DNA from: Candidatus Neomarinimicrobiota bacterium
GTDB lineage: Bacteria > Fidelibacterota > Fidelibacteria > Fidelibacterales > Fidelibacteraceae
Assembly: GCA_021157965.1 (NCBI GenBank)
Contig: JAGGVO010000012.1
Location: 62,001 to 126,000 of the forward strand
Direction of reading: 5' to 3'
DNA: 64,000 nucleotides
Shown here: positions 1 to 64,000 of the stretch, in pieces
How positions within the stretch are numbered: position 1 is the first letter of the stretch
Layout of the letters: each line of letters begins with the position of its first letter
The notes under the pieces: model-generated
The model's database searches: none
The model's input: only the letters and a program-made list of their open reading frames with translations
Told to the model about the DNA's origin: nothing
Translations under genes and position numbers: made by a program

Positions 1-87
1 AATCTTCTTCTCCATGAGATACCGCTTCACCTGTTTGCAATAGGTACATGTCGGGGTTGTAAAGACAATCACTCGCTTTTGTTCCAT
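1..87 (-). CDS. Glutaredoxin-like protein, N-terminal fragment cut by window edge
   Basis: The first 29 codons of a minus-strand gene lie here and the rest is beyond the window. The start is an ATG at 87 with AGGAG four bases upstream. The peptide begins MEQKRVIVF and then has TTPTCTYCK, the N-terminal beta strand and CxxC redox loop of small glutaredoxin/NrdH/YruB-type thiol oxidoreductases. The family normally has about 75-85 residues. The likely role is cytosolic thiol-disulfide exchange; the electron donor and target cannot be told. It is the last gene of the left-hand minus-strand set, 83 bases after the anti-sigma gene, and may belong to the same transcript. Confidence 0.7.
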   Translation of the reverse strand, partial: MEQKRVIVFTTPTCTYCKQVKRYLMEKKI

Positions 88-170
88 AGCACTCCTACAA
101 TCCGGTCCTGTCAAATAGCATGGTATTAACTACAAAATATAACAAGGACCATGTTTTTTTTCAATTTTTT

Positions 171-428
171 TCACTCCCTGAAATCCTCGAGTTTCAGGAC
201 ATTTAGAAGCCGCAATTCCATCTCTTCGTCCATATCCTTCTCATTGTCCACTTCACGGTACATTTCAATGGTTTTTTCCACAGAATTGTAGAAGAAATGG
301 CAATCGGGACACTTTTCCAATTCGACGGCAATTTCCTTACAGACTTCTTCATCCATATCCTGGGACAGGCCGAGACAGAGTTTTTCGAAGGGTGTTAACT
401 GTTTTTTTTCGGTTTTTTCATTTTCCAT
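171..428 (-). CDS. Small zinc-finger-type anti-sigma factor (putative)
   Basis: A protein of 85 residues starts at ATG 428, inside the last codons of the ECF sigma gene (11-base overlap), so the two are translationally coupled. It carries a Cys in EEVCKE and a CPDC motif at about residues 39-42, resembling the metal site of zf-HC2/ZAS anti-sigma factors, although the usual HxxxC spacing is not exact. It has no membrane segment, so it would be a soluble cytosolic regulator. The call rests mainly on its position directly behind a sigma gene and on the Cys pattern; binding to the sigma factor is inference. Confidence 0.6.
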   Translation of the reverse strand: MENEKTEKKQLTPFEKLCLGLSQDMDEEVCKEIAVELEKCPDCHFFYNSVEKTIEMYREVDNEKDMDEEMELRLLNVLKLEDFRE

Positions 429-1005
429 TGAACTGACCTTCCTGAAAATATTTTTGCAGATTCTGTCTGAGATAATAGCGGGCCCTCATCAGGCGGACTT
501 TGACATTGGATTCGGTAAGATCCAGAAGTTTTTGGGTCTCGATGGTGGAAAGGCCCTCCAAATCCCTCAGAATGAAAACGGAGCGGTAAATGGCCGGGAG
601 CTCCTTTACGGCATTGTCAAGCAATTTCCGGAACTCTTCATTGGACATGAGCTTGCGATTGAAAGCCGGCCATTCTGACAGGTGTTGTCCGTGAATCGAT
701 TCTATATCCGGATCGGACAAGGACACCATGGCATTCCCCTTGTTCCTGTCCCTGAGTTTCTGAAGAGAAATATTCATGGTGATCCTGTACAGCCAGGTAA
801 AAAACTGGGACCGCCCTTCGAAGGTATGAAGTTTCCGCAGGGCTGTAAGAAAGGTTTCCTGCATCACGTCTTCAGCATCTTCTTTATCCCGCATCATCCG
901 CAAGGCCAGATTGAAAATTTTTTTTTCATACCTCAGGACAAGCCGGGCCTGGGCTTTCCGGTCTCCGTTCTGTGCTTTTTCAATGAGCTCAAGTTCGTTT
1001 TCCAC
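418..1005 (-). CDS. ECF RNA polymerase sigma factor (RpoE-like)
   Basis: This 195-residue protein has the two-domain layout of extracytoplasmic-function sigma factors. Sigma region 2 lies at about residues 20-90, with DAEDVMQETFL and the FFTWLYRI stretch; region 4 lies at about residues 125-185, with the LPAIYRSVFILRDLEGLS helix-turn-helix. It would direct RNA polymerase to a small regulon. The start is GTG at 1005, with AAGGA six bases upstream. It lies 43 bases after ptb and overlaps the anti-sigma gene, so it could be transcribed with buk-ptb or from its own promoter. The signal it answers to is not visible; the Cys-bearing partner and the glutaredoxin beyond it make a redox or metal stress input a reasonable guess. 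Confidence 0.88.
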   Translation of the reverse strand: MENELELIEKAQNGDRKAQARLVLRYEKKIFNLALRMMRDKEDAEDVMQETFLTALRKLHTFEGRSQFFTWLYRITMNISLQKLRDRNKGNAMVSLSDPDIESIHGQHLSEWPAFNRKLMSNEEFRKLLDNAVKELPAIYRSVFILRDLEGLSTIETQKLLDLTESNVKVRLMRARYYLRQNLQKYFQEGQFNGK

Positions 1006-1048
1006 ATTTCATCCTTTTTAGATGATTTTTATCAGGGAGGTTACAGGC

Positions 1049-1918
1049 TTATAAAAGGCTTAACACAATAGAGTTTAATTTTGTTTCGGCTGTATCGGAA
1101 CGGGACAGTACAATCACGGGGACAGACGCATTGAGAATAAGTCCGCCGGCTTTTGCTTTCTCCAGAAAGATCATTTGTTTGATCATAAAATTTGCCGGAG
1201 TGATATCGGGAAAAATGATGACATCCACCTTTCCGGAAATTTGTGATTGAATTCCTTTCTTCCGGGCGGCATTTTCGGATAATATGACATCCAATGCAAT
1301 AGGTCCCTCAGCCAGATATCCCTTTTCCGTATATTCCCGGGCCAGTTCAAAGGCATCGCCTGTAGCCGGGATTTTGGGATTAACTTTTTCAATGACTGCC
1401 GCAAAGGCGATTCTGGGCTTACGTCCCAGAACCTTTTCAGCATAAGCAACCGTACTTGCTGTAATCTCTCGTTTGGTTTCCAGATCCGGCGCAATATTTA
1501 TGCCGCCATCCGCCGCAAAGAGCAGCCGGGGATAAGCCGGTGTGTCGCAAACCGCCACATGGGATAAAACTTTCCCGATCCGGAGGCCTTTTTCCTTGTC
1601 CAGAAGAGGTTTCATGAAATCCGCCGTGGGAATATCCCCTTTCATAATCAAATCCCCCCCGCCTCTACGGATATCCTCTACCGCAGCTGCTGCTGCTTCA
1701 ACCGGCGACAGGGAATGATATACGGCAGAAACCTCCAGCTTGTGCTGTTCCGACTTCTTCTCAATCAGTGCGCGGTTTCCGAAAAGACGCAGTCGGATAA
1801 ATCCTTGCTCAACTGCCTGTTTGAGCCCTTCAAAAACAGAATCCGCCTCCGGATTCACCACATTGCAGTTTTTTGGTTCCCGGGTTGACACCCGTTGATA
1901 TAAATCGTTAAATCTCAT
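1049..1918 (-). CDS. ptb: Phosphate butyryltransferase
   Basis: Transfers an acyl group (butyryl or a branched short-chain acyl) from CoA to phosphate, giving the acyl phosphate used by butyrate kinase to make ATP. The 289 residues match the length of the Ptb/Pta family. Family-like stretches include DLIMKGDIPT, LSHVAVCDTP, LLFAADGGINIAPDL and the C-terminal VDVIIFPDITPANFM. The ATG at 1918 has GAGGAT just upstream and lies 7 bases after buk, so the two form an operon. A plain phosphotransacetylase is the alternative, but the adjacent butyrate kinase and the short length favour Ptb. Branched 2-oxo acids from amino acid fermentation are as likely a substrate source as butyrate. Confidence 0.88.
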   Translation of the reverse strand: MRFNDLYQRVSTREPKNCNVVNPEADSVFEGLKQAVEQGFIRLRLFGNRALIEKKSEQHKLEVSAVYHSLSPVEAAAAAVEDIRRGGGDLIMKGDIPTADFMKPLLDKEKGLRIGKVLSHVAVCDTPAYPRLLFAADGGINIAPDLETKREITASTVAYAEKVLGRKPRIAFAAVIEKVNPKIPATGDAFELAREYTEKGYLAEGPIALDVILSENAARKKGIQSQISGKVDVIIFPDITPANFMIKQMIFLEKAKAGGLILNASVPVIVLSRSDTAETKLNSIVLSLL

Positions 1919-1925
1919 GATATCC

Positions 1926-2978
1926 TCACATGTAATCCTGAACAGGAATATCTCCCTTCAGTGCTCTGAATCCTCCGTCTGCCATCGCTTCCAATTCATT
2001 CTCCCCGGGGATAATATGAATATTGAACATGGAAAAATGATCCTGTAGCCGACGGGTAATATATAAACAATGGGCCAGGCCACCCGTGATCAATACTGCT
2101 TTCACCACAAAGTGACAGGCAGCCAGCATGGCCCCGATTTCCTTTTCTATCTGATAAATCATGGCATCCATAATCAGTTGGGCATATTTATCCCCTTCCT
2201 GAATCCGTCTTACCACTTCCCGGGCATCATTGGTCTTTAAATAGCCCTTTAATCCGCACTCCCGGGAGAGATAATGATCCAGCTCTTTCCGTGTATAGTC
2301 GCCGGAAAAAGCCAAATCCAGCAAACCACTGATAGGCAACGCCCCTGCCCTTTCCGGTGAAAAAGGTCCCATTCCCAGCAATCCGTCGTTGACATCCCGG
2401 ATCTTCCCCATTTTCAGGGCACAAATGGAAATACCCCCGCCCAGATGGGCAACTACAAAATTTTCTTTTTCAAGAACTTCCCCATATTCGTCACACCATT
2501 TTCTGGCCGTGGCTTTGATATTCAGGGCATGGCTCCGGCTGCGGCGCCTGATCTCGGGGACACCCGATATCCGGGAAATCTCATCGAATTCATCCACACT
2601 CACAGGATCGATAATCCACGCCGGAACTTTGTACAATTCTCCGAAATAATGAGCCAACAATCCTCCCAGATTGCTGGCATGGTTGGAATATCTGCATTCC
2701 CGGAGATCAGAAAGCAGCTTCGGCGTAATTTTATACACGCCGCCTTCCATGGGCTTCAAAGGGGCACCCCGGCCAACAACGGCGGCCAAATCGGATAAAT
2801 CGATCTTTTCTAAAAAACGTTTCAGCAAATCCCGACGATAAGCGTATTCCTGCACCACGTTTTTTCGGGCATATTCCTGCTCCACAGGCACGGATATTTC
2901 ATCTATTTTCCCCTCGGGGGTAAATAAACCCGCTTTTGTGGATGTCGAACCGGGACTGATTGTGAGTATCTTTTTCAT
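1926..2978 (-). CDS. buk: Butyrate kinase
   Basis: Makes ATP from butyryl phosphate (or isobutyryl/isovaleryl phosphate) and ADP in the cytosol. It has 350 residues, typical of Buk and shorter than AckA. The N-terminal phosphate-1 loop (ISPGSTSTK, residues 7-15) belongs to the acetokinase/ASKHA fold, and further family stretches are FVVAHLGGGISI and the adenosine-loop region VLITGGLAH. The ATG at 2978 is preceded by GGGGAG. It is the first gene of the buk-ptb unit. The window also holds a separate acetate kinase near 57-58 kb, so the organism can conserve energy from two kinds of acyl phosphate. Confidence 0.9.
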   Translation of the reverse strand: MKKILTISPGSTSTKAGLFTPEGKIDEISVPVEQEYARKNVVQEYAYRRDLLKRFLEKIDLSDLAAVVGRGAPLKPMEGGVYKITPKLLSDLRECRYSNHASNLGGLLAHYFGELYKVPAWIIDPVSVDEFDEISRISGVPEIRRRSRSHALNIKATARKWCDEYGEVLEKENFVVAHLGGGISICALKMGKIRDVNDGLLGMGPFSPERAGALPISGLLDLAFSGDYTRKELDHYLSRECGLKGYLKTNDAREVVRRIQEGDKYAQLIMDAMIYQIEKEIGAMLAACHFVVKAVLITGGLAHCLYITRRLQDHFSMFNIHIIPGENELEAMADGGFRALKGDIPVQDYM

Positions 2979-3106
2979 AAAAATCTCTCCCCTGATTCAA
3001 ACATAAGTTGCCTGATTTCTCCTTCCTGTCAAAAAAACAGATTAAGCTTGCAACTGTTCAAATAATATCATTACTCTTCTCTCATTAAATATATATAATA
3101 TTTTGA

Positions 3107-3128
3107 TAAAAAAGAAAGATTTTCTTTC
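3107..3128 (-). terminator. Weak A/T-rich intrinsic terminator after osmC
   Basis: Read on the minus strand, GAAAGA and TCTTTC pair around an AAA loop and are followed directly by six T residues. The hairpin starts 30 bases past the osmC stop, which suits the end of the sensor kinase-deacylase-oxidoreductase-osmC unit. The stem is short and AT-rich, so efficiency may be low. The rest of the 2979-3157 gap is AT-rich and must also hold the buk promoter, for which I see no convincing pair of boxes. Confidence 0.5.
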
Positions 3129-3157
3129 CCTTCAAGTCATCCTTGTTATGCTTTTGC

Positions 3158-3574
3158 CTATGGGTTCAGAAGATACTCTGACGTAATCTCCGCTGTTTTA
3201 CTCAACATGGCATTCACACTGCAATACTTGCTTTCACTGAGTTCGATAGCACGGGCAATGGCCTTGTCGGAAAGTTCATTCCCCCAGAATTTGTAAACCA
3301 TGTGAATTTTTGTAAAGACTTTGGGATGTTCACCTGCCCGTTCCGCTTCGATATCTATGGCAAATCGGTCATAATTCATACGTTTTTTTCGCAATATGGA
3401 TAATACATCCATGGCTGTACATCCGCCAAGAGCTTCCAGAACCAGTTCCATGGGACGTGTCCCGGCATTAAAACCATGTAAAGACTCGTCAGCATCAAGA
3501 GCAACCCAATGGCCTGAATCGCCCTTTGCCATAAATGTCAAATGATCGGCAAGACCCTGCAATGTTACTTTCAT
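3158..3574 (-). CDS. OsmC/Ohr-family peroxide-handling protein
   Basis: A 138-residue OsmC-like protein. Two cysteines sit where the family has its peroxidatic and resolving residues: GGCTAMDVLSIL (about Cys 52) and ESKYCSVNAML (about Cys 117). OsmC/Ohr proteins reduce organic hydroperoxides in the cytosol using thiol reductants. The ATG at 3574 has GGAGGT close upstream. It lies 13 bases after the two-domain glutaredoxin-like oxidoreductase, and thiol-based peroxide reduction with a dedicated reductant is a sensible pairing. The YhfA-like subgroup, whose substrate is less certain, is the main alternative. Confidence 0.85.
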   Translation of the reverse strand: MKVTLQGLADHLTFMAKGDSGHWVALDADESLHGFNAGTRPMELVLEALGGCTAMDVLSILRKKRMNYDRFAIDIEAERAGEHPKVFTKIHMVYKFWGNELSDKAIARAIELSESKYCSVNAMLSKTAEITSEYLLNP

Positions 3575-3587
3575 CCGTACCTCCAGA

Positions 3588-4319
3588 TTATTTTTTTAGA
3601 TTTTGTATGATTGTGTAAATGAACTGTTCTTCCGGCAAAGCGCCTTCGAGATCGAAAAAATGATTGACAATTGTTTTGGGTACCCCCTTGACCCCTGCTT
3701 CATTCCCCAGTTCAGGAAATTCCGTCACTTCAATCATATCCGCCCGGATATGAGGATTGAGAAAGGCCATCTTATGAATGAGACGGACAACTGATGAACA
3801 ATAAGGACAGGTTGGCGTGATATAGGTTTTAATATGAAGGGGCGTTTCAATACGTTTGATCTGTCGGATCAAATCTTCCGTTAACCCTGTCCGTCTCTTG
3901 GAAACAACAAGAACCGCCCCCAAAAGGGAATGGAATTCATATCCCCCGGGCATCCCGTAAAACCGGATGCCGGTATCCTTCCGGGATTTGTCCAGGAGAG
4001 CAATTGCCGGAACACGCTCAATGCCCAGTTTCCCGATTTCATCGGCATCTTTGTCAATATCGTACACATCTACCCGGATTTTTTTGGAAATTTCTGCAAA
4101 TTCCATAACTAATTCGCAGGTATCACGACAATACCGGCACAATGTGTCACGTTTTACAAAGATAAGCTGAACCGGGTCTTCCAAGCCGGAAAAATGTGTT
4201 CTGAGTGTACGTTTGTCGCTTTCTGAAAAAAATCCCAAAAGTCTTTCCTGAATCTGGTTTTTTAGTGGATACAGAAGTCCCGACGTTACAATGTTGAAAA
4301 CTAAAGGTTTAATCTGCAA
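3588..4319 (-). CDS. Two-domain glutaredoxin-like protein disulfide oxidoreductase (PDO type)
   Basis: The 243-residue protein repeats the thioredoxin fold twice. The first unit has CRYC at residues 61-64 and a VPAI cis-proline loop near 103; the second has CPYC at 171-174 and GVPKT near 212. This is the layout of protein disulfide oxidoreductases (PDO) of thermophiles and some anaerobes, which move electrons from thioredoxin reductase to disulfides or peroxidases. Cys 68, just after the first site, is an extra cysteine. The first possible start is TTG 4319, without a good ribosome site; TTG 4238 has AGGAAAG seven bases upstream and fits the family N-terminus better. The gene lies between the deacylase and osmC in one operon. 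Confidence 0.8.
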   Translation of the reverse strand: MQIKPLVFNIVTSGLLYPLKNQIQERLLGFFSESDKRTLRTHFSGLEDPVQLIFVKRDTLCRYCRDTCELVMEFAEISKKIRVDVYDIDKDADEIGKLGIERVPAIALLDKSRKDTGIRFYGMPGGYEFHSLLGAVLVVSKRRTGLTEDLIRQIKRIETPLHIKTYITPTCPYCSSVVRLIHKMAFLNPHIRADMIEVTEFPELGNEAGVKGVPKTIVNHFFDLEGALPEEQFIYTIIQNLKK

Positions 4320-4339
4320 GCTAACAGATTATCTGTAAA

Positions 4340-6022
4340 TCAGCTTTTATGCCTGAGAATTTTCCCGGGATGTTCACCGGTGTGTTTACCTTCCCGGATA
4401 ACGGGTACACCGCCGACAAAAACATAGGGAATCCCATCGGGATACTGGTGAGGATTCAAATATGTGGCATTATCCTGCACCGTTTCAGGATTAAAGAGAA
4501 CCAAATCAGCCACATAATTTTCCCGGATGAACCCCCTGTCCGTCAGACCAACTTTCAGAGCGTTCAAGGCAGACATTTTTCTTACGGCTTCCGGAAGGGT
4601 AAGCACCTTTTCATCCCGGACAAATTTGGCCAAAACCCGGGGGAATGCCCCATAAGAGCGGGGATGGGGTTTGCCCTTGAAAAGAGGACCATAGGTAGCT
4701 CTGACCGAACCGTCCGAGCCGATGCTCACAAACTTCGCCTTGAGAACTTTTTTCAGATTACCTTCTTCCATAGCAAAACCTATGGTTGAAACATCAGCCT
4801 TAAAATCAATCAGAAGTTTTCTCACGGTTTCGTAAGGGTTTAATCCCAGGGCAAGGCTGATATCCTGTAATGTCCTGCCTTCAAAATCCTTACCGCCTGT
4901 ACCCCGGCAGGAGCTGATAAGCACACGCTCCCAGCCGCCGATCCGCTCACCCCGGCCGACGACATAATTTCGGACAAGTTCTTCATTTTCACGGTTTTTT
5001 AGTCTTTCAATCATCTCTTCCGTGGTTCCCTGGCGTGCCGAAACCGGCAAAAAGGCCGAAAGTCCCGTAGACCATGCAATATAGGGATAGCGATCAGCGT
5101 GGACAGGGATTCCTTCCTGGCGGGCTCTGCTAATCCTGGAAAGCATGGCATCCACTTTGTGCCAGTTATTCTTGTTGCAGGCTTTTAAATGGGATATCTG
5201 AAGTGAAACCCCGGCCTGACGGGAGATATTCAGGGCTTCCTCAATGGCTTCTTCCACCCGGTCATCTTCGCTCCGCATGTGAGTGGCGTACAATCCGCCA
5301 AATTCAGCCACTGTTTTGGACAAGGCGATGAGCTCCTCTGTATTGGCATAGCTCCCCGGGGCGTATTCCAATCCTGTCGAAAGTCCCAGACTCCCCATCT
5401 CAAGTGTATGGGCCAGAACCTTCTTCATGACTTTCAATTCATCGGCTGTGGGAGCCCTGTCGTATGATCCCATCACGGCATTCCGCAAAGTACCATGACC
5501 TGTCAGAGTCATGTAATTCACAGATGTCCCGCCCTTTTCAATGGCACTGAAAAAACCATCAAGATCCTTCCAGGATTCATCAAGTTGATACTGCTCCAGG
5601 AGTCTTTTTCGCAATTTTTCCACATCCGCCTTCGTCAGGGGAAAAGGGGATGCTCCGCAATTTCCCGAGACGTCCGTTGTAATGCCCTGGCGGATTTTCC
5701 CTTCGGCATTGGGATTTACCAGCAATTCAAGATCGGTATGGCTGTGTATATCCACAAATCCCGGGGCTGCCACAAGGTCTTTTCCGTCAATTTCTATATG
5801 GGCGGTGGCATTTTTAAGGGATCCTATAGCGATAATTTTTCCATTTCGCAAACCGATATCCGCTGTGTATAAATCTTTCCCTGTTCCATCAGCAATCCGG
5901 ACATTCCGGATGAGAATATCCAGCCGGGAACGGACAGAACAGCCCAGTGCCAGTCCGCCTGCCGTCAGAAAACTCGTTTTAATAAAATCCCTCCGTGTCC
6001 ATTGACCAGCTGACCGTTTCAT
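4340..6022 (-). CDS. N-acyl-D-amino-acid deacylase, Tat-exported lipoprotein
   Basis: An amidohydrolase-superfamily enzyme that frees D-amino acids from N-acyl derivatives or related cyclic ureides. The metal-binding GFVDIHSHTD motif lies near residue 93 and the family stretch GSDGSVRATYGP near the C-terminal third. The N-terminus has a twin-arginine signal (TRRDFIK, residues 9-15) followed by a lipobox-like LALGC (Cys 28), so the enzyme should be folded in the cytosol with its metal and anchored outside the inner membrane. The ATG at 6022 is preferred, with GGAAG seven bases upstream, over the TTG two codons earlier. It follows the sensor kinase with no gap. Substrate is inference: peptidoglycan-derived or peptide-derived acyl-D-amino acids. 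Confidence 0.85.
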   Translation of the reverse strand: MKRSAGQWTRRDFIKTSFLTAGGLALGCSVRSRLDILIRNVRIADGTGKDLYTADIGLRNGKIIAIGSLKNATAHIEIDGKDLVAAPGFVDIHSHTDLELLVNPNAEGKIRQGITTDVSGNCGASPFPLTKADVEKLRKRLLEQYQLDESWKDLDGFFSAIEKGGTSVNYMTLTGHGTLRNAVMGSYDRAPTADELKVMKKVLAHTLEMGSLGLSTGLEYAPGSYANTEELIALSKTVAEFGGLYATHMRSEDDRVEEAIEEALNISRQAGVSLQISHLKACNKNNWHKVDAMLSRISRARQEGIPVHADRYPYIAWSTGLSAFLPVSARQGTTEEMIERLKNRENEELVRNYVVGRGERIGGWERVLISSCRGTGGKDFEGRTLQDISLALGLNPYETVRKLLIDFKADVSTIGFAMEEGNLKKVLKAKFVSIGSDGSVRATYGPLFKGKPHPRSYGAFPRVLAKFVRDEKVLTLPEAVRKMSALNALKVGLTDRGFIRENYVADLVLFNPETVQDNATYLNPHQYPDGIPYVFVGGVPVIREGKHTGEHPGKILRHKS

Positions 6023-6024
6023 AT

Positions 6025-7425
6025 TCAATCTTCCGCTTTTTTATTCACACTTTTCTGATTTAAAACCTTTTCGGGTTCCGTGATTTTTGGAAAGGTAAAA
6101 ATGAAACAGGTATTCCACTCCCTACAAGATTCTGTCCTTACCCTTCCTCTGTACCGTAAAGTGATTTTCTGAATAATAAACAAGCCAAGCCCGGAATAGG
6201 CTGTTTCACCAAATTCAAAATTTTCGTCAAACACTTTATCCCGAATCTCATCCGGTATGGGCTCCCCGTTATTGGCGACCTTGAAAATCACGGAATCATC
6301 GTCTTCTGAAATCTCGAACATCATGTCAGTGGCCTTTCCATGGCGAATTGCATTGGATACAAGATTGTTCAGAAGAAAACCTATCAGGTCATCGGCATAG
6401 ATATATCCCTGGCCGTGACATATAAAAGACAAGTCTTTATAATCCTTCATCACGCGATAAACGGCCTCTGCCAGGGAAACCGGCCAGAGCTTGTCGGGAT
6501 CATGCACGATCTTTTCGGCTTTTTTCATCCGGTCAATCATCCGGATGCCACGCTCCGAAGCCTCTGCAATGCTGTCAAGCATCTCTTTATTCGATGTTCT
6601 CTTATAAAGGGATGTGGCAGATTTTGTAACGGTAAAGATATTTGCCAAATCATGCAGGAAGATTTTGTACATGTGGTAGAGAAATTCTTTCTGGTTTTCA
6701 ATAGTTATTTCATAGTTCTTTCTCCGGTTGATTCTCTCAAAAATCAGAAGCACCCCTTGCTGCCGGCCTTCTTTATCTTTCACGGCAGTACTCCGTACTT
6801 CAAACCACTCACCAGCATAAAAATCCCCGGAGAAAAAGTCCCCTTGCATACTTTTTGCCAGAAAGTACCGAATGCCGTTTTCAGAATCCGGGATGGCCAG
6901 TTCATGGATAGACATGCCCGGTTGAATAGATTGCCGGGTTACACGATGAAAAAAATCCTTTCCCATCTCATTAAAAGCGTCAATTTTCCCATCCTTTTTC
7001 AAAAAAACAAATCCGAGTCCCGCCGATTCAAAAAACGCATTTATCTGATCAATCAGCCACATTACGGATTCGTTCTTTTTTATCACTTTACGCTGCAAAC
7101 CCATAAAATTGTTTTTCAATTCTGAAAAGCGGTTCAAAAGATCCCCTTTATCGGCAGTGCAAATGAGGGCTATGTGATCTTCTGTTTTGACACCAATAAA
7201 TTGGACGGTTCCGGGTACATCCCTGAGGTTCACATCCCGATTCACCGCAGCTCCATGGCTGCTCACTTCACGGTAAAAGTGGAACAACCTGGTTCTATCT
7301 TCAACAAGTTCTTCCAGATTTATCAAATCTTCAGATATCATGCCCTGATCGTTCCGAAGTATTTTCCGAATCTGCCCTGTCTCACTTGTCAGCACTGCAA
7401 AATGAATTGTATATTGCTCCTTCAT
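6025..7425 (-). CDS. Sensor histidine kinase with PAS domain, no membrane segment
   Basis: In order, the 466-residue protein has an N-terminal region of unknown type (1-110), a PAS domain (about 122-235), a phospho-acceptor helix with His 258 in FLHDLANIFTV, and a HATPase_c domain (about 345-455) with N box NNLVSNAIRHG, G1 box VANNGEP and G2 box YSGLGLFI. No transmembrane helix is visible, so it senses a cytosolic signal. There is no response regulator nearby, making it an orphan kinase whose partner lies elsewhere. The start (ATG 7425) lacks a clear ribosome site. Its stop is next to the deacylase start, so it probably belongs to the deacylase-PDO-osmC operon. Confidence 0.85.
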   Translation of the reverse strand: MKEQYTIHFAVLTSETGQIRKILRNDQGMISEDLINLEELVEDRTRLFHFYREVSSHGAAVNRDVNLRDVPGTVQFIGVKTEDHIALICTADKGDLLNRFSELKNNFMGLQRKVIKKNESVMWLIDQINAFFESAGLGFVFLKKDGKIDAFNEMGKDFFHRVTRQSIQPGMSIHELAIPDSENGIRYFLAKSMQGDFFSGDFYAGEWFEVRSTAVKDKEGRQQGVLLIFERINRRKNYEITIENQKEFLYHMYKIFLHDLANIFTVTKSATSLYKRTSNKEMLDSIAEASERGIRMIDRMKKAEKIVHDPDKLWPVSLAEAVYRVMKDYKDLSFICHGQGYIYADDLIGFLLNNLVSNAIRHGKATDMMFEISEDDDSVIFKVANNGEPIPDEIRDKVFDENFEFGETAYSGLGLFIIQKITLRYRGRVRTESCREWNTCFIFTFPKITEPEKVLNQKSVNKKAED

Positions 7426-7434
7426 AATTCATAA

Positions 7435-7796
7435 CCATTCTGTTGCCGGCTTTAAAGTCATTCGCGCATTCCGGGCAGTTCAAATTCAATACAAAAGAAA
7501 GCCACTTCACTTTTTTTCGATGTATGAATCCCATTCAGGCATAATCTCCCGAATAATATGCTGTCACTGATCTTACTGATTTACCATAATCGTCCGCTGT
7601 ATGCCGGGACGCACCAAACACTCGCTAATAGAGGTACAAAAGGTTTATCATCCCATACAGAACCTTAAGCTGCCGGACTTTATCCCGGTCTGTATAGATC
7701 CCGCTTTCTGATACTTCCCATCGTCATGGAAAAATTCCTTTCCTGTACAAAGTAATAATACTATTTATCATCCTTAAATTCGAGCTCTTTTTATAA
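7435..7796 (-). other. Intergenic stretch between metH end and sensor kinase start
   Basis: This 360-base gap holds no clear gene. A 50-codon minus-strand open frame (ATG 7534 to stop 7382, overlapping the kinase start) encodes a CPEC motif but has no good ribosome site. A possible -35 GTGACA with a poor -10 lies near 7550-7580 on the minus strand. No convincing terminator for metH is visible after its stop at 7797. Confidence 0.5.
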
Positions 7797-10700
7797 TTAT
7801 ATATTAAAGTATTTTGCCTTTGGATGGAGCAGAATCAGGGCTGTTGTGGAGCATTCAGGTATCAGTTGATAACCCGATGTCAGGCTGACACCGATTTCAG
7901 AAGCCTTAAGGAGTTCGAGAATCATCTTCTGGCTTTCCAGCTCCGGTGCCATGGGATATCCCGGACTGATCCGGATTCCCTGGAAAGTTCCGGGTTTCCG
8001 GTGTTTTTCCGCTTTTTGTTTGTCCAGTCCCAGTTCGTGGCGTATCAGGGCATGATTTTCCTCGGCCAGGGCTTCGGTTAATTGCATTAAGAGGCCATGA
8101 TAGAAAAAATATTCGGCATAATCATGAGATGCGTACAACCGGCGGCTGTAACGGACAGCCTCATTCCCCAGGGTTACACACTGAATGGGCATAAGTCCGT
8201 CCTGATGCGGCGAATAATAATCTGCTGCGGACAGGCACTCCCCTGCCTTTTGCCTGGGAAAGGTCAGCTGAAATGATTCGGAACTACCGGGGAGGTGTAC
8301 TGAAAGTACATCTTCCGATATTTTCCGAACCGGGCAACAGGCATAAACCACCCCGGGACAGAAAGATTCCCGGATTTCATCCCGGCAGAGCATCTCCCGT
8401 AAACGTTCTTCCCCTTCCTGTTTCAGAAAAGCTTCGTAATCCTCACGGGACATCTTACCTTTGCGTAATTGCCATTGGAACGTAAACAGGGTTTTGCGAT
8501 TCAGATAGTTCACAAGCGAGTCAATATCTATCTTTTGTCGGATACGTACTCCATCAAAAGGCGGAGATGGGTAATCATAGAAAGAAATCTCTGCTTTACG
8601 GCATCCTTCCTTTTTATATAAAATCTTATCCCCCTTGTCTTTATCCCGGCGGATATTTTTCGCTTCAATCTTTTCATCCAGAGAATTCAGGATAGACAAG
8701 CCCTGAAATGCATCGGCGGCATAAAAAACCATTCCCTCATAAACCGGTGCCAGTTCTTCACGCACAAAGGATTCTGTCAGGGCTGCACCTCCAAGCAAAA
8801 CGGGGATGGTGATATGGTGTTCTTTCAGAACCATCAGAGTGTTTTTCATTTCAAGGGTCGACCGGACCAGGAGTCCGCTCAGTCCAAGGGCATCGGGTTT
8901 AATAGTTTGAACAGCATTCAAGACAGCCTCGGGAGACTGTCGGATGCCGATATTGTGGACAATAAAACCGTTATTGGATAAAACCACATCCACCAGATTT
9001 TTCCCAATGTCGTGAACATCCCCCCGCACAGTAGCCAGAACTATCGTGCCCTGAATCATTTTTTCGTTTTTATCCATGAAGGGTTTCAGGATATCCACGG
9101 CTTTTTTCATGACTGATGCCGATTTCAGGACAAAAGGGAGCTGCATTTTCCCGGATCCGAAAAGCTCACCGATTTCCTTCATGCCCGGTAAAAGGATATC
9201 ATTGATAATATTCAGGGGGGATTTTTTATCCTTTAATACCATCAACAGCTTTTCCAGTCCGGCGGAATCCCCATGGAGAAGTTTTTTTTGCAGGTTCTCC
9301 TCCGGTGTCAACTCAACCTGTGTGGTAAAATCTACATTCGGAATGTTTTCACCGCCTGCCTGAATCAGATGAATCAGGGGGTCTCCGGCTGTAGTATCAT
9401 TGTAAATCAGTTTGCGGCATAAGGCCAGTAACGATTCGGGGATATCTGAAAGAGGCATGATTTTTCCGGGATGGATGATCGCTGCATGCATTCCTGCCCG
9501 GACAGCCTCATAAAGCATCACCGAGTTCAACATGTGCCGGATGCGGGGTTTCAATCCGAAGGAAACATTGCTTACCCCCAGAAGCAAATGTACTTCCGGA
9601 AAAGAATCTCTGATATCTTTTACGGCTCTGAGGGTTTCCACCGCCGTATTCCGGTCTGCATCCTCCCCGCTTCCCAGGGTAAATGTAAGGGTGTCAATAA
9701 ACAAATCCTCTCTGCGGAGTCCGGCCTTTTCCGCCAGAGCAATCATTCGGCCGGCAATGGCACTCTTCCGCTCGGCCGTTTTAGCCATCCCCTCTTCGTC
9801 AATCGTCAGGCAAATCAACATGGCTCCGTATCGTTTACAAAGGTTGGCCATGGAAAGGAAAGTCTCTTCCCCGTTTTCCAAGTTGGCCGAATTGACAATG
9901 CAACGTCCGGCGCAGTGTTTCAGGGCTGTTTCTATAACCACAGGATCGGTACTGTCAATTTGAAGGGGAAGGCGGCATTCCGTATTCAAACGGCGAAAAA
10001 AATACACCGTATCCTTTTTTTCGTCCCGTCCAACGACGGAAAGGGAGACATCCACAACATGGGCGCCTTCCTGTTCCTGAGCGTTCACAATGGACATCAT
10101 GGCATCCCAGTCTTCCCGAAGTAATGCTTTTCTGAAAGCCCTGGAACCATTGGCGTTAGCCCGTTCACCAATCAGTAGGGGAGCAGGTTTCACACGGATT
10201 GCCTGGTTTTGATACAGGGATGAGACGGCAGTCTCGCGGGATATCTTCCGGAAGGGAATCTTCCGGCCGGTTCCCACTTTTTCAGAAATACATCGGATAT
10301 GACGGGGTGTGGAACCGCAACAACCGCCAACAATGGAAGCACCCATATCCCGGACAAAAACCTCGATTTCCGAAGCCATCGTTTCCGGCTCCAGCTCATA
10401 AACAAAGCGTCCCTTTTTGTGAACCGGCAATCCGGCATTGGGCATGGCAAACACTGGAAAAGGGGATAATTCGGCCATCAGGCGCACATGAGAACGCATT
10501 CCCACAGGCCCTGTGGCACAATTGAGTCCCAAAGCAGACAGCGGATATGGAGACAAAGCCGTCACCACTGCCGGAATATCAGATCCGGCCAGCATTGTGC
10601 CGTTGGATTCAATCGTGACAGAAACAATCAGAGGAATGTCCGGGGCAACATCCAGAATAAGACGTACCAGGGTCTTGACATGAAGCAGATCCTGGGCAGT

Positions 10701-11183
10701 TTCAATGATCAACAGATCCACACCTCCGTCTGTCAGTCCCAGAATCTGCGGTTTATAGGCTATGTAGATGTCATCGGGACTTACATGATTCAAGGAGGGC
10801 ATGCGGCTTCCGGGTCCCACCGATCCGGCAACCAGGCAAAAATTCCTCTTGTCCTTCATTGCGTCGACTGCTTTTCGAGCCCGTTTCGCCCCTTCCAGAT
10901 TCAGTTCGTAGGTCCGGTCATCCAAACCGTGTTCTTTCAAGACAAGGGTATTGGCTCCAAAGGTATTTGTCTCAATAATATGTGCACCGGCATCGAGATA
11001 CTGCCGGTGAATGGATTCAATGAGATCCGGGCGGGAAACATTCAGAATCTCAGGACATCCTTCGTAACCGGAGTAATCCTCCGGCATCAGGCCGGCATCG
11101 TCAATCAGGGTCCCCATGGCTCCATCTATAATACAAACACCCCGGGTAAGATACTCATGAAAGGCTTTTCTGCTGATCGTCAT
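7797..11183 (-). CDS. metH: Cobalamin-dependent methionine synthase
   Basis: Methylates homocysteine from methyltetrahydrofolate through methylcobalamin, in the cytosol. All four modules are present in 1128 residues. The homocysteine domain has zinc ligands Cys 222 (NCATGP) and Cys 288/289 (GGCCGS). The pterin domain begins near 335 with LLIGERANANG. The B12 cap and Rossmann domains carry GDVHDIG, with His 724 as the lower cobalt ligand. The C-terminal activation domain (about 865-1128) contains RISPGYPMAPE and LLHPKAKYF. The activation domain implies reductive reactivation with S-adenosylmethionine. The start is ATG 11183 with GAGGTGG just upstream. It is transcribed alone, divergently from the phosphorylase gene. 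Confidence 0.96.
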   Translation of the reverse strand: MTISRKAFHEYLTRGVCIIDGAMGTLIDDAGLMPEDYSGYEGCPEILNVSRPDLIESIHRQYLDAGAHIIETNTFGANTLVLKEHGLDDRTYELNLEGAKRARKAVDAMKDKRNFCLVAGSVGPGSRMPSLNHVSPDDIYIAYKPQILGLTDGGVDLLIIETAQDLLHVKTLVRLILDVAPDIPLIVSVTIESNGTMLAGSDIPAVVTALSPYPLSALGLNCATGPVGMRSHVRLMAELSPFPVFAMPNAGLPVHKKGRFVYELEPETMASEIEVFVRDMGASIVGGCCGSTPRHIRCISEKVGTGRKIPFRKISRETAVSSLYQNQAIRVKPAPLLIGERANANGSRAFRKALLREDWDAMMSIVNAQEQEGAHVVDVSLSVVGRDEKKDTVYFFRRLNTECRLPLQIDSTDPVVIETALKHCAGRCIVNSANLENGEETFLSMANLCKRYGAMLICLTIDEEGMAKTAERKSAIAGRMIALAEKAGLRREDLFIDTLTFTLGSGEDADRNTAVETLRAVKDIRDSFPEVHLLLGVSNVSFGLKPRIRHMLNSVMLYEAVRAGMHAAIIHPGKIMPLSDIPESLLALCRKLIYNDTTAGDPLIHLIQAGGENIPNVDFTTQVELTPEENLQKKLLHGDSAGLEKLLMVLKDKKSPLNIINDILLPGMKEIGELFGSGKMQLPFVLKSASVMKKAVDILKPFMDKNEKMIQGTIVLATVRGDVHDIGKNLVDVVLSNNGFIVHNIGIRQSPEAVLNAVQTIKPDALGLSGLLVRSTLEMKNTLMVLKEHHITIPVLLGGAALTESFVREELAPVYEGMVFYAADAFQGLSILNSLDEKIEAKNIRRDKDKGDKILYKKEGCRKAEISFYDYPSPPFDGVRIRQKIDIDSLVNYLNRKTLFTFQWQLRKGKMSREDYEAFLKQEGEERLREMLCRDEIRESFCPGVVYACCPVRKISEDVLSVHLPGSSESFQLTFPRQKAGECLSAADYYSPHQDGLMPIQCVTLGNEAVRYSRRLYASHDYAEYFFYHGLLMQLTEALAEENHALIRHELGLDKQKAEKHRKPGTFQGIRISPGYPMAPELESQKMILELLKASEIGVSLTSGYQLIPECSTTALILLHPKAKYFNI

Positions 11184-11209
11184 ACCACCTCGTTTTCTTT
11201 TTTTAATTT

Positions 11210-11247
11210 ACCGTAATCCGGGGAAATGAAAAACAGGCAATCACGGT
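11210..11247 (-). promoter_or_regulatory. Hairpin in the metH leader
   Basis: On the minus strand ACCGTGATT (11247-11239) can pair with GGATTACGGT (11219-11210) across a 19-base loop that contains a T-rich run; two pairs are G-U. It lies about 25 bases before the metH start. I do not see the conserved cores of the cobalamin, SAM or SAH riboswitches, so this is only a possible leader structure. Confidence 0.25.
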
Positions 11248-11354
11248 TCCGGAATCTTTTCTCAGGGTTTCTCTGATATTCACTCATATTTGGGTGATAT
11301 TTTTCTTGTCACCATCCGTAAACTCCAATAATTTCCCTCGCAAATGGAGGAATC

Positions 11355-13904
11355 ATGAAAAATTTTCGCAGGATAACTGTTCAAAGTTTTGTCCCCGAAG
11401 AGCTTCAGGAGCTGAAGCAATTCAGTTACAACTTATGGTGGAGCTGGAAACCCAATGCCCAGAAACTTTTCCGGACATTGGGGAATGAACTCTGGTATGA
11501 CGTTGAACACAATCCTTTAAAACTTTTAAAATATTTGAGTCAAAACCAGTTCAATACAAAGGCAAACGATCCCGAATTTCTGGACATGATGAAGTCGGTT
11601 ATGGATGAATTCAATCATTACATGTCCCGGAAGGACACCTGGTTTGACAAGACATACCCTGAAAAAAAGGATTTCCTGGTTGCCTATTTTTCAGCAGAAT
11701 TCGGCATTCATGAAAGTGTACCGGTTTACTCCGGTGGTTTGGGGATTTTGGCTGGTGACCACTGTAAAAGTGCCAGTGATCTGGGCATTCCCCTGGTTGG
11801 TGTGGGAATGATGTACAAACAGGGTTATTTCAACCAACAGATAGATGGGGACGGGAACCAGGAGAATATGTATCCAAGTTATGACTTTGGAGAAATTCCC
11901 ATACAACTGACCCGGGACGAGAAAGGAAACCCCCGTAAAATTTTCATCAATTTACCCGGCCGGAAAGTTTATGCCCAGATCTGGCGTATGCAGGCCGGGA
12001 GGACATCCATCTACCTTTTAGATACGGATATTCAGGAAAACCTGCCGGAAGACCGGATTCTTACATCCCAGCTGTACGGTGGAGATCATGAAATGCGGAT
12101 CACCCAGGAACTGCTATTGGGTATCGGAGGTGTCCGTGCCTTGCGTTTACTGGGTTATAAGCCCTCTGTCTGGCACATGAATGAGGGGCATTCAGCCTTT
12201 CTGGTCCTTGAAAGAGTCCGGGAACTGGTTGACCAGGGCATTGCATTCGATGTGGCCAAAGAAATCGTATCCAGCAACTCCATTTTCACCACCCATACAC
12301 CTGTTTCGGCAGGACACGATGCCTTCGATGAAGCACTGATGCATAAATATTTTGATCATTGTTTCCAGAATTACGGATTGGACTGGAATACCTTTTTTAT
12401 GCTGGGGCGGGATGTCAACAAAAACTTCAGCATGACGGTCCTTGCCATGAAGATGGCAAAAAGCTGCAACGGTGTGAGTCGTCTTCACGGTGAGGTAAGC
12501 CGCCGTTTGTGGAGTGATGTATGGAAAGATATTCCGTTATGTGAGATTCCCATTACCCATGTGACCAACGGCATCCACACGGAAACCTGGGTCTCCCGGG
12601 AATTCAGAAAGCTCTATAATGAATACCTGGGTGACGACTGGATTTTAAGAATAGATGATCCCGAGATGTGGAAAACAGTCAACGACATTCCGGCAGGGCG
12701 GATTTGGAATGTTCACAAGACCCGAAAACAGCGTCTTGTGGATGTAGTAAAGCAGCGGATCAGAAACCGGGACCAGCGGAATGGTGTCCCCCAATACATT
12801 ACAGATCGGGCCCTGGAAAACCTGACGCCCGATGCTCTTTTTGTGGGATTTGCCCGGCGTTTCGCTACCTATAAGCGGGCAACCCTTCTTTTCCGGGATA
12901 TTGAACGTTTAAAACGCCTTGTGTCCAACCGGGAAAAACCGGTCATCTTTTTCTTTGCCGGGAAAGCCCATCCTGCAGACCGTCCGGGACAAGCTCTGAT
13001 CAAGGAAATTTACCATATCAGTATGAGTGAACCGTTTCTGGGGAAAATTTTCATCCTGGAAAATTACAATATGACCCTGGCCCGCTATCTTGTTTCAGGA
13101 GTGGATATCTGGCTGAATAATCCCCGGCGTCCCCGTGAAGCCAGCGGTACATCCGGTGAAAAGGTCACCGTAAACGGCGGTATCAATTTTTCAGTCCTTG
13201 ACGGCTGGTGGGTGGAAGGATTCAACGGAAAAAACGGGTGGACCATAGGTGAACCGAAAGAATATGCCAACAACGACATTCAGGACAGTGAGGACAGTGC
13301 CAACCTGTATTATACATTGGAGAATGCCATTATTCCCGAATATTTCGAACGCTCAAACGGGGATCCTTATTCGGAAACCTGGGTCCGTCGTATGAAAGAA
13401 TCCATTCGATCCATAACACCGGTGTACAGCACTCACAGGATGGTGAAGGACTACATGAATAACCTTTATAAACCAGCTTTTGAACACAAGCAACTTCTAA
13501 CTGTTGACAATTATAAAAAAGCAAAAGAGTTGGTTCATTGGAAGCAGAAAATTTCTAATGCCTGGAAGGATGTCTGGGTTACGGAAATCAACCCGGTTGA
13601 AGAATTTATCAATACATTGCACATGCAAATAACCTGTGATGTCATACTGGACGGACTGAATCCCGAAGATGTAAAAGTGGAAGTGTATCTGGTTAAGGAA
13701 TACCAGGAAAATCAACCGCCCGTATCTGTTGTGGAATTGAAACTTAAGGAAAAAAACACCGAAGGAAGATGCGTTTATTCCGGAACGGTGGAAATTCCAA
13801 AAGCAGGGACCTACAGATACAATGTTCGGGTAAGACCCTGGCACAAAGACCTGCTGCACCCCTTTGAAACGGGGATGATCCGCTGGATGCAGATCGTTAG
13901 TTAG
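11355..13904 (+). CDS. glgP: Alpha-glucan (glycogen) phosphorylase
   Basis: Releases glucose 1-phosphate from alpha-1,4-glucans. The 849-residue protein is of the GlgP type with an N-terminal DUF3417 domain (about 1-100, FSYNLWWSWKPNAQ), found in many bacteria and archaea. The catalytic part contains AYFSAEFGIHESVPVYSGGLG and ends in the pyridoxal phosphate site EASGTSGEK with Lys 603. The last 130 residues form an extra C-terminal region without a recognised catalytic motif. The ATG at 11355 has a strong GGAGG four bases upstream. It stands alone, divergent from metH, with its own terminator, so the cell stores or scavenges glycogen-like polymers. Confidence 0.93.
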   Translation: MKNFRRITVQSFVPEELQELKQFSYNLWWSWKPNAQKLFRTLGNELWYDVEHNPLKLLKYLSQNQFNTKANDPEFLDMMKSVMDEFNHYMSRKDTWFDKTYPEKKDFLVAYFSAEFGIHESVPVYSGGLGILAGDHCKSASDLGIPLVGVGMMYKQGYFNQQIDGDGNQENMYPSYDFGEIPIQLTRDEKGNPRKIFINLPGRKVYAQIWRMQAGRTSIYLLDTDIQENLPEDRILTSQLYGGDHEMRITQELLLGIGGVRALRLLGYKPSVWHMNEGHSAFLVLERVRELVDQGIAFDVAKEIVSSNSIFTTHTPVSAGHDAFDEALMHKYFDHCFQNYGLDWNTFFMLGRDVNKNFSMTVLAMKMAKSCNGVSRLHGEVSRRLWSDVWKDIPLCEIPITHVTNGIHTETWVSREFRKLYNEYLGDDWILRIDDPEMWKTVNDIPAGRIWNVHKTRKQRLVDVVKQRIRNRDQRNGVPQYITDRALENLTPDALFVGFARRFATYKRATLLFRDIERLKRLVSNREKPVIFFFAGKAHPADRPGQALIKEIYHISMSEPFLGKIFILENYNMTLARYLVSGVDIWLNNPRRPREASGTSGEKVTVNGGINFSVLDGWWVEGFNGKNGWTIGEPKEYANNDIQDSEDSANLYYTLENAIIPEYFERSNGDPYSETWVRRMKESIRSITPVYSTHRMVKDYMNNLYKPAFEHKQLLTVDNYKKAKELVHWKQKISNAWKDVWVTEINPVEEFINTLHMQITCDVILDGLNPEDVKVEVYLVKEYQENQPPVSVVELKLKEKNTEGRCVYSGTVEIPKAGTYRYNVRVRPWHKDLLHPFETGMIRWMQIVS

Positions 13905-13954
13905 CTCTCGTCCAATATAAATGATAATCCGGAAACAGAAGTTAATAAAAAAAA

Positions 13955-13986
13955 ACGGCAGGCTGGAAAGCCGCCGTTTTTTATTT
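13955..13986 (+). terminator. Intrinsic terminator after glgP
   Basis: ACGGC and GGCT pair with AGCC and GCCGT around a GGAA tetraloop, with one bulged A on the left arm. The hairpin is followed by seven T residues interrupted only by one A. It begins 51 bases past the glgP stop. The A-run in front gives it some activity on the other strand too, but no minus-strand gene ends here. Confidence 0.85.
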
Positions 13987-14019
13987 TATCCCTGATTCCT
14001 AAATCCAATTTTATTTTTA

Positions 14020-14048
14020 TTTTTTTCAATGCTATAAATTTGTATAAT
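14020..14048 (+). promoter_or_regulatory. Possible promoter of the PAS kinase-ROK pair
   Basis: A perfect -10 hexamer TATAAT lies at 14043-14048, 37 bases before the kinase start, in a very AT-rich stretch. The -35 position 17 bases upstream is only a T-run (14020-14025), so the call rests on the -10 box and on location after the glgP terminator. Confidence 0.35.
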
Positions 14049-14084
14049 TAATATATGACAATACATTAAAAAAGGTTCGCCCTC

Positions 14085-15254
14085 ATGACAAAAAACACTG
14101 TCAAGATTCATTATCCATACCGTGAACGGAGCTCGAAAAATGAGCTGAAATTTCAGATATCTCTTTTTGATCAAAAAAATGAGTTTACAAAACCGCTGAA
14201 CTATATTTTGGAGATTGTCGCGATCTTAAATCAGAACCGGCAGATTGTCTATGCAAACGATAAATTTAAAGCATTAATAAATTCTACGGGCGATTCCAGT
14301 GACGTATTTGGATTAAGACCGGGTGAATATTTAAAATGTACCCATGCTATGCATTCAGAGTTTGGATGCGGAACCACGGATTTCTGTAAGTATTGCGGTG
14401 CCAACCAGGCGATCAGGAAGTCTTTAGACGGGAAGCACGAGCTACAGACTTGCCGTATCATGCGTGAAGATGGGGGTGCCTGGGAATTACAGATAAGAAC
14501 CTACCCATTTATTTTTCATGGAGAAAACTTTGTGTTTCTTGCGGCCCTGGATATTAGCCATGAATCCAGACGCCGCGCTCTGGAAAGAGTATTCTTTCAC
14601 GACTTAAAAAATACAGCCGGCAGCATCCGTGGTTTTACTAAAATGCTTGTGAATGACCGGTTTAAACCTGAAAGAAAAACTGAATTTCGGGAGATCTTAC
14701 AACGTTTGGGTTACCAATTGATTGATGAAATTGAATCCCAACAGCAAATTCTGGCGGCGGAGGAAAATATATTAGAATGTAATATAGAAGAAATCCATAT
14801 TCCCGACTTTCTATTCATGTTACGGGAAAATTTTATTCATCTCCCTTTGGCTGAAAACAAAGAAATCAAAATAGACCCTACACCCGATTCGTTTACCATG
14901 CAAACCGATAAAACCCTTTTACGGCGGGTACTTGGTAATTGTATAAAAAATGCCCTGGAGGCGGTTTCCAAAGAGGCCGAAATTACACTAACTGCTACCC
15001 GGAAAGATGAGCAGGTTTCATTTGCAATACACAATCCCGGGGTAATGCCTGAAGCCGTGAAGCGACAGATATTCCAACGCTCATTTTCCACAAAAGGTCC
15101 CGGCAGGGGATTAGGAACTTACAGCATCCGTTTATTCACGAAAAAATATCTAAATGGATCTGTACATTTTACAAGCCAGGAAGATATGGGAACAACTTTT
15201 TACATAACACTTCCTCTTTCCCTGAGAGAAGCACGTGAAAAGAATAGGTTGTAA
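14085..15254 (+). CDS. Sensor histidine kinase with cysteine-rich PAS domain
   Basis: The 389-residue protein has a PAS domain (about 40-160), a phospho-acceptor helix with His 172 in FFHDLKNTAGSIRGF, and a HATPase_c domain (about 270-385) with the N box GNCIKNALEAVS and G box STKGPGRGLGTYSI. Within the PAS domain is a cluster of cysteines: Cys 85, Cys 95 (FGCGTT), Cys 101 and Cys 104 (FCKYCGA) and Cys 123. This pattern suggests a bound metal or a redox switch; I cannot tell which. No membrane helix is seen, so sensing is cytosolic. No response regulator is adjacent. The downstream ROK gene starts 2 bases after its stop, and the two are probably co-expressed. Confidence 0.85.
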   Translation: MTKNTVKIHYPYRERSSKNELKFQISLFDQKNEFTKPLNYILEIVAILNQNRQIVYANDKFKALINSTGDSSDVFGLRPGEYLKCTHAMHSEFGCGTTDFCKYCGANQAIRKSLDGKHELQTCRIMREDGGAWELQIRTYPFIFHGENFVFLAALDISHESRRRALERVFFHDLKNTAGSIRGFTKMLVNDRFKPERKTEFREILQRLGYQLIDEIESQQQILAAEENILECNIEEIHIPDFLFMLRENFIHLPLAENKEIKIDPTPDSFTMQTDKTLLRRVLGNCIKNALEAVSKEAEITLTATRKDEQVSFAIHNPGVMPEAVKRQIFQRSFSTKGPGRGLGTYSIRLFTKKYLNGSVHFTSQEDMGTTFYITLPLSLREAREKNRL

Positions 15255-15256
15255 GA

Positions 15257-16471
15257 TTGAATGCTGAACAAAAAGGCCGTCCCAGTTATTTATATCATTT
15301 GAATCAATCACGTATATTCAGGCTCATCCGGTCAAGCGGAAAAATTTCCAGGAATCAGCTTGCCCGGAAAACCGGTCTGAGTATCCCCACGATCAGCCGA
15401 TCCCTTCAGAATCTGAAAAATTTAGAATTGGTTGTTTCTTCCGGAAGCCGGGAATCCGGTAAAAAGGGGGGGCGCCCGCCGCAACTGTTCCATTTCCCGG
15501 CCACTCAAAATTATGCTATTGGTATAGATCTTGAGAAAGAGACTTTATCCTGTATCCTGGCGGATATGTCCGGGAAAATCCGGGAGTTTATCACAATGGA
15601 AACACCGGCCGGAGCAACGGTGGAGAATGTGAACCAAAGGATCATGCAATGTATCGAGGAGATGCAAAATAAAATACCTTCCAAGGGGCTGTTGAGAGGA
15701 GTGGGATTATCGGTTCCGGGACTTGTCAACAGGCAGGAAGGAATCCTCACGTACTCCCACACCTTTGGCTGGAAAGATATTCCCCTGGTCTCCCTTATCC
15801 GAAGAACAACCCGTATCCCGGTCTTTTTGGATAATGAGGCGAATCTTCTTTCTCTGGGTGAACTCTGTTTCGGATCAGGAAAAATATATAAAAATTTTAT
15901 ATGTATCGATATCCGTTATGGCATTGGATGCGGTATTGTGTATCAGAACAGGCTGTTGGATATCCCCGGGGAGCTGGGACAAATTTGTTTGGATGACCTT
16001 ACGGGAGACAAAAAAGGATTGCCACGATTAACACTGGAAGACAGGGCGTCGGATCATGCTGTTCTGCAAAAAGTCGAAGCAATGCTTCAACAGGGAACAA
16101 CATCCTCATTTCTCAATTCATTTACCGGACCTTTGACACTGGATAAATTCAAAAAGGCGCTGCAAAAAAATGATCAGGCAGCACAGACAATCTTCAATCA
16201 GGCCCTGTCAGACTTGGGTATTGCCCTGGCCTTTCTGGTAAATATCTTTCATCCCGAAGCCTTTATTTTTCATGGTCCGTTGACAGAAAATAATCCTTCT
16301 TTTTATACACGGTTACGGGAAGTCATTGACCATTGCTCACTCAGTCCGTTTTCTGCGACTCTGGATTTAAAACCCGCCTGTTTTCAGAATATGGGAGGTG
16401 CCGTTGGGGCCGTAGCCCTGGTGTTACAAGAACTCCTCAATCTGAACCCTGACTTTTTTTCCAAATCCTGA
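15257..16471 (+). CDS. ROK-family transcriptional regulator
   Basis: The N-terminal winged helix-turn-helix (about residues 18-60, SRNQLARKTGLSIPTISRSL) marks a NagC/XylR-type repressor. The rest is a ROK sugar-kinase fold with LRGVGLSVPGLV and FLDNEANLLSLGE. Kinase function looks lost or reduced: the phosphate loop reads GIDLEKET rather than DxGxT, and the zinc motif with its CxCGxxGC cysteines is missing after GELGQI. It therefore probably binds a sugar or sugar phosphate and controls transcription rather than phosphorylating. The start is TTG at 15257, two bases after the kinase stop; a second TTG 14 codons in is possible. Its regulon is unknown; glgP nearby is one candidate. Confidence 0.82.
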   Translation: MNAEQKGRPSYLYHLNQSRIFRLIRSSGKISRNQLARKTGLSIPTISRSLQNLKNLELVVSSGSRESGKKGGRPPQLFHFPATQNYAIGIDLEKETLSCILADMSGKIREFITMETPAGATVENVNQRIMQCIEEMQNKIPSKGLLRGVGLSVPGLVNRQEGILTYSHTFGWKDIPLVSLIRRTTRIPVFLDNEANLLSLGELCFGSGKIYKNFICIDIRYGIGCGIVYQNRLLDIPGELGQICLDDLTGDKKGLPRLTLEDRASDHAVLQKVEAMLQQGTTSSFLNSFTGPLTLDKFKKALQKNDQAAQTIFNQALSDLGIALAFLVNIFHPEAFIFHGPLTENNPSFYTRLREVIDHCSLSPFSATLDLKPACFQNMGGAVGAVALVLQELLNLNPDFFSKS

Positions 16472-16505
16472 CAAAGATATAACGAATTATATCCCTAAAA
16501 GAGAA

Positions 16506-16527
16506 GTCCCGGTACAAAGACCGGGAC
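16506..16527. terminator. GC-rich hairpin after the ROK gene, no T-run
   Basis: GTCCCGGT and ACCGGGAC form a perfect 8-base stem with loop ACAAAG, 35 bases past the ROK stop. No T-run follows on either strand, so it may be a factor-assisted terminator or an mRNA end-protecting hairpin. The remaining 16528-16747 is AT-rich spacer between convergent genes, with nothing else that I recognise. Confidence 0.45.
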
Positions 16528-16747
16528 CGGGGAGAGAGAGAAGCATGATGAAAGAAAAAAATGACTGTTGCAAAACCGGAAAGAGTGGCATCCGGCACAT
16601 CATTATCTTTCAACAATTGTAAAGTAAACATTTCACCAGGTATAATACAAGGATATTTTTTTGATTATTCAGGGTTTTTTCAAATTTTATGAATTTTCAA
16701 GCAATTTTAAAGAATAATAACAACAAAATATCGAGAAATTCCATTTA

Positions 16748-17161
16748 TTAGCGAAGGTGGTCAAAAATACGTCTTAAAATATTCCGTTTGATATTCTTTT
16801 TATACAGGAATTCCATGTCGTAATCTTCCGGATGGAGTAACTGAAGTATCTCGGTCCATGACGGCAATCCACCAATATTTCGGTCATCAATATAAATCTC
16901 GGCATTAATTTTTCGACCGATATTTTTTCCCCTGTTTTCTCCGGGATAACTTTCATTTACAGCCCAGAATTCAATACCTTTCTTTTTACAGTATTCCACA
17001 GCTTCCGCCAGGCTCTCTCCTGTCCGGTAAGTCCATAAAATAAGTTTGTGTCCCTTCTTCTGTAATATTTTCAGGGATTCAAAAGCATAGGGTATTTCTT
17101 TTCCTATCGCCGGATAACGGTGTTCAACCAGTGTCCCGTCAAAATCCACTGCAATGTTCAT
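16748..17161 (-). CDS. HAD-superfamily hydrolase, small BT0820-like type
   Basis: A 137-residue protein with the haloacid dehalogenase motif I NIAVDFDGTLV (Asp 6 and Asp 8), motif II around ILWTYRTGE, and motif IV IYIDDRN. It has no large cap domain. Proteins of this size and pattern are a common family of unknown substrate in Bacteroidetes and relatives; a phosphatase acting on a nucleotide, sugar phosphate or polynucleotide end is likely. It is the last gene of a minus-strand series and converges with the ROK gene. The ATG at 17161 has no strong ribosome site (GGAGTTC lies nearby). Confidence 0.75.
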   Translation of the reverse strand: MNIAVDFDGTLVEHRYPAIGKEIPYAFESLKILQKKGHKLILWTYRTGESLAEAVEYCKKKGIEFWAVNESYPGENRGKNIGRKINAEIYIDDRNIGGLPSWTEILQLLHPEDYDMEFLYKKNIKRNILRRIFDHLR

Positions 17162-17261
17162 AGGAACTCCACTTTTTTTCAGAATTTATATAACCCAGAT
17201 TTATTTCGCAATTACGGTTCAGTCGATATATTAAATCATTTCAATAAACCGACATGATGGG

Positions 17262-17855
17262 TCACTTGCGTTTTGCAGACAATTTTTGAGCCTGCCTGAC
17301 AGTTATTTTATCCCAGCCGGGTTGTTTTAGAATCATTTCCAGTATTAAAGCTGCTCCCACAGCATCATAGTAGGCATCATGGGGATGTCCGTTGGGACAG
17401 ATTTTTCTCACGGCTTCAGTGAGATTCAGCATTTCAAGCAAATATTCCAGGTTATATTTTAGCAGTCCCGGCCACACCTGCCGGCTCAGATTAAGAGTAT
17501 CTATCCAAATCCCGTCCGAATGGGCAGGGAAGACATTTCCCAAAATTTTTTTTTCTGTTCCCGTATTATGAGCCGCTAAAATCTGATTATCAATAAAAGG
17601 GCGTATTTCATGCCATAATTCAACCAGCCGGGGAGAACGTTCCAACAAATGCCGTATACGGGCATGACGGCCAGGAACATAAGGATTAATCGGCCGATCT
17701 CCTACGTGCAGAAAACGATTAAGGCTTTTTTCCCGGTTTGCTTTCCCTTTTTCCAGGACTATAAGCCCAATTTGCCAAGGTTCATCCGGGTAATCTGCCA
17801 CCGACCCCGTTGTTTCAAAATCGAGGACCGTTATGTTGCTTTCTTTCAATAACAC
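17262..17855 (-). CDS. DnaQ/PolC-like 3'-5' exonuclease
   Basis: A single-domain DEDDh exonuclease of 197 residues. Motif Exo I is VLDFETTG (Asp 12 and Glu 14), Exo II is AAHNTGTEKKIL, and Exo III is HPHDAYYDAVGA, holding the His and final Asp. Such stand-alone proteins trim single-stranded DNA or act as a proofreading subunit. The only start that keeps Exo I is GTG at 17855, with no ribosome site: directly upstream is a run of ten A and then GAGTTTT-type simple repeats. Expression may thus depend on readthrough from ablB or be weak. It lies between the HAD gene and the repeat array. Confidence 0.82.
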   Translation of the reverse strand: MLLKESNITVLDFETTGSVADYPDEPWQIGLIVLEKGKANREKSLNRFLHVGDRPINPYVPGRHARIRHLLERSPRLVELWHEIRPFIDNQILAAHNTGTEKKILGNVFPAHSDGIWIDTLNLSRQVWPGLLKYNLEYLLEMLNLTEAVRKICPNGHPHDAYYDAVGAALILEMILKQPGWDKITVRQAQKLSAKRK

Positions 17856-17865
17856 TTTTTTTTTT

Positions 17866-17911
17866 GAGTTTTGAGTTAAGCTTTAAGTTTTGAGTCTTGA
17901 GTTCAAAATCA
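17866..17911. repeat. Heptamer-like simple repeat (GAGTTTT/GAGTTAA units)
   Basis: Directly upstream of the exonuclease start, degenerate 7-base units of the type GAGTTTT, GAGTTAA, GCTTTAA, GTTTTGA and GTCTTGA run head to tail. The 11-mer GAGTTTTGAGT at 17866-17876 recurs inverted at 21263-21273. It is followed, after about 50 non-repeated bases, by the octanucleotide array. Confidence 0.6.
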
Positions 17912-17962
17912 TCGGATCATAACCTCTTGAACCCATAAACAGCGAACGAAGTAAGCTCTCAC

Positions 17963-18178
17963 CTCTGAACGTCTCAACCTCTGAACGTCTCAACCTCTCA
18001 ACGTCTCAACCTCTGAACGTCTCAACCTCTGAACGTCTCAACTTCTCAACGTCTCAACTTCTCAACGTCTCAACCCCTCAACGTCTCAACCTCTGAACGT
18101 CTCAACCTCTGAACGTCTCAACCTCTCAACGTCTCAACGTCTCAACGTCTCAACCTCTCAACGTCTCAACCTCTCAAC
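17963..18178. repeat. Tandem array, 27 copies of an 8-bp unit (GTCTCAAC / CTCTGAAC)
   Basis: Exactly 27 consecutive octamers fill this stretch with no insertion or deletion. The even-numbered copies are nearly all GTCTCAAC; the alternating copies are CTCTGAAC, CTCTCAAC, TTCTCAAC or CCCTCAAC, so a 16-base higher-order unit is visible over most of the array. Three GTCTCAAC copies in a row lie at 18131-18154. A partial, diverged copy precedes it from about 17955. The right end runs into the 3' end of ablB and supplies its stop codon. There are no unique spacers, so it is not a CRISPR array. Confidence 0.95.
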
Positions 18179-19008
18179 CCCCTATACCACACATTCATAC
18201 TCTCAATCCCTTTCCCAATTCGTGTATTATTTATCATCGTCCCGCAATATTCATAACCGAGGCGGGAGAAAGTGATATTCATGCCGAAAGACACGGCCCG
18301 TGCTATTGTGTAGGCTGTTATAAAGCCCTCTTTCGAACAGAATTTCTCCATTTCCTTCAACAGATGTCTTGCCAGAGAGTGTCCGCGATAATCAGGCAGT
18401 GTGGCAAAATCCGTCATTTCTACAAAAGCGTGATCCCGGTACATTTCAGCGGAAGAAGCAGCAATAATCTTTTCTCCATTATGAACCATAAAATATCGGT
18501 TGTGTCCCGATTCCATGGATTCCTTCAAAAAACCAGGATTTCCAACAGGAAAGGGGTATTCCGGAAAAATGGCCTGATATACCTTTGCGAGTTCAGGAAG
18601 TTCCTTTTCTTCTGCCATCCGAAGGGTAAAACCCTTTTTCAGCGAAACCGGGGCTGGTTTAACCGCTTTTTCCTGAGCCGTTCGAAGTACTTTATTTAAG
18701 TGCTCTTCCCGTTTGAGTTTCTTCCGCCGGTCAGAGAGAAAATATCCTAAAAAAAACCCTTTCTCTTTACCGGCGTATAAATCCGGTATCACGGCTTCTG
18801 TTAAAAATCCCCTGTCAATAAAAGGCTGGACTGCCTTTTCGGGAATCCTGACAAAAACCTTGGTATAGTGTTTGAGCCGGGCTAATTCAAGCAGGGAATC
18901 GGCAATGAATTCAGGATCATCCCCTCCCCATTTCATGAGATAAATCCGGTCATTATATGTCCCGTGCTGAATCAGGGATTTCCCGATATATTCCGTTTTA
19001 TCCGTCAT
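18166..19008 (-). CDS. ablB: Beta-lysine N-acetyltransferase
   Basis: Acetylates the epsilon amino group of beta-lysine, giving N-epsilon-acetyl-beta-lysine, a compatible solute for salt stress. The 280-residue protein has a long N-terminal region and a GNAT domain (about 125-275) with acetyl-CoA loop stretches such as [18 protein letters not shown] and a C-terminal [13 protein letters not shown]. The ATG at 19008 overlaps the kamA stop as ATGA, so the two are translated together. The last codons and the TGA lie inside the octanucleotide array, so the natural C-terminus may have been slightly altered by repeat growth. Function follows from the kamA partner; another GNAT substrate is possible but less likely. 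Confidence 0.87.
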
Positions 19009-20342
19009 TGGGCATCCTCTGCCGTTCCATCCTCATCATTCCTTCTGCTGAATCTTTCATTATCCTGTGGGATAAGTGAATAGGTATCATCATCATAAAT
19101 TAAGAGTTTTTCGATACCGATGAATTTACTTTCATCGGCTTCTTCCAATTTGAGCTGAAGTTTACAATCCTCACAATTTCTGTCACAAAAGACGGGGTTA
19201 TAACTGTCCGGTTCCTTATAAGAACAGATCACCCCTTCATAATTCCTGAGGACCACCTTATTGGTTCCCCAGGAAATGAGATAATTCGGCATAACAGGGA
19301 TTTTACCTCCGCCACCGGGGGCATCAATCACATAACGGGGTACAGCAAAACCACTGGTATGACCAATCAGACTTTCAATAATTTCAATGCCTTTACTGAC
19401 CGGTGTCCGGAAATGGGATAATCCTTCGGACAAGTCGCATTGATAGAGATAATAGGGACGGACCCGGTTTTTGACCAGTTTGTGAACCAATTTGCGCATA
19501 ATCCTGGGACAGTCGTTAACCCCGGCTAAGAGTACACTCTGATTTCCCAGGGGAAATCCTGCGTCCGCCAACTTATGCAACGCTTCCCGAGCTGAAGCAG
19601 TTACCTCCCTGGGGTGGTTAAAATGTGTGTTAATCCATAATGGCTGATGCTTTTTCAACATTGCCACAAGTTCATCCGTGATTCTGTAGGGTAAAACAAC
19701 CGGAACCCGGGTACCGATACGGATCACTTCAACATGTTCAATCTTTTCCAATTCTGTTAAGATCCAGTCCAGATACGTGTCATTCAGCATAAAAGGATCG
19801 CCTCCGGATAAAAGGACATCCCGCACGACGGGTGTATTGGCAATGTAATCAATACCCTTTTGTATCTGGGCACGATTAGGAATAGAATCCACATCCCCTA
19901 CTTTCCGCTTCCGTGTACAGTGGCGGCAGTACATGGAGCAGGTGTTACTGATATGAAACAAGACCCTGTCAGGATAACGATGAGTAATTCCTTCCACAGG
20001 ACTGTCCATATCCTCTGCAAGAGGATCGTGCATATCATACTGTTCATGCATTAATTCGGATGGACTGGGGAAGGATTGCATCCACACCGGATCGTATTCC
20101 CGATCATCCGTATCAATCAGGGATAGATAGTATGGAGTTATGGATAATGGAAACCGGGTTACTGTTTCATCCAGTTCTTTGCGCTCTTCCGGTGTAAATT
20201 TAATTCCCAATAATGTTTCAAATGTATCAATATCCCGAACAGAATGACTGAGCTGCCATTTCCAGTCCTTCCATTTTTTTAATTCAACATTATCCGCAAT
20301 TTTTCCGGCAAGTTCTTTTTGATGTTCATTGAATATGCTCAT
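19005..20342 (-). CDS. ablA: Lysine 2,3-aminomutase
   Basis: Radical-SAM, pyridoxal phosphate enzyme converting L-lysine to L-beta-lysine; also called kamA. The 445 residues match the family. The [4Fe-4S] motif is CSMYCRHC (Cys 135, 139, 142); the pyridoxal Lys is K347 in [11 protein letters not shown]-terminal cysteines in FCDRNCEDC fit the zinc site. The ATG at 20342 has AAGGA nearby. It is followed at once by ablB, so the product is most likely the osmolyte acetyl-beta-lysine rather than lysine fermentation, whose other genes are absent here. Needs anoxic or low-oxygen conditions. Confidence 0.95.
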
Positions 20343-20387
20343 TTTTCTTTCCTTCTGAATAAATCCAAAATGTCGCCTGGAAATTTT

Positions 20388-20414
20388 ATTCTAATTGACC
20401 TGTTTTTCTTTCAA
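20388..20414 (-). promoter_or_regulatory. Possible promoter of ablA-ablB
   Basis: On the minus strand TTGAAA (20414-20409) and TAGAAT (20393-20388) are separated by 15 bases, and the -10 box lies 45 bases before the ablA start. The spacing is shorter than ideal. The -35 box lies only a few bases past the stop of the GNAT-like fragment. Confidence 0.35.
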
Positions 20415-20417
20415 ACC

Positions 20418-20618
20418 CTATAACACATAAATATAATCATATTTTTCTAAGGATTCAAGGAAAAACCAGCCATTCGTCAGCATTCGGTTTAATGGGTATT
20501 TGGATGGTCGGAGCCGCTTGGAAAAAATGTATTTACTATCTCCGTCGTCATAGAAATCCTGAAGAATTGTTTCAACCCGGTACCCGTTTTTCAGATAGAA
20601 TTCACTTGCTGGATATTG
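20418..20618 (-). pseudogene. C-terminal remnant of a GNAT acetyltransferase
   Basis: A minus-strand frame opens right after a stop codon and encodes about 66 residues containing ASEFYLKNGYRVET and DDGDSKYIFSKRL, the usual last alpha helix and strands of GNAT acetyltransferases (residue pattern A-x-x-F-Y-x-K-N-G-Y). No start codon or acetyl-CoA loop precedes it in this frame; the N-terminal two thirds are missing. It is not the end of ablB, which is intact next door. A decayed gene is the simplest reading. Confidence 0.55.
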
Positions 20619-21067
20619 TCATCTGAAATACCAGGAGAAGCATCCTCCCGAAGGGGCTTAAAAATGTATAATCCGGGGATAAAATCCTGGGGAAAAGGGT
20701 ACGTATAAGCCAACGGTGATGGAAGGCCGGCCAAAGGATTCACTCCAATAAACTCCGGTTCTTCTTCATTATTTCGTACATCAACTTCTCCTCCGTCCCG
20801 GCATTCCAGAAGACTCCAGGCTTTCAGTGCCAGTTCGGAGCAGGTTATAAATATACTTTCTTCGGGAATTCTGTAACGGACAAAATCCTTAAAATTCTTT
20901 TTTTCACCAGGCCGTAAACTTCGCCGGTTGCATCCGGCAAAAACAAATTTCCATAACGGCAGGAAAATACAAAGGGCACTTAATAATAAAAACTCAGAGT
21001 GAATGAACAGGTTTATTTCGTATATAAAAAGGAAGAATTCCCGGATAATCCAGTTGAAAGTTAAAGT
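20591..21067 (-). pseudogene. Open frame without start codon, unrecognised remnant
   Basis: A stop-free minus-strand frame of 158 codons runs here. It begins with a hydrophobic stretch (FLLLSALCIFLPLWKFVF), then CNRRSLRPGEKK and a soluble-looking part with SELALKAWSLLECRDGG and FIPGLYIFKPL. It contains no ATG, GTG or TTG in its first 120 codons, and ends where the GNAT-like frame begins, in another phase. The amino acid composition looks protein-like. I do not recognise a family. It is most likely a truncated gene, or part of a gene with several frameshifts. The remaining 21068-21250 is AT-rich without features that I can name. Confidence 0.4.
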
Positions 21068-21253
21068 TCAACAGTCATAAACACCAAATATGCACTATTT
21101 TACTAATATATCATTTTAAATATTATTTTGCCTGTAAACTCAAGCCGGGTTATTTTATCCCTGGGGGTGCATTAACATTACCTTTTTCATATATTATAAT
21201 CTACATCCCCGACACAAAACGTTCTTATCAACGTCATTCCTAAATGCGACACC

Positions 21254-21290
21254 ACACTACACACTCAAAACTCTAACTCTGCACTCTCAC
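21254..21290. repeat. Degenerate ACTC-rich simple repeat near tRNA-Leu
   Basis: Heptamer-like units (CACTACA, CACTCAA, AACTCTA, ACTCTGC, ACTCTCA) run in series about 60 bases from the tRNA-Leu 3' end. The 11-mer ACTCAAAACTC at 21263-21273 is the reverse complement of 17866-17876, on the other side of the ablA-ablB cassette. Confidence 0.5.
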
Positions 21291-21351
21291 GGTTACCGGG
21301 CAGGCTGCTGAAAACAGACGTATCGAGGTACAGCACTCATAACTTCTTTTG

Positions 21352-21433
21352 TACAGCCGGGGAGACTTGAACTCCCATGCCTTACGGCACCAGATCCTAA
21401 GTCTGGCGTGTCTGCCAATTCCACCACGGCTGC
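21352..21433 (-). tRNA. tRNA-Leu (anticodon UAG)
   Basis: The minus strand folds into a complete class II tRNA. The acceptor stem is GCAGCCG with CGGCTGT and discriminator A. The anticodon stem is CCAGA/TCTGG with loop CTTAGGA, giving anticodon UAG (21399-21397). A long variable arm, TGCC-GTAA-GGCA, is present, as is a T arm GGGAG-TTCAAGT-CTCCC. The CCA end is not encoded (the genome has ACA). It reads leucine CUN codons. Confidence 0.96.
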
Positions 21434-21443
21434 AAATCGTGGG

Positions 21444-21471
21444 AATTTAAGGGATTTCAGACAGGTGTCAA
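21444..21471 (-). promoter_or_regulatory. Promoter of tRNA-Leu
   Basis: A consensus -35 TTGACA (21471-21466 on the minus strand) and a -10-like TAAATT (21449-21444) are 16 bases apart, and the mature tRNA begins 10 bases after the -10 box. The -35 hexamer overlaps the TGA stop codon of the EamA gene, so the tRNA has its own start within the tail of its upstream neighbour. Confidence 0.65.
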
Positions 21472-22385
21472 ATTGATTTCCCCGTTTCGGAAGGGGGAAT
21501 GGCCGGAGGCGGAGCACAGGAATTCCGACTGGCAAGGAGAATACCTCCGCCGATAAACAGCATCCCAAGAATAGTATTTATTTTGAGTGTTTCATAGCCT
21601 ACAAGCACACTGATAAGCACTGTTGTGGGAGGCTGGGCTGAAACCATGAGCCCAAGGTGAGAAGCATCCAGATGTCTAAGAATATAATAATATAATATGT
21701 ATGAAATGCCACTTGTAAAGAGACCCATATACAAAATACCAAGAATTGCCAGAAGAGAAACATTGCTCCACGGCACCGCCAAAACCCGGGGGAGTCCCAA
21801 CGGTGTATAGACAAGCATGGCGCCGGCTAAAACCAGGTAAGTAATTTTAATGGGACCATACTTTTGAACCATTGATTTCCCAAATGCCGTATAGGATGCC
21901 CAACTCAGGGTTGCTCCCAGAATAATCACATCACCAATAAAGATTTCCCGGTTAAAAACAAAAAGACTTATCCCTACAACAATACCCACGCCGGTGATTG
22001 CCAAAAGAGCAGACAGGACCTTTCTTTTTTCAGGGTGCCCTTTTCCCGAGAGCCAGTCCATAAACATGACCCAAACGGATGTTGTGGCATAAATGAGGGA
22101 TATATGGCTCGGTACTGTATGTTTCAGGGAAAGGATAAAAAGGTTCTGGTTCAGAAGAATCCCTGTGCCCATCAGGAAAAGAAGGAGTTTCCAGTCTTTC
22201 CAGTCAATAACCACCCGTTCTCTCCGGATATGAAGAATAACCCATAAAACAAGAAATGCCAGAATGTACCGAAGGTAGACAACAGCAAAGGAATCCAACT
22301 CCACGGCTGCCTGTTTGCCCGCAATGGTTGTAAAGGATGCTAAAAACGTCATCCCTGCTGTTGCAAGAATTACCCGTGTTTTCAT
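21468..22385 (-). CDS. EamA/DMT-family inner-membrane transporter
   Basis: The 305-residue protein has about ten hydrophobic segments in two repeated EamA halves, as in drug/metabolite transporters such as RhaT or YdcZ relatives. Recognisable stretches include AVVYLRYILAFLVLWVI in the first half and ILGATLSWASYTAFGKSM at the start of the second. It would export or import a small metabolite; the substrate cannot be told from sequence. It is divergent from the dcw operon, and tRNA-Leu follows it closely. The C-terminus is hydrophilic and short. Confidence 0.85.
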   Translation of the reverse strand: MKTRVILATAGMTFLASFTTIAGKQAAVELDSFAVVYLRYILAFLVLWVILHIRRERVVIDWKDWKLLLFLMGTGILLNQNLFILSLKHTVPSHISLIYATTSVWVMFMDWLSGKGHPEKRKVLSALLAITGVGIVVGISLFVFNREIFIGDVIILGATLSWASYTAFGKSMVQKYGPIKITYLVLAGAMLVYTPLGLPRVLAVPWSNVSLLAILGILYMGLFTSGISYILYYYILRHLDASHLGLMVSAQPPTTVLISVLVGYETLKINTILGMLFIGGGILLASRNSCAPPPAIPPSETGKSI

Positions 22386-22530
22386 GGTGTGAAATTACAA
22401 AACACAGGGACAGAAACACAGAAGCCAATCACAATTTATGTTTTGGCCCATATTTATAGTTATCATACGATATCTTTCAAGCTTAATTAATAGTCTTATT
22501 AAATAGTAAAAAGAATACTCAATTTTTTTC

Positions 22531-22559
22531 TTGATTTAATTCAAGCCATTGTGTATCAT
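22531..22559 (+). promoter_or_regulatory. Promoter of the dcw (mraZ) operon
   Basis: TTGATT at 22531-22536 and TATCAT at 22554-22559 are 17 bases apart, matching the housekeeping consensus at 4 and 5 of 6 positions. Transcription would begin near 22566, about 60 bases before mraZ. The -10 box lies within the series of MraZ-type boxes, so repressor binding would block polymerase. Confidence 0.65.
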
Positions 22560-22596
22560 TGTGTGAGAAAGTGGGTGATTTTCCCTTAATGTGGGT
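22551..22596 (+). promoter_or_regulatory. MraZ-box-like operator, 10-bp-phased GTG repeats
   Basis: GTGTA at 22551, GTGTG at 22561, GTGGG at 22571 and GTGGG at 22591 begin exactly 10 bases apart, with the 22581 position (TTCCC) skipped. In E. coli, MraZ binds TGGG direct repeats spaced at 10 bases upstream of its own gene. The same register here, over the -10 box and start site, points to autoregulation of the whole operon. Confidence 0.7.
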
Positions 22597-22625
22597 TGAG
22601 AGTTCCAAAAGAGGGTAAACGGCAA

Positions 22626-23084
22626 ATGCATATTGATTTTATCGGGCAATATCCTTATACCGTTGATTCAAAGAATCGAATCAACATACCCTCACGGTTC
22701 CGGAAAAAATTATCGGAAACCGGCATTTCCACCATGGTCATTACACGGGGTATGGACGACCCCTGCATTCTGGTCTATCCAGAGCCTTTCTGGCAGGATA
22801 TGATCCGTAAACTCAGCGAAAAGCTGTCATCAATTAAACAGACACACCGGCTCTTCCTCCGTCAGATCACACGTTTTGCCGCTGAATGTCCCCTGGATTC
22901 ACAGGGCCGCATCATTCTCACACCGGCACTGATGGAATATGCAGGCATTACCCGTGACATCATGATTGTCGGGACTCTCAATAAGATCGAGCTCTGGGAT
23001 CCCGCAACCCTTGAGTCCTTCGAACAAAGTCACTCTCTGTCTGAAGAAGATTTTACAACGTTAGCGAACGACATCCTGCTTTAA
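22626..23084 (+). CDS. mraZ: MraZ, transcriptional regulator of the dcw cluster
   Basis: A small DNA-binding protein of the AbrB-like double-SpoVT fold that represses its own operon. The first domain shows GQYPYTVDSKNRINIPSRFRKKL with the family D-x-K-x-R-I-x-I-P pattern, repeated in the second as AECPLDSQGRIILTPALMEYA. The ATG at 22626 (152 residues) is chosen because GAGGG lies 10 bases upstream and it fits the family N-terminus; a TTG at 22596 would overlap the operator. It is the first gene of the operon, 18 bases before rsmH. Confidence 0.95.
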   Translation: MHIDFIGQYPYTVDSKNRINIPSRFRKKLSETGISTMVITRGMDDPCILVYPEPFWQDMIRKLSEKLSSIKQTHRLFLRQITRFAAECPLDSQGRIILTPALMEYAGITRDIMIVGTLNKIELWDPATLESFEQSHSLSEEDFTTLANDILL

Positions 23085-23102
23085 GCCGGAGGTGACATCT
23101 CA

Positions 23103-24029
23103 ATGACTGATTTCGGACACATCCCTGTCCTGCTACATGATTCCATGAATCTTTTAATCACTTTACCAAAGGGGATTTATGTTGATGCCACATCCGGACT
23201 GGGAGGTCATACTGAAGAAATGGCAAAACGACTATCCCCGCAGGCACGTCTCATCGCCTTTGATGTGGATCCCGATGCCCTGGCCATCAGTTCGGAAAAA
23301 CTGAAAAAATATTCAAATATTGAATTTATACAACGTAATTTCCGCTATATCAAAGTGGAATTGACGCGTTTGGAAGCCCTGCCTGTTCAGGGCATTCTCT
23401 TTGATCTGGGTTTATCGAGTCTGGAGATTGACAATCCTGCAAAGGGTTTTAGTTTCACACAGGAAGGTCCTCTGGATATGCGGATGGATCCGTCCCTTCC
23501 CGAAAGTGCTGCCCATTTAATCAATACGGCAACAGAAAAAAGGTTAAAAGAGATCATCCGGGCATACGGAGAAGAGCGCTTTGCAGGCAGGATAGCACGG
23601 ATGATTGAAGAGGCAAGGGAAAAAGTCCCTTTTAAAACAACCCGGGACCTGGAATTGGTTGTACGACAGGCTGTTCACGGCCCTTATCAGGTAAAATCCC
23701 TCGCCCGTGTATTTCAGGCCTTTCGTATCGCCGTGAACAGAGAACTGGAAGCTCTGGAAAAAGCACTGCCGGATGCCTTCGAGTGTCTTGCCCCGGGAGG
23801 CAGACTGGTGGTTATTGCATATCATTCTCTGGAAGACCGCCTGGTCAAGACCTATTTTAAAGACCTTTGCACTGATTGTGTGTGTCCCCCTGAGCAGCCG
23901 GTCTGCACCTGCAACCATGTTCAAAAAGCCCGGTTTATCCAAAAAAAGGCTCTGACACCCACAGAAGATGAAATCAGGGCAAATCCACGAAGTCGAAGTG
24001 CCCGTCTGAGGTGTATCGAAAAGTTATGA
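23103..24029 (+). CDS. rsmH: 16S rRNA (cytosine-1402-N4) methyltransferase
   Basis: Methylates N4 of C1402 in the ribosomal P site; formerly mraW. The 308-residue length is normal. It begins with HIPVLLHDSMNLL, has the SAM-binding loop DATSGLGGHTEEM, the family stretch LFDLGLSSLEID and the C-terminal AYHSLEDRLVKTYFK followed by a Cys pair region and ANPRSRSARLR. GGAGGTGA lies seven bases before the ATG. The gene sits second in the operon, as is usual, and overlaps ftsL by four bases. Confidence 0.97.
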   Translation: MTDFGHIPVLLHDSMNLLITLPKGIYVDATSGLGGHTEEMAKRLSPQARLIAFDVDPDALAISSEKLKKYSNIEFIQRNFRYIKVELTRLEALPVQGILFDLGLSSLEIDNPAKGFSFTQEGPLDMRMDPSLPESAAHLINTATEKRLKEIIRAYGEERFAGRIARMIEEAREKVPFKTTRDLELVVRQAVHGPYQVKSLARVFQAFRIAVNRELEALEKALPDAFECLAPGGRLVVIAYHSLEDRLVKTYFKDLCTDCVCPPEQPVCTCNHVQKARFIQKKALTPTEDEIRANPRSRSARLRCIEKL

Positions 24030-24358
24030 CATCGCGAAAACGTCAAAAGAAAGTACAAAAGCAAAGCAGACAATCTGTATCAGCCTTTGTAGGAAGCTGG
24101 AGCTTTTTACTGAGTCTTGCCTTTCTGATTCTGACAGTCTGGCCTCTTATGCATCTCTTCCTGATGAACGAAATCAAAGAAGCCCAATACCGTATTGATG
24201 CAATCAGAAATAACATCACCCGGATCCAGCAGAGCATCATTGAAATCGACAGTGAGATAGCCCGCCTGTCCCGGGCAGACAGAATTAAACAAATTGCCGT
24301 ACACCAGTTGGGCATGGTGGATTCCCAGCCCACAGTTGATGTGATAGAGGTGGAATGA
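24026..24358 (+). CDS. ftsL: FtsL-like divisome protein
   Basis: A 110-residue bitopic membrane protein with a basic N-terminus rich in Lys/Arg/Gln, one transmembrane helix (about residues 27-50, SFLLSLAFLILTVWPLMHLF) and a periplasmic coiled-coil stretch (about 53-90). This is the FtsL/DivIC plan; sequence is poorly conserved, so the call rests on size, topology and position between rsmH and ftsI. The ATG at 24026 overlaps the rsmH stop as ATGA and is preferred over GTG 24011. FtsL, with FtsB and FtsQ, activates FtsW-FtsI. Confidence 0.85.
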   Translation: MTSRKRQKKVQKQSRQSVSAFVGSWSFLLSLAFLILTVWPLMHLFLMNEIKEAQYRIDAIRNNITRIQQSIIEIDSEIARLSRADRIKQIAVHQLGMVDSQPTVDVIEVE

Positions 24359-26415
24359 AGGGCGAAATAGACACACGAAAGCAATTTTGGGCCCGTTCCT
24401 GTTTCATTGCCGTTTTCGTGATTGGCACATTTTTCGTAATTCTGCTGAAATTGGTTGAAATTCAACTGATGGATATCTACAACTACCGGGATCTTGCCGA
24501 ATCTCAGGCCACGAAGAAGAATATCATTATTCCGGAAAGAGGAATCATCTTCGACAGAAAAAACAGAATTTTGGCTAACAGTTCTATCGAATATTCCATC
24601 GGTGCCCGATATATTGATATTACCAATCCCGATGAGACTTTCAGAAAACTTGGAAAGTATTTGAATACACCGGCTTCTGAGATCGCTTCCCTTTTCAAAA
24701 ACAAACGAAAATACTACATCATCCGGGAGAATATTCCCCTTTCCCTGGCATCCGATATGATAAAAGAGGATTTTCACGGGATCCGTTTCGAAAAAAAGCT
24801 GAGCCGTGTTTATCCTTATGAAGACACGGGAGGTCAGGTATTGGGATATGTTGACTGGGACAACAGGGGTGCCACCGGAATCGAAAAAATCTTTGATGAA
24901 TCCCTCCGGGGCGAAAAAGGATGGGAACAGGTTCAATATGACCGGAAAGGACGCCGGGTATCAGCCTCAGGGCTCAACGGCCAGGCCAAGAAAGATGGTG
25001 GTAATGTATTCCTGACCATTGATGTGGATTATCAGGCCATTCTTGAGGAAGAAATCCAAAAAGCTGTCCTTGAGAATGGTGCGCATCATGGTATGGGCAT
25101 TTTGGTAAATCCCAACACGGGTGAAATTTTGGGTATGGCGTCGTGGCCGAATTTTAATCCTAACAATGCAACGGCTTTCCCGGTGGAAAACCGGAAAAAT
25201 CGGGTGATCTCTGATTCCTTTGAACCGGGATCCGTTTATAAGATTGTCGCAGCTGCCGCAGCTCTGGAAACAGGTATTTTCAACCGGCAGAGTCTGATTT
25301 ATTGTGAGGGGGGAAAATGGGAACTCCTGGGGAGGACCATTCATGACACTAAGGACAGTGAGTGGATGAGTTTTGAAGATGTCATTATTCATTCATCCAA
25401 CATTGGTATCGGCAAAATAGCCCGGCAGGAAGGTGATGAGGCTTTGTATCAAATGTCCAAAAATCTCGGTTTCGGTGAACAGACAGGCTTGTTTCCCGGA
25501 TTGGAGGTCCAGGGCAAACTCAGCCCCGTATCGGAGTGGGAAAAAATTTCCTCATCCCAGGTGGCCATGGGGCACTATGTCACAACAACCCTCCTCCAGC
25601 TGGCCATGGCTTATAGTGCTATTGCCAACAACGGACTGTTGCTCCAACCCTTTATTGTCCGCTCGGCTTATTCCCCGGACCGGGAACTCCTGGTTTCCGG
25701 TGAAATAGAAGTCATCCGCCGGGCCATGTCTGAATCCACTGCTTCCACCCTGAGGGATATCCTTGAGAAAACCGTTACGGAGGGAACCGGCAGAAATGCC
25801 TATATCCCGGGGTACCGTGTTGCAGGAAAAACCGGCACAGCCCAGAAAGTGATTGACGGAACCTATTCTCAACGGCAGTATGTTTCATCCTTCATCGGCT
25901 TTTTTCCGGCGAACAAACCGGTACTTGTGTGCGGAATCACTCTGGACAGCCCGGATTACGGCAAACACTGGGGAGGAACCTGTGCGGCACCGGCCGTTAG
26001 ACATGTCTTTACCCGGATTATTAACACCACAGATTTTAACAACCTCTATGACTGGGTTCAGCCTGAAGAAAAACCTATTGCAAAAAATCCATCCACAGAT
26101 TACTCTCTACCCTATCAATTCTCGGCCAGTCTGGGCACAGGTGAAAAAAATTCCCAAAAAAACAGCGGCACGGCTCCGGTTTCCTCTGTTCGGAGCATTA
26201 CCCAAATGGAAAGTTCATCAGACATGGAAATCCTTGTTCGGGTTCCCGATATCAGAAATATGAGTATTAAGAATGCCCAGCATATTTTGTCGAAACTTTC
26301 TCTGAATTATGAAATTAAAGGATCAGATAAAATTATCGTCGATCAGGATCCCCTTCCGGGTGAATCCCTGGCACGCGGCAGTGTATGTCTTTTAATCACG
26401 GGAAAAAAGAAATGA
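24355..26415 (+). CDS. ftsI: Septal peptidoglycan transpeptidase (PBP3) with PASTA domain
   Basis: Class B penicillin-binding protein that crosslinks septal peptidoglycan. In order: one N-terminal membrane anchor (about residues 12-32), the PBP dimerisation domain (about 50-200), the transpeptidase domain with active-site Ser 293 in SVYK, SSN at 347-349 and KTGTA at 492-496, then a low-complexity linker and one PASTA domain (about 625-684, VRVPDIRNMSIKNAQHIL). A C-terminal PASTA is more like PBPs of Gram-positives and some FCB bacteria than E. coli FtsI. Its 686 residues reflect this extra part. ATGA overlap with ftsL. Confidence 0.96.
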   Translation: MKGEIDTRKQFWARSCFIAVFVIGTFFVILLKLVEIQLMDIYNYRDLAESQATKKNIIIPERGIIFDRKNRILANSSIEYSIGARYIDITNPDETFRKLGKYLNTPASEIASLFKNKRKYYIIRENIPLSLASDMIKEDFHGIRFEKKLSRVYPYEDTGGQVLGYVDWDNRGATGIEKIFDESLRGEKGWEQVQYDRKGRRVSASGLNGQAKKDGGNVFLTIDVDYQAILEEEIQKAVLENGAHHGMGILVNPNTGEILGMASWPNFNPNNATAFPVENRKNRVISDSFEPGSVYKIVAAAAALETGIFNRQSLIYCEGGKWELLGRTIHDTKDSEWMSFEDVIIHSSNIGIGKIARQEGDEALYQMSKNLGFGEQTGLFPGLEVQGKLSPVSEWEKISSSQVAMGHYVTTTLLQLAMAYSAIANNGLLLQPFIVRSAYSPDRELLVSGEIEVIRRAMSESTASTLRDILEKTVTEGTGRNAYIPGYRVAGKTGTAQKVIDGTYSQRQYVSSFIGFFPANKPVLVCGITLDSPDYGKHWGGTCAAPAVRHVFTRIINTTDFNNLYDWVQPEEKPIAKNPSTDYSLPYQFSASLGTGEKNSQKNSGTAPVSSVRSITQMESSSDMEILVRVPDIRNMSIKNAQHILSKLSLNYEIKGSDKIIVDQDPLPGESLARGSVCLLITGKKK

Positions 26416-27872
26416 AACTCCGTGAATTGCTGAACATTGCAGGAATAAAAGCACCTGCTTCCCCCTTAAATCCGGAAATTACGGGAATCGAATATGATTC
26501 CAGACAGGTCCGGACAAGGAATCTGTTTGTTGCTATTCGGGGATATAAAACCGACGGACACAAATATATTGAGCAGGCAATTCGTAAAGGTGCCTCTGCC
26601 GTGGTGTGCGAAACAGATTATACCACCCATGACCTGCCGGTCATCACTGTTCCTAACAGCCGCAAAGCCCTGGCTCGGCTATCCCAGGCATTTTACAAGA
26701 CCACAACTCTCCCCTTTCATCTGACAGGTATAACAGGGACAAACGGTAAAACCACCTTGACACTTCTTTTACGGGAACTGGAAAAACAGGCCGGATTCAA
26801 AACTGCCGTATCCGGCACGCTGGGATTTCAGTCCGACTTTATGAATGGAAAATTCAGCGAAAGAACCACGCCGGAAAGCCGGGATCTGCACAAAATGTTT
26901 CACACCTGCAGACAGGCCGGAGTTCAGTCTTTGATCATGGAAGTATCCAGCATTGCTTTGGAATTATCCCGGGTGGAAAATATTACATTTGATACGGCGA
27001 TCTTTACGAACCTGACTCAGGACCATCTGGATTTTCATGGGAGTATGGACCGGTATTTTGCGGCAAAAATCCGTCTTTTTTCCCAGTTGTCTCCCGAAGG
27101 GACCGCTATCATCAATATCGATGATCCATACGGGCACCAGTTGTTCACGTCCCTCAACCATAAAAAAAGAAGTTGTTCCCTTCAAAATCCCCTTGCAGAT
27201 TATCATTTTTCTGAGTATCACTTATCCGCCGGTGGATTAAAAGGCATCATTAACACACCGGATCATCGTCTGTCCATTGAAGCACCACTGATCGGTGTAT
27301 TTAATGCCATGAATATCCTTCAGGCCATAGCTGCCTGGCTGGAGCGCCACCCGGATATCCGGCCTGAAAGCCTGGATCTGAAAAGGCTCCCGGCAATTCC
27401 GGGACGAATGGATATTGTCCGGACAGCACAACACGGGACTGTGATCATTGATTTTGCCCATACGACTGATGCCATCGATAAAATTTTAAAATCGGTCCGG
27501 GATATCCCCCATAAAAGGCTGATTGTCCTTTTTGGATGCGGCGGTGACCGTGACAAGTCGAAACGGCCTGCCATGGGACGGGTTGCAGAGCAGTATGCAG
27601 ATCAGATTGTCCTGACCAATGATAATCCCCGGAGTGAAAATTCCGATGCCATCATTGAAGACATTCTGAAGGGGATGACAAAATTTGAGAACCTGATCAT
27701 CGAAACTGACAGACAAAAGGCGATCCATCAGGTACTGACCGTTGGAAAACCCCGGGATCTGATCCTCATTCTGGGAAAAGGGGCCGAGGAGGTCATGGAA
27801 ATCGGAGAAGATAAGATACCCTTCAACGATAAAGATATTGTATTAAAGTGGATGCAAAAGCATGAAATTTGA
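26412..27872 (+). CDS. murE: UDP-MurNAc-L-Ala-D-Glu:meso-diaminopimelate ligase
   Basis: Adds the third residue of the peptidoglycan stem peptide. It is 486 residues from the ATG at 26412, which overlaps the ftsI stop as ATGA; a longer reading starts inside ftsI. The ATP loop GITGTNGKTT is at about residues 106-115. The DNPR motif at about 404-407 (NDNPRSEN) is the hallmark of MurE enzymes that select meso-diaminopimelate over lysine, so the wall is predicted to be of the A1-gamma type common in Gram-negatives. It overlaps murF by 11 bases. Confidence 0.96.
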   Translation: MKLRELLNIAGIKAPASPLNPEITGIEYDSRQVRTRNLFVAIRGYKTDGHKYIEQAIRKGASAVVCETDYTTHDLPVITVPNSRKALARLSQAFYKTTTLPFHLTGITGTNGKTTLTLLLRELEKQAGFKTAVSGTLGFQSDFMNGKFSERTTPESRDLHKMFHTCRQAGVQSLIMEVSSIALELSRVENITFDTAIFTNLTQDHLDFHGSMDRYFAAKIRLFSQLSPEGTAIINIDDPYGHQLFTSLNHKKRSCSLQNPLADYHFSEYHLSAGGLKGIINTPDHRLSIEAPLIGVFNAMNILQAIAAWLERHPDIRPESLDLKRLPAIPGRMDIVRTAQHGTVIIDFAHTTDAIDKILKSVRDIPHKRLIVLFGCGGDRDKSKRPAMGRVAEQYADQIVLTNDNPRSENSDAIIEDILKGMTKFENLIIETDRQKAIHQVLTVGKPRDLILILGKGAEEVMEIGEDKIPFNDKDIVLKWMQKHEI

Positions 27873-29229
27873 ACATATTGCCCGGGACCAGCGGTTTACA
27901 CTGCACCGGATCAATGCAAAAGAATTCACTCGGCTCTCCATTGATACCCGAGAAATCAATCCCGGGGATTTATTTTGTGCCCTGAAAGGGGAAAAGACCG
28001 ACGGACACGAATTTGTAGATGAGGCAATAAACAAAGGTGCCGTTGCCGCCATGGTATCAGAAAAGGCGGTCCGGCAAAAACCTGCCCTGAAAAATTATCC
28101 ACTCGTTATATGTGCCAATACATATCAGGGACTTCAGGAGCTGGCGCAAGTCCACGCAACCCATCTTTCCACAAAAATCATAGCCGTGACAGGTAGCGCC
28201 GGGAAAACTTCCACACGGCAACTCATTGCTCATGTACTATCCGGGGCATACGAAATTTCCCAGTCCCGAAAAAATTTCAACAACGAAATCGGCGTGCCAA
28301 TATCTGTCCTTGATATTCGTCCTGAGACAGATTATGCCGTATTGGAGATGGGCGCCGGGCATGTGGGAGATATCACAAAACTGTGCAGAATCATTCGCCC
28401 GGATTATGCACTGATAACCTCTATTTCTGAAGCACACATCGAAGGATTCGGCTCTTTGAAAAACGTACAGAAAGGGAAATTCGAACTGTTTGACAATACC
28501 CGGGAAGATGGAACCCTTTTCATCAACCTGGATGATCCGTTGATAGCCCAATATCCCGATACAGATAAAAAACGCATCACCTACAGCATGAAAAGAGACG
28601 CAGCCGTCACATTGCAAATATTCGATATTGATTCTCTGGGGCGATATATCCTCGATTTTCAGGGGACTCAAATCTATCTCCATTCTCTAGGATTTGGTTC
28701 GGCTCAGAATGCTCTTGCCGCCTGTGCCGTAGCGCAGACCCTGGATATCCCCATCACTCAGATTAAACGGAAACTTGAAGAATTTGAACCCCCTGCAGGC
28801 CGGGGAAATATTATTAATCAGGACGGGATAACCCTGGTCAATGACACTTACAATGCCAACCCCCTGTCGGTATCCATGGCCATAAAAACCATGCATGAAA
28901 TGAAACCCCGGGGCAAACGGATCTTTGTTTTAGGGGACATGCTGGAAATGGGTGGTCTCAGCCGTCTGAGCCATGAAAATATTGGTGCTCAAATCGCATC
29001 CTCTCAGATAGACTACCTCTTCTGTTATGGTCCGGAAACACTGCAAACCGTGAAGACTGCCCGGATGCTGGACATGACCAACGCCATTCATTTTGATACC
29101 CTTGAATCCCTGATCAACACCCTTAAAACCCTCCAGAAAGAAGGGGATGTTATTTATGTGAAAGGATCCCGGGGCATGACCATGGAACGGGTCATCAATC
29201 ATTTAACAAAGCGGGGGAATCAATTATGA
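27862..29229 (+). CDS. murF: UDP-MurNAc-tripeptide:D-Ala-D-Ala ligase
   Basis: Attaches D-Ala-D-Ala to complete the UDP-MurNAc pentapeptide. The 455-residue protein has the Mur ligase layout: N-terminal substrate domain with SIDTREINPGDLFCALKG, ATP loop AVTGSAGKTSTRQ at about 109-121, central stretch FNNEIGVPISVL, and C-terminal domain with LVNDTYNANPLSV and VLGDMLEMG, which are specific to MurF. No ddl gene for D-Ala-D-Ala synthesis is in this cluster. Coupled to murE by an 11-base overlap. Confidence 0.96.
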   Translation: MKFEHIARDQRFTLHRINAKEFTRLSIDTREINPGDLFCALKGEKTDGHEFVDEAINKGAVAAMVSEKAVRQKPALKNYPLVICANTYQGLQELAQVHATHLSTKIIAVTGSAGKTSTRQLIAHVLSGAYEISQSRKNFNNEIGVPISVLDIRPETDYAVLEMGAGHVGDITKLCRIIRPDYALITSISEAHIEGFGSLKNVQKGKFELFDNTREDGTLFINLDDPLIAQYPDTDKKRITYSMKRDAAVTLQIFDIDSLGRYILDFQGTQIYLHSLGFGSAQNALAACAVAQTLDIPITQIKRKLEEFEPPAGRGNIINQDGITLVNDTYNANPLSVSMAIKTMHEMKPRGKRIFVLGDMLEMGGLSRLSHENIGAQIASSQIDYLFCYGPETLQTVKTARMLDMTNAIHFDTLESLINTLKTLQKEGDVIYVKGSRGMTMERVINHLTKRGNQL

Positions 29230-30329
29230 TATATCTCTTCCTCTATCCATTGAAAAAATATGTGACCTGGTTGAATGTCCTGGGATATATCTCATTCCGG
29301 AGCACCGCCGCGGCACTTACAGCTCTCTTTATCGCATTTATTCTGGGGCCTTATCTCATCCGGGTTTTAAAAAAGCACAACATCGGCGAAACAATCCGTC
29401 AAAACGGTCCCACCTCCCACCTTCAGAAATCCGGAACACCGACTATGGGCGGACTCTTGATTCACGTCTCTGTGATCATTCCCGTGCTTCTCTGGGGGGA
29501 TATAACAAATCATTATATCCAGATACTCCTGATAACTCTTGTCTGGACCGGATTACTGGGCTTTATCGACGATTATTTAAAAGTGTATAAAAAACTTAAA
29601 AAAGGACTGATTGCCAGATATAAACTGACAGGTCAGCTGTTGCTGGGATTGACTATTGGATCGTACCTCTATTTTTTTTCTGAGAATCCTGAGATCTCTT
29701 CGGCCATTACCATTCCCTTTTTAAAGGATATTATCATCCCCCTCGGCATTTTTTACATTCTTTTTGTAACCCTGGTAATCACCGGCTCTTCCAATGCCGT
29801 AAACCTTACAGACGGACTGGACGGATTGGCAACGGGTTTGCTGGGTATCACAACCATGGTTTTCGCCGCTATCAGTTATATCACCGGCCGTGTAGATTTC
29901 AGCTCTTACCTGCATATCCTCTACATACCGGGAGCAGGAGAAATCACGATATTTCTGGCGGCAATGCTGGGGGGATTTGTTGGTTTTCTCTGGTATAATG
30001 CCAAACCTGCAGAGATATTCATGGGGGATACCGGCTCCCTGACCTACGGTGCCCTGATCGGCACGATTGCCGTCCTTCTCAAACAGGAGCTCCTCCTTTT
30101 CCTGGTGGGCGGTGTCTTTGTAATAGAAGCCATAAGTGTCATAATACAAGTGACATTTTTTAAATATACAGCAAAGAAGTATGGAGTTGGGCGAAGGGTT
30201 TTCAGAATGGCCCCTCTGCACCATCACTTTGAATTGAAGGGATGGGATGAAAGCAAGGTGGTTATCCGTTTCTGGATACTGGGAATCATGTTTGCCCTGA
30301 TGAGTCTTGTCACATTTAAAATACGGTGA
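29226..30329 (+). CDS. mraY: Phospho-MurNAc-pentapeptide translocase
   Basis: Integral inner-membrane enzyme that transfers phospho-MurNAc-pentapeptide to undecaprenyl phosphate, giving lipid I. The 367-residue length and about ten membrane helices are normal. Family motifs include SGTPTMGGLLI, LLGFIDDYLKV with the catalytic Asp pair, NAVNLTDGLDGLATG, FMGDTGSLTYG and the His motif MAPLHHHFELKGWDE. ATGA overlap with murF. Confidence 0.97.
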   Translation: MIYLFLYPLKKYVTWLNVLGYISFRSTAAALTALFIAFILGPYLIRVLKKHNIGETIRQNGPTSHLQKSGTPTMGGLLIHVSVIIPVLLWGDITNHYIQILLITLVWTGLLGFIDDYLKVYKKLKKGLIARYKLTGQLLLGLTIGSYLYFFSENPEISSAITIPFLKDIIIPLGIFYILFVTLVITGSSNAVNLTDGLDGLATGLLGITTMVFAAISYITGRVDFSSYLHILYIPGAGEITIFLAAMLGGFVGFLWYNAKPAEIFMGDTGSLTYGALIGTIAVLLKQELLLFLVGGVFVIEAISVIIQVTFFKYTAKKYGVGRRVFRMAPLHHHFELKGWDESKVVIRFWILGIMFALMSLVTFKIR

Positions 30330-30334
30330 GAGTT

Positions 30335-31681
30335 ATGATCTATGTAGAAGGAAAAAAAGTTGTTGTCCTGGGAGCTCAGCGAAGCGGACTGGCTGCCGCG
30401 CGTCTCTTGTCTTCCCAGGGCTCGGAAGTCATTGTCAGCGAAAGCAATCCGGATCTGGAAACACCGGAGCTGGTGAGCAAACTTAAAAAATGGGGCGTTG
30501 ATTACGAATTTGGAGAACATTCCGATCAAATTTTCGATGCCAATTTTGCCGTCATCAGTCCGGGCATTCCAACCAGGGCTAAAATTGCCGATCAGCTTCG
30601 CTGGAACAATGTACCCGTTGTATCGGAAATTGAAGTCGCTTTCTGGTTTGCCGACACACCCACCATTGCCATAACCGGGTCAAACGGCAAAACAACCACA
30701 ACAGAACTGACGGCAGATATTCTAAATAAATCAGGACTGGATGCCGTTGCCTGCGGGAATAACGGTTACCCCTTTTCCGAAGCGATCTACCAATCCCTGC
30801 AACATAACCGCCATCCCATTTATGTTGTGGAAGTCAGCAGTTTTCAACTGGAAAATATTCAACTTTTCTCGCCACATACCGCCGTCCTCCTGAATCTGAC
30901 ACCGGATCATTTGGACCGCTACCGTTCATTTGAAGATTACATCCAGGCGAAAATGAATATCTTCAATCACCAATCCCGTGAGCGTTATGCCGTTCTGAAT
31001 ATTGATGATCCCAATATAGTAAAATATACCAATGTAAAAGCCAGGGTCATTCCTGTATCTATGAACAAGCATACTGAGCGGATTGCAGATTTTGAAAACG
31101 GTTTCTTCAATTTTAAAATCAAAAATGTCCCCTATCAGATTGAAGAATCCAAAATTCTTTTGCCGGGGCTCCATAACAAATACAATATCATGAGTGCTTT
31201 TTCAGCAGCCGCATCGTTTCTCGAATCTTCTGCCGGAGTCACGGAATCCCTGACCACATTTAAGGGGGTTCCTCACAGACTTCAATATGTGGATTCGAAG
31301 AATAACATTCTGTTTTACAATGATTCCAAATCGACCAACGTGGATTCAGTAATTGTGGCTCTGAAAAGTTTCAACCAACCGGTCCACCTGATCCTGGGAG
31401 GCCGGGACAAAGGAATCCCCTTTACCCCTCTGAACGATCAACTTGAACAGATTAAGCACCTGTATACCATCGGGGAAGCAGCAGATATCATCGCTTTTGA
31501 ACTGGATGCGAAAAATATCACAGAATGTAAAACTCTGGACAAAGCCGTTGAAAAAGCGTATGAGAATGCCGAACCCGGCGATATTGTCCTTCTTTCTCCC
31601 GGTTGTTCCTCTTTTGATCAGTTTAAAAATTTTGAGGAACGTGGTGAATATTTTATGAAGGTGGTCAAAAAACTCAAATGA
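30335..31681 (+). CDS. murD: UDP-MurNAc-L-alanine:D-glutamate ligase
   Basis: Adds D-Glu to UDP-MurNAc-L-Ala. About 448 residues. N-terminal Rossmann part VVVLGAQRSGLAAARLL, ATP loop AITGSNGKTTTTEL near residue 109, central YVVEVSSFQLENI, and the C-terminal stretch YNDSKSTNVDSV followed by LILGGRDKGIPF, characteristic of MurD. The ATG at 30335 is preferred because GGTGAG precedes it; a GTG at 30326 that overlaps the mraY stop is the alternative. Last codons overlap ftsW as ATGA. Confidence 0.95.
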   Translation: MIYVEGKKVVVLGAQRSGLAAARLLSSQGSEVIVSESNPDLETPELVSKLKKWGVDYEFGEHSDQIFDANFAVISPGIPTRAKIADQLRWNNVPVVSEIEVAFWFADTPTIAITGSNGKTTTTELTADILNKSGLDAVACGNNGYPFSEAIYQSLQHNRHPIYVVEVSSFQLENIQLFSPHTAVLLNLTPDHLDRYRSFEDYIQAKMNIFNHQSRERYAVLNIDDPNIVKYTNVKARVIPVSMNKHTERIADFENGFFNFKIKNVPYQIEESKILLPGLHNKYNIMSAFSAAASFLESSAGVTESLTTFKGVPHRLQYVDSKNNILFYNDSKSTNVDSVIVALKSFNQPVHLILGGRDKGIPFTPLNDQLEQIKHLYTIGEAADIIAFELDAKNITECKTLDKAVEKAYENAEPGDIVLLSPGCSSFDQFKNFEERGEYFMKVVKKLK

Positions 31682-32811
31682 ATGGTAGAACCGCAACATA
31701 TCCCGGATATGTCCTGCTCCTGAAACTGTCTCTGGCACTTTTGGTGCTGCTGGGAACTATTATGCTCTTTTCCGCCAGCAGCCAGATCTCTTTGGAGCGC
31801 TATGGGAACAGCAATGCCTACTTTCTCCATCACCTCCAGCGGCTTTTTATGGCAGTCCTTTTGGGGATAGCCTGTTACCTGATCGATTACCGGACTTTCA
31901 GAAAACACATCCGGCTGATCTATATTTTGACCATCGCAGCTGTTATCCTGCCCTTTATCCAAAATATGATCAGCGGTCGGTCTGATCCTGCACGGTGGAT
32001 CCGGACCGGGGTTTTGACCATCCAAACGGCGGAGATTCTGCGTTTTACCCTGATCATCTATCTTGCAACCTACCTTTCAAGCCGGAAAGAAGAAATCATT
32101 TCCTATAAACAGGGACTTTTGCCTGCTTTGATCACCTTGGGCATTCCCATTTTGCTGATTGCTCTGGCACCGGATTTTTCCACTGCTGTTATTCTGCTCC
32201 TCATCACCTGTATTGTTCTTTATGTGGGTGGTATCCCCCTGAAACACCTTTTAGTAACCACTTTCCCCATTTTATTGGGTGCCTTTGTTTATGTCCGGAT
32301 TTCCGACTACCGCTGGAACCGTGTTCTCGTGTATCTCGGAAAAGAATCCAATATATCCGGCAGCTCCTATCAGATCAACCAATCACTGATCAGTCTGGCA
32401 AACGGCCGGCTGACAGGTACAGGGCTCGGTAAAAGCATGCTGAAAAATCTGTACCTTCCTGAAGCTCATACGGACTTTATCTATTCCATCATCGGGGAAG
32501 AATGGGGCTTTCTGGGGGCCGGATTCTTCATCCTGCTCTTTGTTTTCATCTTTATCAGCCTGATTCGCCTTTCCATGGATGTCCGGGATATGTACGGAAA
32601 ATATATCGTTTTTGGTATCAACATATCATTTGTCCTTTATGCCTTGTTTAACATGGGAGTGACGGTGGGACTTTTTCCTGTTACCGGTTTACCCATGCCT
32701 TTTGTGAGCTATTCGGGCTCACAACTTCTCGTCAACGGTGCTTTACTGGGCATTTTATTTCGAATTATCAGGGAGACATTTAACTCTGAAACAGTTTACA
32801 AAACATATTAA
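31678..32811 (+). CDS. ftsW: FtsW, septal peptidoglycan glycosyltransferase (SEDS family)
   Basis: Polymerises lipid II glycan strands at the septum with FtsI. The 377-residue protein has about ten membrane helices. SEDS features are RWIRTGVLTIQTAEILRF, the loop after helix seven with YQINQSLISLANGRLTGTGLG, LPEAHTDFIYSIIGEEWGF, and the last helices with MPFVSYSGSQLLVNGALLG. The Asp in HTDFI matches the catalytic Asp of SEDS polymerases. Starts at an ATGA overlap with murD and runs into murG. Confidence 0.95.
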   Translation: MNGRTATYPGYVLLLKLSLALLVLLGTIMLFSASSQISLERYGNSNAYFLHHLQRLFMAVLLGIACYLIDYRTFRKHIRLIYILTIAAVILPFIQNMISGRSDPARWIRTGVLTIQTAEILRFTLIIYLATYLSSRKEEIISYKQGLLPALITLGIPILLIALAPDFSTAVILLLITCIVLYVGGIPLKHLLVTTFPILLGAFVYVRISDYRWNRVLVYLGKESNISGSSYQINQSLISLANGRLTGTGLGKSMLKNLYLPEAHTDFIYSIIGEEWGFLGAGFFILLFVFIFISLIRLSMDVRDMYGKYIVFGINISFVLYALFNMGVTVGLFPVTGLPMPFVSYSGSQLLVNGALLGILFRIIRETFNSETVYKTY

Positions 32812-33934
32812 AGTCCTGATTACAGGTGGAGGAACTGGAGGACATTATTTTCCGGCGCTTGCCATCGCCCGGAAATTGAAAGGTGTTCTGATACAACAAT
32901 ATCCCGGTTTTGACATCCAATTTTTCTATATCGGGTCATCTCTGGGCATTGAAGCACAAAGAAAGGAAAAGGGACTCTTTCACCGGGAATATTACATTCC
33001 CATAAAAGGGTTTGCCCGCTCCCTTTACAAAGGGGCTATTCTGAACAACCTGAAATTTCCTTTCCGTCTGCTTAAATCGATCTGGATAGTAAAACGTATC
33101 TTCAAATCGGTAAATCCGGATATAGTGATTGCCACAGGCGGCTATGTTTCCGGTGTTCCGGGGTGGGAAGCCATACAGAGAAGAATCCCTCTGTATATTC
33201 AGGAACAGAATGCCTGGCCGGGAATTACAACAAAAATTCTTGTAAAACATGCACGCATGCTTTTCTATGCTTATGAGGATATCCTCCCCCACCTTCATAT
33301 CCCTCCCGGTGCCCGCCTGATCCAAACCCCGAATCCGGTTCGCAGCACCCTGCAATTGACAGACAAGCCATCGGCATTGAAAAAATGGGCTCTTAAAGGG
33401 AACCGGAAAACTCTTTTTATCTTCGGCGGATCCCAGGGTTCACGAAGTATTAACCAGCATGTATCCAAATATGCAGAAACATGGGTACGGGACTTACCGC
33501 TTCAGCTGCTGTGGCAAACAGGGCCCCTTCACTACGATACGGTCCGGAATATCCTCCGGAACAGGGATCATATCCACCTGCACCCGTTCATTGAGGATAT
33601 GGGGACAGCTTACTCCGCCGCCGATCTCATCATTTGCCGGGCCGGTGCACTGACCCTTACCGAACTGGAATACGTAAAAAAGCCGGCAGTTCTCATCCCC
33701 CTCCCCTCTTCCGCTGCCGATCATCAGTTCCACAATGCTAAAGCCCTTGAAAAAAGGGGTATTGCCGTTGTTATTACCGAAAATCAATTTGATGAGGGAA
33801 CATTGGATACAACGGTCCGGAATCTGATTACCAAACCGGAGACACTGGAGAATTTGAAAAATCATTTCCCTGAAACCGTTGAAGACGGGCTTTCCAAAAT
33901 CGTGCAAAGTATTATTGAGGATATACCTTTTTGA
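32738..33934 (+). CDS. murG: UDP-GlcNAc:lipid I N-acetylglucosaminyltransferase
   Basis: Adds GlcNAc to lipid I on the cytosolic membrane face, giving lipid II. The glycine-rich loop VLITGGGTGGHYFPALAIA is at the N-terminus, and the UDP-GlcNAc site shows FGGSQGSRSINQ, then CRAGALTLTELEYVKKPAVLIPLPSSAADHQ. The start is unclear. The only canonical start before the loop is GTG 32738, used here, which overlaps ftsW by 74 bases and has no ribosome site. CTG 32786 has GGGAG ten bases upstream. ATT 32807 overlaps the ftsW stop as ATTAA and would give exactly the usual MurG N-terminus (M-K-V-L-I-T). Function is certain, start is not. Confidence 0.93.
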   Translation: MLYWAFYFELSGRHLTLKQFTKHIKVLITGGGTGGHYFPALAIARKLKGVLIQQYPGFDIQFFYIGSSLGIEAQRKEKGLFHREYYIPIKGFARSLYKGAILNNLKFPFRLLKSIWIVKRIFKSVNPDIVIATGGYVSGVPGWEAIQRRIPLYIQEQNAWPGITTKILVKHARMLFYAYEDILPHLHIPPGARLIQTPNPVRSTLQLTDKPSALKKWALKGNRKTLFIFGGSQGSRSINQHVSKYAETWVRDLPLQLLWQTGPLHYDTVRNILRNRDHIHLHPFIEDMGTAYSAADLIICRAGALTLTELEYVKKPAVLIPLPSSAADHQFHNAKALEKRGIAVVITENQFDEGTLDTTVRNLITKPETLENLKNHFPETVEDGLSKIVQSIIEDIPF

Positions 33935-35319
33935 AAACACTTTTCGGACATATTGAGCGAATTCACATCATCGGGATCGGTGGTATCGGCATGAGCAGTA
34001 TTGCTGAATTCCTTGTCTCACGGGGATTTAAAATCAGCGGATCCGATACCAATGCATCACCTATCACAGCCCGGTTGAAAGACAAGGGCATTGATGTATA
34101 TACAGGACATTCGGCACAGAATATCCAAAATGCCCAACTGGTTGTCTACAGCAGTGCCGTCCCTAAAGACAATCCGGAAATCGAAGAGGCAAAAAAACGC
34201 CATCTGCCGGTTATTAAAAGACCTGCCCTGCTCCGGGAAATTCTAAAGCTGAACCATCTTTCCGTCGGTGTAGCAGGAACCCACGGAAAAACCAGTACAT
34301 CCTCTATGTTGGTCTCAGTGTTAACCCGGGCAGGCCTTGATCCGACGGCTATCATTGGTGGCATCGATAAAGGCAGCCATTCGAATTCCCGTATTGGTAA
34401 GAGTTCATGGCTTGTGATTGAAGCGGATGAATATGACCGTACATTTCTGGCCCTTGAACCGGCCATGGGTATCGTCACATCCATAGATTCGGATCATCTT
34501 GATATCTACCGGGACCTGCAGGATATCCGTGATGCATTTCTGCAATACTGCAACGCTATTCCTTTTTGGGGAAAGGTTATATTGTGTCTGGATGATCCCA
34601 ATATCCGGCAAATACTCCCTGATGTAACGGCCCCACACGCTACGTACGGATTCCACACGGATGCCGATTTCAGAATAAATCAATACACTTTCCATCATGG
34701 ACAATCCCAATTTACCCTGAAACACAGAGAAAAAGAATACGGCCCTTTTTCGATGCCTGTCCCCGGCAGACATTTTGCGCAAAATGCAGCAGCCGTTGCA
34801 TCTCTGGCTTTATGGGCAGGTTTGAGGGTGCCGGATATCCAGGGGGGATTGGCCGCGTATCAGGGTGTGGAACGCCGTTTTGATTTGAAGGGAATGATTC
34901 GCGGTGTACCCTTTATCGATGATTATGCCCACCATCCGGAAGAAATCAGACAAACACTGAAAGCAGTCCGGGAGCAATGGCCTGACCGGCAAATACTTGC
35001 CATCTTTCAGCCCCATTTATTTTCACGAACCCGGGATTTTGCCGGGGATTTCGGAAGGGCTTTGTCGGAAAGTGATAAAGTGGTTGTCACCGGCATTTAT
35101 CCGGCACGGGAAAAAGCCATCCCGGGAATCAGTGGCCGGCTGATAAGCAACAATGTCCGTAAACCGGTGAAATATATTGAGGATATCAGAAACCTTAACA
35201 GCGAGATACAAGAGATCCTTGAACCGGATATGGTGGTAATTGCCATGGGAGCGGGGAATATTACAACCTATTTTGAAAAACTGGTAAAATACCTGGATAA
35301 AAAAATTCATGAGTTCTGA
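33931..35319 (+). CDS. murC: UDP-MurNAc:L-alanine ligase
   Basis: First ligase of stem-peptide synthesis, adding L-Ala to UDP-MurNAc. Its 462 residues carry IHIIGIGGIGMSSIAEFLV, the ATP loop VGVAGTHGKTSTSSML (GTHGKT is MurC-specific), LVIEADEYDRTFL and the C-terminal IDDYAHHPEEIRQTL. It starts with TTG at 33931, overlapping the murG stop as TTGA; there is no better start before the Rossmann loop. In many relatives murB follows; here ftsQ follows directly with an 11-base overlap. Confidence 0.96.
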   Translation: MKTLFGHIERIHIIGIGGIGMSSIAEFLVSRGFKISGSDTNASPITARLKDKGIDVYTGHSAQNIQNAQLVVYSSAVPKDNPEIEEAKKRHLPVIKRPALLREILKLNHLSVGVAGTHGKTSTSSMLVSVLTRAGLDPTAIIGGIDKGSHSNSRIGKSSWLVIEADEYDRTFLALEPAMGIVTSIDSDHLDIYRDLQDIRDAFLQYCNAIPFWGKVILCLDDPNIRQILPDVTAPHATYGFHTDADFRINQYTFHHGQSQFTLKHREKEYGPFSMPVPGRHFAQNAAAVASLALWAGLRVPDIQGGLAAYQGVERRFDLKGMIRGVPFIDDYAHHPEEIRQTLKAVREQWPDRQILAIFQPHLFSRTRDFAGDFGRALSESDKVVVTGIYPAREKAIPGISGRLISNNVRKPVKYIEDIRNLNSEIQEILEPDMVVIAMGAGNITTYFEKLVKYLDKKIHEF

Positions 35320-36061
35320 CAAACAGAAAAAAACGGAAATCCCGTATATCATGACCTTTATTGTCATGATTCTCCTGGTATCAGTCTCTATTCTCTATGC
35401 CCGGTATCAGAATATATTCAGTCTGAACAAGATTATTGTTTCAGGTAATTATGAATTGACGGAAAAGGAGGTTATTTATATTACAGGATTGACTCTGGGT
35501 GAAAATCTTTTATCCATTCCGGTACTTGAGATCACAGAACGTCTGGAACAGGAGCCGTATATCCGGCAGGCCATGGTCTACAAGCGGCTTCCTGATTGTC
35601 TGGTCATTCAGGTCCGGGAACGGATACCCATATTACTGATGACCATGGAGGAGCAATATTCAGTTGACAATCAGGGGATTCTTCTTCCGGCACCGCGAAG
35701 CAACCGGGATATCCCCGTTCTGACAGGCATCCCCTCCCTTATTGTCACTGAATTCGGGAGTACAGTGTTGCATCCCCAGATTCGTCAGGGTATTGGAATC
35801 ATGAGCCTGATCCGGAAAAAATACCCGGAAATCAACATCCTTGTGCAAGAACTCCACTGGGACGAAAAGGATCACTGCTGGATTTTAAAGCCGGGAAAAG
35901 GACGGACCCGGATCTACATGGGAAATACCGATTTAAAGAGGAAGATCAAAATACTGGAAGCTTTTATAGAACAACGTGAACTAACGCCCTCGCGAATTCA
36001 ACAACTGGCTAAAATTGATCTCCGGTACGATAAACAGGTAATTGTAAAACCAAAAAGGTGA
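35309..36061 (+). CDS. ftsQ: Cell division protein FtsQ
   Basis: Bitopic divisome protein of 250 residues. A short basic cytosolic tail precedes one membrane helix (about residues 12-32, PYIMTFIVMILLVSVSILY). A periplasmic POTRA domain follows at about 37-105 (LNKIIVSGNYELTEKEVIYITGL), and then the FtsQ/DivIB beta domain with YSVDNQGILLP and a C-terminal LRYDKQVIVKPKR. FtsQ links FtsL/FtsB to the rest of the divisome. Position between murC and ftsA supports the call. The ftsA start follows by 4 bases. Confidence 0.92.
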   Translation: MSSDKQKKTEIPYIMTFIVMILLVSVSILYARYQNIFSLNKIIVSGNYELTEKEVIYITGLTLGENLLSIPVLEITERLEQEPYIRQAMVYKRLPDCLVIQVRERIPILLMTMEEQYSVDNQGILLPAPRSNRDIPVLTGIPSLIVTEFGSTVLHPQIRQGIGIMSLIRKKYPEINILVQELHWDEKDHCWILKPGKGRTRIYMGNTDLKRKIKILEAFIEQRELTPSRIQQLAKIDLRYDKQVIVKPKR

Positions 36062-36065
36062 ATAC

Positions 36066-37331
36066 ATGTCTCATCCCATTATAACGACAGGACTTGATAT
36101 CGGAACAACCAAAATTTGTGCGATGATTGGTCAGTATGATCCGGAGGAAAAGAAATATCAGATCCTTGGCATGGGACAATCTTTGTCTCATGGACTCAAA
36201 CGGGGTGTAGTCATTGATATTGAAGAAACCAAGCAATCCATTATAAAAGCCCTTGCGGAAGCAGAGAAACACTCGGGAATTACCATTTCTTCCGTCTCAA
36301 TTGGTATTGCCGGAGATCATATACGCAGTCTGGATTCCACATCCACCGTGGCCATCAGCCATAAAAACAACGGTCCGGACACATCCTCCCCGGTGGATCA
36401 GAGCGATATCAGCAGGGCACTGGACTCGGTTAAAAACATAAATCTGGGTGTAGACCGGGAGATTATCCATATAATCCCCCAGGAATACATTGTCGATGAT
36501 CAGATGGGAGTCAAAAACCCTATTCAGATGTCCGGTTCACGTCTGACGGTGAATGCCCATATCGTCACGGCAGCCATCAATAATGTAAAAAACCTGGTCC
36601 GGAGCGTACAGTCCACAGGTCTGAATGTGGAAAACATTGTGCTGGAGCCCCTTGCTTCATCCCGGGCCATTTTGTCGGAGGATCAGAAAGAACTTGGGGT
36701 AGCTCTTGTGGATATTGGCGGCGGGACAACAGATATAACCGTTTTTAAAAACAGTTTTGTAAAACACACCGGTGTCATCGGCTATGGGGGTTCCATCGTC
36801 ACCAAGGATATTGCATCCATCATTCAGACCTCTTTCCAGGAGGCGGAACGCATTAAAAAATCCCATGCCTGGGCATCATCAGAATTGGCAGAAAAGTCCG
36901 GGATAGAAGAACTGACCGTTGCATCTCTCAGTGACAACCGGGAGATACGACTCAATTCTCTTCAACTGTCCCAATATGTGGAAGCACGCGTTGAAGAAAT
37001 TCTTTTCATGGTCCGGGAGAAAATCTGTCAGTTTACTGACATCAAATCCCTTCATGCGGGTATTGTTTTTACCGGTGGCGGAGCCAGGTTGAAAGGACTG
37101 TGTCAGGTCAGTGAGAAAATATTCCATGTACCGGCCCAAATCGGCTATCCCATCCGTATGCCGGGACTGGAAAACACGGAATACGGACCGGAATATTCAA
37201 CTGTCATCGGCCTGATGCACTGGAACGACAAAAACAAAAAAGATTTAATTCCGACAGGTAAGGACAGTGATTCTACCGTGTGGGGAAAACTCAAGAAATT
37301 ATTTTCTGATATTGCAAAAAACCTATTTTAA
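36066..37331 (+). CDS. ftsA: Cell division protein FtsA
   Basis: Actin-like ATPase that tethers FtsZ to the inner membrane. The 421-residue protein has phosphate-1 loop TGLDIGTTKICAMIG at residues 8-22, an SHS2/1C insertion, phosphate-2 loop VDIGGGTTDITVF near 217, and adenosine loop GIVFTGGGARLKGL near 335. The C-terminus ends in a probable amphipathic helix, VWGKLKKLFSDIAKNLF, matching the membrane-targeting sequence of FtsA. The stop lies 16 bases before ftsZ. Confidence 0.96.
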   Translation: MSHPIITTGLDIGTTKICAMIGQYDPEEKKYQILGMGQSLSHGLKRGVVIDIEETKQSIIKALAEAEKHSGITISSVSIGIAGDHIRSLDSTSTVAISHKNNGPDTSSPVDQSDISRALDSVKNINLGVDREIIHIIPQEYIVDDQMGVKNPIQMSGSRLTVNAHIVTAAINNVKNLVRSVQSTGLNVENIVLEPLASSRAILSEDQKELGVALVDIGGGTTDITVFKNSFVKHTGVIGYGGSIVTKDIASIIQTSFQEAERIKKSHAWASSELAEKSGIEELTVASLSDNREIRLNSLQLSQYVEARVEEILFMVREKICQFTDIKSLHAGIVFTGGGARLKGLCQVSEKIFHVPAQIGYPIRMPGLENTEYGPEYSTVIGLMHWNDKNKKDLIPTGKDSDSTVWGKLKKLFSDIAKNLF

Positions 37332-37347
37332 GCCCGAGGAGTTTGTT

Positions 37348-38565
37348 ATGCTGATAACATACGATGAAAGTCTCGATCAGAGTGCAAAGATTAAAGTTGT
37401 CGGTGTTGGCGGTGCCGGAGGAAATGCCATCAACCGGATGATCAGGAATCACATGAAAGGTGTGGAATTCATTGCCGTGAACACAGATGCCCAGGCATTG
37501 AACAGTAATCTGGCAGACATTAAGCTGCAGATCGGTCGTGAATACACACGCGGACTTGGAGCCGGAGCGGTTTCGGACACAGGTCAAAAAGCAGCAGAAG
37601 AAAGCAAGGAGATGCTTGCAAAAGTCCTGGAAGGCGCTGATCTGGTGTTCATTACAGCCGGTATGGGCGGCGGGACCGGGACAGGTGCCGCGCCTGTGAT
37701 TGCCGAAATATCCCGGGATCTGGGGGCCCTGACGGTGGGAATCGTCACAAAGCCCTTCCTTTTTGAAGGTCCTTCCCGCATGAAACGGGCAGATGAAGGC
37801 ATCATGGAATTGAAAAAATATGTGGACACACTGATTGTTATTAAAAACCAAAAACTTCTGGAAATCGTAAACACCGATACGGTTATCGACGAAGCGCTGT
37901 ACACGGCTGATTCCATACTGAACCAGGCTACCAGCGGGATTTCCGATTTAATCACCCAAACCGGGATCATCAACCTGGATTTTGCCGATATAAAAACCAT
38001 TATGCAAAACATGGGGAATGCTGTCGTTGGCACTGCAGAAGCCAGCGGCCCGTCCAGAGCTGTTATGGCAGCATCCATGGCCATATCCAGTCCTCTTTTG
38101 GATAATGTTAGCATCAAAGGGGCTAAAGGCATTCTGATTAACTTCACCGGCGGCCCCGATATGAAACTCTCCGAAATTCATGAAGCCTCGGAAATCATCC
38201 ACCAGGAAGCAGGGGAGGAATCCGATGCAAATATCATTTTTGGTATGATTGTAGACGAAAATCTTTCAGATATTATCCGCGTAACCGTCATTGCCACCGG
38301 ATTCGACAAGGAAACAGCCTTTCAAAAGACAGAAAATTCCCCGGCTGAACCACCTAAATCCTTTATCCGACCTGTCACTCCGCAAAATATGCAGACCGAT
38401 ATCATGAATAAAGAAGAAACAGATAAAAAGGAAACAAAAAAAGAAACAGAAACCCATTCCACGGAAAAAGTCCAGGCAGAATTATTTGCCAATTTCGGAT
38501 CCGGTGACCTCGATGATCTGGATACACCCGCCTGGATCAGAAGGCAAAAATATTCATCCAACTAG
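37348..38565 (+). CDS. ftsZ: Cell division GTPase FtsZ
   Basis: Tubulin-like GTPase that forms the Z ring. The 405 residues include KVVGVGGAGGNAINRM at the N-terminus, the tubulin signature GMGGGTGTGAAPV near residue 107, the T7 loop NLDFADIKTIM and an acidic, Lys/Glu-rich linker (about 350-385). The C-terminal peptide LDTPAWIRRQ is the conserved tail that binds FtsA and other partners. The ATG at 37348 has CGAGGA eight bases upstream and is preferred over an earlier in-frame start inside ftsA. Last gene of the operon, with hairpins downstream. Confidence 0.98.
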   Translation: MLITYDESLDQSAKIKVVGVGGAGGNAINRMIRNHMKGVEFIAVNTDAQALNSNLADIKLQIGREYTRGLGAGAVSDTGQKAAEESKEMLAKVLEGADLVFITAGMGGGTGTGAAPVIAEISRDLGALTVGIVTKPFLFEGPSRMKRADEGIMELKKYVDTLIVIKNQKLLEIVNTDTVIDEALYTADSILNQATSGISDLITQTGIINLDFADIKTIMQNMGNAVVGTAEASGPSRAVMAASMAISSPLLDNVSIKGAKGILINFTGGPDMKLSEIHEASEIIHQEAGEESDANIIFGMIVDENLSDIIRVTVIATGFDKETAFQKTENSPAEPPKSFIRPVTPQNMQTDIMNKEETDKKETKKETETHSTEKVQAELFANFGSGDLDDLDTPAWIRRQKYSSN

Positions 38566-38575
38566 TTTACCCGTG

Positions 38576-38594
38576 AACCGGTGAAAATCCGGTT
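38576..38594 (+). terminator. Small hairpin just after ftsZ
   Basis: AACCGG and CCGGTT form a perfect 6-base stem around TGAAAAT, 11 bases past the ftsZ stop. No T-run follows; it may stabilise the mRNA end in front of the true terminator 20 bases further on. Confidence 0.4.
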
Positions 38595-38610
38595 ACTCTC
38601 ACCCCCCCAA

Positions 38611-38638
38611 AAAAAAGGCTCCGTTCGGAGCCTTTTTT
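38611..38638. terminator. Bidirectional terminator between ftsZ and rpmB
   Basis: GGCTCC and GGAGCC pair around a GTTC loop, with at least six A before and six T after, so the hairpin has a T-run on both strands. It sits between the convergent ftsZ (plus) and rpmB (minus) genes and can end both transcripts. Confidence 0.9.
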
Positions 38639-38665
38639 GTCATAAACCTTTTTACCTGTGCCGGA

Positions 38666-38857
38666 TCAGATTGCTTTTGTTACCCGGTTTGATTTTAAAC
38701 AGGTAGTGCACACTTTTAAACGTTTTACCGTTCCATTCATATTAACCCGAACCTTCTGAAGATTGGGTTCCCAACGACGACGTGTTTTATTATGGGAATG
38801 ACTTACGTTGTTCCCGTAAACCGGTCCTTTACCACAGATATCACATACTTTGGACAT
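38666..38857 (-). CDS. rpmB: 50S ribosomal protein L28
   Basis: A 63-residue large-subunit protein. It starts [25 protein letters not shown] and has [12 protein letters not shown]. It keeps two CxxC pairs (CDIC near residue 5 and CTTC near residue 54), the zinc-binding form of L28. The ATG at 38857 has GGAG six bases upstream and is chosen over an ATG four codons earlier. The rpmG gene, a frequent neighbour, is not present. Confidence 0.96.
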
Positions 38858-38912
38858 AGCCGACTCCATTTTTCGTTTTAGCTAAATAATATCAAAAAAT
38901 TAAAGCAGTAAA

Positions 38913-39845
38913 TCAAGGAGATTTCTCAGTTTCCCCGGAAAGTTTAGAGGAATTCCCGGTCATTTCCACCTTTTCGCACCATTCCCGGGCTTGTTTCAAA
39001 TCTTTCAGGCCCTGTTCCACAGAGGATTCAAGGCGGGCAAATTTTACTAAATCACTATATCTGATCAAATCGGTCATTTTATCGGTCCATATATGAGCAA
39101 TTTCTTTTTTCAGTACCGGAACCAGATCAGCCGTCGGCAGGTCAATGATATGGAGGTAAAAGGATCGTTCAATATATCTTTTGAGAATTGCCGTAAGTTC
39201 CATGTAAAAGGTTTTCCACTCCCCTTTTTCAAGGTAAGATTTCTTTTCAAGGGCCAGGAAGGACTGTTTCGCTTCATCAAAGGGATTGATTGGCGCTTCA
39301 CTCTTTCGGCCTTCAAGAATCCGTGTCCTGTGCCGGTAGAGTATTCCAATGATTGAGAGAATCAGGAGAATCAGAAGAATGAGAAGAATAACTTTTTGTC
39401 GTGTTGTGAATATGGGAACAGGCAGGGGTTCATATACTTCCGGTGGTGATTGAACCTTCTGAAGGGTGGAAAGGATTTTAATCCGGATCGAATCACTGCA
39501 CAGTGTTTTGAAAGATTTCTCAGTGGTATCCTGAATTTTGAATTCAACTGCAGGAATTACCTGATAGCCTGTATCGAAAGCAGCAACCTGAACAGTAAAA
39601 ATCCGGGTATACTGTGCTTCATCAAAACGGGTATCGGAAGACTGGGTAAGAATTCTGAAATCCGGGATTACCTCTTCAAAACGGGGAGACAGAATCCTGG
39701 CCTGGTCAGGCAGGGTTATGGAATAGGTTATAGTGAATACATCCCCGATATAGCCACTGTCCGGTTCAACATGGGTTGATACATTCTGGGCCCATAAACC
39801 TGAAAAAAAACAAAGCATTCCGCATAACCAACAAACAGGCTTCAA
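38913..39845 (-). CDS. BatD-like membrane protein (single-pass, DUF4381-like tail)
   Basis: The 310-residue protein begins with a signal peptide ending near LWAQ (residue 20). A beta-rich periplasmic part follows (about 22-145), with the BatD-type opening VEPDSGYIGDVFTITYSI. Next come one membrane helix (about 154-174, VILLILLILLILSIIGI) and a cytosolic helical tail with AILKRYIERSFYLHIIDLPTADL. It starts with ATG overlapping the DUF58 stop, within the moxR-DUF58 set. BatD proteins of Bacteroidetes are about twice as long; this looks like a compact version. Its job with the MoxR ATPase is probably envelope-related, but the exact role is unknown. Confidence 0.7.
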   Translation of the reverse strand: MKPVCWLCGMLCFFSGLWAQNVSTHVEPDSGYIGDVFTITYSITLPDQARILSPRFEEVIPDFRILTQSSDTRFDEAQYTRIFTVQVAAFDTGYQVIPAVEFKIQDTTEKSFKTLCSDSIRIKILSTLQKVQSPPEVYEPLPVPIFTTRQKVILLILLILLILSIIGILYRHRTRILEGRKSEAPINPFDEAKQSFLALEKKSYLEKGEWKTFYMELTAILKRYIERSFYLHIIDLPTADLVPVLKKEIAHIWTDKMTDLIRYSDLVKFARLESSVEQGLKDLKQAREWCEKVEMTGNSSKLSGETEKSP

Positions 39846-40720
39846 TGAAATAACTTCCCTCTCATTCTGAAAAAATTTGCTAAAGGCTCCAAATAAGACT
39901 GATCGGTGTGGAGTGTAATAAGATCGGCTTTTGCGTTTTTAGCCATTTTATCCAGCTGCCGGGAGCGTTCCGCAAAGTCCAGGGTATACTGTTCACGGAT
40001 ATTTTTGTCCCCCGTATCGACAATCAACTCTTCCCCGCTTTCAGGATCCATAAATGTGATGAGCCCCAGATCAGGCAATGCCCTGTCAATCGGGTCAACC
40101 ACATGCAGGAGAATGACGTCGTGTTTATTGGCCAGGGGTTTCAGTGACTGGTTGAAGTCCAGGTCGTAAAAATCACTGACTACAAAAATAACGCTTTTTT
40201 TCCGGGCAACTCTGAAAAGGTACTGGAGTGAACCGTTAATATCCGTTTTACCCGCCCGGTGTTCCCCAAACAGAATTTCCCGGACAACCCGCATGGCGTT
40301 GGATTTCCCTTTCCGGGGGGGAATGTACTTTTCAATCCGGTCGTTAAAACTGATCATGCCCACTTTATCACCATTCCGTATGGCAGAAAAAGAGAGCACG
40401 CTGCATACTTCAGCAGCCAGTTCACTTTTAAATTGTTCTGCTGTTCCAAACTGGGTGGATGAAGAAATATCGACAGCAAAATAGACCGTCAACTCACGTT
40501 CTTCATTCATAATCCTTACATAAGGATGTGAATAACGGGCCGTCACATTCCAGTCTATCCGGCGAATATCGTCACCGATCTGATATTCACGGACCTCGGA
40601 GAATTCCATCCCCTGGCCACGAAAAACAGACTTATACTCCCCGGCAAAGACCTCATTAACAACACGCCGGGTCTGAATTTCAATTTGTCTGACTTTCCTG
40701 AGTATTTCTGAGGACAGCAT
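39842..40720 (-). CDS. DUF58 protein (VWA-like fold)
   Basis: A 292-residue protein of the DUF58 family, whose members nearly always lie next to moxR. Family features: VFAGEYKSVFRGQGMEF, EYQIGDDIRRIDWNVTAR and the VWA-like metal-site stretch YFAVDISSSTQFG (DxSxS), then VIFVVSDFYD. It has no membrane segment. The likely role is as a MoxR-dependent adaptor in assembling or inserting a metal or cofactor in an envelope complex; this is inference from family context. It starts 3 bases after moxR. Confidence 0.88.
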   Translation of the reverse strand: MLSSEILRKVRQIEIQTRRVVNEVFAGEYKSVFRGQGMEFSEVREYQIGDDIRRIDWNVTARYSHPYVRIMNEERELTVYFAVDISSSTQFGTAEQFKSELAAEVCSVLSFSAIRNGDKVGMISFNDRIEKYIPPRKGKSNAMRVVREILFGEHRAGKTDINGSLQYLFRVARKKSVIFVVSDFYDLDFNQSLKPLANKHDVILLHVVDPIDRALPDLGLITFMDPESGEELIVDTGDKNIREQYTLDFAERSRQLDKMAKNAKADLITLHTDQSYLEPLANFFRMRGKLFH

Positions 40721-40723
40721 AGA

Positions 40724-41719
40724 TCAGGGGACGGGAATCACTTCGAAAATATTACGAATCATGTCTTCCACGGTTATTTCTTCCGCTTCCGCCTCGAATG
40801 AGGGGATTATCCGGTGACGTAAAACATCGGCACCCAGTTCACGGATATCCTCCGGTGTAACGTATCCCCGGTGATCCAGGAATGCATTGGCTTTGGCCGC
40901 ATTCACCAGATTAATGGATGCCCGGGGTGAAGCACCGAAATCAATGAGAGGTTTTAAATTATCCAGGCCGTACTCTTCCGGGTAACGGGTGGCGAATACA
41001 AGATCCGTTACATACTTGTGAATCTTTTCATCCACATAAATTCCCCGGACTACTTCTTTGGCTTTCATAATTTGTTCGGGAGTGACAACAGCCTTTACAA
41101 TCTTCGGCAATTGATTGCCGGTCATCAGACTCAGAATTTTCATCTCCTCTTCTTTTGAAGGATAAGTCACCCGGATTTTCAGCATGAACCGGTCTACCTG
41201 AGCTTCAGGAAGCGGATAGGTCCCTTCCTGTTCAATAGGATTCTGTGTTGCCAGAACCAGAAAGGGTTCATCCAGCTTGTATGTGTTGTCGCCAATGGTA
41301 ACCTGTCTTTCCTGCATGGCTTCCAGAAGGGCAGACTGGACTTTGGCAGGGGAACGGTTGATTTCATCGGCCAGAATAATATTTGCAAATATCGGTCCTT
41401 TTTTCACCTCAAATGCAGATGATTTCTGATTGTAAATCAAGGTCCCGATCAAATCGGCCGGCAGAAGATCCGGCGTAAATTGTATCCGGTGAAAGAGGGT
41501 ATTGATGCTCCGGGCAAGGGAATTTACCGTAAGGGTTTTGGCCAGACCGGGGACTCCTTCCAGAAGGATATGTCCATCAGCGAGTAAACCCGTCAACAAA
41601 CGGCGGATCATCATATCCTGACCGACAATCACCTTCTGTAATTCCGTCAGGATATCTTCAATAAACGCACTTTCTTTCTGAATTTGTTTGTTCAGCAACT
41701 GAATATTGAAATCCATCAT
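40724..41719 (-). CDS. MoxR-type AAA+ ATPase
   Basis: A 331-residue AAA+ ATPase of the MoxR family, thought to act as a chaperone for complex assembly. Walker A is GVPGLAKT near residue 56, Walker B IILADEINRSP near 115, sensor I ATQNPIEQEGTYPLPEAQ, and the C-terminal lid contains SPRASINLVNAAKANAF. ATG starts directly after the TPR lipoprotein stop (no spacer), and DUF58 follows after 3 bases, so the four genes are one unit. Substrate unknown. Confidence 0.93.
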   Translation of the reverse strand: MMDFNIQLLNKQIQKESAFIEDILTELQKVIVGQDMMIRRLLTGLLADGHILLEGVPGLAKTLTVNSLARSINTLFHRIQFTPDLLPADLIGTLIYNQKSSAFEVKKGPIFANIILADEINRSPAKVQSALLEAMQERQVTIGDNTYKLDEPFLVLATQNPIEQEGTYPLPEAQVDRFMLKIRVTYPSKEEEMKILSLMTGNQLPKIVKAVVTPEQIMKAKEVVRGIYVDEKIHKYVTDLVFATRYPEEYGLDNLKPLIDFGASPRASINLVNAAKANAFLDHRGYVTPEDIRELGADVLRHRIIPSFEAEAEEITVEDMIRNIFEVIPVP

Positions 41720-42247
41720 TTACTTCCTGTCAGGATTTTGGGCTCTTTGAGGGGCATCTTTCTCATTGAGAATGGGCTTTAACTGGGGAATGTTATCCAA
41801 CGGCTTCCCTAAATTCTCAATCTCAAACGTTACCGCCATACTCAACTCATGATCCGGATAGGCTTTCAGAAAATCTTCGTAAACCTTCCTCGCTTCATCC
41901 AGGCGGTCTGTATTATTGGCAAGAAGAAAACCGGCCATAAAACGTGCTTTCGGACCAAATTCCGTATCGGGATACTTGTCAGCCGTGTAAATAAAAGCAT
42001 TAACGGCATCATCAATTTTCTGTCGTTTATTCATGTGAATTTCCGCAATACGGTAAGCACTTTCCGCTGCTTTTTCATGATCCGGATATTTTTTAATCAA
42101 CCCTTCAAGATCTTGTATGGCTTCATCATACTTATTTTGCGTCAGGTTAACTTCTGCATCTTCAAGCAATTGATCCGGGCTGCGCCTGTCACAGGAGGCT
42201 GCAATCAAAAGTAACAGCGTCAACATGATGGGTAGTGTTTTTCTCAT
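41720..42247 (-). CDS. TPR outer-membrane lipoprotein (BamD/YbgF-like)
   Basis: A 175-residue protein with lipoprotein signal LLLLIAASC (Cys at about residue 19) and three tetratricopeptide-like repeats, e.g. NKYDEAIQDLEGLIKKYPDHEKAAESAYRIAEI and DEARKVYEDFLKAYPDHEL. This is the size and pattern of BamD-type or YbgF-type helper lipoproteins. It lies between the TamA gene and moxR. Whether it acts with TamA or with the MoxR set is not clear from sequence. Confidence 0.8.
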   Translation of the reverse strand: MRKTLPIMLTLLLLIAASCDRRSPDQLLEDAEVNLTQNKYDEAIQDLEGLIKKYPDHEKAAESAYRIAEIHMNKRQKIDDAVNAFIYTADKYPDTEFGPKARFMAGFLLANNTDRLDEARKVYEDFLKAYPDHELSMAVTFEIENLGKPLDNIPQLKPILNEKDAPQRAQNPDRK

Positions 42248-42331
42248 AATTTACCTCTCACTCGTATTAGTCCTTTGAACATCACCGTTTTATAGTTTGA
42301 AGTCCGTTAATTGTTCCGAATATTAACGAAA

Positions 42332-44191
42332 TCAAAAAGCAAATAAAAGAGCGATAATAAAGTGTTTCTCAGGCTGATCCCAAGGCTGAAATCTGCCTTT
42401 GGGGTCCGCGATAACAAAGGGGAATTCAAATCGGACGGGACCGATAAATGTGGAATAGGTGATGCCGGGACCAGCACTAACATAAAACCGGTCCGGATTC
42501 CACAATCCATGATATGTTTCATGTAAATGTCCCGCATCTGCAAAAAATTCCAGGCCGAAATTCCAGGGGAGGTTAACTCTGAGTTCCACACTTGCCAGGG
42601 CTTTGGCATAATCAGCAAAAACAATCAAGCCGTCCGGTGTTTCAAATTCCCGGCCGATGGACTGAGACCATCCCCTCACGGTGGTTTCAGTTCCCATCCG
42701 GTACATGACAACCAAAGGTGGTTTGTCCGCCTGATTATCAATAAATCCCGTTTCCACCCGGACTGCCAGGACAAGTCTTTCAAAAACAGGCAGATATCTG
42801 CTGATGGAAATATCCCACTGATAATAATCCGTCGGACTTCCTGAAATACCCTTGACCCATTGAAAATCCCCTCCGATATTCCACCCCTTTCGCGGAAAAA
42901 GGAAATTGTCCCTGTTGTCAAAACGGATCTGCCAGTTCAAACGACGCTGAATTTCACTTTTATCTTCAGACAGGATACTTTCAACACTCCGAAGGGAGAA
43001 ACTGGCAATGGTATTGAGTTTTCGCTCCAACTTCCATAGCGATGAGACTTCCACACCGGCAGTAATCAGCTCGTCATTTTCATCAATATTCCGGGTAAAG
43101 GGAGAATAGACATCCTTGTTGTAATAGACTTTCACGGTTGTGGGGAAACGCATGGATAAAATCCGGGGACGGGTATACGACAGATCGACACCATAGGAAG
43201 GTGTACTTTTTCTGAAAAAGTTTCCCTGATCCCATACAATACCAAAATTTCCCTTGGCCTGGATTCGTCTTGCCCGGTGGAAAAGATTTTTATGCAACCA
43301 ATCCACCTGGGTAAAAAGATAAGTCTGATTCAACTCCGCAATCCGTCCCTGCCGGACACCGATATTTGCGTCCCAGCGCCTTGGCAGAGATTCGGACACG
43401 CGAATTCTCAATCCCACTGTCAGACTGTCCGGATTCCGGTTCACCGGGATGATATTCACGCTGTTAAAAGCCCCCAATTCAAAAATGTGCAGGCGACTTT
43501 TTTTAATATCCTCCAGATCGAAGATATCTCCCGGTTCCACCAGGATTTCCTTCCGGATGGTTTTTTCAAGGACCGATTTATTGCCGGTGATTTCAATTTT
43601 ATCCACGGAATACACCGCATCCTCGTCGATGAGCAAACTGATATCCATCCGGACATCCTCCCGGATCTGCTCCTCAATCGCCACAAAAGGGCGTCCCCGT
43701 GAAGCATATTCATCCTGAATCAACTGAAGTCCCCGCTGGTATTCAAAGGGCTTGAAGGGATCACCGGGTTTGATTTTCATCAGGGACAAGATCTCTTCGT
43801 CAGAGATCAGAGTATTTCCTCTCACCTCAAAGGTATTTACATAAAAGCGGGGCCCTTCGTGTATTTCAATGGTAATATTTACCTGGTTTCGGTCCGTCAG
43901 CGCCAGGGAATCTGAAATCCGGCACTGTAAAAATCCTTCGGCAATATAGTTACGCTGAATTTCCTCAAGATCCCTGTTCAACACACGCCGATTAAATAGC
44001 CGCCGTTTTCTGAATAATCCATCGGACTGAATGGAGATCATCCGGTTTAAATCCCGGTCGCTGAAAAACTCATGTCCGCTGAATTCCACACGGGCTACCG
44101 GTTTGTCCTGGTACCGGAAGTCGGAAGGATACAATGATCCCGGCAGGATGCACATCAAAAGAACAAGTATGACGGAATAGTGTCGGTTCAC
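42332..44191 (-). CDS. tamA: Omp85-family outer-membrane assembly protein, TamA-like
   Basis: The 619-residue protein has a signal peptide (LLMCILPGSLYPS), three POTRA domains (about 30-105, 108-185 and 190-265), and a 16-strand beta barrel ending in the outer-membrane Phe motif IIALLFAF. Near the C-terminus, GPVRFEFPFVI matches the Omp85 family. Three POTRAs and a tamB partner directly upstream favour TamA over BamA, which has five. Together they carry proteins or lipids between membranes. Start GTG 44191 has GAGGAT upstream overlapping the tamB stop region. An alternative label is a short BamA. Confidence 0.82.
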   Translation of the reverse strand: MNRHYSVILVLLMCILPGSLYPSDFRYQDKPVARVEFSGHEFFSDRDLNRMISIQSDGLFRKRRLFNRRVLNRDLEEIQRNYIAEGFLQCRISDSLALTDRNQVNITIEIHEGPRFYVNTFEVRGNTLISDEEILSLMKIKPGDPFKPFEYQRGLQLIQDEYASRGRPFVAIEEQIREDVRMDISLLIDEDAVYSVDKIEITGNKSVLEKTIRKEILVEPGDIFDLEDIKKSRLHIFELGAFNSVNIIPVNRNPDSLTVGLRIRVSESLPRRWDANIGVRQGRIAELNQTYLFTQVDWLHKNLFHRARRIQAKGNFGIVWDQGNFFRKSTPSYGVDLSYTRPRILSMRFPTTVKVYYNKDVYSPFTRNIDENDELITAGVEVSSLWKLERKLNTIASFSLRSVESILSEDKSEIQRRLNWQIRFDNRDNFLFPRKGWNIGGDFQWVKGISGSPTDYYQWDISISRYLPVFERLVLAVRVETGFIDNQADKPPLVVMYRMGTETTVRGWSQSIGREFETPDGLIVFADYAKALASVELRVNLPWNFGLEFFADAGHLHETYHGLWNPDRFYVSAGPGITYSTFIGPVRFEFPFVIADPKGRFQPWDQPEKHFIIALLFAF

Positions 44192-44199
44192 GTAATCCT

Positions 44200-47100
44200 C
44201 TAATACTGAAAGCGAATCCGGTATGAAAAGGAAACACTCTCGTCGTCGGCTTCACCAATAATGGAGAAATTCCGGTTCAGTCTGTATTCCAATTCAATAC
44301 TTCTGTTTGCGTTTTCATTGCTTAAAGCCTGTTCATAACTCAAATACAAATTCTTCCCGATACGCCGTTCCAGCAAAATCGTCAGACTATCCAGATTGGG
44401 ATTTTCAAAAAGGGAACCCTGGGATTTCAGGTCCACCCGATCAAATCCTCCCCATTCGCTGGCTGTGCGTTCAAGTTCTTTTTCAAAAATAGTCTCGAGG
44501 TAACTCTGGGCAGCCCCTGCCACAAACTGACCACTTCCGACAGTCCCTGTTGTCAACAATTGGATGATTTCAGCCTGTGAGGTAAATATGTTTTTCTCAT
44601 CCGTAAGTTCAATAGAGGGTTTATCAATATCTCCCATCAGGGTAGCAATCACCTGGTTTGAGCCGTCCAGGACCGGTGTAACAGCCCGGAAATTCAATGT
44701 AATGTTGTTGGCATAGGGATCAAAGGTGATTTCACCTGATTCAATATCGAAAATGGCGCTGTAGTAGTAAAACTTTCCCGAACGGACGGACAGGTTGCCG
44801 GCCAGGAGCTGCGGTTCCTCAGCCCGCTTTTCCAATACAATGTCGCCTTCCAGTTCGGCGTCAATCAACTCATTCCGTAAAAAGACATTGCCGTCCATAG
44901 GTATTTCGAGGATATATTCAAAGACACGTTTCCGCTTTTGTCGGATTCTGTTTTGGTCCGGCCGTTTAAAATCAAAGTTCAACACCCCTTCCCTTGCGGC
45001 GTAAATCCCCTCGGCCCTGATGGTATCCCGGCCCTGAATGGTGATATCCCCATCCCCGATCAGATCGATACGGCTATTCAAACTCCGGATATAAATTTCC
45101 TTTCCCCTCAAGCGTAAATCCAGTTCGGGATTAAAGATATTCTGGATATTGATCCGGCCCGTCATGGAAACATTTCGGTTTTTAGCCACATCCCTGTTCA
45201 GGTTAAAAAGATGGGGATCGTCTTTTTCCAAATTTCCCTTGAGATTCACATCAATGGTATTGTCATGCACAAGAAAGCTTCCCTGTACATTCCGGACCGG
45301 ATTTAAGAGATTTTTGATAGTCAGATTGCTTTTTTCCAGAAGAAGCTGACCGTTGAGTGACGGTTTCAAAGGAGAACCGCTGAGCTCAAGCTCCGTAATA
45401 AAGTCCCCCTGCGATCCTTCCACTACCCGAATCATGGGTTCCAGGTAGGTCAAACTGCTGTCTCTTCCTACCAGGCGGATTGATACACTGTCTTGGGGAT
45501 TAACCCGGCGGGAGACAGGCTGCAAGCTCAAATCCACAGGATAGAAACCACTTAAAGAATAACTGCCGGATTTGCTGATCAGAGCAAAATTTTGTATAGA
45601 AATCATTTGATTTTCATACTCCAACCGGGACTGAATCCTGTCAAAAGCGAATCCATTCAGACGAAAATCCTCCAGAGTAAGATTTAAAAGAAATTCCGGA
45701 TCCCGGTAGGATCCACCAGCTGTCATAATCCCATTGGCTACACCGTCAATCTCCTGTATGGTCTTGTGGAGTGATGAGAATATTCCGGTGGAAAACTGAT
45801 TGACCTCCATGGTTAAAGTAAAGGGATCATTCCGGGGAAAATTCAACAGCAGGCTGTCTTCATAGGTAAGATAGAGGGGAAATTGTCCGAAAAGGTTAAT
45901 ATAATCCCGCGGATTTTGAGCAATGTCGGCTTTTTCAAGTATCAGGAGTGAATCCCTGTAGGTAAAATCCGCCGAAAGGTTTTCAAAGTGATATTGACCA
46001 TAGATAAAATCTTTTACTTCTCCTTTAAAATGAAGGATCGGAGCCTGTTGATTGCCTGATAGGCGAAGTTGAAAATCCATCATACCATCGGCATCGATTT
46101 TTCGGGTCCCCACTGACAGCAATTCAGACAAATCCAGAGATTCACCCTGGAGATTGACAAGGAACCGGCGGGACATATCCCACGAGCCTTCCCCTTTGAG
46201 GATTCCTTCATTAAATTGCATCGTTACAGGCGAAACATGCACCTGATTCTGCCTGAGATTTATATTAACGGGGGATTGAAGAAAGAGATTGTTTCCCCGG
46301 AGATTCGCGGCAAATTCCTGAATAATCAGCAGACTGTCCAGTGTGAGTTTCCCGATAAACTCCATCCGGTTCTCATCTGTATTGAGTGAAAACGAACTGA
46401 TCAGGACCGTATCATTCTTAAATTCAAGGAACGTGCCGCCATTATTGATAGTATAGGGGGGAATTTCAAGCCCGGTCAAATCCATATAGAGATTGCCTGA
46501 GGGATGATTCATGACCTTGCCGACAGACGCCGCCCCCCGGGCCCGTGAAATTCGATAATGATTCAGAGAGGCTTCATTGATAAGATAAATAGCTGATATG
46601 TCGGGGTTGGCCACGTGTCCCTGCAGGCGTCCCTGGATCCTTGCATCCCCAAGCTCAAGCAGGTCCGAGGAATTCAATTCATACCGGAAATCATTGGCTG
46701 TCATATCAAAGCGGAGATCCAATGTGGACAAGGAATCAATATGTCCTCTGAGATCCAAATGCAGACCCGGAAGGCGTATCCTCGTTGTATCCACAAAAAC
46801 AAGTCTTTGATTCTGATAGAGGACCTGACCTTCAATAGCATCTATTGAAAGCTCATTTTTATAATCACCTGATAATCCATAATGAATCATCAGTGAATCC
46901 GGGAAACGACCTGAAGCCGTAACATCACCGGCAGCGGTCATATCGGCAAAGGGAGATTCCTTAGGAAAGGCTATCCGGTCAATATGGCCATCAAGACTAA
47001 GGGCACCATGATCAAAACTTAAATCCCGTATCATGGCATCGAGATGTGTGTTTTTAAAAGTCACATGACGGAGTTCTGCCCTGTCATGCAGAAGGCGGAT

Positions 47101-48021
47101 ACTTCCTTCACACTGGCGCAGAATATCGTGAGCCAGCAAACCCTGAATGGAAAAATTTCCCCGCAAATGATCCCGGTTCCCGGAAAAATCCACGAGAATA
47201 TCCAGCACATCATCGGGATACGATTCAAACCGGGGGATCCACCGGGAAGGATGAAACTGCTGTATAAGGACTTCTCCTTTGAAGGGAAGAGCCTGAACAG
47301 GCTGGAGTTTTCCAGAGAGATTAATCTTCATCTCGTCCAGCCAGGCAGAGAGATTATGAATCTTGACAAGTCCTTCCGAAGCGGTCACCGAAAATTTCAG
47401 GCTGTCTACAGTCAGCTTTTTTTCAGGAATCATAAACGAAAGGAAACGGACATCCAGCCGGGTTCTCGGACCCCGTGTATTGACAGCAAAGACACCGGAA
47501 ATATCCCGTATTTGAAGTTCTTCACCATCTGCCTGAGAGCGAATCATCTGACCTTGATGAATTAAGAGGGTATTGATTTTGAGCGCAGGAAATTCATCAA
47601 GTATTTTCATCAGGGCACCGGTAATATTTTCATCAGCCTGGTGGGAAAGAGCCGGACCCGATTTCAATACCGGGTTGACGAGACTCAGCGTATCGATAGT
47701 GCGGGTCATGGCCAGGAAAACTATATTTTTATAGGAGACCGATACCTGGTCAGCATTAAAAGCAAAAGCCTGTTCATTATTTAGAATTTGGAGGGAGTCG
47801 GCATAAATAGCCCGGTTAAAATTCCCTTCAACGGCCCCAATCAGAAACTCTGCATTCAGATGTTGTTTCAGCTGCCGGGTCATATACCCTGAGAGCGGTT
47901 TGAACCAAAACCTGGGATTGAAGAGAACAACCACAAAAAGCCCCAGTAAAAAAACCAGGATAAAAGGAATAATAGTTTTCGGAGGATAATGATGGGGATG
48001 GTGGGTTTTGTTCTGTTTCAT
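44200..48021 (-). CDS. tamB: TamB/YtfN-like translocation and assembly protein
   Basis: A very long (1273-residue) AsmA-like/bridge protein. One N-terminal membrane anchor lies at about residues 17-35 (PFILVFLLGLFVVVLF), followed by a long beta-rich stretch that forms a hydrophobic groove between inner and outer membrane. The C-terminal TamB domain (about 1000-1273) is recognisable, with ITFDPYANNITLNFRAV and TSQAEIIQLLTTG. It overlaps the neighbourhood of tamA by operon position (gap of 8 bases). Likely role: anterograde phospholipid transport and outer-membrane protein insertion. Confidence 0.9.
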   Translation of the reverse strand: MKQNKTHHPHHYPPKTIIPFILVFLLGLFVVVLFNPRFWFKPLSGYMTRQLKQHLNAEFLIGAVEGNFNRAIYADSLQILNNEQAFAFNADQVSVSYKNIVFLAMTRTIDTLSLVNPVLKSGPALSHQADENITGALMKILDEFPALKINTLLIHQGQMIRSQADGEELQIRDISGVFAVNTRGPRTRLDVRFLSFMIPEKKLTVDSLKFSVTASEGLVKIHNLSAWLDEMKINLSGKLQPVQALPFKGEVLIQQFHPSRWIPRFESYPDDVLDILVDFSGNRDHLRGNFSIQGLLAHDILRQCEGSIRLLHDRAELRHVTFKNTHLDAMIRDLSFDHGALSLDGHIDRIAFPKESPFADMTAAGDVTASGRFPDSLMIHYGLSGDYKNELSIDAIEGQVLYQNQRLVFVDTTRIRLPGLHLDLRGHIDSLSTLDLRFDMTANDFRYELNSSDLLELGDARIQGRLQGHVANPDISAIYLINEASLNHYRISRARGAASVGKVMNHPSGNLYMDLTGLEIPPYTINNGGTFLEFKNDTVLISSFSLNTDENRMEFIGKLTLDSLLIIQEFAANLRGNNLFLQSPVNINLRQNQVHVSPVTMQFNEGILKGEGSWDMSRRFLVNLQGESLDLSELLSVGTRKIDADGMMDFQLRLSGNQQAPILHFKGEVKDFIYGQYHFENLSADFTYRDSLLILEKADIAQNPRDYINLFGQFPLYLTYEDSLLLNFPRNDPFTLTMEVNQFSTGIFSSLHKTIQEIDGVANGIMTAGGSYRDPEFLLNLTLEDFRLNGFAFDRIQSRLEYENQMISIQNFALISKSGSYSLSGFYPVDLSLQPVSRRVNPQDSVSIRLVGRDSSLTYLEPMIRVVEGSQGDFITELELSGSPLKPSLNGQLLLEKSNLTIKNLLNPVRNVQGSFLVHDNTIDVNLKGNLEKDDPHLFNLNRDVAKNRNVSMTGRINIQNIFNPELDLRLRGKEIYIRSLNSRIDLIGDGDITIQGRDTIRAEGIYAAREGVLNFDFKRPDQNRIRQKRKRVFEYILEIPMDGNVFLRNELIDAELEGDIVLEKRAEEPQLLAGNLSVRSGKFYYYSAIFDIESGEITFDPYANNITLNFRAVTPVLDGSNQVIATLMGDIDKPSIELTDEKNIFTSQAEIIQLLTTGTVGSGQFVAGAAQSYLETIFEKELERTASEWGGFDRVDLKSQGSLFENPNLDSLTILLERRIGKNLYLSYEQALSNENANRSIELEYRLNRNFSIIGEADDESVSFSYRIRFQY

Positions 48022-48074
48022 ACCGTTTCTTTTTTATCAATGTAAGCTAAAGAAAATGGGAATAATTGTAAACA

Positions 48075-48099
48075 AAAAGGGCGGTTAAACCGCCCTTTT
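48075..48099 (-). terminator. Intrinsic terminator after dnaK
   Basis: GGGCGGT and ACCGCCC form a 7-base GC-rich stem with loop TAA. It is flanked by five A and four T, giving a T-run in both readings. For the minus-strand dnaK it begins 30 bases past the stop; tamB then starts 54 bases downstream, so tamB needs its own promoter or partial readthrough. Confidence 0.85.
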
Positions 48100-48128
48100 C
48101 ACCGTATAATCGGTTGATTTATGGTCTC

Positions 48129-50165
<2,037 letters not shown>

Positions 50166-50171
50166 TTACTC

Positions 50172-51266
50172 TTAGAAAAGGGTCCGGTAGAGTGCTTCGA
50201 TATCCGACTGATTGACAGAAAGGGGATTATTTGCCATGTTCCGCGCACTCATGACTTCCCTGGCCATGTCCGGGATACTTTCTTCTGATATGGAAAGGGA
50301 TTCCGTCAATTCAAAGAGAGACAGCCAGTCATTGAGCCTGTCACCAAGAGAAATGGTATCGGAGCCGAACACCCGGTGTAATGCATCTTTCACAGCCGGA
50401 TAATAAAGTCGGTATATGGCAGAGAGAACCAATCCGTTTGCCCGTCCATGGCTTACACCGTAACGGACTGTCAGAGGATAGCCGATGGCATGCTGAAGTG
50501 TTGTGCCGGTCTGAGCGATAACAATTCCGCCCCAAAGAGAAGCCATCATCAAACGGGATCTGGCTTCCAGATTGTTTCCATCCTCAATGGCTTTATCAAG
50601 CCATTGCATAATATCCAAAACGCCCTGACGAATCAGGGGATATAAGATCACATTTCTTTTGGTGGAAAAAACGCCCTCTAACAGGTGACTCAGGGCATCC
50701 AGTCCTGTATCCCGTGTGACGACAGGCGGTACAGTTATGGTGTAAGCAGGATCGCAAAAAGAAACACGGGGAAACACGGCATCGTGACCAAATCCGGCCT
50801 TTTTACCGTTTTCTTCATCAGTCAGCACGCTGAAGGGTGTGGCTTCCGTACCGGTCCCGGAGGTCAGGGGCACTGTCACCAGAGGTAAAGCTCCCTGAAT
50901 ACGCCGGACATCATACACGTCACGTGCTTTCATTTTATTGAAAACCGCCACAGCCACAGCTTTGGCTGCATCCACCGGGCTCCCTCCGCCGATGCCAACA
51001 ATAAAATCACATTTTTCCCGTTTGCACAGATCCACTGCTTTCTGAACCGTTTTAACCAGAGGATTTTCAGTCACCTCATTGAAATGGATAAAGGAAACAC
51101 CGGACTTTTTCAGCACTGTTTTCATATCCTCCAGTGCCCCGCTCTTTTCAGCAGAATGGCGACCAGTGACAATCAGGGCTTTTTGTCCCAGTTCACTTAT
51201 GGAATATGTATTTTCTTTCAGACAGTTCCGACCCCAGAAAAGGCGGACCGGCATATAAGAATTCAT
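50172..51266 (-). CDS. Iron-containing alcohol dehydrogenase
   Basis: Group III (iron-activated) alcohol dehydrogenase of about 364 residues, interconverting an aldehyde or ketone and an alcohol with NAD(P)H. The cofactor stretch is IVGIGGGSPVDAAKAVAV. Metal ligands are placed in DALSHLLEG and HAIGYPLTVRYGVSHG. The ATG at 51266 overlaps the lolD stop as ATGA and is preferred; ATG 51272 is possible. It ends the prfB-lysS-lol transcript, an unusual place. In a fermenter it would dispose of reducing power, e.g. by making short-chain alcohols; the substrate is not known. Confidence 0.87.
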   Translation of the reverse strand: MNSYMPVRLFWGRNCLKENTYSISELGQKALIVTGRHSAEKSGALEDMKTVLKKSGVSFIHFNEVTENPLVKTVQKAVDLCKREKCDFIVGIGGGSPVDAAKAVAVAVFNKMKARDVYDVRRIQGALPLVTVPLTSGTGTEATPFSVLTDEENGKKAGFGHDAVFPRVSFCDPAYTITVPPVVTRDTGLDALSHLLEGVFSTKRNVILYPLIRQGVLDIMQWLDKAIEDGNNLEARSRLMMASLWGGIVIAQTGTTLQHAIGYPLTVRYGVSHGRANGLVLSAIYRLYYPAVKDALHRVFGSDTISLGDRLNDWLSLFELTESLSISEESIPDMAREVMSARNMANNPLSVNQSDIEALYRTLF

Positions 51267-51970
51267 AAGCATGAAACCAATTCTCCTTTTTTTTCAATCA
51301 GGGTTGCATCTTTCAACAGGTATTGCCTTGAAGCAATGGCACCGATGGATTCATCGTGGGTTACTAAAAAGAAACACTGCTTAAAATCCCGGTTGATTTT
51401 TTGAAAAAGGTTCAGTACCTGATTTCCGGTTTCCCGGTCCAGATTGCCTGTAGGTTCATCGGCAAAAATGATATCCGGTCGGGCGATCAATGCCCTGCAA
51501 ATGGCTGCCCGTTGCTTTTCACCTCCGGAAATTTCCGCCGGAAAATGATCCCGCCTTTCGACAATACCCAGGTAATCCATAAGTTCAAGCGCCTTTTTCA
51601 AAGCATGTGTCCGTGATTCTCCGGCAATCATAAGGGGCATGGCCACATTTTCACAAATGGAAAATTCAGGCAGGAGATAGTGGAACTGAAAAACAAACCC
51701 GATATGTTTCCGTCTAAATTCCGCCAGTTCGGATTCCTTCAAACAAACCGTATCGATCCCGTGAATCAAAACATGTCCCGTATCCGGCGCGTCCATCGTT
51801 CCCAGTATATTTAAAAATGTGGATTTCCCCGAACCGGACACTCCCATGAGGGAGACGAAATCGCCGGGGTAAAGCTTTAAGGATACATCATCCAGAATGA
51901 GAAGGGTATCTGATCCGGATCGGTAGGTTTTCCGAATGCCATAGGCATTCAATATGTGTTTTTCCGTCAT
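51263..51970 (-). CDS. lolD: Lipoprotein-releasing ABC transporter ATPase
   Basis: The 235-residue ATPase powers release of outer-membrane lipoproteins from the inner membrane. Walker A is [10 protein letters not shown] near residue 43, the signature is [19 protein letters not shown] and Walker [13 protein letters not shown]. MacB/FtsE-type ATPases share these motifs; the two adjacent LolC/E-like permeases decide the call. It starts 3 bases after lolE. Confidence 0.92.
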
Positions 51971-51973
51971 AGG

Positions 51974-53191
51974 CTACATCTTTACTTTAATTGAATCCAG
52001 GGGTTTTAATTTGACGGACTGCCGCGCAGGCAGGAGTCCGGCAAGTGATATGATGGCAATCAGCACCAGAATAGTTAAAATCACATCCGGCAGCATAACC
52101 CGGACGGGGAGATAGGTGATGAAATATACATCCTGGGGTAGTTTAATAAAGGGACGGAACTGTTGCCAAAGCAAAAGGGGCAGGGAACCCAAAAGGCCGA
52201 TCAGCATGCCAATACCTCCGGTAATCCAGGACAATATAAAATAGATCCTGAAGGCATCTTTATCCTGGAGTCCCATACTTTTTAAAATGCCGATTTCCCA
52301 CTTTTTCTCCAGCAGAAGCATGATCAGGGAGCTGACAAGATTGAATCCTGCCAGGAGAATAATCAGATTCAGGACAAGGAACGTCCCTTTTTTCTCCATT
52401 TCCATGGCGGCAAAGAGTTCACGGTGTTCCTCCTGCCAGGGAATGCAGGGAATGTTATCCGGTAACAGAGCAGAAATCTTCTCCCGGGCATCCGGATCTT
52501 CAGAGCGGACATATATCTCATGCCATCCGGGATCATCAAGAAAATATTGCATATCCTGAAGATGGATCAGTCCAAGCATATCATCATAATTAAAGACATT
52601 CACGTCAAAAGTGTTTTTCAAAACAGCTTTTAAAATCGGGGCGGAAAAACTTTCGATATCGATGGGACTGATGAGTGTCACCGTATCTCCAATCGTCACG
52701 CCCAGGTCATAAGCCAGGCCGCTTCCCAGAATAATTTCAGGAAAATCGGTTCGGGTAATATCATCCGTCAAAAAACCTTTATAAGCGAGGTAAGGACTCA
52801 TTCTCATCATGGTATCGAAAGTTTTCGGGTGGATTCCTTTCAATTGAATAAGGCGCTGTTTCGTTCCGGAAGCGATCACTTTCCGGTTCATCACCGGCAT
52901 AAAAGTGTCTTCAGGAAACTGATGTTCCAGATCTTTCAACAATTCCTCTTGTTCTTCAGCCGTCAGGCTCCGGACATGAATTTTCAGATCCGGTTCCATA
53001 TCACGGGTCCTCTGGGTAATCACTCCCTTAAAACCATTCAAAACGCTCATGGACACGAGAATCGCCATGGTTCCGACGGCTACTCCTACCAGTGTGATCA
53101 GGGAGGTAGCAGAAGCCATCCCCACCTTTCGGCGGGTTCTGAAATAACGAAAGGCAATGAGAAAATCTGTTTTCAGGGATTGCTTATTCAT
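51974..53191 (-). CDS. lolE: Lipoprotein-releasing system permease (LolE-like)
   Basis: A 405-residue permease with one membrane helix near residues 28-50 (SLITLVGVAVGTMAILVSMSVL), a large periplasmic domain (about 60-270) and three C-terminal helices from about 275 (LVLNLIILLAGFNLVSSLIMLLLEKKWEIGILKSMG, the FtsX/MacB signature). With LolD and the second permease it forms LolCDE. Its ATG overlaps the end of lolC by eight bases. Which of the two paralogues plays the LolC or LolE part is not resolved by sequence; labels follow gene order. Confidence 0.88.
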   Translation of the reverse strand: MNKQSLKTDFLIAFRYFRTRRKVGMASATSLITLVGVAVGTMAILVSMSVLNGFKGVITQRTRDMEPDLKIHVRSLTAEEQEELLKDLEHQFPEDTFMPVMNRKVIASGTKQRLIQLKGIHPKTFDTMMRMSPYLAYKGFLTDDITRTDFPEIILGSGLAYDLGVTIGDTVTLISPIDIESFSAPILKAVLKNTFDVNVFNYDDMLGLIHLQDMQYFLDDPGWHEIYVRSEDPDAREKISALLPDNIPCIPWQEEHRELFAAMEMEKKGTFLVLNLIILLAGFNLVSSLIMLLLEKKWEIGILKSMGLQDKDAFRIYFILSWITGGIGMLIGLLGSLPLLLWQQFRPFIKLPQDVYFITYLPVRVMLPDVILTILVLIAIISLAGLLPARQSVKLKPLDSIKVKM

Positions 53192-54392
53192 ATCGCAATA
53201 TTTCTACCGGTTTCACGGCTGATGCTTTCGCCGCCGGATAAAAAGATGAAACAAGGGCCAAAACAATGGCAGTGCCCATGACAATCAGAGCAATAAGGGG
53301 ATTGATGGAAACAGGCACACGATCAATGAAGTAGACATCGGACGAAATAGTGAACCACCCAAAAGTCATCTGTCCCCATTCAATAAAAAGGGATAAAAGT
53401 ACCCCCAGTATAGACCCCGTTAATGAGATAATCAGTCCGTCCATCAGAAAAAGTTTCTTTATACGCCGGGATGCCATCCCCATAGATTTCAATACCGCAA
53501 TCTCCTTTTCCTTCACCAGGACGATCATTACCAGAGTGGAAATGATATTCACAGCCGCCACCAGGGCAATTAATCCAAAGATCAGGATAATGGGGAGTTT
53601 TTGTGTTTCAAGCCATCTGAAAAGAGTATAGTGCCGGTCCTTCCAGCTGACACTGTAATAGGGATAGGGCAGTTTATCCACAATGGCATTACTGACCCAT
53701 TCCGTAACCTTTGTATCATCCAGCAGTATCTGATAGCCGGAAATCCGACCGGGCACTGTCAGAAAAGACTGCCCTAAATCCAGTCCGCCGTAGGCCAGAG
53801 ATTTATCATACTCAGAGATCCCCGTGGAAAAAATCCCGGTAACAAGCGCCGCTTGTATTCGTGCCGGATTTGTGGGGGAGGGCAATCCTTTGATGAGAAG
53901 CAGGTCCACAGTATCGCCGAGTGACACACCCAGGATATCCGAAACGCCTTTTCCAAGATAAATTCCGTCTCCGGAGAAATCGACACTCCCGGCCCATGGT
54001 TTTTTGGACGGCATGAGGATGCGGCGAAAATCTTCCTCTTCCATGCATTCGAATAAAATGCCCTCGGACCGGTCCTGATACCGGATGATAATTTCTTCAT
54101 CCAGATAAGGTGCAACAATCTGTATATGTGGAATGGTTAAGAGATTTTGTGTGAGGGATGTATCACTCCGGAAAAAAGAATCACGGAGATTAGATATCCG
54201 CAGATGGGCATCAAATCCCGTAATTTTTTCAATCATGTTTTCTTCAAAACCATTGAGGATACCGGCCGTGATCGTAAGGGCCGCCGTACCGATTACCATC
54301 CCCGTAACCGCCAGGGTACGGATAAAGGGGATAAAGCGATTGCCCCGTGAACGAATAAGGCTTCGATACGCCAAAAAAAATTCAAATTTCAA
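53184..54392 (-). CDS. lolC: Lipoprotein-releasing system permease (LolC-like)
   Basis: A 402-residue paralogue of the next gene with the same plan: first helix near residues 25-47 (RTLAVTGMVIGTAALTITAGIL), periplasmic domain, then three helices from about 265 with VNIISTLVMIVLVKEKEIAVLKSMGMASRRI. It recognises or passes lipoproteins to LolA. Its presence, with two separate permeases rather than one LolF, shows the heterodimeric LolCE form. It lies 21 bases after lysS. Confidence 0.88.
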   Translation of the reverse strand: MKFEFFLAYRSLIRSRGNRFIPFIRTLAVTGMVIGTAALTITAGILNGFEENMIEKITGFDAHLRISNLRDSFFRSDTSLTQNLLTIPHIQIVAPYLDEEIIIRYQDRSEGILFECMEEEDFRRILMPSKKPWAGSVDFSGDGIYLGKGVSDILGVSLGDTVDLLLIKGLPSPTNPARIQAALVTGIFSTGISEYDKSLAYGGLDLGQSFLTVPGRISGYQILLDDTKVTEWVSNAIVDKLPYPYYSVSWKDRHYTLFRWLETQKLPIILIFGLIALVAAVNIISTLVMIVLVKEKEIAVLKSMGMASRRIKKLFLMDGLIISLTGSILGVLLSLFIEWGQMTFGWFTISSDVYFIDRVPVSINPLIALIVMGTAIVLALVSSFYPAAKASAVKPVEILRYE

Positions 54393-54413
54393 ATGGTTTA
54401 TCCGTTTTGGTTT

Positions 54414-55922
54414 TTAGGGATTTTCCGGTCGCATGGCCGGAAAGAGAATGACATCCTTAATGGAGGTCTGGCCGGTCATGAGCATCACGAGCCTGTCCAG
54501 ACCGATGCCCACTCCTCCGGTCGGAGGCATCCCTGTTTCGACAGCCTGCAGAAAATCTTCATCCACCACTTGTGCTTCCAGATCACCCAATTCCCTGAGT
54601 TTTGCTTGACTTTCCAGCCGTTCCCGCTGATCCTCCGGATCATTCAGCTCTGAAAAGGCGTTGGCATATTCGTATCCGCCGATATAGAGTTCAAAACGCT
54701 CCACAAACCGTGTATTCCCGTCACGCCTGGTTTTGGCCAAAGGTGAAATGGCTTTGGGATAATCAATCACAAAAGTGGGATTTATCAGCCGCGGTTCCAC
54801 AAATTCACTGAATAATTCATCGATCAACTGCCCGTAATTCCAGGCCGGATCAAAGTCCACATCCCGTTCCTTACAGAGTACTTTCAGTTCGGGAACATCA
54901 TAGTCACGAATATCCTGCCCGAGGGATTCTTCAAAGAGATCAAACATGGCTTTCCGGGCAAAGGGACGGCTGAAATCCAGAGTTTCATCACCATACTTTA
55001 GAGTCAATCTGCCGGATTTCTCTGCAATGGTCCGGATGTAATCCTCCACCAGATCCATCATATATTCATAGTCCACATACGCTTCATAAAATTCTATCGC
55101 CGTAAATTCCGGGTTATGGGTCCGGTCCATCCCCTCATTCCGGAAATTTTTAGCAATTTCATAGACCTTTTCAAAGCCACCGATAATTAAGCGTTTCAAA
55201 TAGAGTTCGTCAGCAATTCTCAGGTAAAAATCCGTATCCAGTGCATTGTGGTGTGTTATAAAGGGGCGGGCGCTTGCTCCCCCGTAGATGGGCTGAAGAA
55301 CCGGCGTTTCTACTTCCAGATAGCCCCGTGCGTCAAAAAACTCCCGGGTCCAACGCATGATATTTGCCCTCTGGATAAAAACCTCCCGGACCGCCGGATT
55401 GACAATCAGATCCAGATAGCGTTTCCGGTACCGGAGTTCCTTGTCACTGAAGGCATCGTGAAGCACACCGTCTTTTTCCTTCACAATGGGCAGGGGACGG
55501 ATATTTTTACTTAAAAGCGTCAGGTTGTCCCCTTTAACCGTTACCTCTCCGGTCCGGGTTTTCATTACCACACCTTTCACACCGATAAAATCACCGATAT
55601 CCAGCATTTTAAATACGGTATAGGATTCATCGCCGATGTCCCGTTGGGAGAGATAGAGTTGAATTTTCCCTTTGGCATCCATAATATGGGCAAAGCTGGC
55701 TTTTCCCATGATCCGGACAGACATAATCCGGCCGGCAACCGAGACTTGTTGATTCTCAAGGGATTCAAACTGTTCAACAATATCAGCTGATTTATGGCTT
55801 ACGTCAAAGGCATAGGGATAGGGATTTACACCCATCTCCCGCAATTGACGGATTTTTTCTTTTCTCAGAGTTAAAATATCCTGGAGAGTGGAATGTTTTT
55901 TCTGATGCTCATTACTACTCAT
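54414..55922 (-). CDS. lysS: Lysyl-tRNA synthetase, class II
   Basis: Charges tRNA-Lys. The 502-residue protein has an N-terminal OB-fold anticodon domain (about 55-165, VAGRIMSVRIMGKASFAHI), and the class II catalytic core with motif 2 FRNEGMDRTHNPEFTAIEFYEAY and motif 3 GGVGIGLDRLVMLMTG near the C-terminus. It is downstream of prfB by 15 bases, the same gene order as in E. coli, and leads into the lol genes. Confidence 0.97.
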   Translation of the reverse strand: MSSNEHQKKHSTLQDILTLRKEKIRQLREMGVNPYPYAFDVSHKSADIVEQFESLENQQVSVAGRIMSVRIMGKASFAHIMDAKGKIQLYLSQRDIGDESYTVFKMLDIGDFIGVKGVVMKTRTGEVTVKGDNLTLLSKNIRPLPIVKEKDGVLHDAFSDKELRYRKRYLDLIVNPAVREVFIQRANIMRWTREFFDARGYLEVETPVLQPIYGGASARPFITHHNALDTDFYLRIADELYLKRLIIGGFEKVYEIAKNFRNEGMDRTHNPEFTAIEFYEAYVDYEYMMDLVEDYIRTIAEKSGRLTLKYGDETLDFSRPFARKAMFDLFEESLGQDIRDYDVPELKVLCKERDVDFDPAWNYGQLIDELFSEFVEPRLINPTFVIDYPKAISPLAKTRRDGNTRFVERFELYIGGYEYANAFSELNDPEDQRERLESQAKLRELGDLEAQVVDEDFLQAVETGMPPTGGVGIGLDRLVMLMTGQTSIKDVILFPAMRPENP

Positions 55923-55937
55923 TTAAATTGCTCCTGT

Positions 55938-57047
55938 CTAATCATCCCGTTGACTGTGAGAATAGGCCAGCCAGGCATTGACAAACCCGTCCAGATCCCC
56001 GTCCATCACTGCCTGAATGTTCCCGGTTTCGTATTTGGTCCGGTTGTCTTTAACCAGGGTATAAGGCTGAAAAACATACGATCGAATCTGGCTGCCCCAG
56101 CCGATTTCCATTTTATCTTTTTCCAGATCGGCTTTTTTACTTTTCTCTTCCTCCTTTTTCAGTTGATACAGGCGGGATTTGAGGATTTTCATGGCCATTT
56201 CTTTGTTTTTATGCTGGGACCGTTCATTCTGGCAGGTTGAAACAATACCCGTGGGGATATGGGTAATCCGGATGGCCGAATCGGTTTTGTTCACATGCTG
56301 TCCGCCCGCACCGCTGGCGCGATAGGTGTCGATACGTAAATCTTTGGGATTGATGTCAACATCTATTTCGTCGTCCACTTCGGGGTAGACAAACACAGAA
56401 GCAAAACTTGTATGCCGCCGGGCATTGGAATCGAAGGGAGAAATACGGACCAATCTGTGCACTCCGGTTTCAGCAGAAAGATATCCATAGGCATAGGGAC
56501 CCTTGACTTCTATTACCGCCTCTTTGATTCCGGCTTCGTCACCGGGCTGATAATTAAGAACCGTATATTCAAATCCCCGTTTTTCAAACCAGCGCGTATA
56601 CATGCGAAACAGCATATCCGCCCAATCCTGAGACTCGGTCCCTCCCGCCCCGGGATGAATTACAAAAATGGCATTCTTTTTATCGTGTTCGCCCGACAGG
56701 AGTTTTTCGGTTTCCAGCGAGGTAATTTCATCCTCCAGTTTATCCAGGATTGCAGGGAGCTCCTCTAAAAGGTCCGGATCCTCGTCTGCCATCATGAAAT
56801 GGAGATCCGCATCTTCCCGGAGTTCAAGGATGGTATTCCACCGTTTGATTTCGTATTCCAGGTCGGAAATTTCTTTGGTTATTTTTTGGGCTCTCAGGTT
56901 ATCCTGCCAAAAATCCGGATCCATCGTTTTATCCCTGAGCTCTTTGATCCGCTCATTTTTTCTTTCCAGGTCGATATATCCGGCAACTTCCCCGATTTTA
57001 TCCTTCAGTGTTTCAAAACGCTCTGAAAGCTGCTCCCGGGTTTGCAT
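55938..57047 (-). CDS. prfB: Peptide chain release factor 2, no programmed frameshift
   Basis: Releases peptides at UGA and UAA codons. The 369-residue protein is complete in one frame, with stop-codon motif SPF (RISPFDSNARRHTSF) and catalytic GGQ in RASGAGGQHVNKTDS. Many bacteria have an in-frame UGA near codon 26 that needs +1 frameshifting; at the matching place (AGYIDLERKNERI) this gene has only sense codons, so it is not autoregulated in that way. The AGGAGG lies 14 bases before the ATG, with an A8 run in between, longer than usual. A hairpin lies just upstream. Confidence 0.96.
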   Translation of the reverse strand: MQTREQLSERFETLKDKIGEVAGYIDLERKNERIKELRDKTMDPDFWQDNLRAQKITKEISDLEYEIKRWNTILELREDADLHFMMADEDPDLLEELPAILDKLEDEITSLETEKLLSGEHDKKNAIFVIHPGAGGTESQDWADMLFRMYTRWFEKRGFEYTVLNYQPGDEAGIKEAVIEVKGPYAYGYLSAETGVHRLVRISPFDSNARRHTSFASVFVYPEVDDEIDVDINPKDLRIDTYRASGAGGQHVNKTDSAIRITHIPTGIVSTCQNERSQHKNKEMAMKILKSRLYQLKKEEEKSKKADLEKDKMEIGWGSQIRSYVFQPYTLVKDNRTKYETGNIQAVMDGDLDGFVNAWLAYSHSQRDD

Positions 57048-57075
57048 AATCTTTTTTTTATCCTCCTATATAAGA

Positions 57076-57096
57076 ATGCTCAGGCAAGCTGAGCAT
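57076..57096 (-). promoter_or_regulatory. Perfect hairpin in the prfB leader
   Basis: ATGCTCAG and CTGAGCAT form an uninterrupted 8-base stem with a 5-base loop, 8 bases before the AGGAGG of prfB on the minus strand. No T-run follows on that strand. It may end the ackA-region transcript with a factor, act on prfB translation, or simply stabilise the mRNA. The rest of the 57048-57157 gap shows nothing else. Confidence 0.45.
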
Positions 57097-57157
57097 CACA
57101 CAGACAACAATACCTTGTAATATTTCCGACTCAGCGTGGAAATTTAAGGAAAAGTGA

Positions 57158-58372
57158 TCATTCTGTAAAGCGTTTCGATACGATAGCTTCCGTATCCAGG
57201 GCTATGACCAGTTCTTCGTTTGTGGGTATCACAGTCACTTTCACGGGTGCATCGGGAGAATTGATTTCACCCTGCTTTCCCCGGATCATGGATTCATTCA
57301 GGGATTCATCCAGGCGAATACCCATGAATTCAAGTCCTTCCAGGGCTCCTTTCCGGGTAAGGGGACCGTTTTCACCGATACCTCCGGTAAAAATGATGCC
57401 GTCCACACCTCCCATGGCTCCGGCATAAGCAGCAATATACTTTTTTAGTCGGTAATTGTAAACATTCATCGCCAGGATTGCCCGTTCATCGCCTTTTTTC
57501 ATAGCTTCTTCAATGTCGCGCATATCGCTTGACAAGCCGGAAATCCCCAGCATGCCGCCGTGCTTATTCAGCAGATTATTGAGATCACTGACATCCAGAT
57601 CCTCTTTCGCGGCAATTTGCAGGATGACCCCCGGATCCACGTCACCGGAGCGGGTCCCCATTACAAGCCCTTCAAGGGGAGTAAAGCCCATGGATGTATC
57701 AATGGATTTACCGTATTGAACAGCCGCTACCGAGGCGCCGTTTCCCAGGTGACAGGAAATAAGCTTCAGGGATGAGATATCTTTATTGTACATCCGGGCA
57801 AATTCCTGGGATACGTAACGATGTGATGTCCCGTGAAAACCGTAACGGCGGATACCGTACCGCTTATAAAGTTCATAAGGGATCCCGTAAATATAGGCAT
57901 AATCGGGCATCGTTGAATGAAAAGCCGTATCGAATACACCCACCATGGGCGTGTTCCCCAGGTGAGCCCTGGCTGCCAGGACACCCTTGATATTGGGGGG
58001 ATTGTGAAGGGGGGCAAGATCGATGCACTCATTCAGAACATCCATCACCTCATCGGTGATAAGTATGCTGGCCTTGAAATGCTCACCACCGTGGACCAGC
58101 CGGTGTCCGACAGCATCAATTTCATCCAGGGATTTAATCACTCCGTGTTTTTCGCTGGTCAGAGCCGCCAGAATATATTCCAGCGCCTGAGAGTGTTCGA
58201 AAATCTCCCCGAAGAGATTAATTTTATGACCATCTTCGCGGCTTTGTTTTAATGAGCTGTTGCTCAGTCCGATCCGATCCACCAGTCCTTTGGCGAGAGA
58301 TATACCAGCCTTTGTATCAATGAGCTGGTATTTAATGGAAGAACTTCCGGAGTTAATAACAAGTACTTTCAT
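57158..58372 (-). CDS. ackA: Acetate kinase
   Basis: Makes ATP from acetyl phosphate (or other short acyl phosphates) and ADP. The 404-residue protein starts MKVLVINSGSSSIKYQLID (phosphate-1 loop) and has HRLVHGGEHF, FHGTSHRYVSQEFA, the SCHLGNGASVAA loop and IIFTGGIGENGP, all standard AckA motifs. No pta lies next to it; the phosphotransacetylase must be elsewhere, or Ptb may help. It starts 14 bases after the 3-hydroxyacyl-CoA dehydrogenase. Confidence 0.96.
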   Translation of the reverse strand: MKVLVINSGSSSIKYQLIDTKAGISLAKGLVDRIGLSNSSLKQSREDGHKINLFGEIFEHSQALEYILAALTSEKHGVIKSLDEIDAVGHRLVHGGEHFKASILITDEVMDVLNECIDLAPLHNPPNIKGVLAARAHLGNTPMVGVFDTAFHSTMPDYAYIYGIPYELYKRYGIRRYGFHGTSHRYVSQEFARMYNKDISSLKLISCHLGNGASVAAVQYGKSIDTSMGFTPLEGLVMGTRSGDVDPGVILQIAAKEDLDVSDLNNLLNKHGGMLGISGLSSDMRDIEEAMKKGDERAILAMNVYNYRLKKYIAAYAGAMGGVDGIIFTGGIGENGPLTRKGALEGLEFMGIRLDESLNESMIRGKQGEINSPDAPVKVTVIPTNEELVIALDTEAIVSKRFTE

Positions 58373-58386
58373 AAGAACTCTGCCTT

Positions 58387-59343
58387 TCAGAGTTTATTTT
58401 CTTTTATAAGTTTACCTGATTCGTCATAGACATAAAATCCTTTACCGGTTTTAAGTCCGTAATGACCTGCCCGTACCAGTTTTTTCAGGATGGGACAAGG
58501 CCGGAATTTCAAATCCCCCAATTCATGAAACAGAACATCCATACAGAAAAGAACGGAATCGAGTCCCATGCTATCGGCCAGTTCCAGGGGACCTTTACGG
58601 AGTTTATACCCCAGTTTTATGGCGGTATCTACACCCGTTATAGTGGCAACCCCTTCCATCACCACATGCATGGCTTCATTGATCATGGGCATGATAACCC
58701 GGGTGGTCACAAAACCGGGATATTCATAGACTTCCACAGCCGTTTTACCCAGCTGTTCCACAAAATCGTGAATTTTCTTGTATGTTGTATCCGAAGTGTG
58801 GAGCCCGCGTACTACTTCAGTAAGAGGAATTTTAGGTACAGGATTGACAAAATGGAGTCCCACCACCTTATCGGGACGTTTCGTAGCGTTGGCAAGTTCG
58901 GTAATCGACAACGTGGATGTACTGGTCACGAAAATGACTTTGGGGGATACATTGGAATCCAGTTTCTGAAAGATTTCCTGTTTCAGCTTGAGGTTTTCCG
59001 GAACGGCCTCAATGACGAGATCAACGGAAGACACCGCATCAAAATCACCGGTGAACTGTGTTCGGGACGTAATCGCTTTCTTTTCGCCTTCCGTCATACG
59101 CCAGCGGTTGATTTCGTCCCGCATTTCGGCAAACATCAATTCCCGGGCTTTATGAGCTTCCTCCTCATTTTTTTCCACGGCAAGCACACTAATGCCCTTG
59201 GAGGCAATGGCCCAGGTGAGTCCCCGACCGATAACGCCCTGACCGATAATTGCCACGGAATTAATCGAGTTTTTGTCTGATGAAGACATCTGATCCAGCT
59301 TATCCTGACTAATCAGTTCATCCAATTTCCCATTATTTGTCAC
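58387..59343 (-). CDS. 3-hydroxyacyl-CoA dehydrogenase (3-hydroxybutyryl-CoA type)
   Basis: A 318-residue NAD(P)-dependent enzyme oxidising 3-hydroxyacyl-CoA or reducing acetoacetyl-CoA. The N-terminal Rossmann loop is [18 protein letters not shown] near residues 30-46, the domain boundary has [24 protein letters not shown], and the C-terminal domain ends [20 protein letters not shown]. The start is GTG 59343 with AAGGAGG just upstream, giving a short extra N-terminus of about 25 residues before the Rossmann loop. Next to ackA, and with Ptb/Buk at the other end of the window, it suits a C4 acyl-CoA pathway; Hbd in butyrate metabolism is the best guess. Confidence 0.9.
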
Positions 59344-59442
59344 AATTCCTCCTTGTCCGGCAGATTATTTTAACGACGAAGCAATCGATGAAAACAAAGA
59401 GTGGTTCTGCCTTTATCACTGTCCACAAGTATCATTAACATA

Positions 59443-60030
59443 TCATTCAGCCGTCGTGATTTCACGCCAGTGAATATAAAAATGAGAAACGGGAAAACCA
59501 ACGACATTGAAATAGGATCCATCGATCCGGGAAACAAGGGGGATGGAAATATTCTGAATGCCATAGGCGCCTGCCTTGTCAAAGGGTTTGTTTACATCGA
59601 CATAGCGTATTATTTCATCCTCTGTCAGGTCCCGGAAGGTGACATCCGTCTTTTCATATCCGGTATATTCCCTCTTTTTCAGGGGATAAAAAATGGATAA
59701 ACCTGTTATGACGGTATGGGTCTTTCCGCTGAGAGTTTTCAGCATGCGGATGGCTTCGTCCCGGTTGGCAGGTTTTCCCAACAGAAGTCCTTTGTATGTG
59801 ACAACGGTATCGGCTGAGACGATCACTTCCTTAGGAAACCGGAGTGATACATCCTTTCCCTTGGCATAGGCAGCCGCCATGGCAAAACGGACCGGATTTT
59901 TTTCTTCCAGTATTTCCTCCCGGAAACCGGATGGAAAAACCCGGACGGAAAAACCCATCTCTTTTAAAATATCTTTTCGCCGGGGGGATGCGGACGCAAG
60001 GACAATGGCAGGCAATTTTGAAACACTCAT
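59443..60030 (-). CDS. maf: Maf-like nucleotide pyrophosphatase
   Basis: House-cleaning enzyme that hydrolyses non-canonical nucleoside triphosphates such as dTTP/UTP analogues; Maf overexpression can delay septation in some bacteria. 195 residues. Family motifs: IVLASASPRRKDIL at residues 9-22, VSADTVVTYKGLLLGKPANRDEA near 70 and YGIQNISIPLVSRIDGSYFNVVGFPV near the C-terminus. It overlaps the PorU-like gene by four bases. The following 59344-59442 gap shows nothing of note. Confidence 0.95.
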   Translation of the reverse strand: MSVSKLPAIVLASASPRRKDILKEMGFSVRVFPSGFREEILEEKNPVRFAMAAAYAKGKDVSLRFPKEVIVSADTVVTYKGLLLGKPANRDEAIRMLKTLSGKTHTVITGLSIFYPLKKREYTGYEKTDVTFRDLTEDEIIRYVDVNKPFDKAGAYGIQNISIPLVSRIDGSYFNVVGFPVSHFYIHWREITTAE

Positions 60031-63000
60031 GGTAAAATCACCAGTTTTCCCCGGCAGGAAGACTCTCCGGCATCATGTTTCAGGGACAGTGTATACATAT
60101 AAATACCGGCAGCCGGCCACTCACCATAGCGATCCCGGCCATCCCAAGGAATCCGGTTAAACCCTTTCTCAACAAATCCTCCATGAAGAGATTGCAGCAG
60201 CGAACCGGACAGGGTGTAAATTTTTATCTCTGCCTCCCCGGCCTGCATATTGTGAAAGGTGAACTGGGTGGATTCCCTGAAAGGATTGGGAAAATTCATG
60301 ACATCGGTGAGAATACTCTCACCGCTTGAAACAACCAGCAAATAAAATGTTTCACCGGAAAAATTATTAAAATTGTCAAAAGCTGAGATTTCGAGGGTCT
60401 GTTCACCTTCACTGAACCAGTCCCTTACCGGCAGGATAATGCTTCCCTCCTGCCAGGAATCTTTATCATAGATAAACTTTTGAGTCAGATTGGTTTCCGT
60501 TCCCTGCATCCGCATTAATATGGCATGTCCCGTCGCATCGGTAATATTGATACCGGAAGGATCTTTGATACGAATGATCAGATTCGCCGTATCGCTGACG
60601 AGGATTAAGGATGAAGCGAAACTTTCTCCCCGGGTCAGAAGAGTAATTTCCGGTCCGGCAAAGTCTGATGATACCGTATCGGAACAGCCGGCCAGAATCA
60701 GGCTATCGATAAAAGCGGCGCCTTCGATACGATAATCCGGAGATGCATAGCGCAGGCGGATTTTTCCGTTATTTCCCTCATACCGGATATCCTTGGGAAT
60801 CATGAAACGCGCATTGAACTCCCCGTCTTCAATGCTAATGGCACCGGTGAAAAGCCGGAAACCGGGAAGTGTGTAATACAAGGTTCCGGTCCGGTAAGTC
60901 CCCCCGGATAAATACCGGTAATCCCGGGCAATCTGTTTATCCGAATCCACAAGTTCTATCCAGCCGGTTAACCCTTCATCAGTAATTTTCTCCTGCTGCA
61001 GGTCAAGGACAGATCCTTTCACGCTGACCAGGCTCAGTGCTTTCAATGTATCCTGGTTTTCCACGTGGATTTCCCCACCCATTTGGGGAATAGCCAGCAT
61101 AAGGGCCGGATCTCCGAAATACTGGAATTTGGACACATTCAAATTACTCCAGGCCTGAATTTTACCCTGAAGATATGCATTTCCCACAGTGACACAGCGG
61201 GTACTGTTTTGGGCATCCGGAAAGAGAGCGTTGTACATTTTCCGGGTGAAATCCACATTATCCAGGTTTATTACACCGCGGGTGCTGGCGATTGCACCGA
61301 TTGCTCCGTTATCTGTGAGGTTAACCATCTCTTCGGCCATACTCTGGATTCCAATGTAATCCGAACGGCCCCAGTCGCAAGTAGCTGCCACAATAAAGGG
61401 ATACATGCCGTTTGTCCGTACCTGGTTCAGATCCCGGTCCTTCGTAAAAACATATTCCTGGGCCCAGACAAAGGGGGAACCATGCCCGATGTAATTCATG
61501 AGGACCGTTCCTTGTTGAAAAGCTTCCAGGATGGCTTCCCGGGCGCCTACCCGTCCCATAGACCCAATCGTGGGATCATAAAGTTCGGGGAATTCAGTCA
61601 GATAGATTTTGTGAAATTTCATGGCTTTCGGCAAAACAGGCAAAATCTTATACTCTGTATCTTTGATAAATTCCGGTTCGTTTGGCCAGGGATTGGTCGG
61701 ATCATCAGCCACAAGGGTTGCCCGCATCTGCCATTCACCCGGCGTTTTCCGGGTTTCATAGTCTATGATTTTTTGGACGTAGTTTTGAGCCTCCTCCGGG
61801 GAATTCACCGGAATTCTACCGACAGCCATATCAGGACTTTCATCGGATACGCTGCTGAGGTAGACAAAGGGATCATCCGTATTCCGGGTATGAATGATTG
61901 ATCCGGCGGATATGGCATATTGGGGAACGAATATTTTGGATTTGCCCGAAATATTCCTGTAATCATAATCCCCATCCCCCAAAAGAACCAGATAAAAGGG
62001 AGAAGGCTGAGGTGCTCTTTGAGTCATATCATAAAGCAGGTTCCGGATGGCATGGGGATCCTGATTCCCACCACTGTATCCGGCATAAATTTCATCCATG
62101 GTGTAAATACTTACAGAAAGGGGATACGTGGGATGGTTTTCCCGGTATTCTTTCAGTCGCTCCGCTGCCGGTAAAAAATCTTTGTGTGTAACAATCACCA
62201 TATCCGTTTGTTCAAAAGATTCCGGAAGCAAAGGACTTATATCAGAAACACTCATAAAAAGGGGTTCTTTAAAGTGCGATTCGGAAAGCAGCAGATAATC
62301 GGCTTCCAGAGAGGTCCGTTCATGGGCTACTGTGAAAGAGGATTGATTTTTTATCTGATACCGGGGATTCAGGGGATCGGACACATCGAACACATACACC
62401 AGGTTTCCGGAGAACCCGGAAACGGAAAATTTCAATGGAGTATTGGCAACCGGATGCCAGATACGTAAAAAATCATCAGTGGCATCCAGCTTCATGGGAT
62501 ATATGATTTCTACAAAATCAAGAAATGCTTTGGTATTATCACCGTTGCCGGTGTACTCAATCAGCAGGGTATTGTTTTCCTGAAGTATGCCTGAATTTAT
62601 CTGAAAAACCTTGGATGCATCATTATAATCGTAAGCCGTAATAACACCCCATATCACTTCATTGTTCAAAGTGAATTCAAAATCATGACGGTGTGTCGAA
62701 AAGCCTGTTTTTGATGCACCGGCGACGCCAATACGGATATAAGCATTTTCGCAGTATTCAGGAGCCGGATTGAACAGGGCGAGCTGTATTGTTCTCAGGG
62801 CGCCCGGACCGCTGAAGGATTCGCCATACCAGTCCGTTCCTCCCTGAATCAGATTGACTTCATCCTTTTCATAATGCATCCGTCCCCAGGCATAGGAAAC
62901 ATTGACGGCGTTCGAGCCGGTGTTTTCCTGAATCGGGGACATTCTTTCAGAATTTGGATCCGGTATATCGGCAATAAACAGCCAGTAATGATTCACCGTT

Positions 63001-63926
63001 TCATAAGGATTTGTTTCAAATGCAGCATACTGGGGACCGTCTTCAGACAGGGAATACCACCCGGAAACACTTTCCCCGAAAAAGAGAATTTTATCCTGTC
63101 GTTGCATGGGCTCTTCCGTATTTCCTGTGATGAGTAGAGGAATTTCACGGATATATGGGCTTTCAGGCAGGACAAGGGTATATGGACGGCCACGCGTGGC
63201 GCTGACATACATGTGAATTCTGTTTTTATCCAGTCCGGAGAGAACCAGGCCGTTTTCTTCCAGGTATTGACCGCTGATTTCATAAATCCCTGTTTCCCGG
63301 ACTCCCAGCTGGTACCATGTTCCATTTTCTGCAAATCCCATTACTTTTTGAAGTTGTTGAGATACTTCAGGAAGTGTTATACGGACATCTTCCGGATTAA
63401 TAACCACATTCCGGAAAAAAGCCTCTTCCTCCGGTGCCGGCGGACGGGTCTCCTTTTTTTCCGGAACCGGCTTCATGTCAAGAATCAGCCGGGCATCGGT
63501 AATAAATTCACCGGGACGGGCAAAAGGATCCACAATCAGGTCTGTCAGGGGAACGGTTCTGAAGATTCTCACCGGGGAAAAACGAACAAATTCACCGGGG
63601 GAATTTTGCCGGTTTTTTTCAAAAGGCACGGATTCCAAAACCTGAAAACTCACATCCGGCTTGCCTGTCCGTGTCAAGGCCAGGGGCAATCGAAGCACAC
63701 GGGTCAGGCGGACAGAGTCATCCCGGGTTGCATTGGACTGGGAAAAAGTGAGCCGGTGTCTTTCCCGCCCTTCTATCCAAAGAGTCTCGTAATCAGGATT
63801 GGAAAAACTCAAATGAAGAATCAGTTGATTTTCCCCGGCGGTTTCCCGGACAATTCCATCAGGCAGTCCGGCCAGGATGAAAGCGGGGATCAACAGCAAT
63901 AAGATGTATTTCAAGTGAATTTTCAT
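60027..63926 (-). CDS. porU: C25-family (gingipain/PorU-like) cysteine protease with type IX-like C-terminal domain
   Basis: A 1299-residue secreted protein. Signal peptide at residues 1-20 (YILLLLIPAFILAG), long beta-rich N-terminal region, then a peptidase C25 domain (about 570-905) with probable catalytic His 815 in NYIGHGSPF and Cys 850 in FIVAATCDWGRSD. The last 95 residues (NFPNPFRESTQFTF to the end, with IKIYTLSGSLLQSL and IPWDGRDRYGEWPAAGIYMY) form a FlgD-Ig/type IX sorting-like domain. PorU is the sortase that processes type IX substrates at the cell surface; size, C25 domain and cell-surface plan match. A secreted gingipain-type protease is the alternative. Confidence 0.8.
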   Translation of the reverse strand: MKIHLKYILLLLIPAFILAGLPDGIVRETAGENQLILHLSFSNPDYETLWIEGRERHRLTFSQSNATRDDSVRLTRVLRLPLALTRTGKPDVSFQVLESVPFEKNRQNSPGEFVRFSPVRIFRTVPLTDLIVDPFARPGEFITDARLILDMKPVPEKKETRPPAPEEEAFFRNVVINPEDVRITLPEVSQQLQKVMGFAENGTWYQLGVRETGIYEISGQYLEENGLVLSGLDKNRIHMYVSATRGRPYTLVLPESPYIREIPLLITGNTEEPMQRQDKILFFGESVSGWYSLSEDGPQYAAFETNPYETVNHYWLFIADIPDPNSERMSPIQENTGSNAVNVSYAWGRMHYEKDEVNLIQGGTDWYGESFSGPGALRTIQLALFNPAPEYCENAYIRIGVAGASKTGFSTHRHDFEFTLNNEVIWGVITAYDYNDASKVFQINSGILQENNTLLIEYTGNGDNTKAFLDFVEIIYPMKLDATDDFLRIWHPVANTPLKFSVSGFSGNLVYVFDVSDPLNPRYQIKNQSSFTVAHERTSLEADYLLLSESHFKEPLFMSVSDISPLLPESFEQTDMVIVTHKDFLPAAERLKEYRENHPTYPLSVSIYTMDEIYAGYSGGNQDPHAIRNLLYDMTQRAPQPSPFYLVLLGDGDYDYRNISGKSKIFVPQYAISAGSIIHTRNTDDPFVYLSSVSDESPDMAVGRIPVNSPEEAQNYVQKIIDYETRKTPGEWQMRATLVADDPTNPWPNEPEFIKDTEYKILPVLPKAMKFHKIYLTEFPELYDPTIGSMGRVGAREAILEAFQQGTVLMNYIGHGSPFVWAQEYVFTKDRDLNQVRTNGMYPFIVAATCDWGRSDYIGIQSMAEEMVNLTDNGAIGAIASTRGVINLDNVDFTRKMYNALFPDAQNSTRCVTVGNAYLQGKIQAWSNLNVSKFQYFGDPALMLAIPQMGGEIHVENQDTLKALSLVSVKGSVLDLQQEKITDEGLTGWIELVDSDKQIARDYRYLSGGTYRTGTLYYTLPGFRLFTGAISIEDGEFNARFMIPKDIRYEGNNGKIRLRYASPDYRIEGAAFIDSLILAGCSDTVSSDFAGPEITLLTRGESFASSLILVSDTANLIIRIKDPSGINITDATGHAILMRMQGTETNLTQKFIYDKDSWQEGSIILPVRDWFSEGEQTLEISAFDNFNNFSGETFYLLVVSSGESILTDVMNFPNPFRESTQFTFHNMQAGEAEIKIYTLSGSLLQSLHGGFVEKGFNRIPWDGRDRYGEWPAAGIYMYTLSLKHDAGESSCRGKLVILP

Positions 63927-63961
63927 TTTTCTCGGTGTTTTGGTATCATACTCCGGGGCGT

Positions 63962-64000
63962 TTATGAAGTTCCATCTCCAATCAGTTCCAGATCATATTC
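63962..64000 (-). CDS. Possible C-terminal end of an upstream gene, cut by window edge
   Basis: A minus-strand frame enters from the right edge and ends at TAA 63964-63962 after EYDLELIGDGTS, 36 bases before the PorU-like start. In a closely packed minus-strand series this may be the end of the preceding gene, but twelve residues are not enough to prove it or to name a family. Confidence 0.3.
   Translation of the reverse strand, partial: EYDLELIGDGTS

Follow-up and report, generated by a model that had tools for sequence, protein, structure and literature searches.

A PAS histidine kinase with a conserved cysteine cluster beside a ROK-family regulator and a glycogen phosphorylase gene in Candidatus Neomarinimicrobiota

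In a stretch of 64,000 nucleotides from a Candidatus Neomarinimicrobiota genome (the window), a histidine kinase with five cysteines in its PAS region is followed closely by a ROK-family regulator. The reading that we prefer, and hold to be probable rather than certain, is that an orphan kinase sensing redox or metal state shares its transcript with a local regulator of glgP, the nearby glycogen phosphorylase gene. The features concerned are:

14085-15254, + strand: PAS histidine kinase of 389 amino acids (PAS approximately 44-156, H172 of FFHDLKN, ATPase 275-379)
14337-14453, + strand: five-cysteine cluster C85-X9-C95-X5-C101-X2-C104-X18-C123 in the PAS region, complete in 26/26 full-build kinases
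15257-16471, + strand: ROK-family regulator of 404 amino acids with an N-terminal winged helix-turn-helix (HTH), without phosphate or zinc motif, TTG start
11355-13904, + strand: alpha-glucan (glycogen) phosphorylase gene glgP, the persistent neighbour of ROK within the genus
11279-11301, + strand: palindrome TTCACTCA-N5-GGGTGATATT before glgP, candidate ROK operator, found in 6/6 genus genomes
13945-13989, + strand: terminator hairpin 3' of glgP, re-formed in G003 from partly different stem bases
13977-14052, + strand: promoter-like stretch with TATAAT at 14043-14048, conserved upstream of kinase-ROK here and immediately upstream of ROK in G003 and G004

The reading frames of the kinase and the ROK regulator are both open in the window genome (G000) and are separated by 2 bases. 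Together with the Pfam matches they bear out the first-pass annotation, which had called a kinase with five cysteines in its PAS region and a ROK gene 2 bases after it: both genes are real. The kinase matched HATPase_c (PF02518) in Pfam with an E-value of 8.9e-17, and the N and G box residues of its ATPase (N285, N289, G342 and G344) were invariant in 18/18 aligned kinases. The putative phospho-accepting histidine of the dimerisation helix, H172, was invariant in the same 18/18, and HDxxN was present in 24/24; since no HisKA match was found among the Pfam listings for the window kinase, this assignment is based on the motif and the structural model. The AlphaFold2 model (mean pLDDT 84.2, pTM 0.64) retrieved PAS/LOV histidine kinases first in a whole-length structure search, with low TM scores (0.33-0.46); the kinase core of the model alone agreed better, and the HK853 core was among the matches. 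Taken by itself, the PAS region of the window kinase fell under the Pfam cut-offs (PAS_9, 0.088; PAS_4, 0.032), and PAS_9 was matched at E<=1 by 17/18 of the aligned kinases (best 2.8e-7). The strongest 19-residue hydropathy stretch of the window kinase scored 0.94, none being strongly hydrophobic, and values below 1.6 were obtained for 23/24 kinases, G055 reaching 2.04, suggesting that these kinases are soluble and cytoplasmic.

Conservation of the cysteines among kinase homologues had been set as a test by the first-pass annotation, and the cluster withstood it. C85, C95, C101, C104 and C123 were invariant in 18/18 aligned same-phylum kinases, which represent 18 of 20 same-phylum loci, and all five were present in 24/24 once six kinases from another phylum were added. 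All five are likewise present in the two copies left out of the alignment, G019 (with an in-frame TAG) and G093, so that the cluster is invariant in all kinases of full build (20 same-phylum and 6 other-phylum). Judged by this conservation, the cluster is no chance feature. Its pattern was C-X9-C-X5-C-X2-C-X18/19-C, the last spacing being 18 in 12 and 19 in 12 of the 24 kinases measured.

The kinase was present in 18/120 genomes, its own included, and a PAS-only profile found the same 18 genomes among 245 of the window's phylum, with 20 loci in total. A further search covered 124 genomes of the phylum centred on a genome titled Armatimonadetes, which we regard as a separate phylum because none of its genomes is among the 245. 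Nine matches were obtained, and 6/9 were kinases of the same build that kept all five cysteines, one being cut by a contig end. The other three matches, more distant PAS proteins (L145, L146 and L147, the last at 1480-2049), have the first four cysteines at X9-X5-X2 and lack the fifth; one, of 189 amino acids, has no kinase core and two exceed 1000 amino acids. These relatives therefore suggest that the core consists of four cysteines and that the fifth marks the kinases.

The PAS profile gave a single match against solved structures in the PDB, at E 0.098, which was taken as noise, and thus no clear relative. A search of named-organism contigs with the kinase returned two matches to the ATPase part only, both from genomes without a Cys-PAS match at E 0.001, one of these being the genome titled Armatimonadetes, and no kinase match was found on plasmids. 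Among the listed titles of open-licence papers, none dealt with this cysteine spacing or with kinase-ROK pairs.

Selenocysteine at the cluster, prompted by counts of in-frame TGA codons, was rejected, as no stop codon falls at any of the cysteines. The TGA codons lie before the start in L020 and at the gene end in L023, L025 and L029, and L022 is an open frame when read as L076. The stop codons of G093 are at the gene end, and in G019 the TAG truly interrupts the gene in its middle; this five-cysteine homologue (L075, 512-1642), which adjoins an ATP synthase operon, is either decaying or the product of faulty assembly.

According to passages of PMC4601167, NreB of Staphylococcus is a PAS histidine kinase with an O2-labile [4Fe-4S] cluster and resembles the window kinase in being cytoplasmic and in having its cysteine cluster inside the PAS domain, where that of the window kinase also lies. 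It differs in having four cysteines and the response regulator NreC, whereas the window kinase has five and no response regulator on its contig. The same passages describe AirS of Staphylococcus aureus, also a histidine kinase with an N-terminal cysteine cluster, as redox-sensing, with [2Fe-2S], a C-X7-C-X-C-X17-C arrangement that differs from that of the window kinase in spacing and number, and AirR as regulator (PMC4601167). We propose a role as cytoplasmic sensor for the window kinase: its PAS cysteines probably bind an Fe-S cluster or some other metal, and it would signal the redox or oxygen state through phosphorylation of a response regulator encoded at another locus. A cognate response regulator nearby is usual, not required, for sensor histidine kinases; none was found on the window's contig, and the window genome holds 21 receiver domains, none of them on that contig.

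The ROK protein matched Pfam ROK (PF00480) with an E-value of 2.2e-37 and an N-terminal winged HTH (HTH_24) with 2.4e-7; among 120 genomes, the closest ROK by E-value outside the genus was that of G062, 29% identical. The DxGGT-type phosphate motif and the CxCGxxGCxE zinc motif, the latter usual but not universal in ROK regulators, are both absent from the sequence of the window ROK, and absence of the zinc motif is common to the window protein, the proteins of four congeners (the G001 copy has 90 N elsewhere in the gene) and its own-genome paralogue (L010, 452-1648). Four solved ROK regulators, XylR (4ija), Lmo0178 (5f7r), 1z05 and 3bp8, were aligned with it. They are distant in sequence and, like the window ROK, combine an N-terminal HTH with a ROK domain and lack the phosphate motif, as judged by eye, and the zinc cysteines are missing from 4ija as well. 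Because this solved regulator is likewise without the zinc motif, its absence is not decisive for ROK membership. The view that the protein keeps its DNA-binding domain without the phosphate and zinc motifs was thus confirmed by Pfam and by the sequence. The missing motifs are no oddity, given the solved regulators, and no unusual ROK mechanism needs to be invoked. We suggest that the protein is a local sugar-type regulator with a sugar or sugar phosphate as its probable effector, which most likely binds 11279-11301 and would control glgP, perhaps together with the divergent metH.

The first-pass annotation had tentatively tied the ROK regulator to the nearby glycogen phosphorylase and proposed binding regions at 11250-11350 and 13990-14084, and the tie is backed by genus-wide synteny and by a conserved palindrome before glgP. 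The palindrome, TTCACTCA-N5-GnGTGATATT, precedes glgP with 0-1 mismatch in 6/6 genus genomes and falls inside the first of these regions. When up to 3 mismatches are allowed, 11279-11301 is the sole match in the window (0.21 by chance). The remaining 10 matches in 19 family genomes have 2 mismatches each, two of them being in G001, and the backwards control gave 0. Two 25-base stretches stand out as the best conserved in the metH-glgP gap; one contains the palindrome (20/25 columns, five genomes), and the other adjoins the glgP start. On these comparisons it is the best candidate for a ROK operator.

Several observations speak against this part of the preferred reading: the position in a divergent gap, the hairpin fold, the palindrome of G005 and the lack of any copy with up to 3 mismatches in 13990-14084, before kinase-ROK. 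The palindrome might instead serve another regulator, that of metH, or be an RNA hairpin, with the ROK protein controlling something else, for instance its own unit; we consider this possible but distinctly less likely. In its favour, divergent metH adjoins glgP in all six genus genomes, and on the + strand the palindrome is in addition predicted to fold into a terminator-like hairpin (z -3.14). In 12 stretches (up to 1.5 kb) around glgP of genera g2 and g3, neither metH nor ROK was found beside glgP, and because both are missing there, glgP and metH are inseparable by synteny as target of the palindrome. G005 has the palindrome, with 1 mismatch, but yielded no orthologous ROK; glgP of this 84% complete assembly lies approximately 100 bases from a contig end. 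On the other hand, one arm is altered alone both in G001 (TCACTC versus GCGTGA) and in G005 (TCACGC versus GGGTGA), and these single-arm changes speak against an RNA stem, a metH regulator still being compatible with them.

G001-G004 share the gene order metH (divergent), glgP, ROK, HAD-like gene, where metH and the HAD-like gene were named by eye, and among G000-G004 the kinase lies between glgP and ROK in G000 and G001 only. In G002, G003 and G004 (90-95% complete) no kinase match was found genome-wide, though glgP-ROK is kept, and the best match to a kinase remnant in their glgP-ROK gaps (E 0.12) was at noise level. The gap before ROK in G002 (L066, 4062-4785) is of 724 bases and holds no kinase remnant.

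Downstream of glgP there is a hairpin that has a run of T, with a fold z of -5.06 here and -6.88 in L067 (G003); the consensus terminator scan missed it, perhaps owing to a bulge. In L067, a low-complexity repeated intergenic ORF with GFRGSGAQ units occupies 10744-11082. Positions 13977-14052 are identical in 65/76 columns with G003 and also with G004, TATAAT included, and from 14053 on identity falls to 11/35 (G003) and 13/35 (G004). This boundary marks the start of the kinase in G000 and of ROK in G003 and G004. The consensus promoter scan passed over TATAAT because no good first hexamer accompanies it, and the putative promoter is therefore deduced from conservation. The conserved terminator and the shared promoter-like stretch indicate that glgP probably ends alone and that kinase and ROK probably share a promoter, and we infer that the two form one co-transcribed unit separated from glgP by the terminator. 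The kinase would thus share a transcript with ROK yet be dispensable, because close relatives keep ROK without it.

A somewhat unlikely alternative makes the kinase a passenger with no relation to ROK or glgP, its target being a response regulator from some other pathway. The whole-gene presence or absence of the kinase between the promoter-like stretch and ROK would fit such a gene, as would its G+C content, 0.406 against 0.454-0.490 for ROK, glgP and metH, and the many unrelated contexts of its homologues. However, the G+C of the next gene downstream, the HAD-like one, is also low (0.396). The spacing between kinase and ROK is tight in both genomes that have the pair, 2 bases in G000 and 4 in G001, and their kinases are sisters in the tree (100/99) on long branches. 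This is compatible with a kinase already present in the ancestor of the genus and lost two or more times, a count for which the species order depends on a midpoint root. The close spacing leaves room for a functional kinase-ROK link.

The first-pass annotation had proposed a dedicated kinase-ROK pair. This was not upheld: a ROK gene adjoins the kinase in 1/19 further same-phylum kinase stretches (4 to 17 kb), that of the congener G001, and in 0/9 other-phylum stretches (2 to 3.5 kb), so that the adjacency is limited to the window genome and one congener and is not conserved beyond the genus. Other neighbours vary, with the ATP synthase operon in G019 and receiver genes in the stretches L072, L073 and L081; by one BLAST query, a receiver gene was found in 3/28 other kinase stretches. 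The arrangement is local, and direct signalling between kinase and ROK is unsupported.

A more far-reaching reading sees in the Cys-PAS kinases a separate class of metal or redox sensors, spread over at least two phyla, and supposes that one such kinase was wired into the ROK unit of this genus so that redox and sugar state act jointly on glgP; as a whole it seems improbable. Least probable is a true signalling pair in which the redox or metal state of the PAS domain alters ROK directly as a two-input switch on glgP: the spacing kept in G000 and G001 despite only approximately 47% and 45% protein identity by BLAST, and the window's contig without a receiver domain, would suit it, but three ROK-keeping congeners lack a kinase match, 18 other same-phylum and 9 other-phylum kinase stretches lack ROK, and Pfam lists no receiver domain in the window ROK.

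Under our preferred reading of an orphan kinase on the transcript of a glgP regulator, the uncharacterised Cys-PAS kinases are of more interest than the kinase-ROK pair. Should the cluster bind Fe-S or some other metal, they would make up a sensor-kinase class that spans two or more phyla, for the most part has no evident partner gene and offers a signal open to direct assay. The presence/absence pattern provides natural controls: whether or not they have the kinase, the congeners share much the same promoter stretch and ROK gene. Hemerythrin-like genes (by eye) were seen near two kinase homologues (L071, 6598-7005; L077, 6151-6501), a hint at oxygen or iron sensing.
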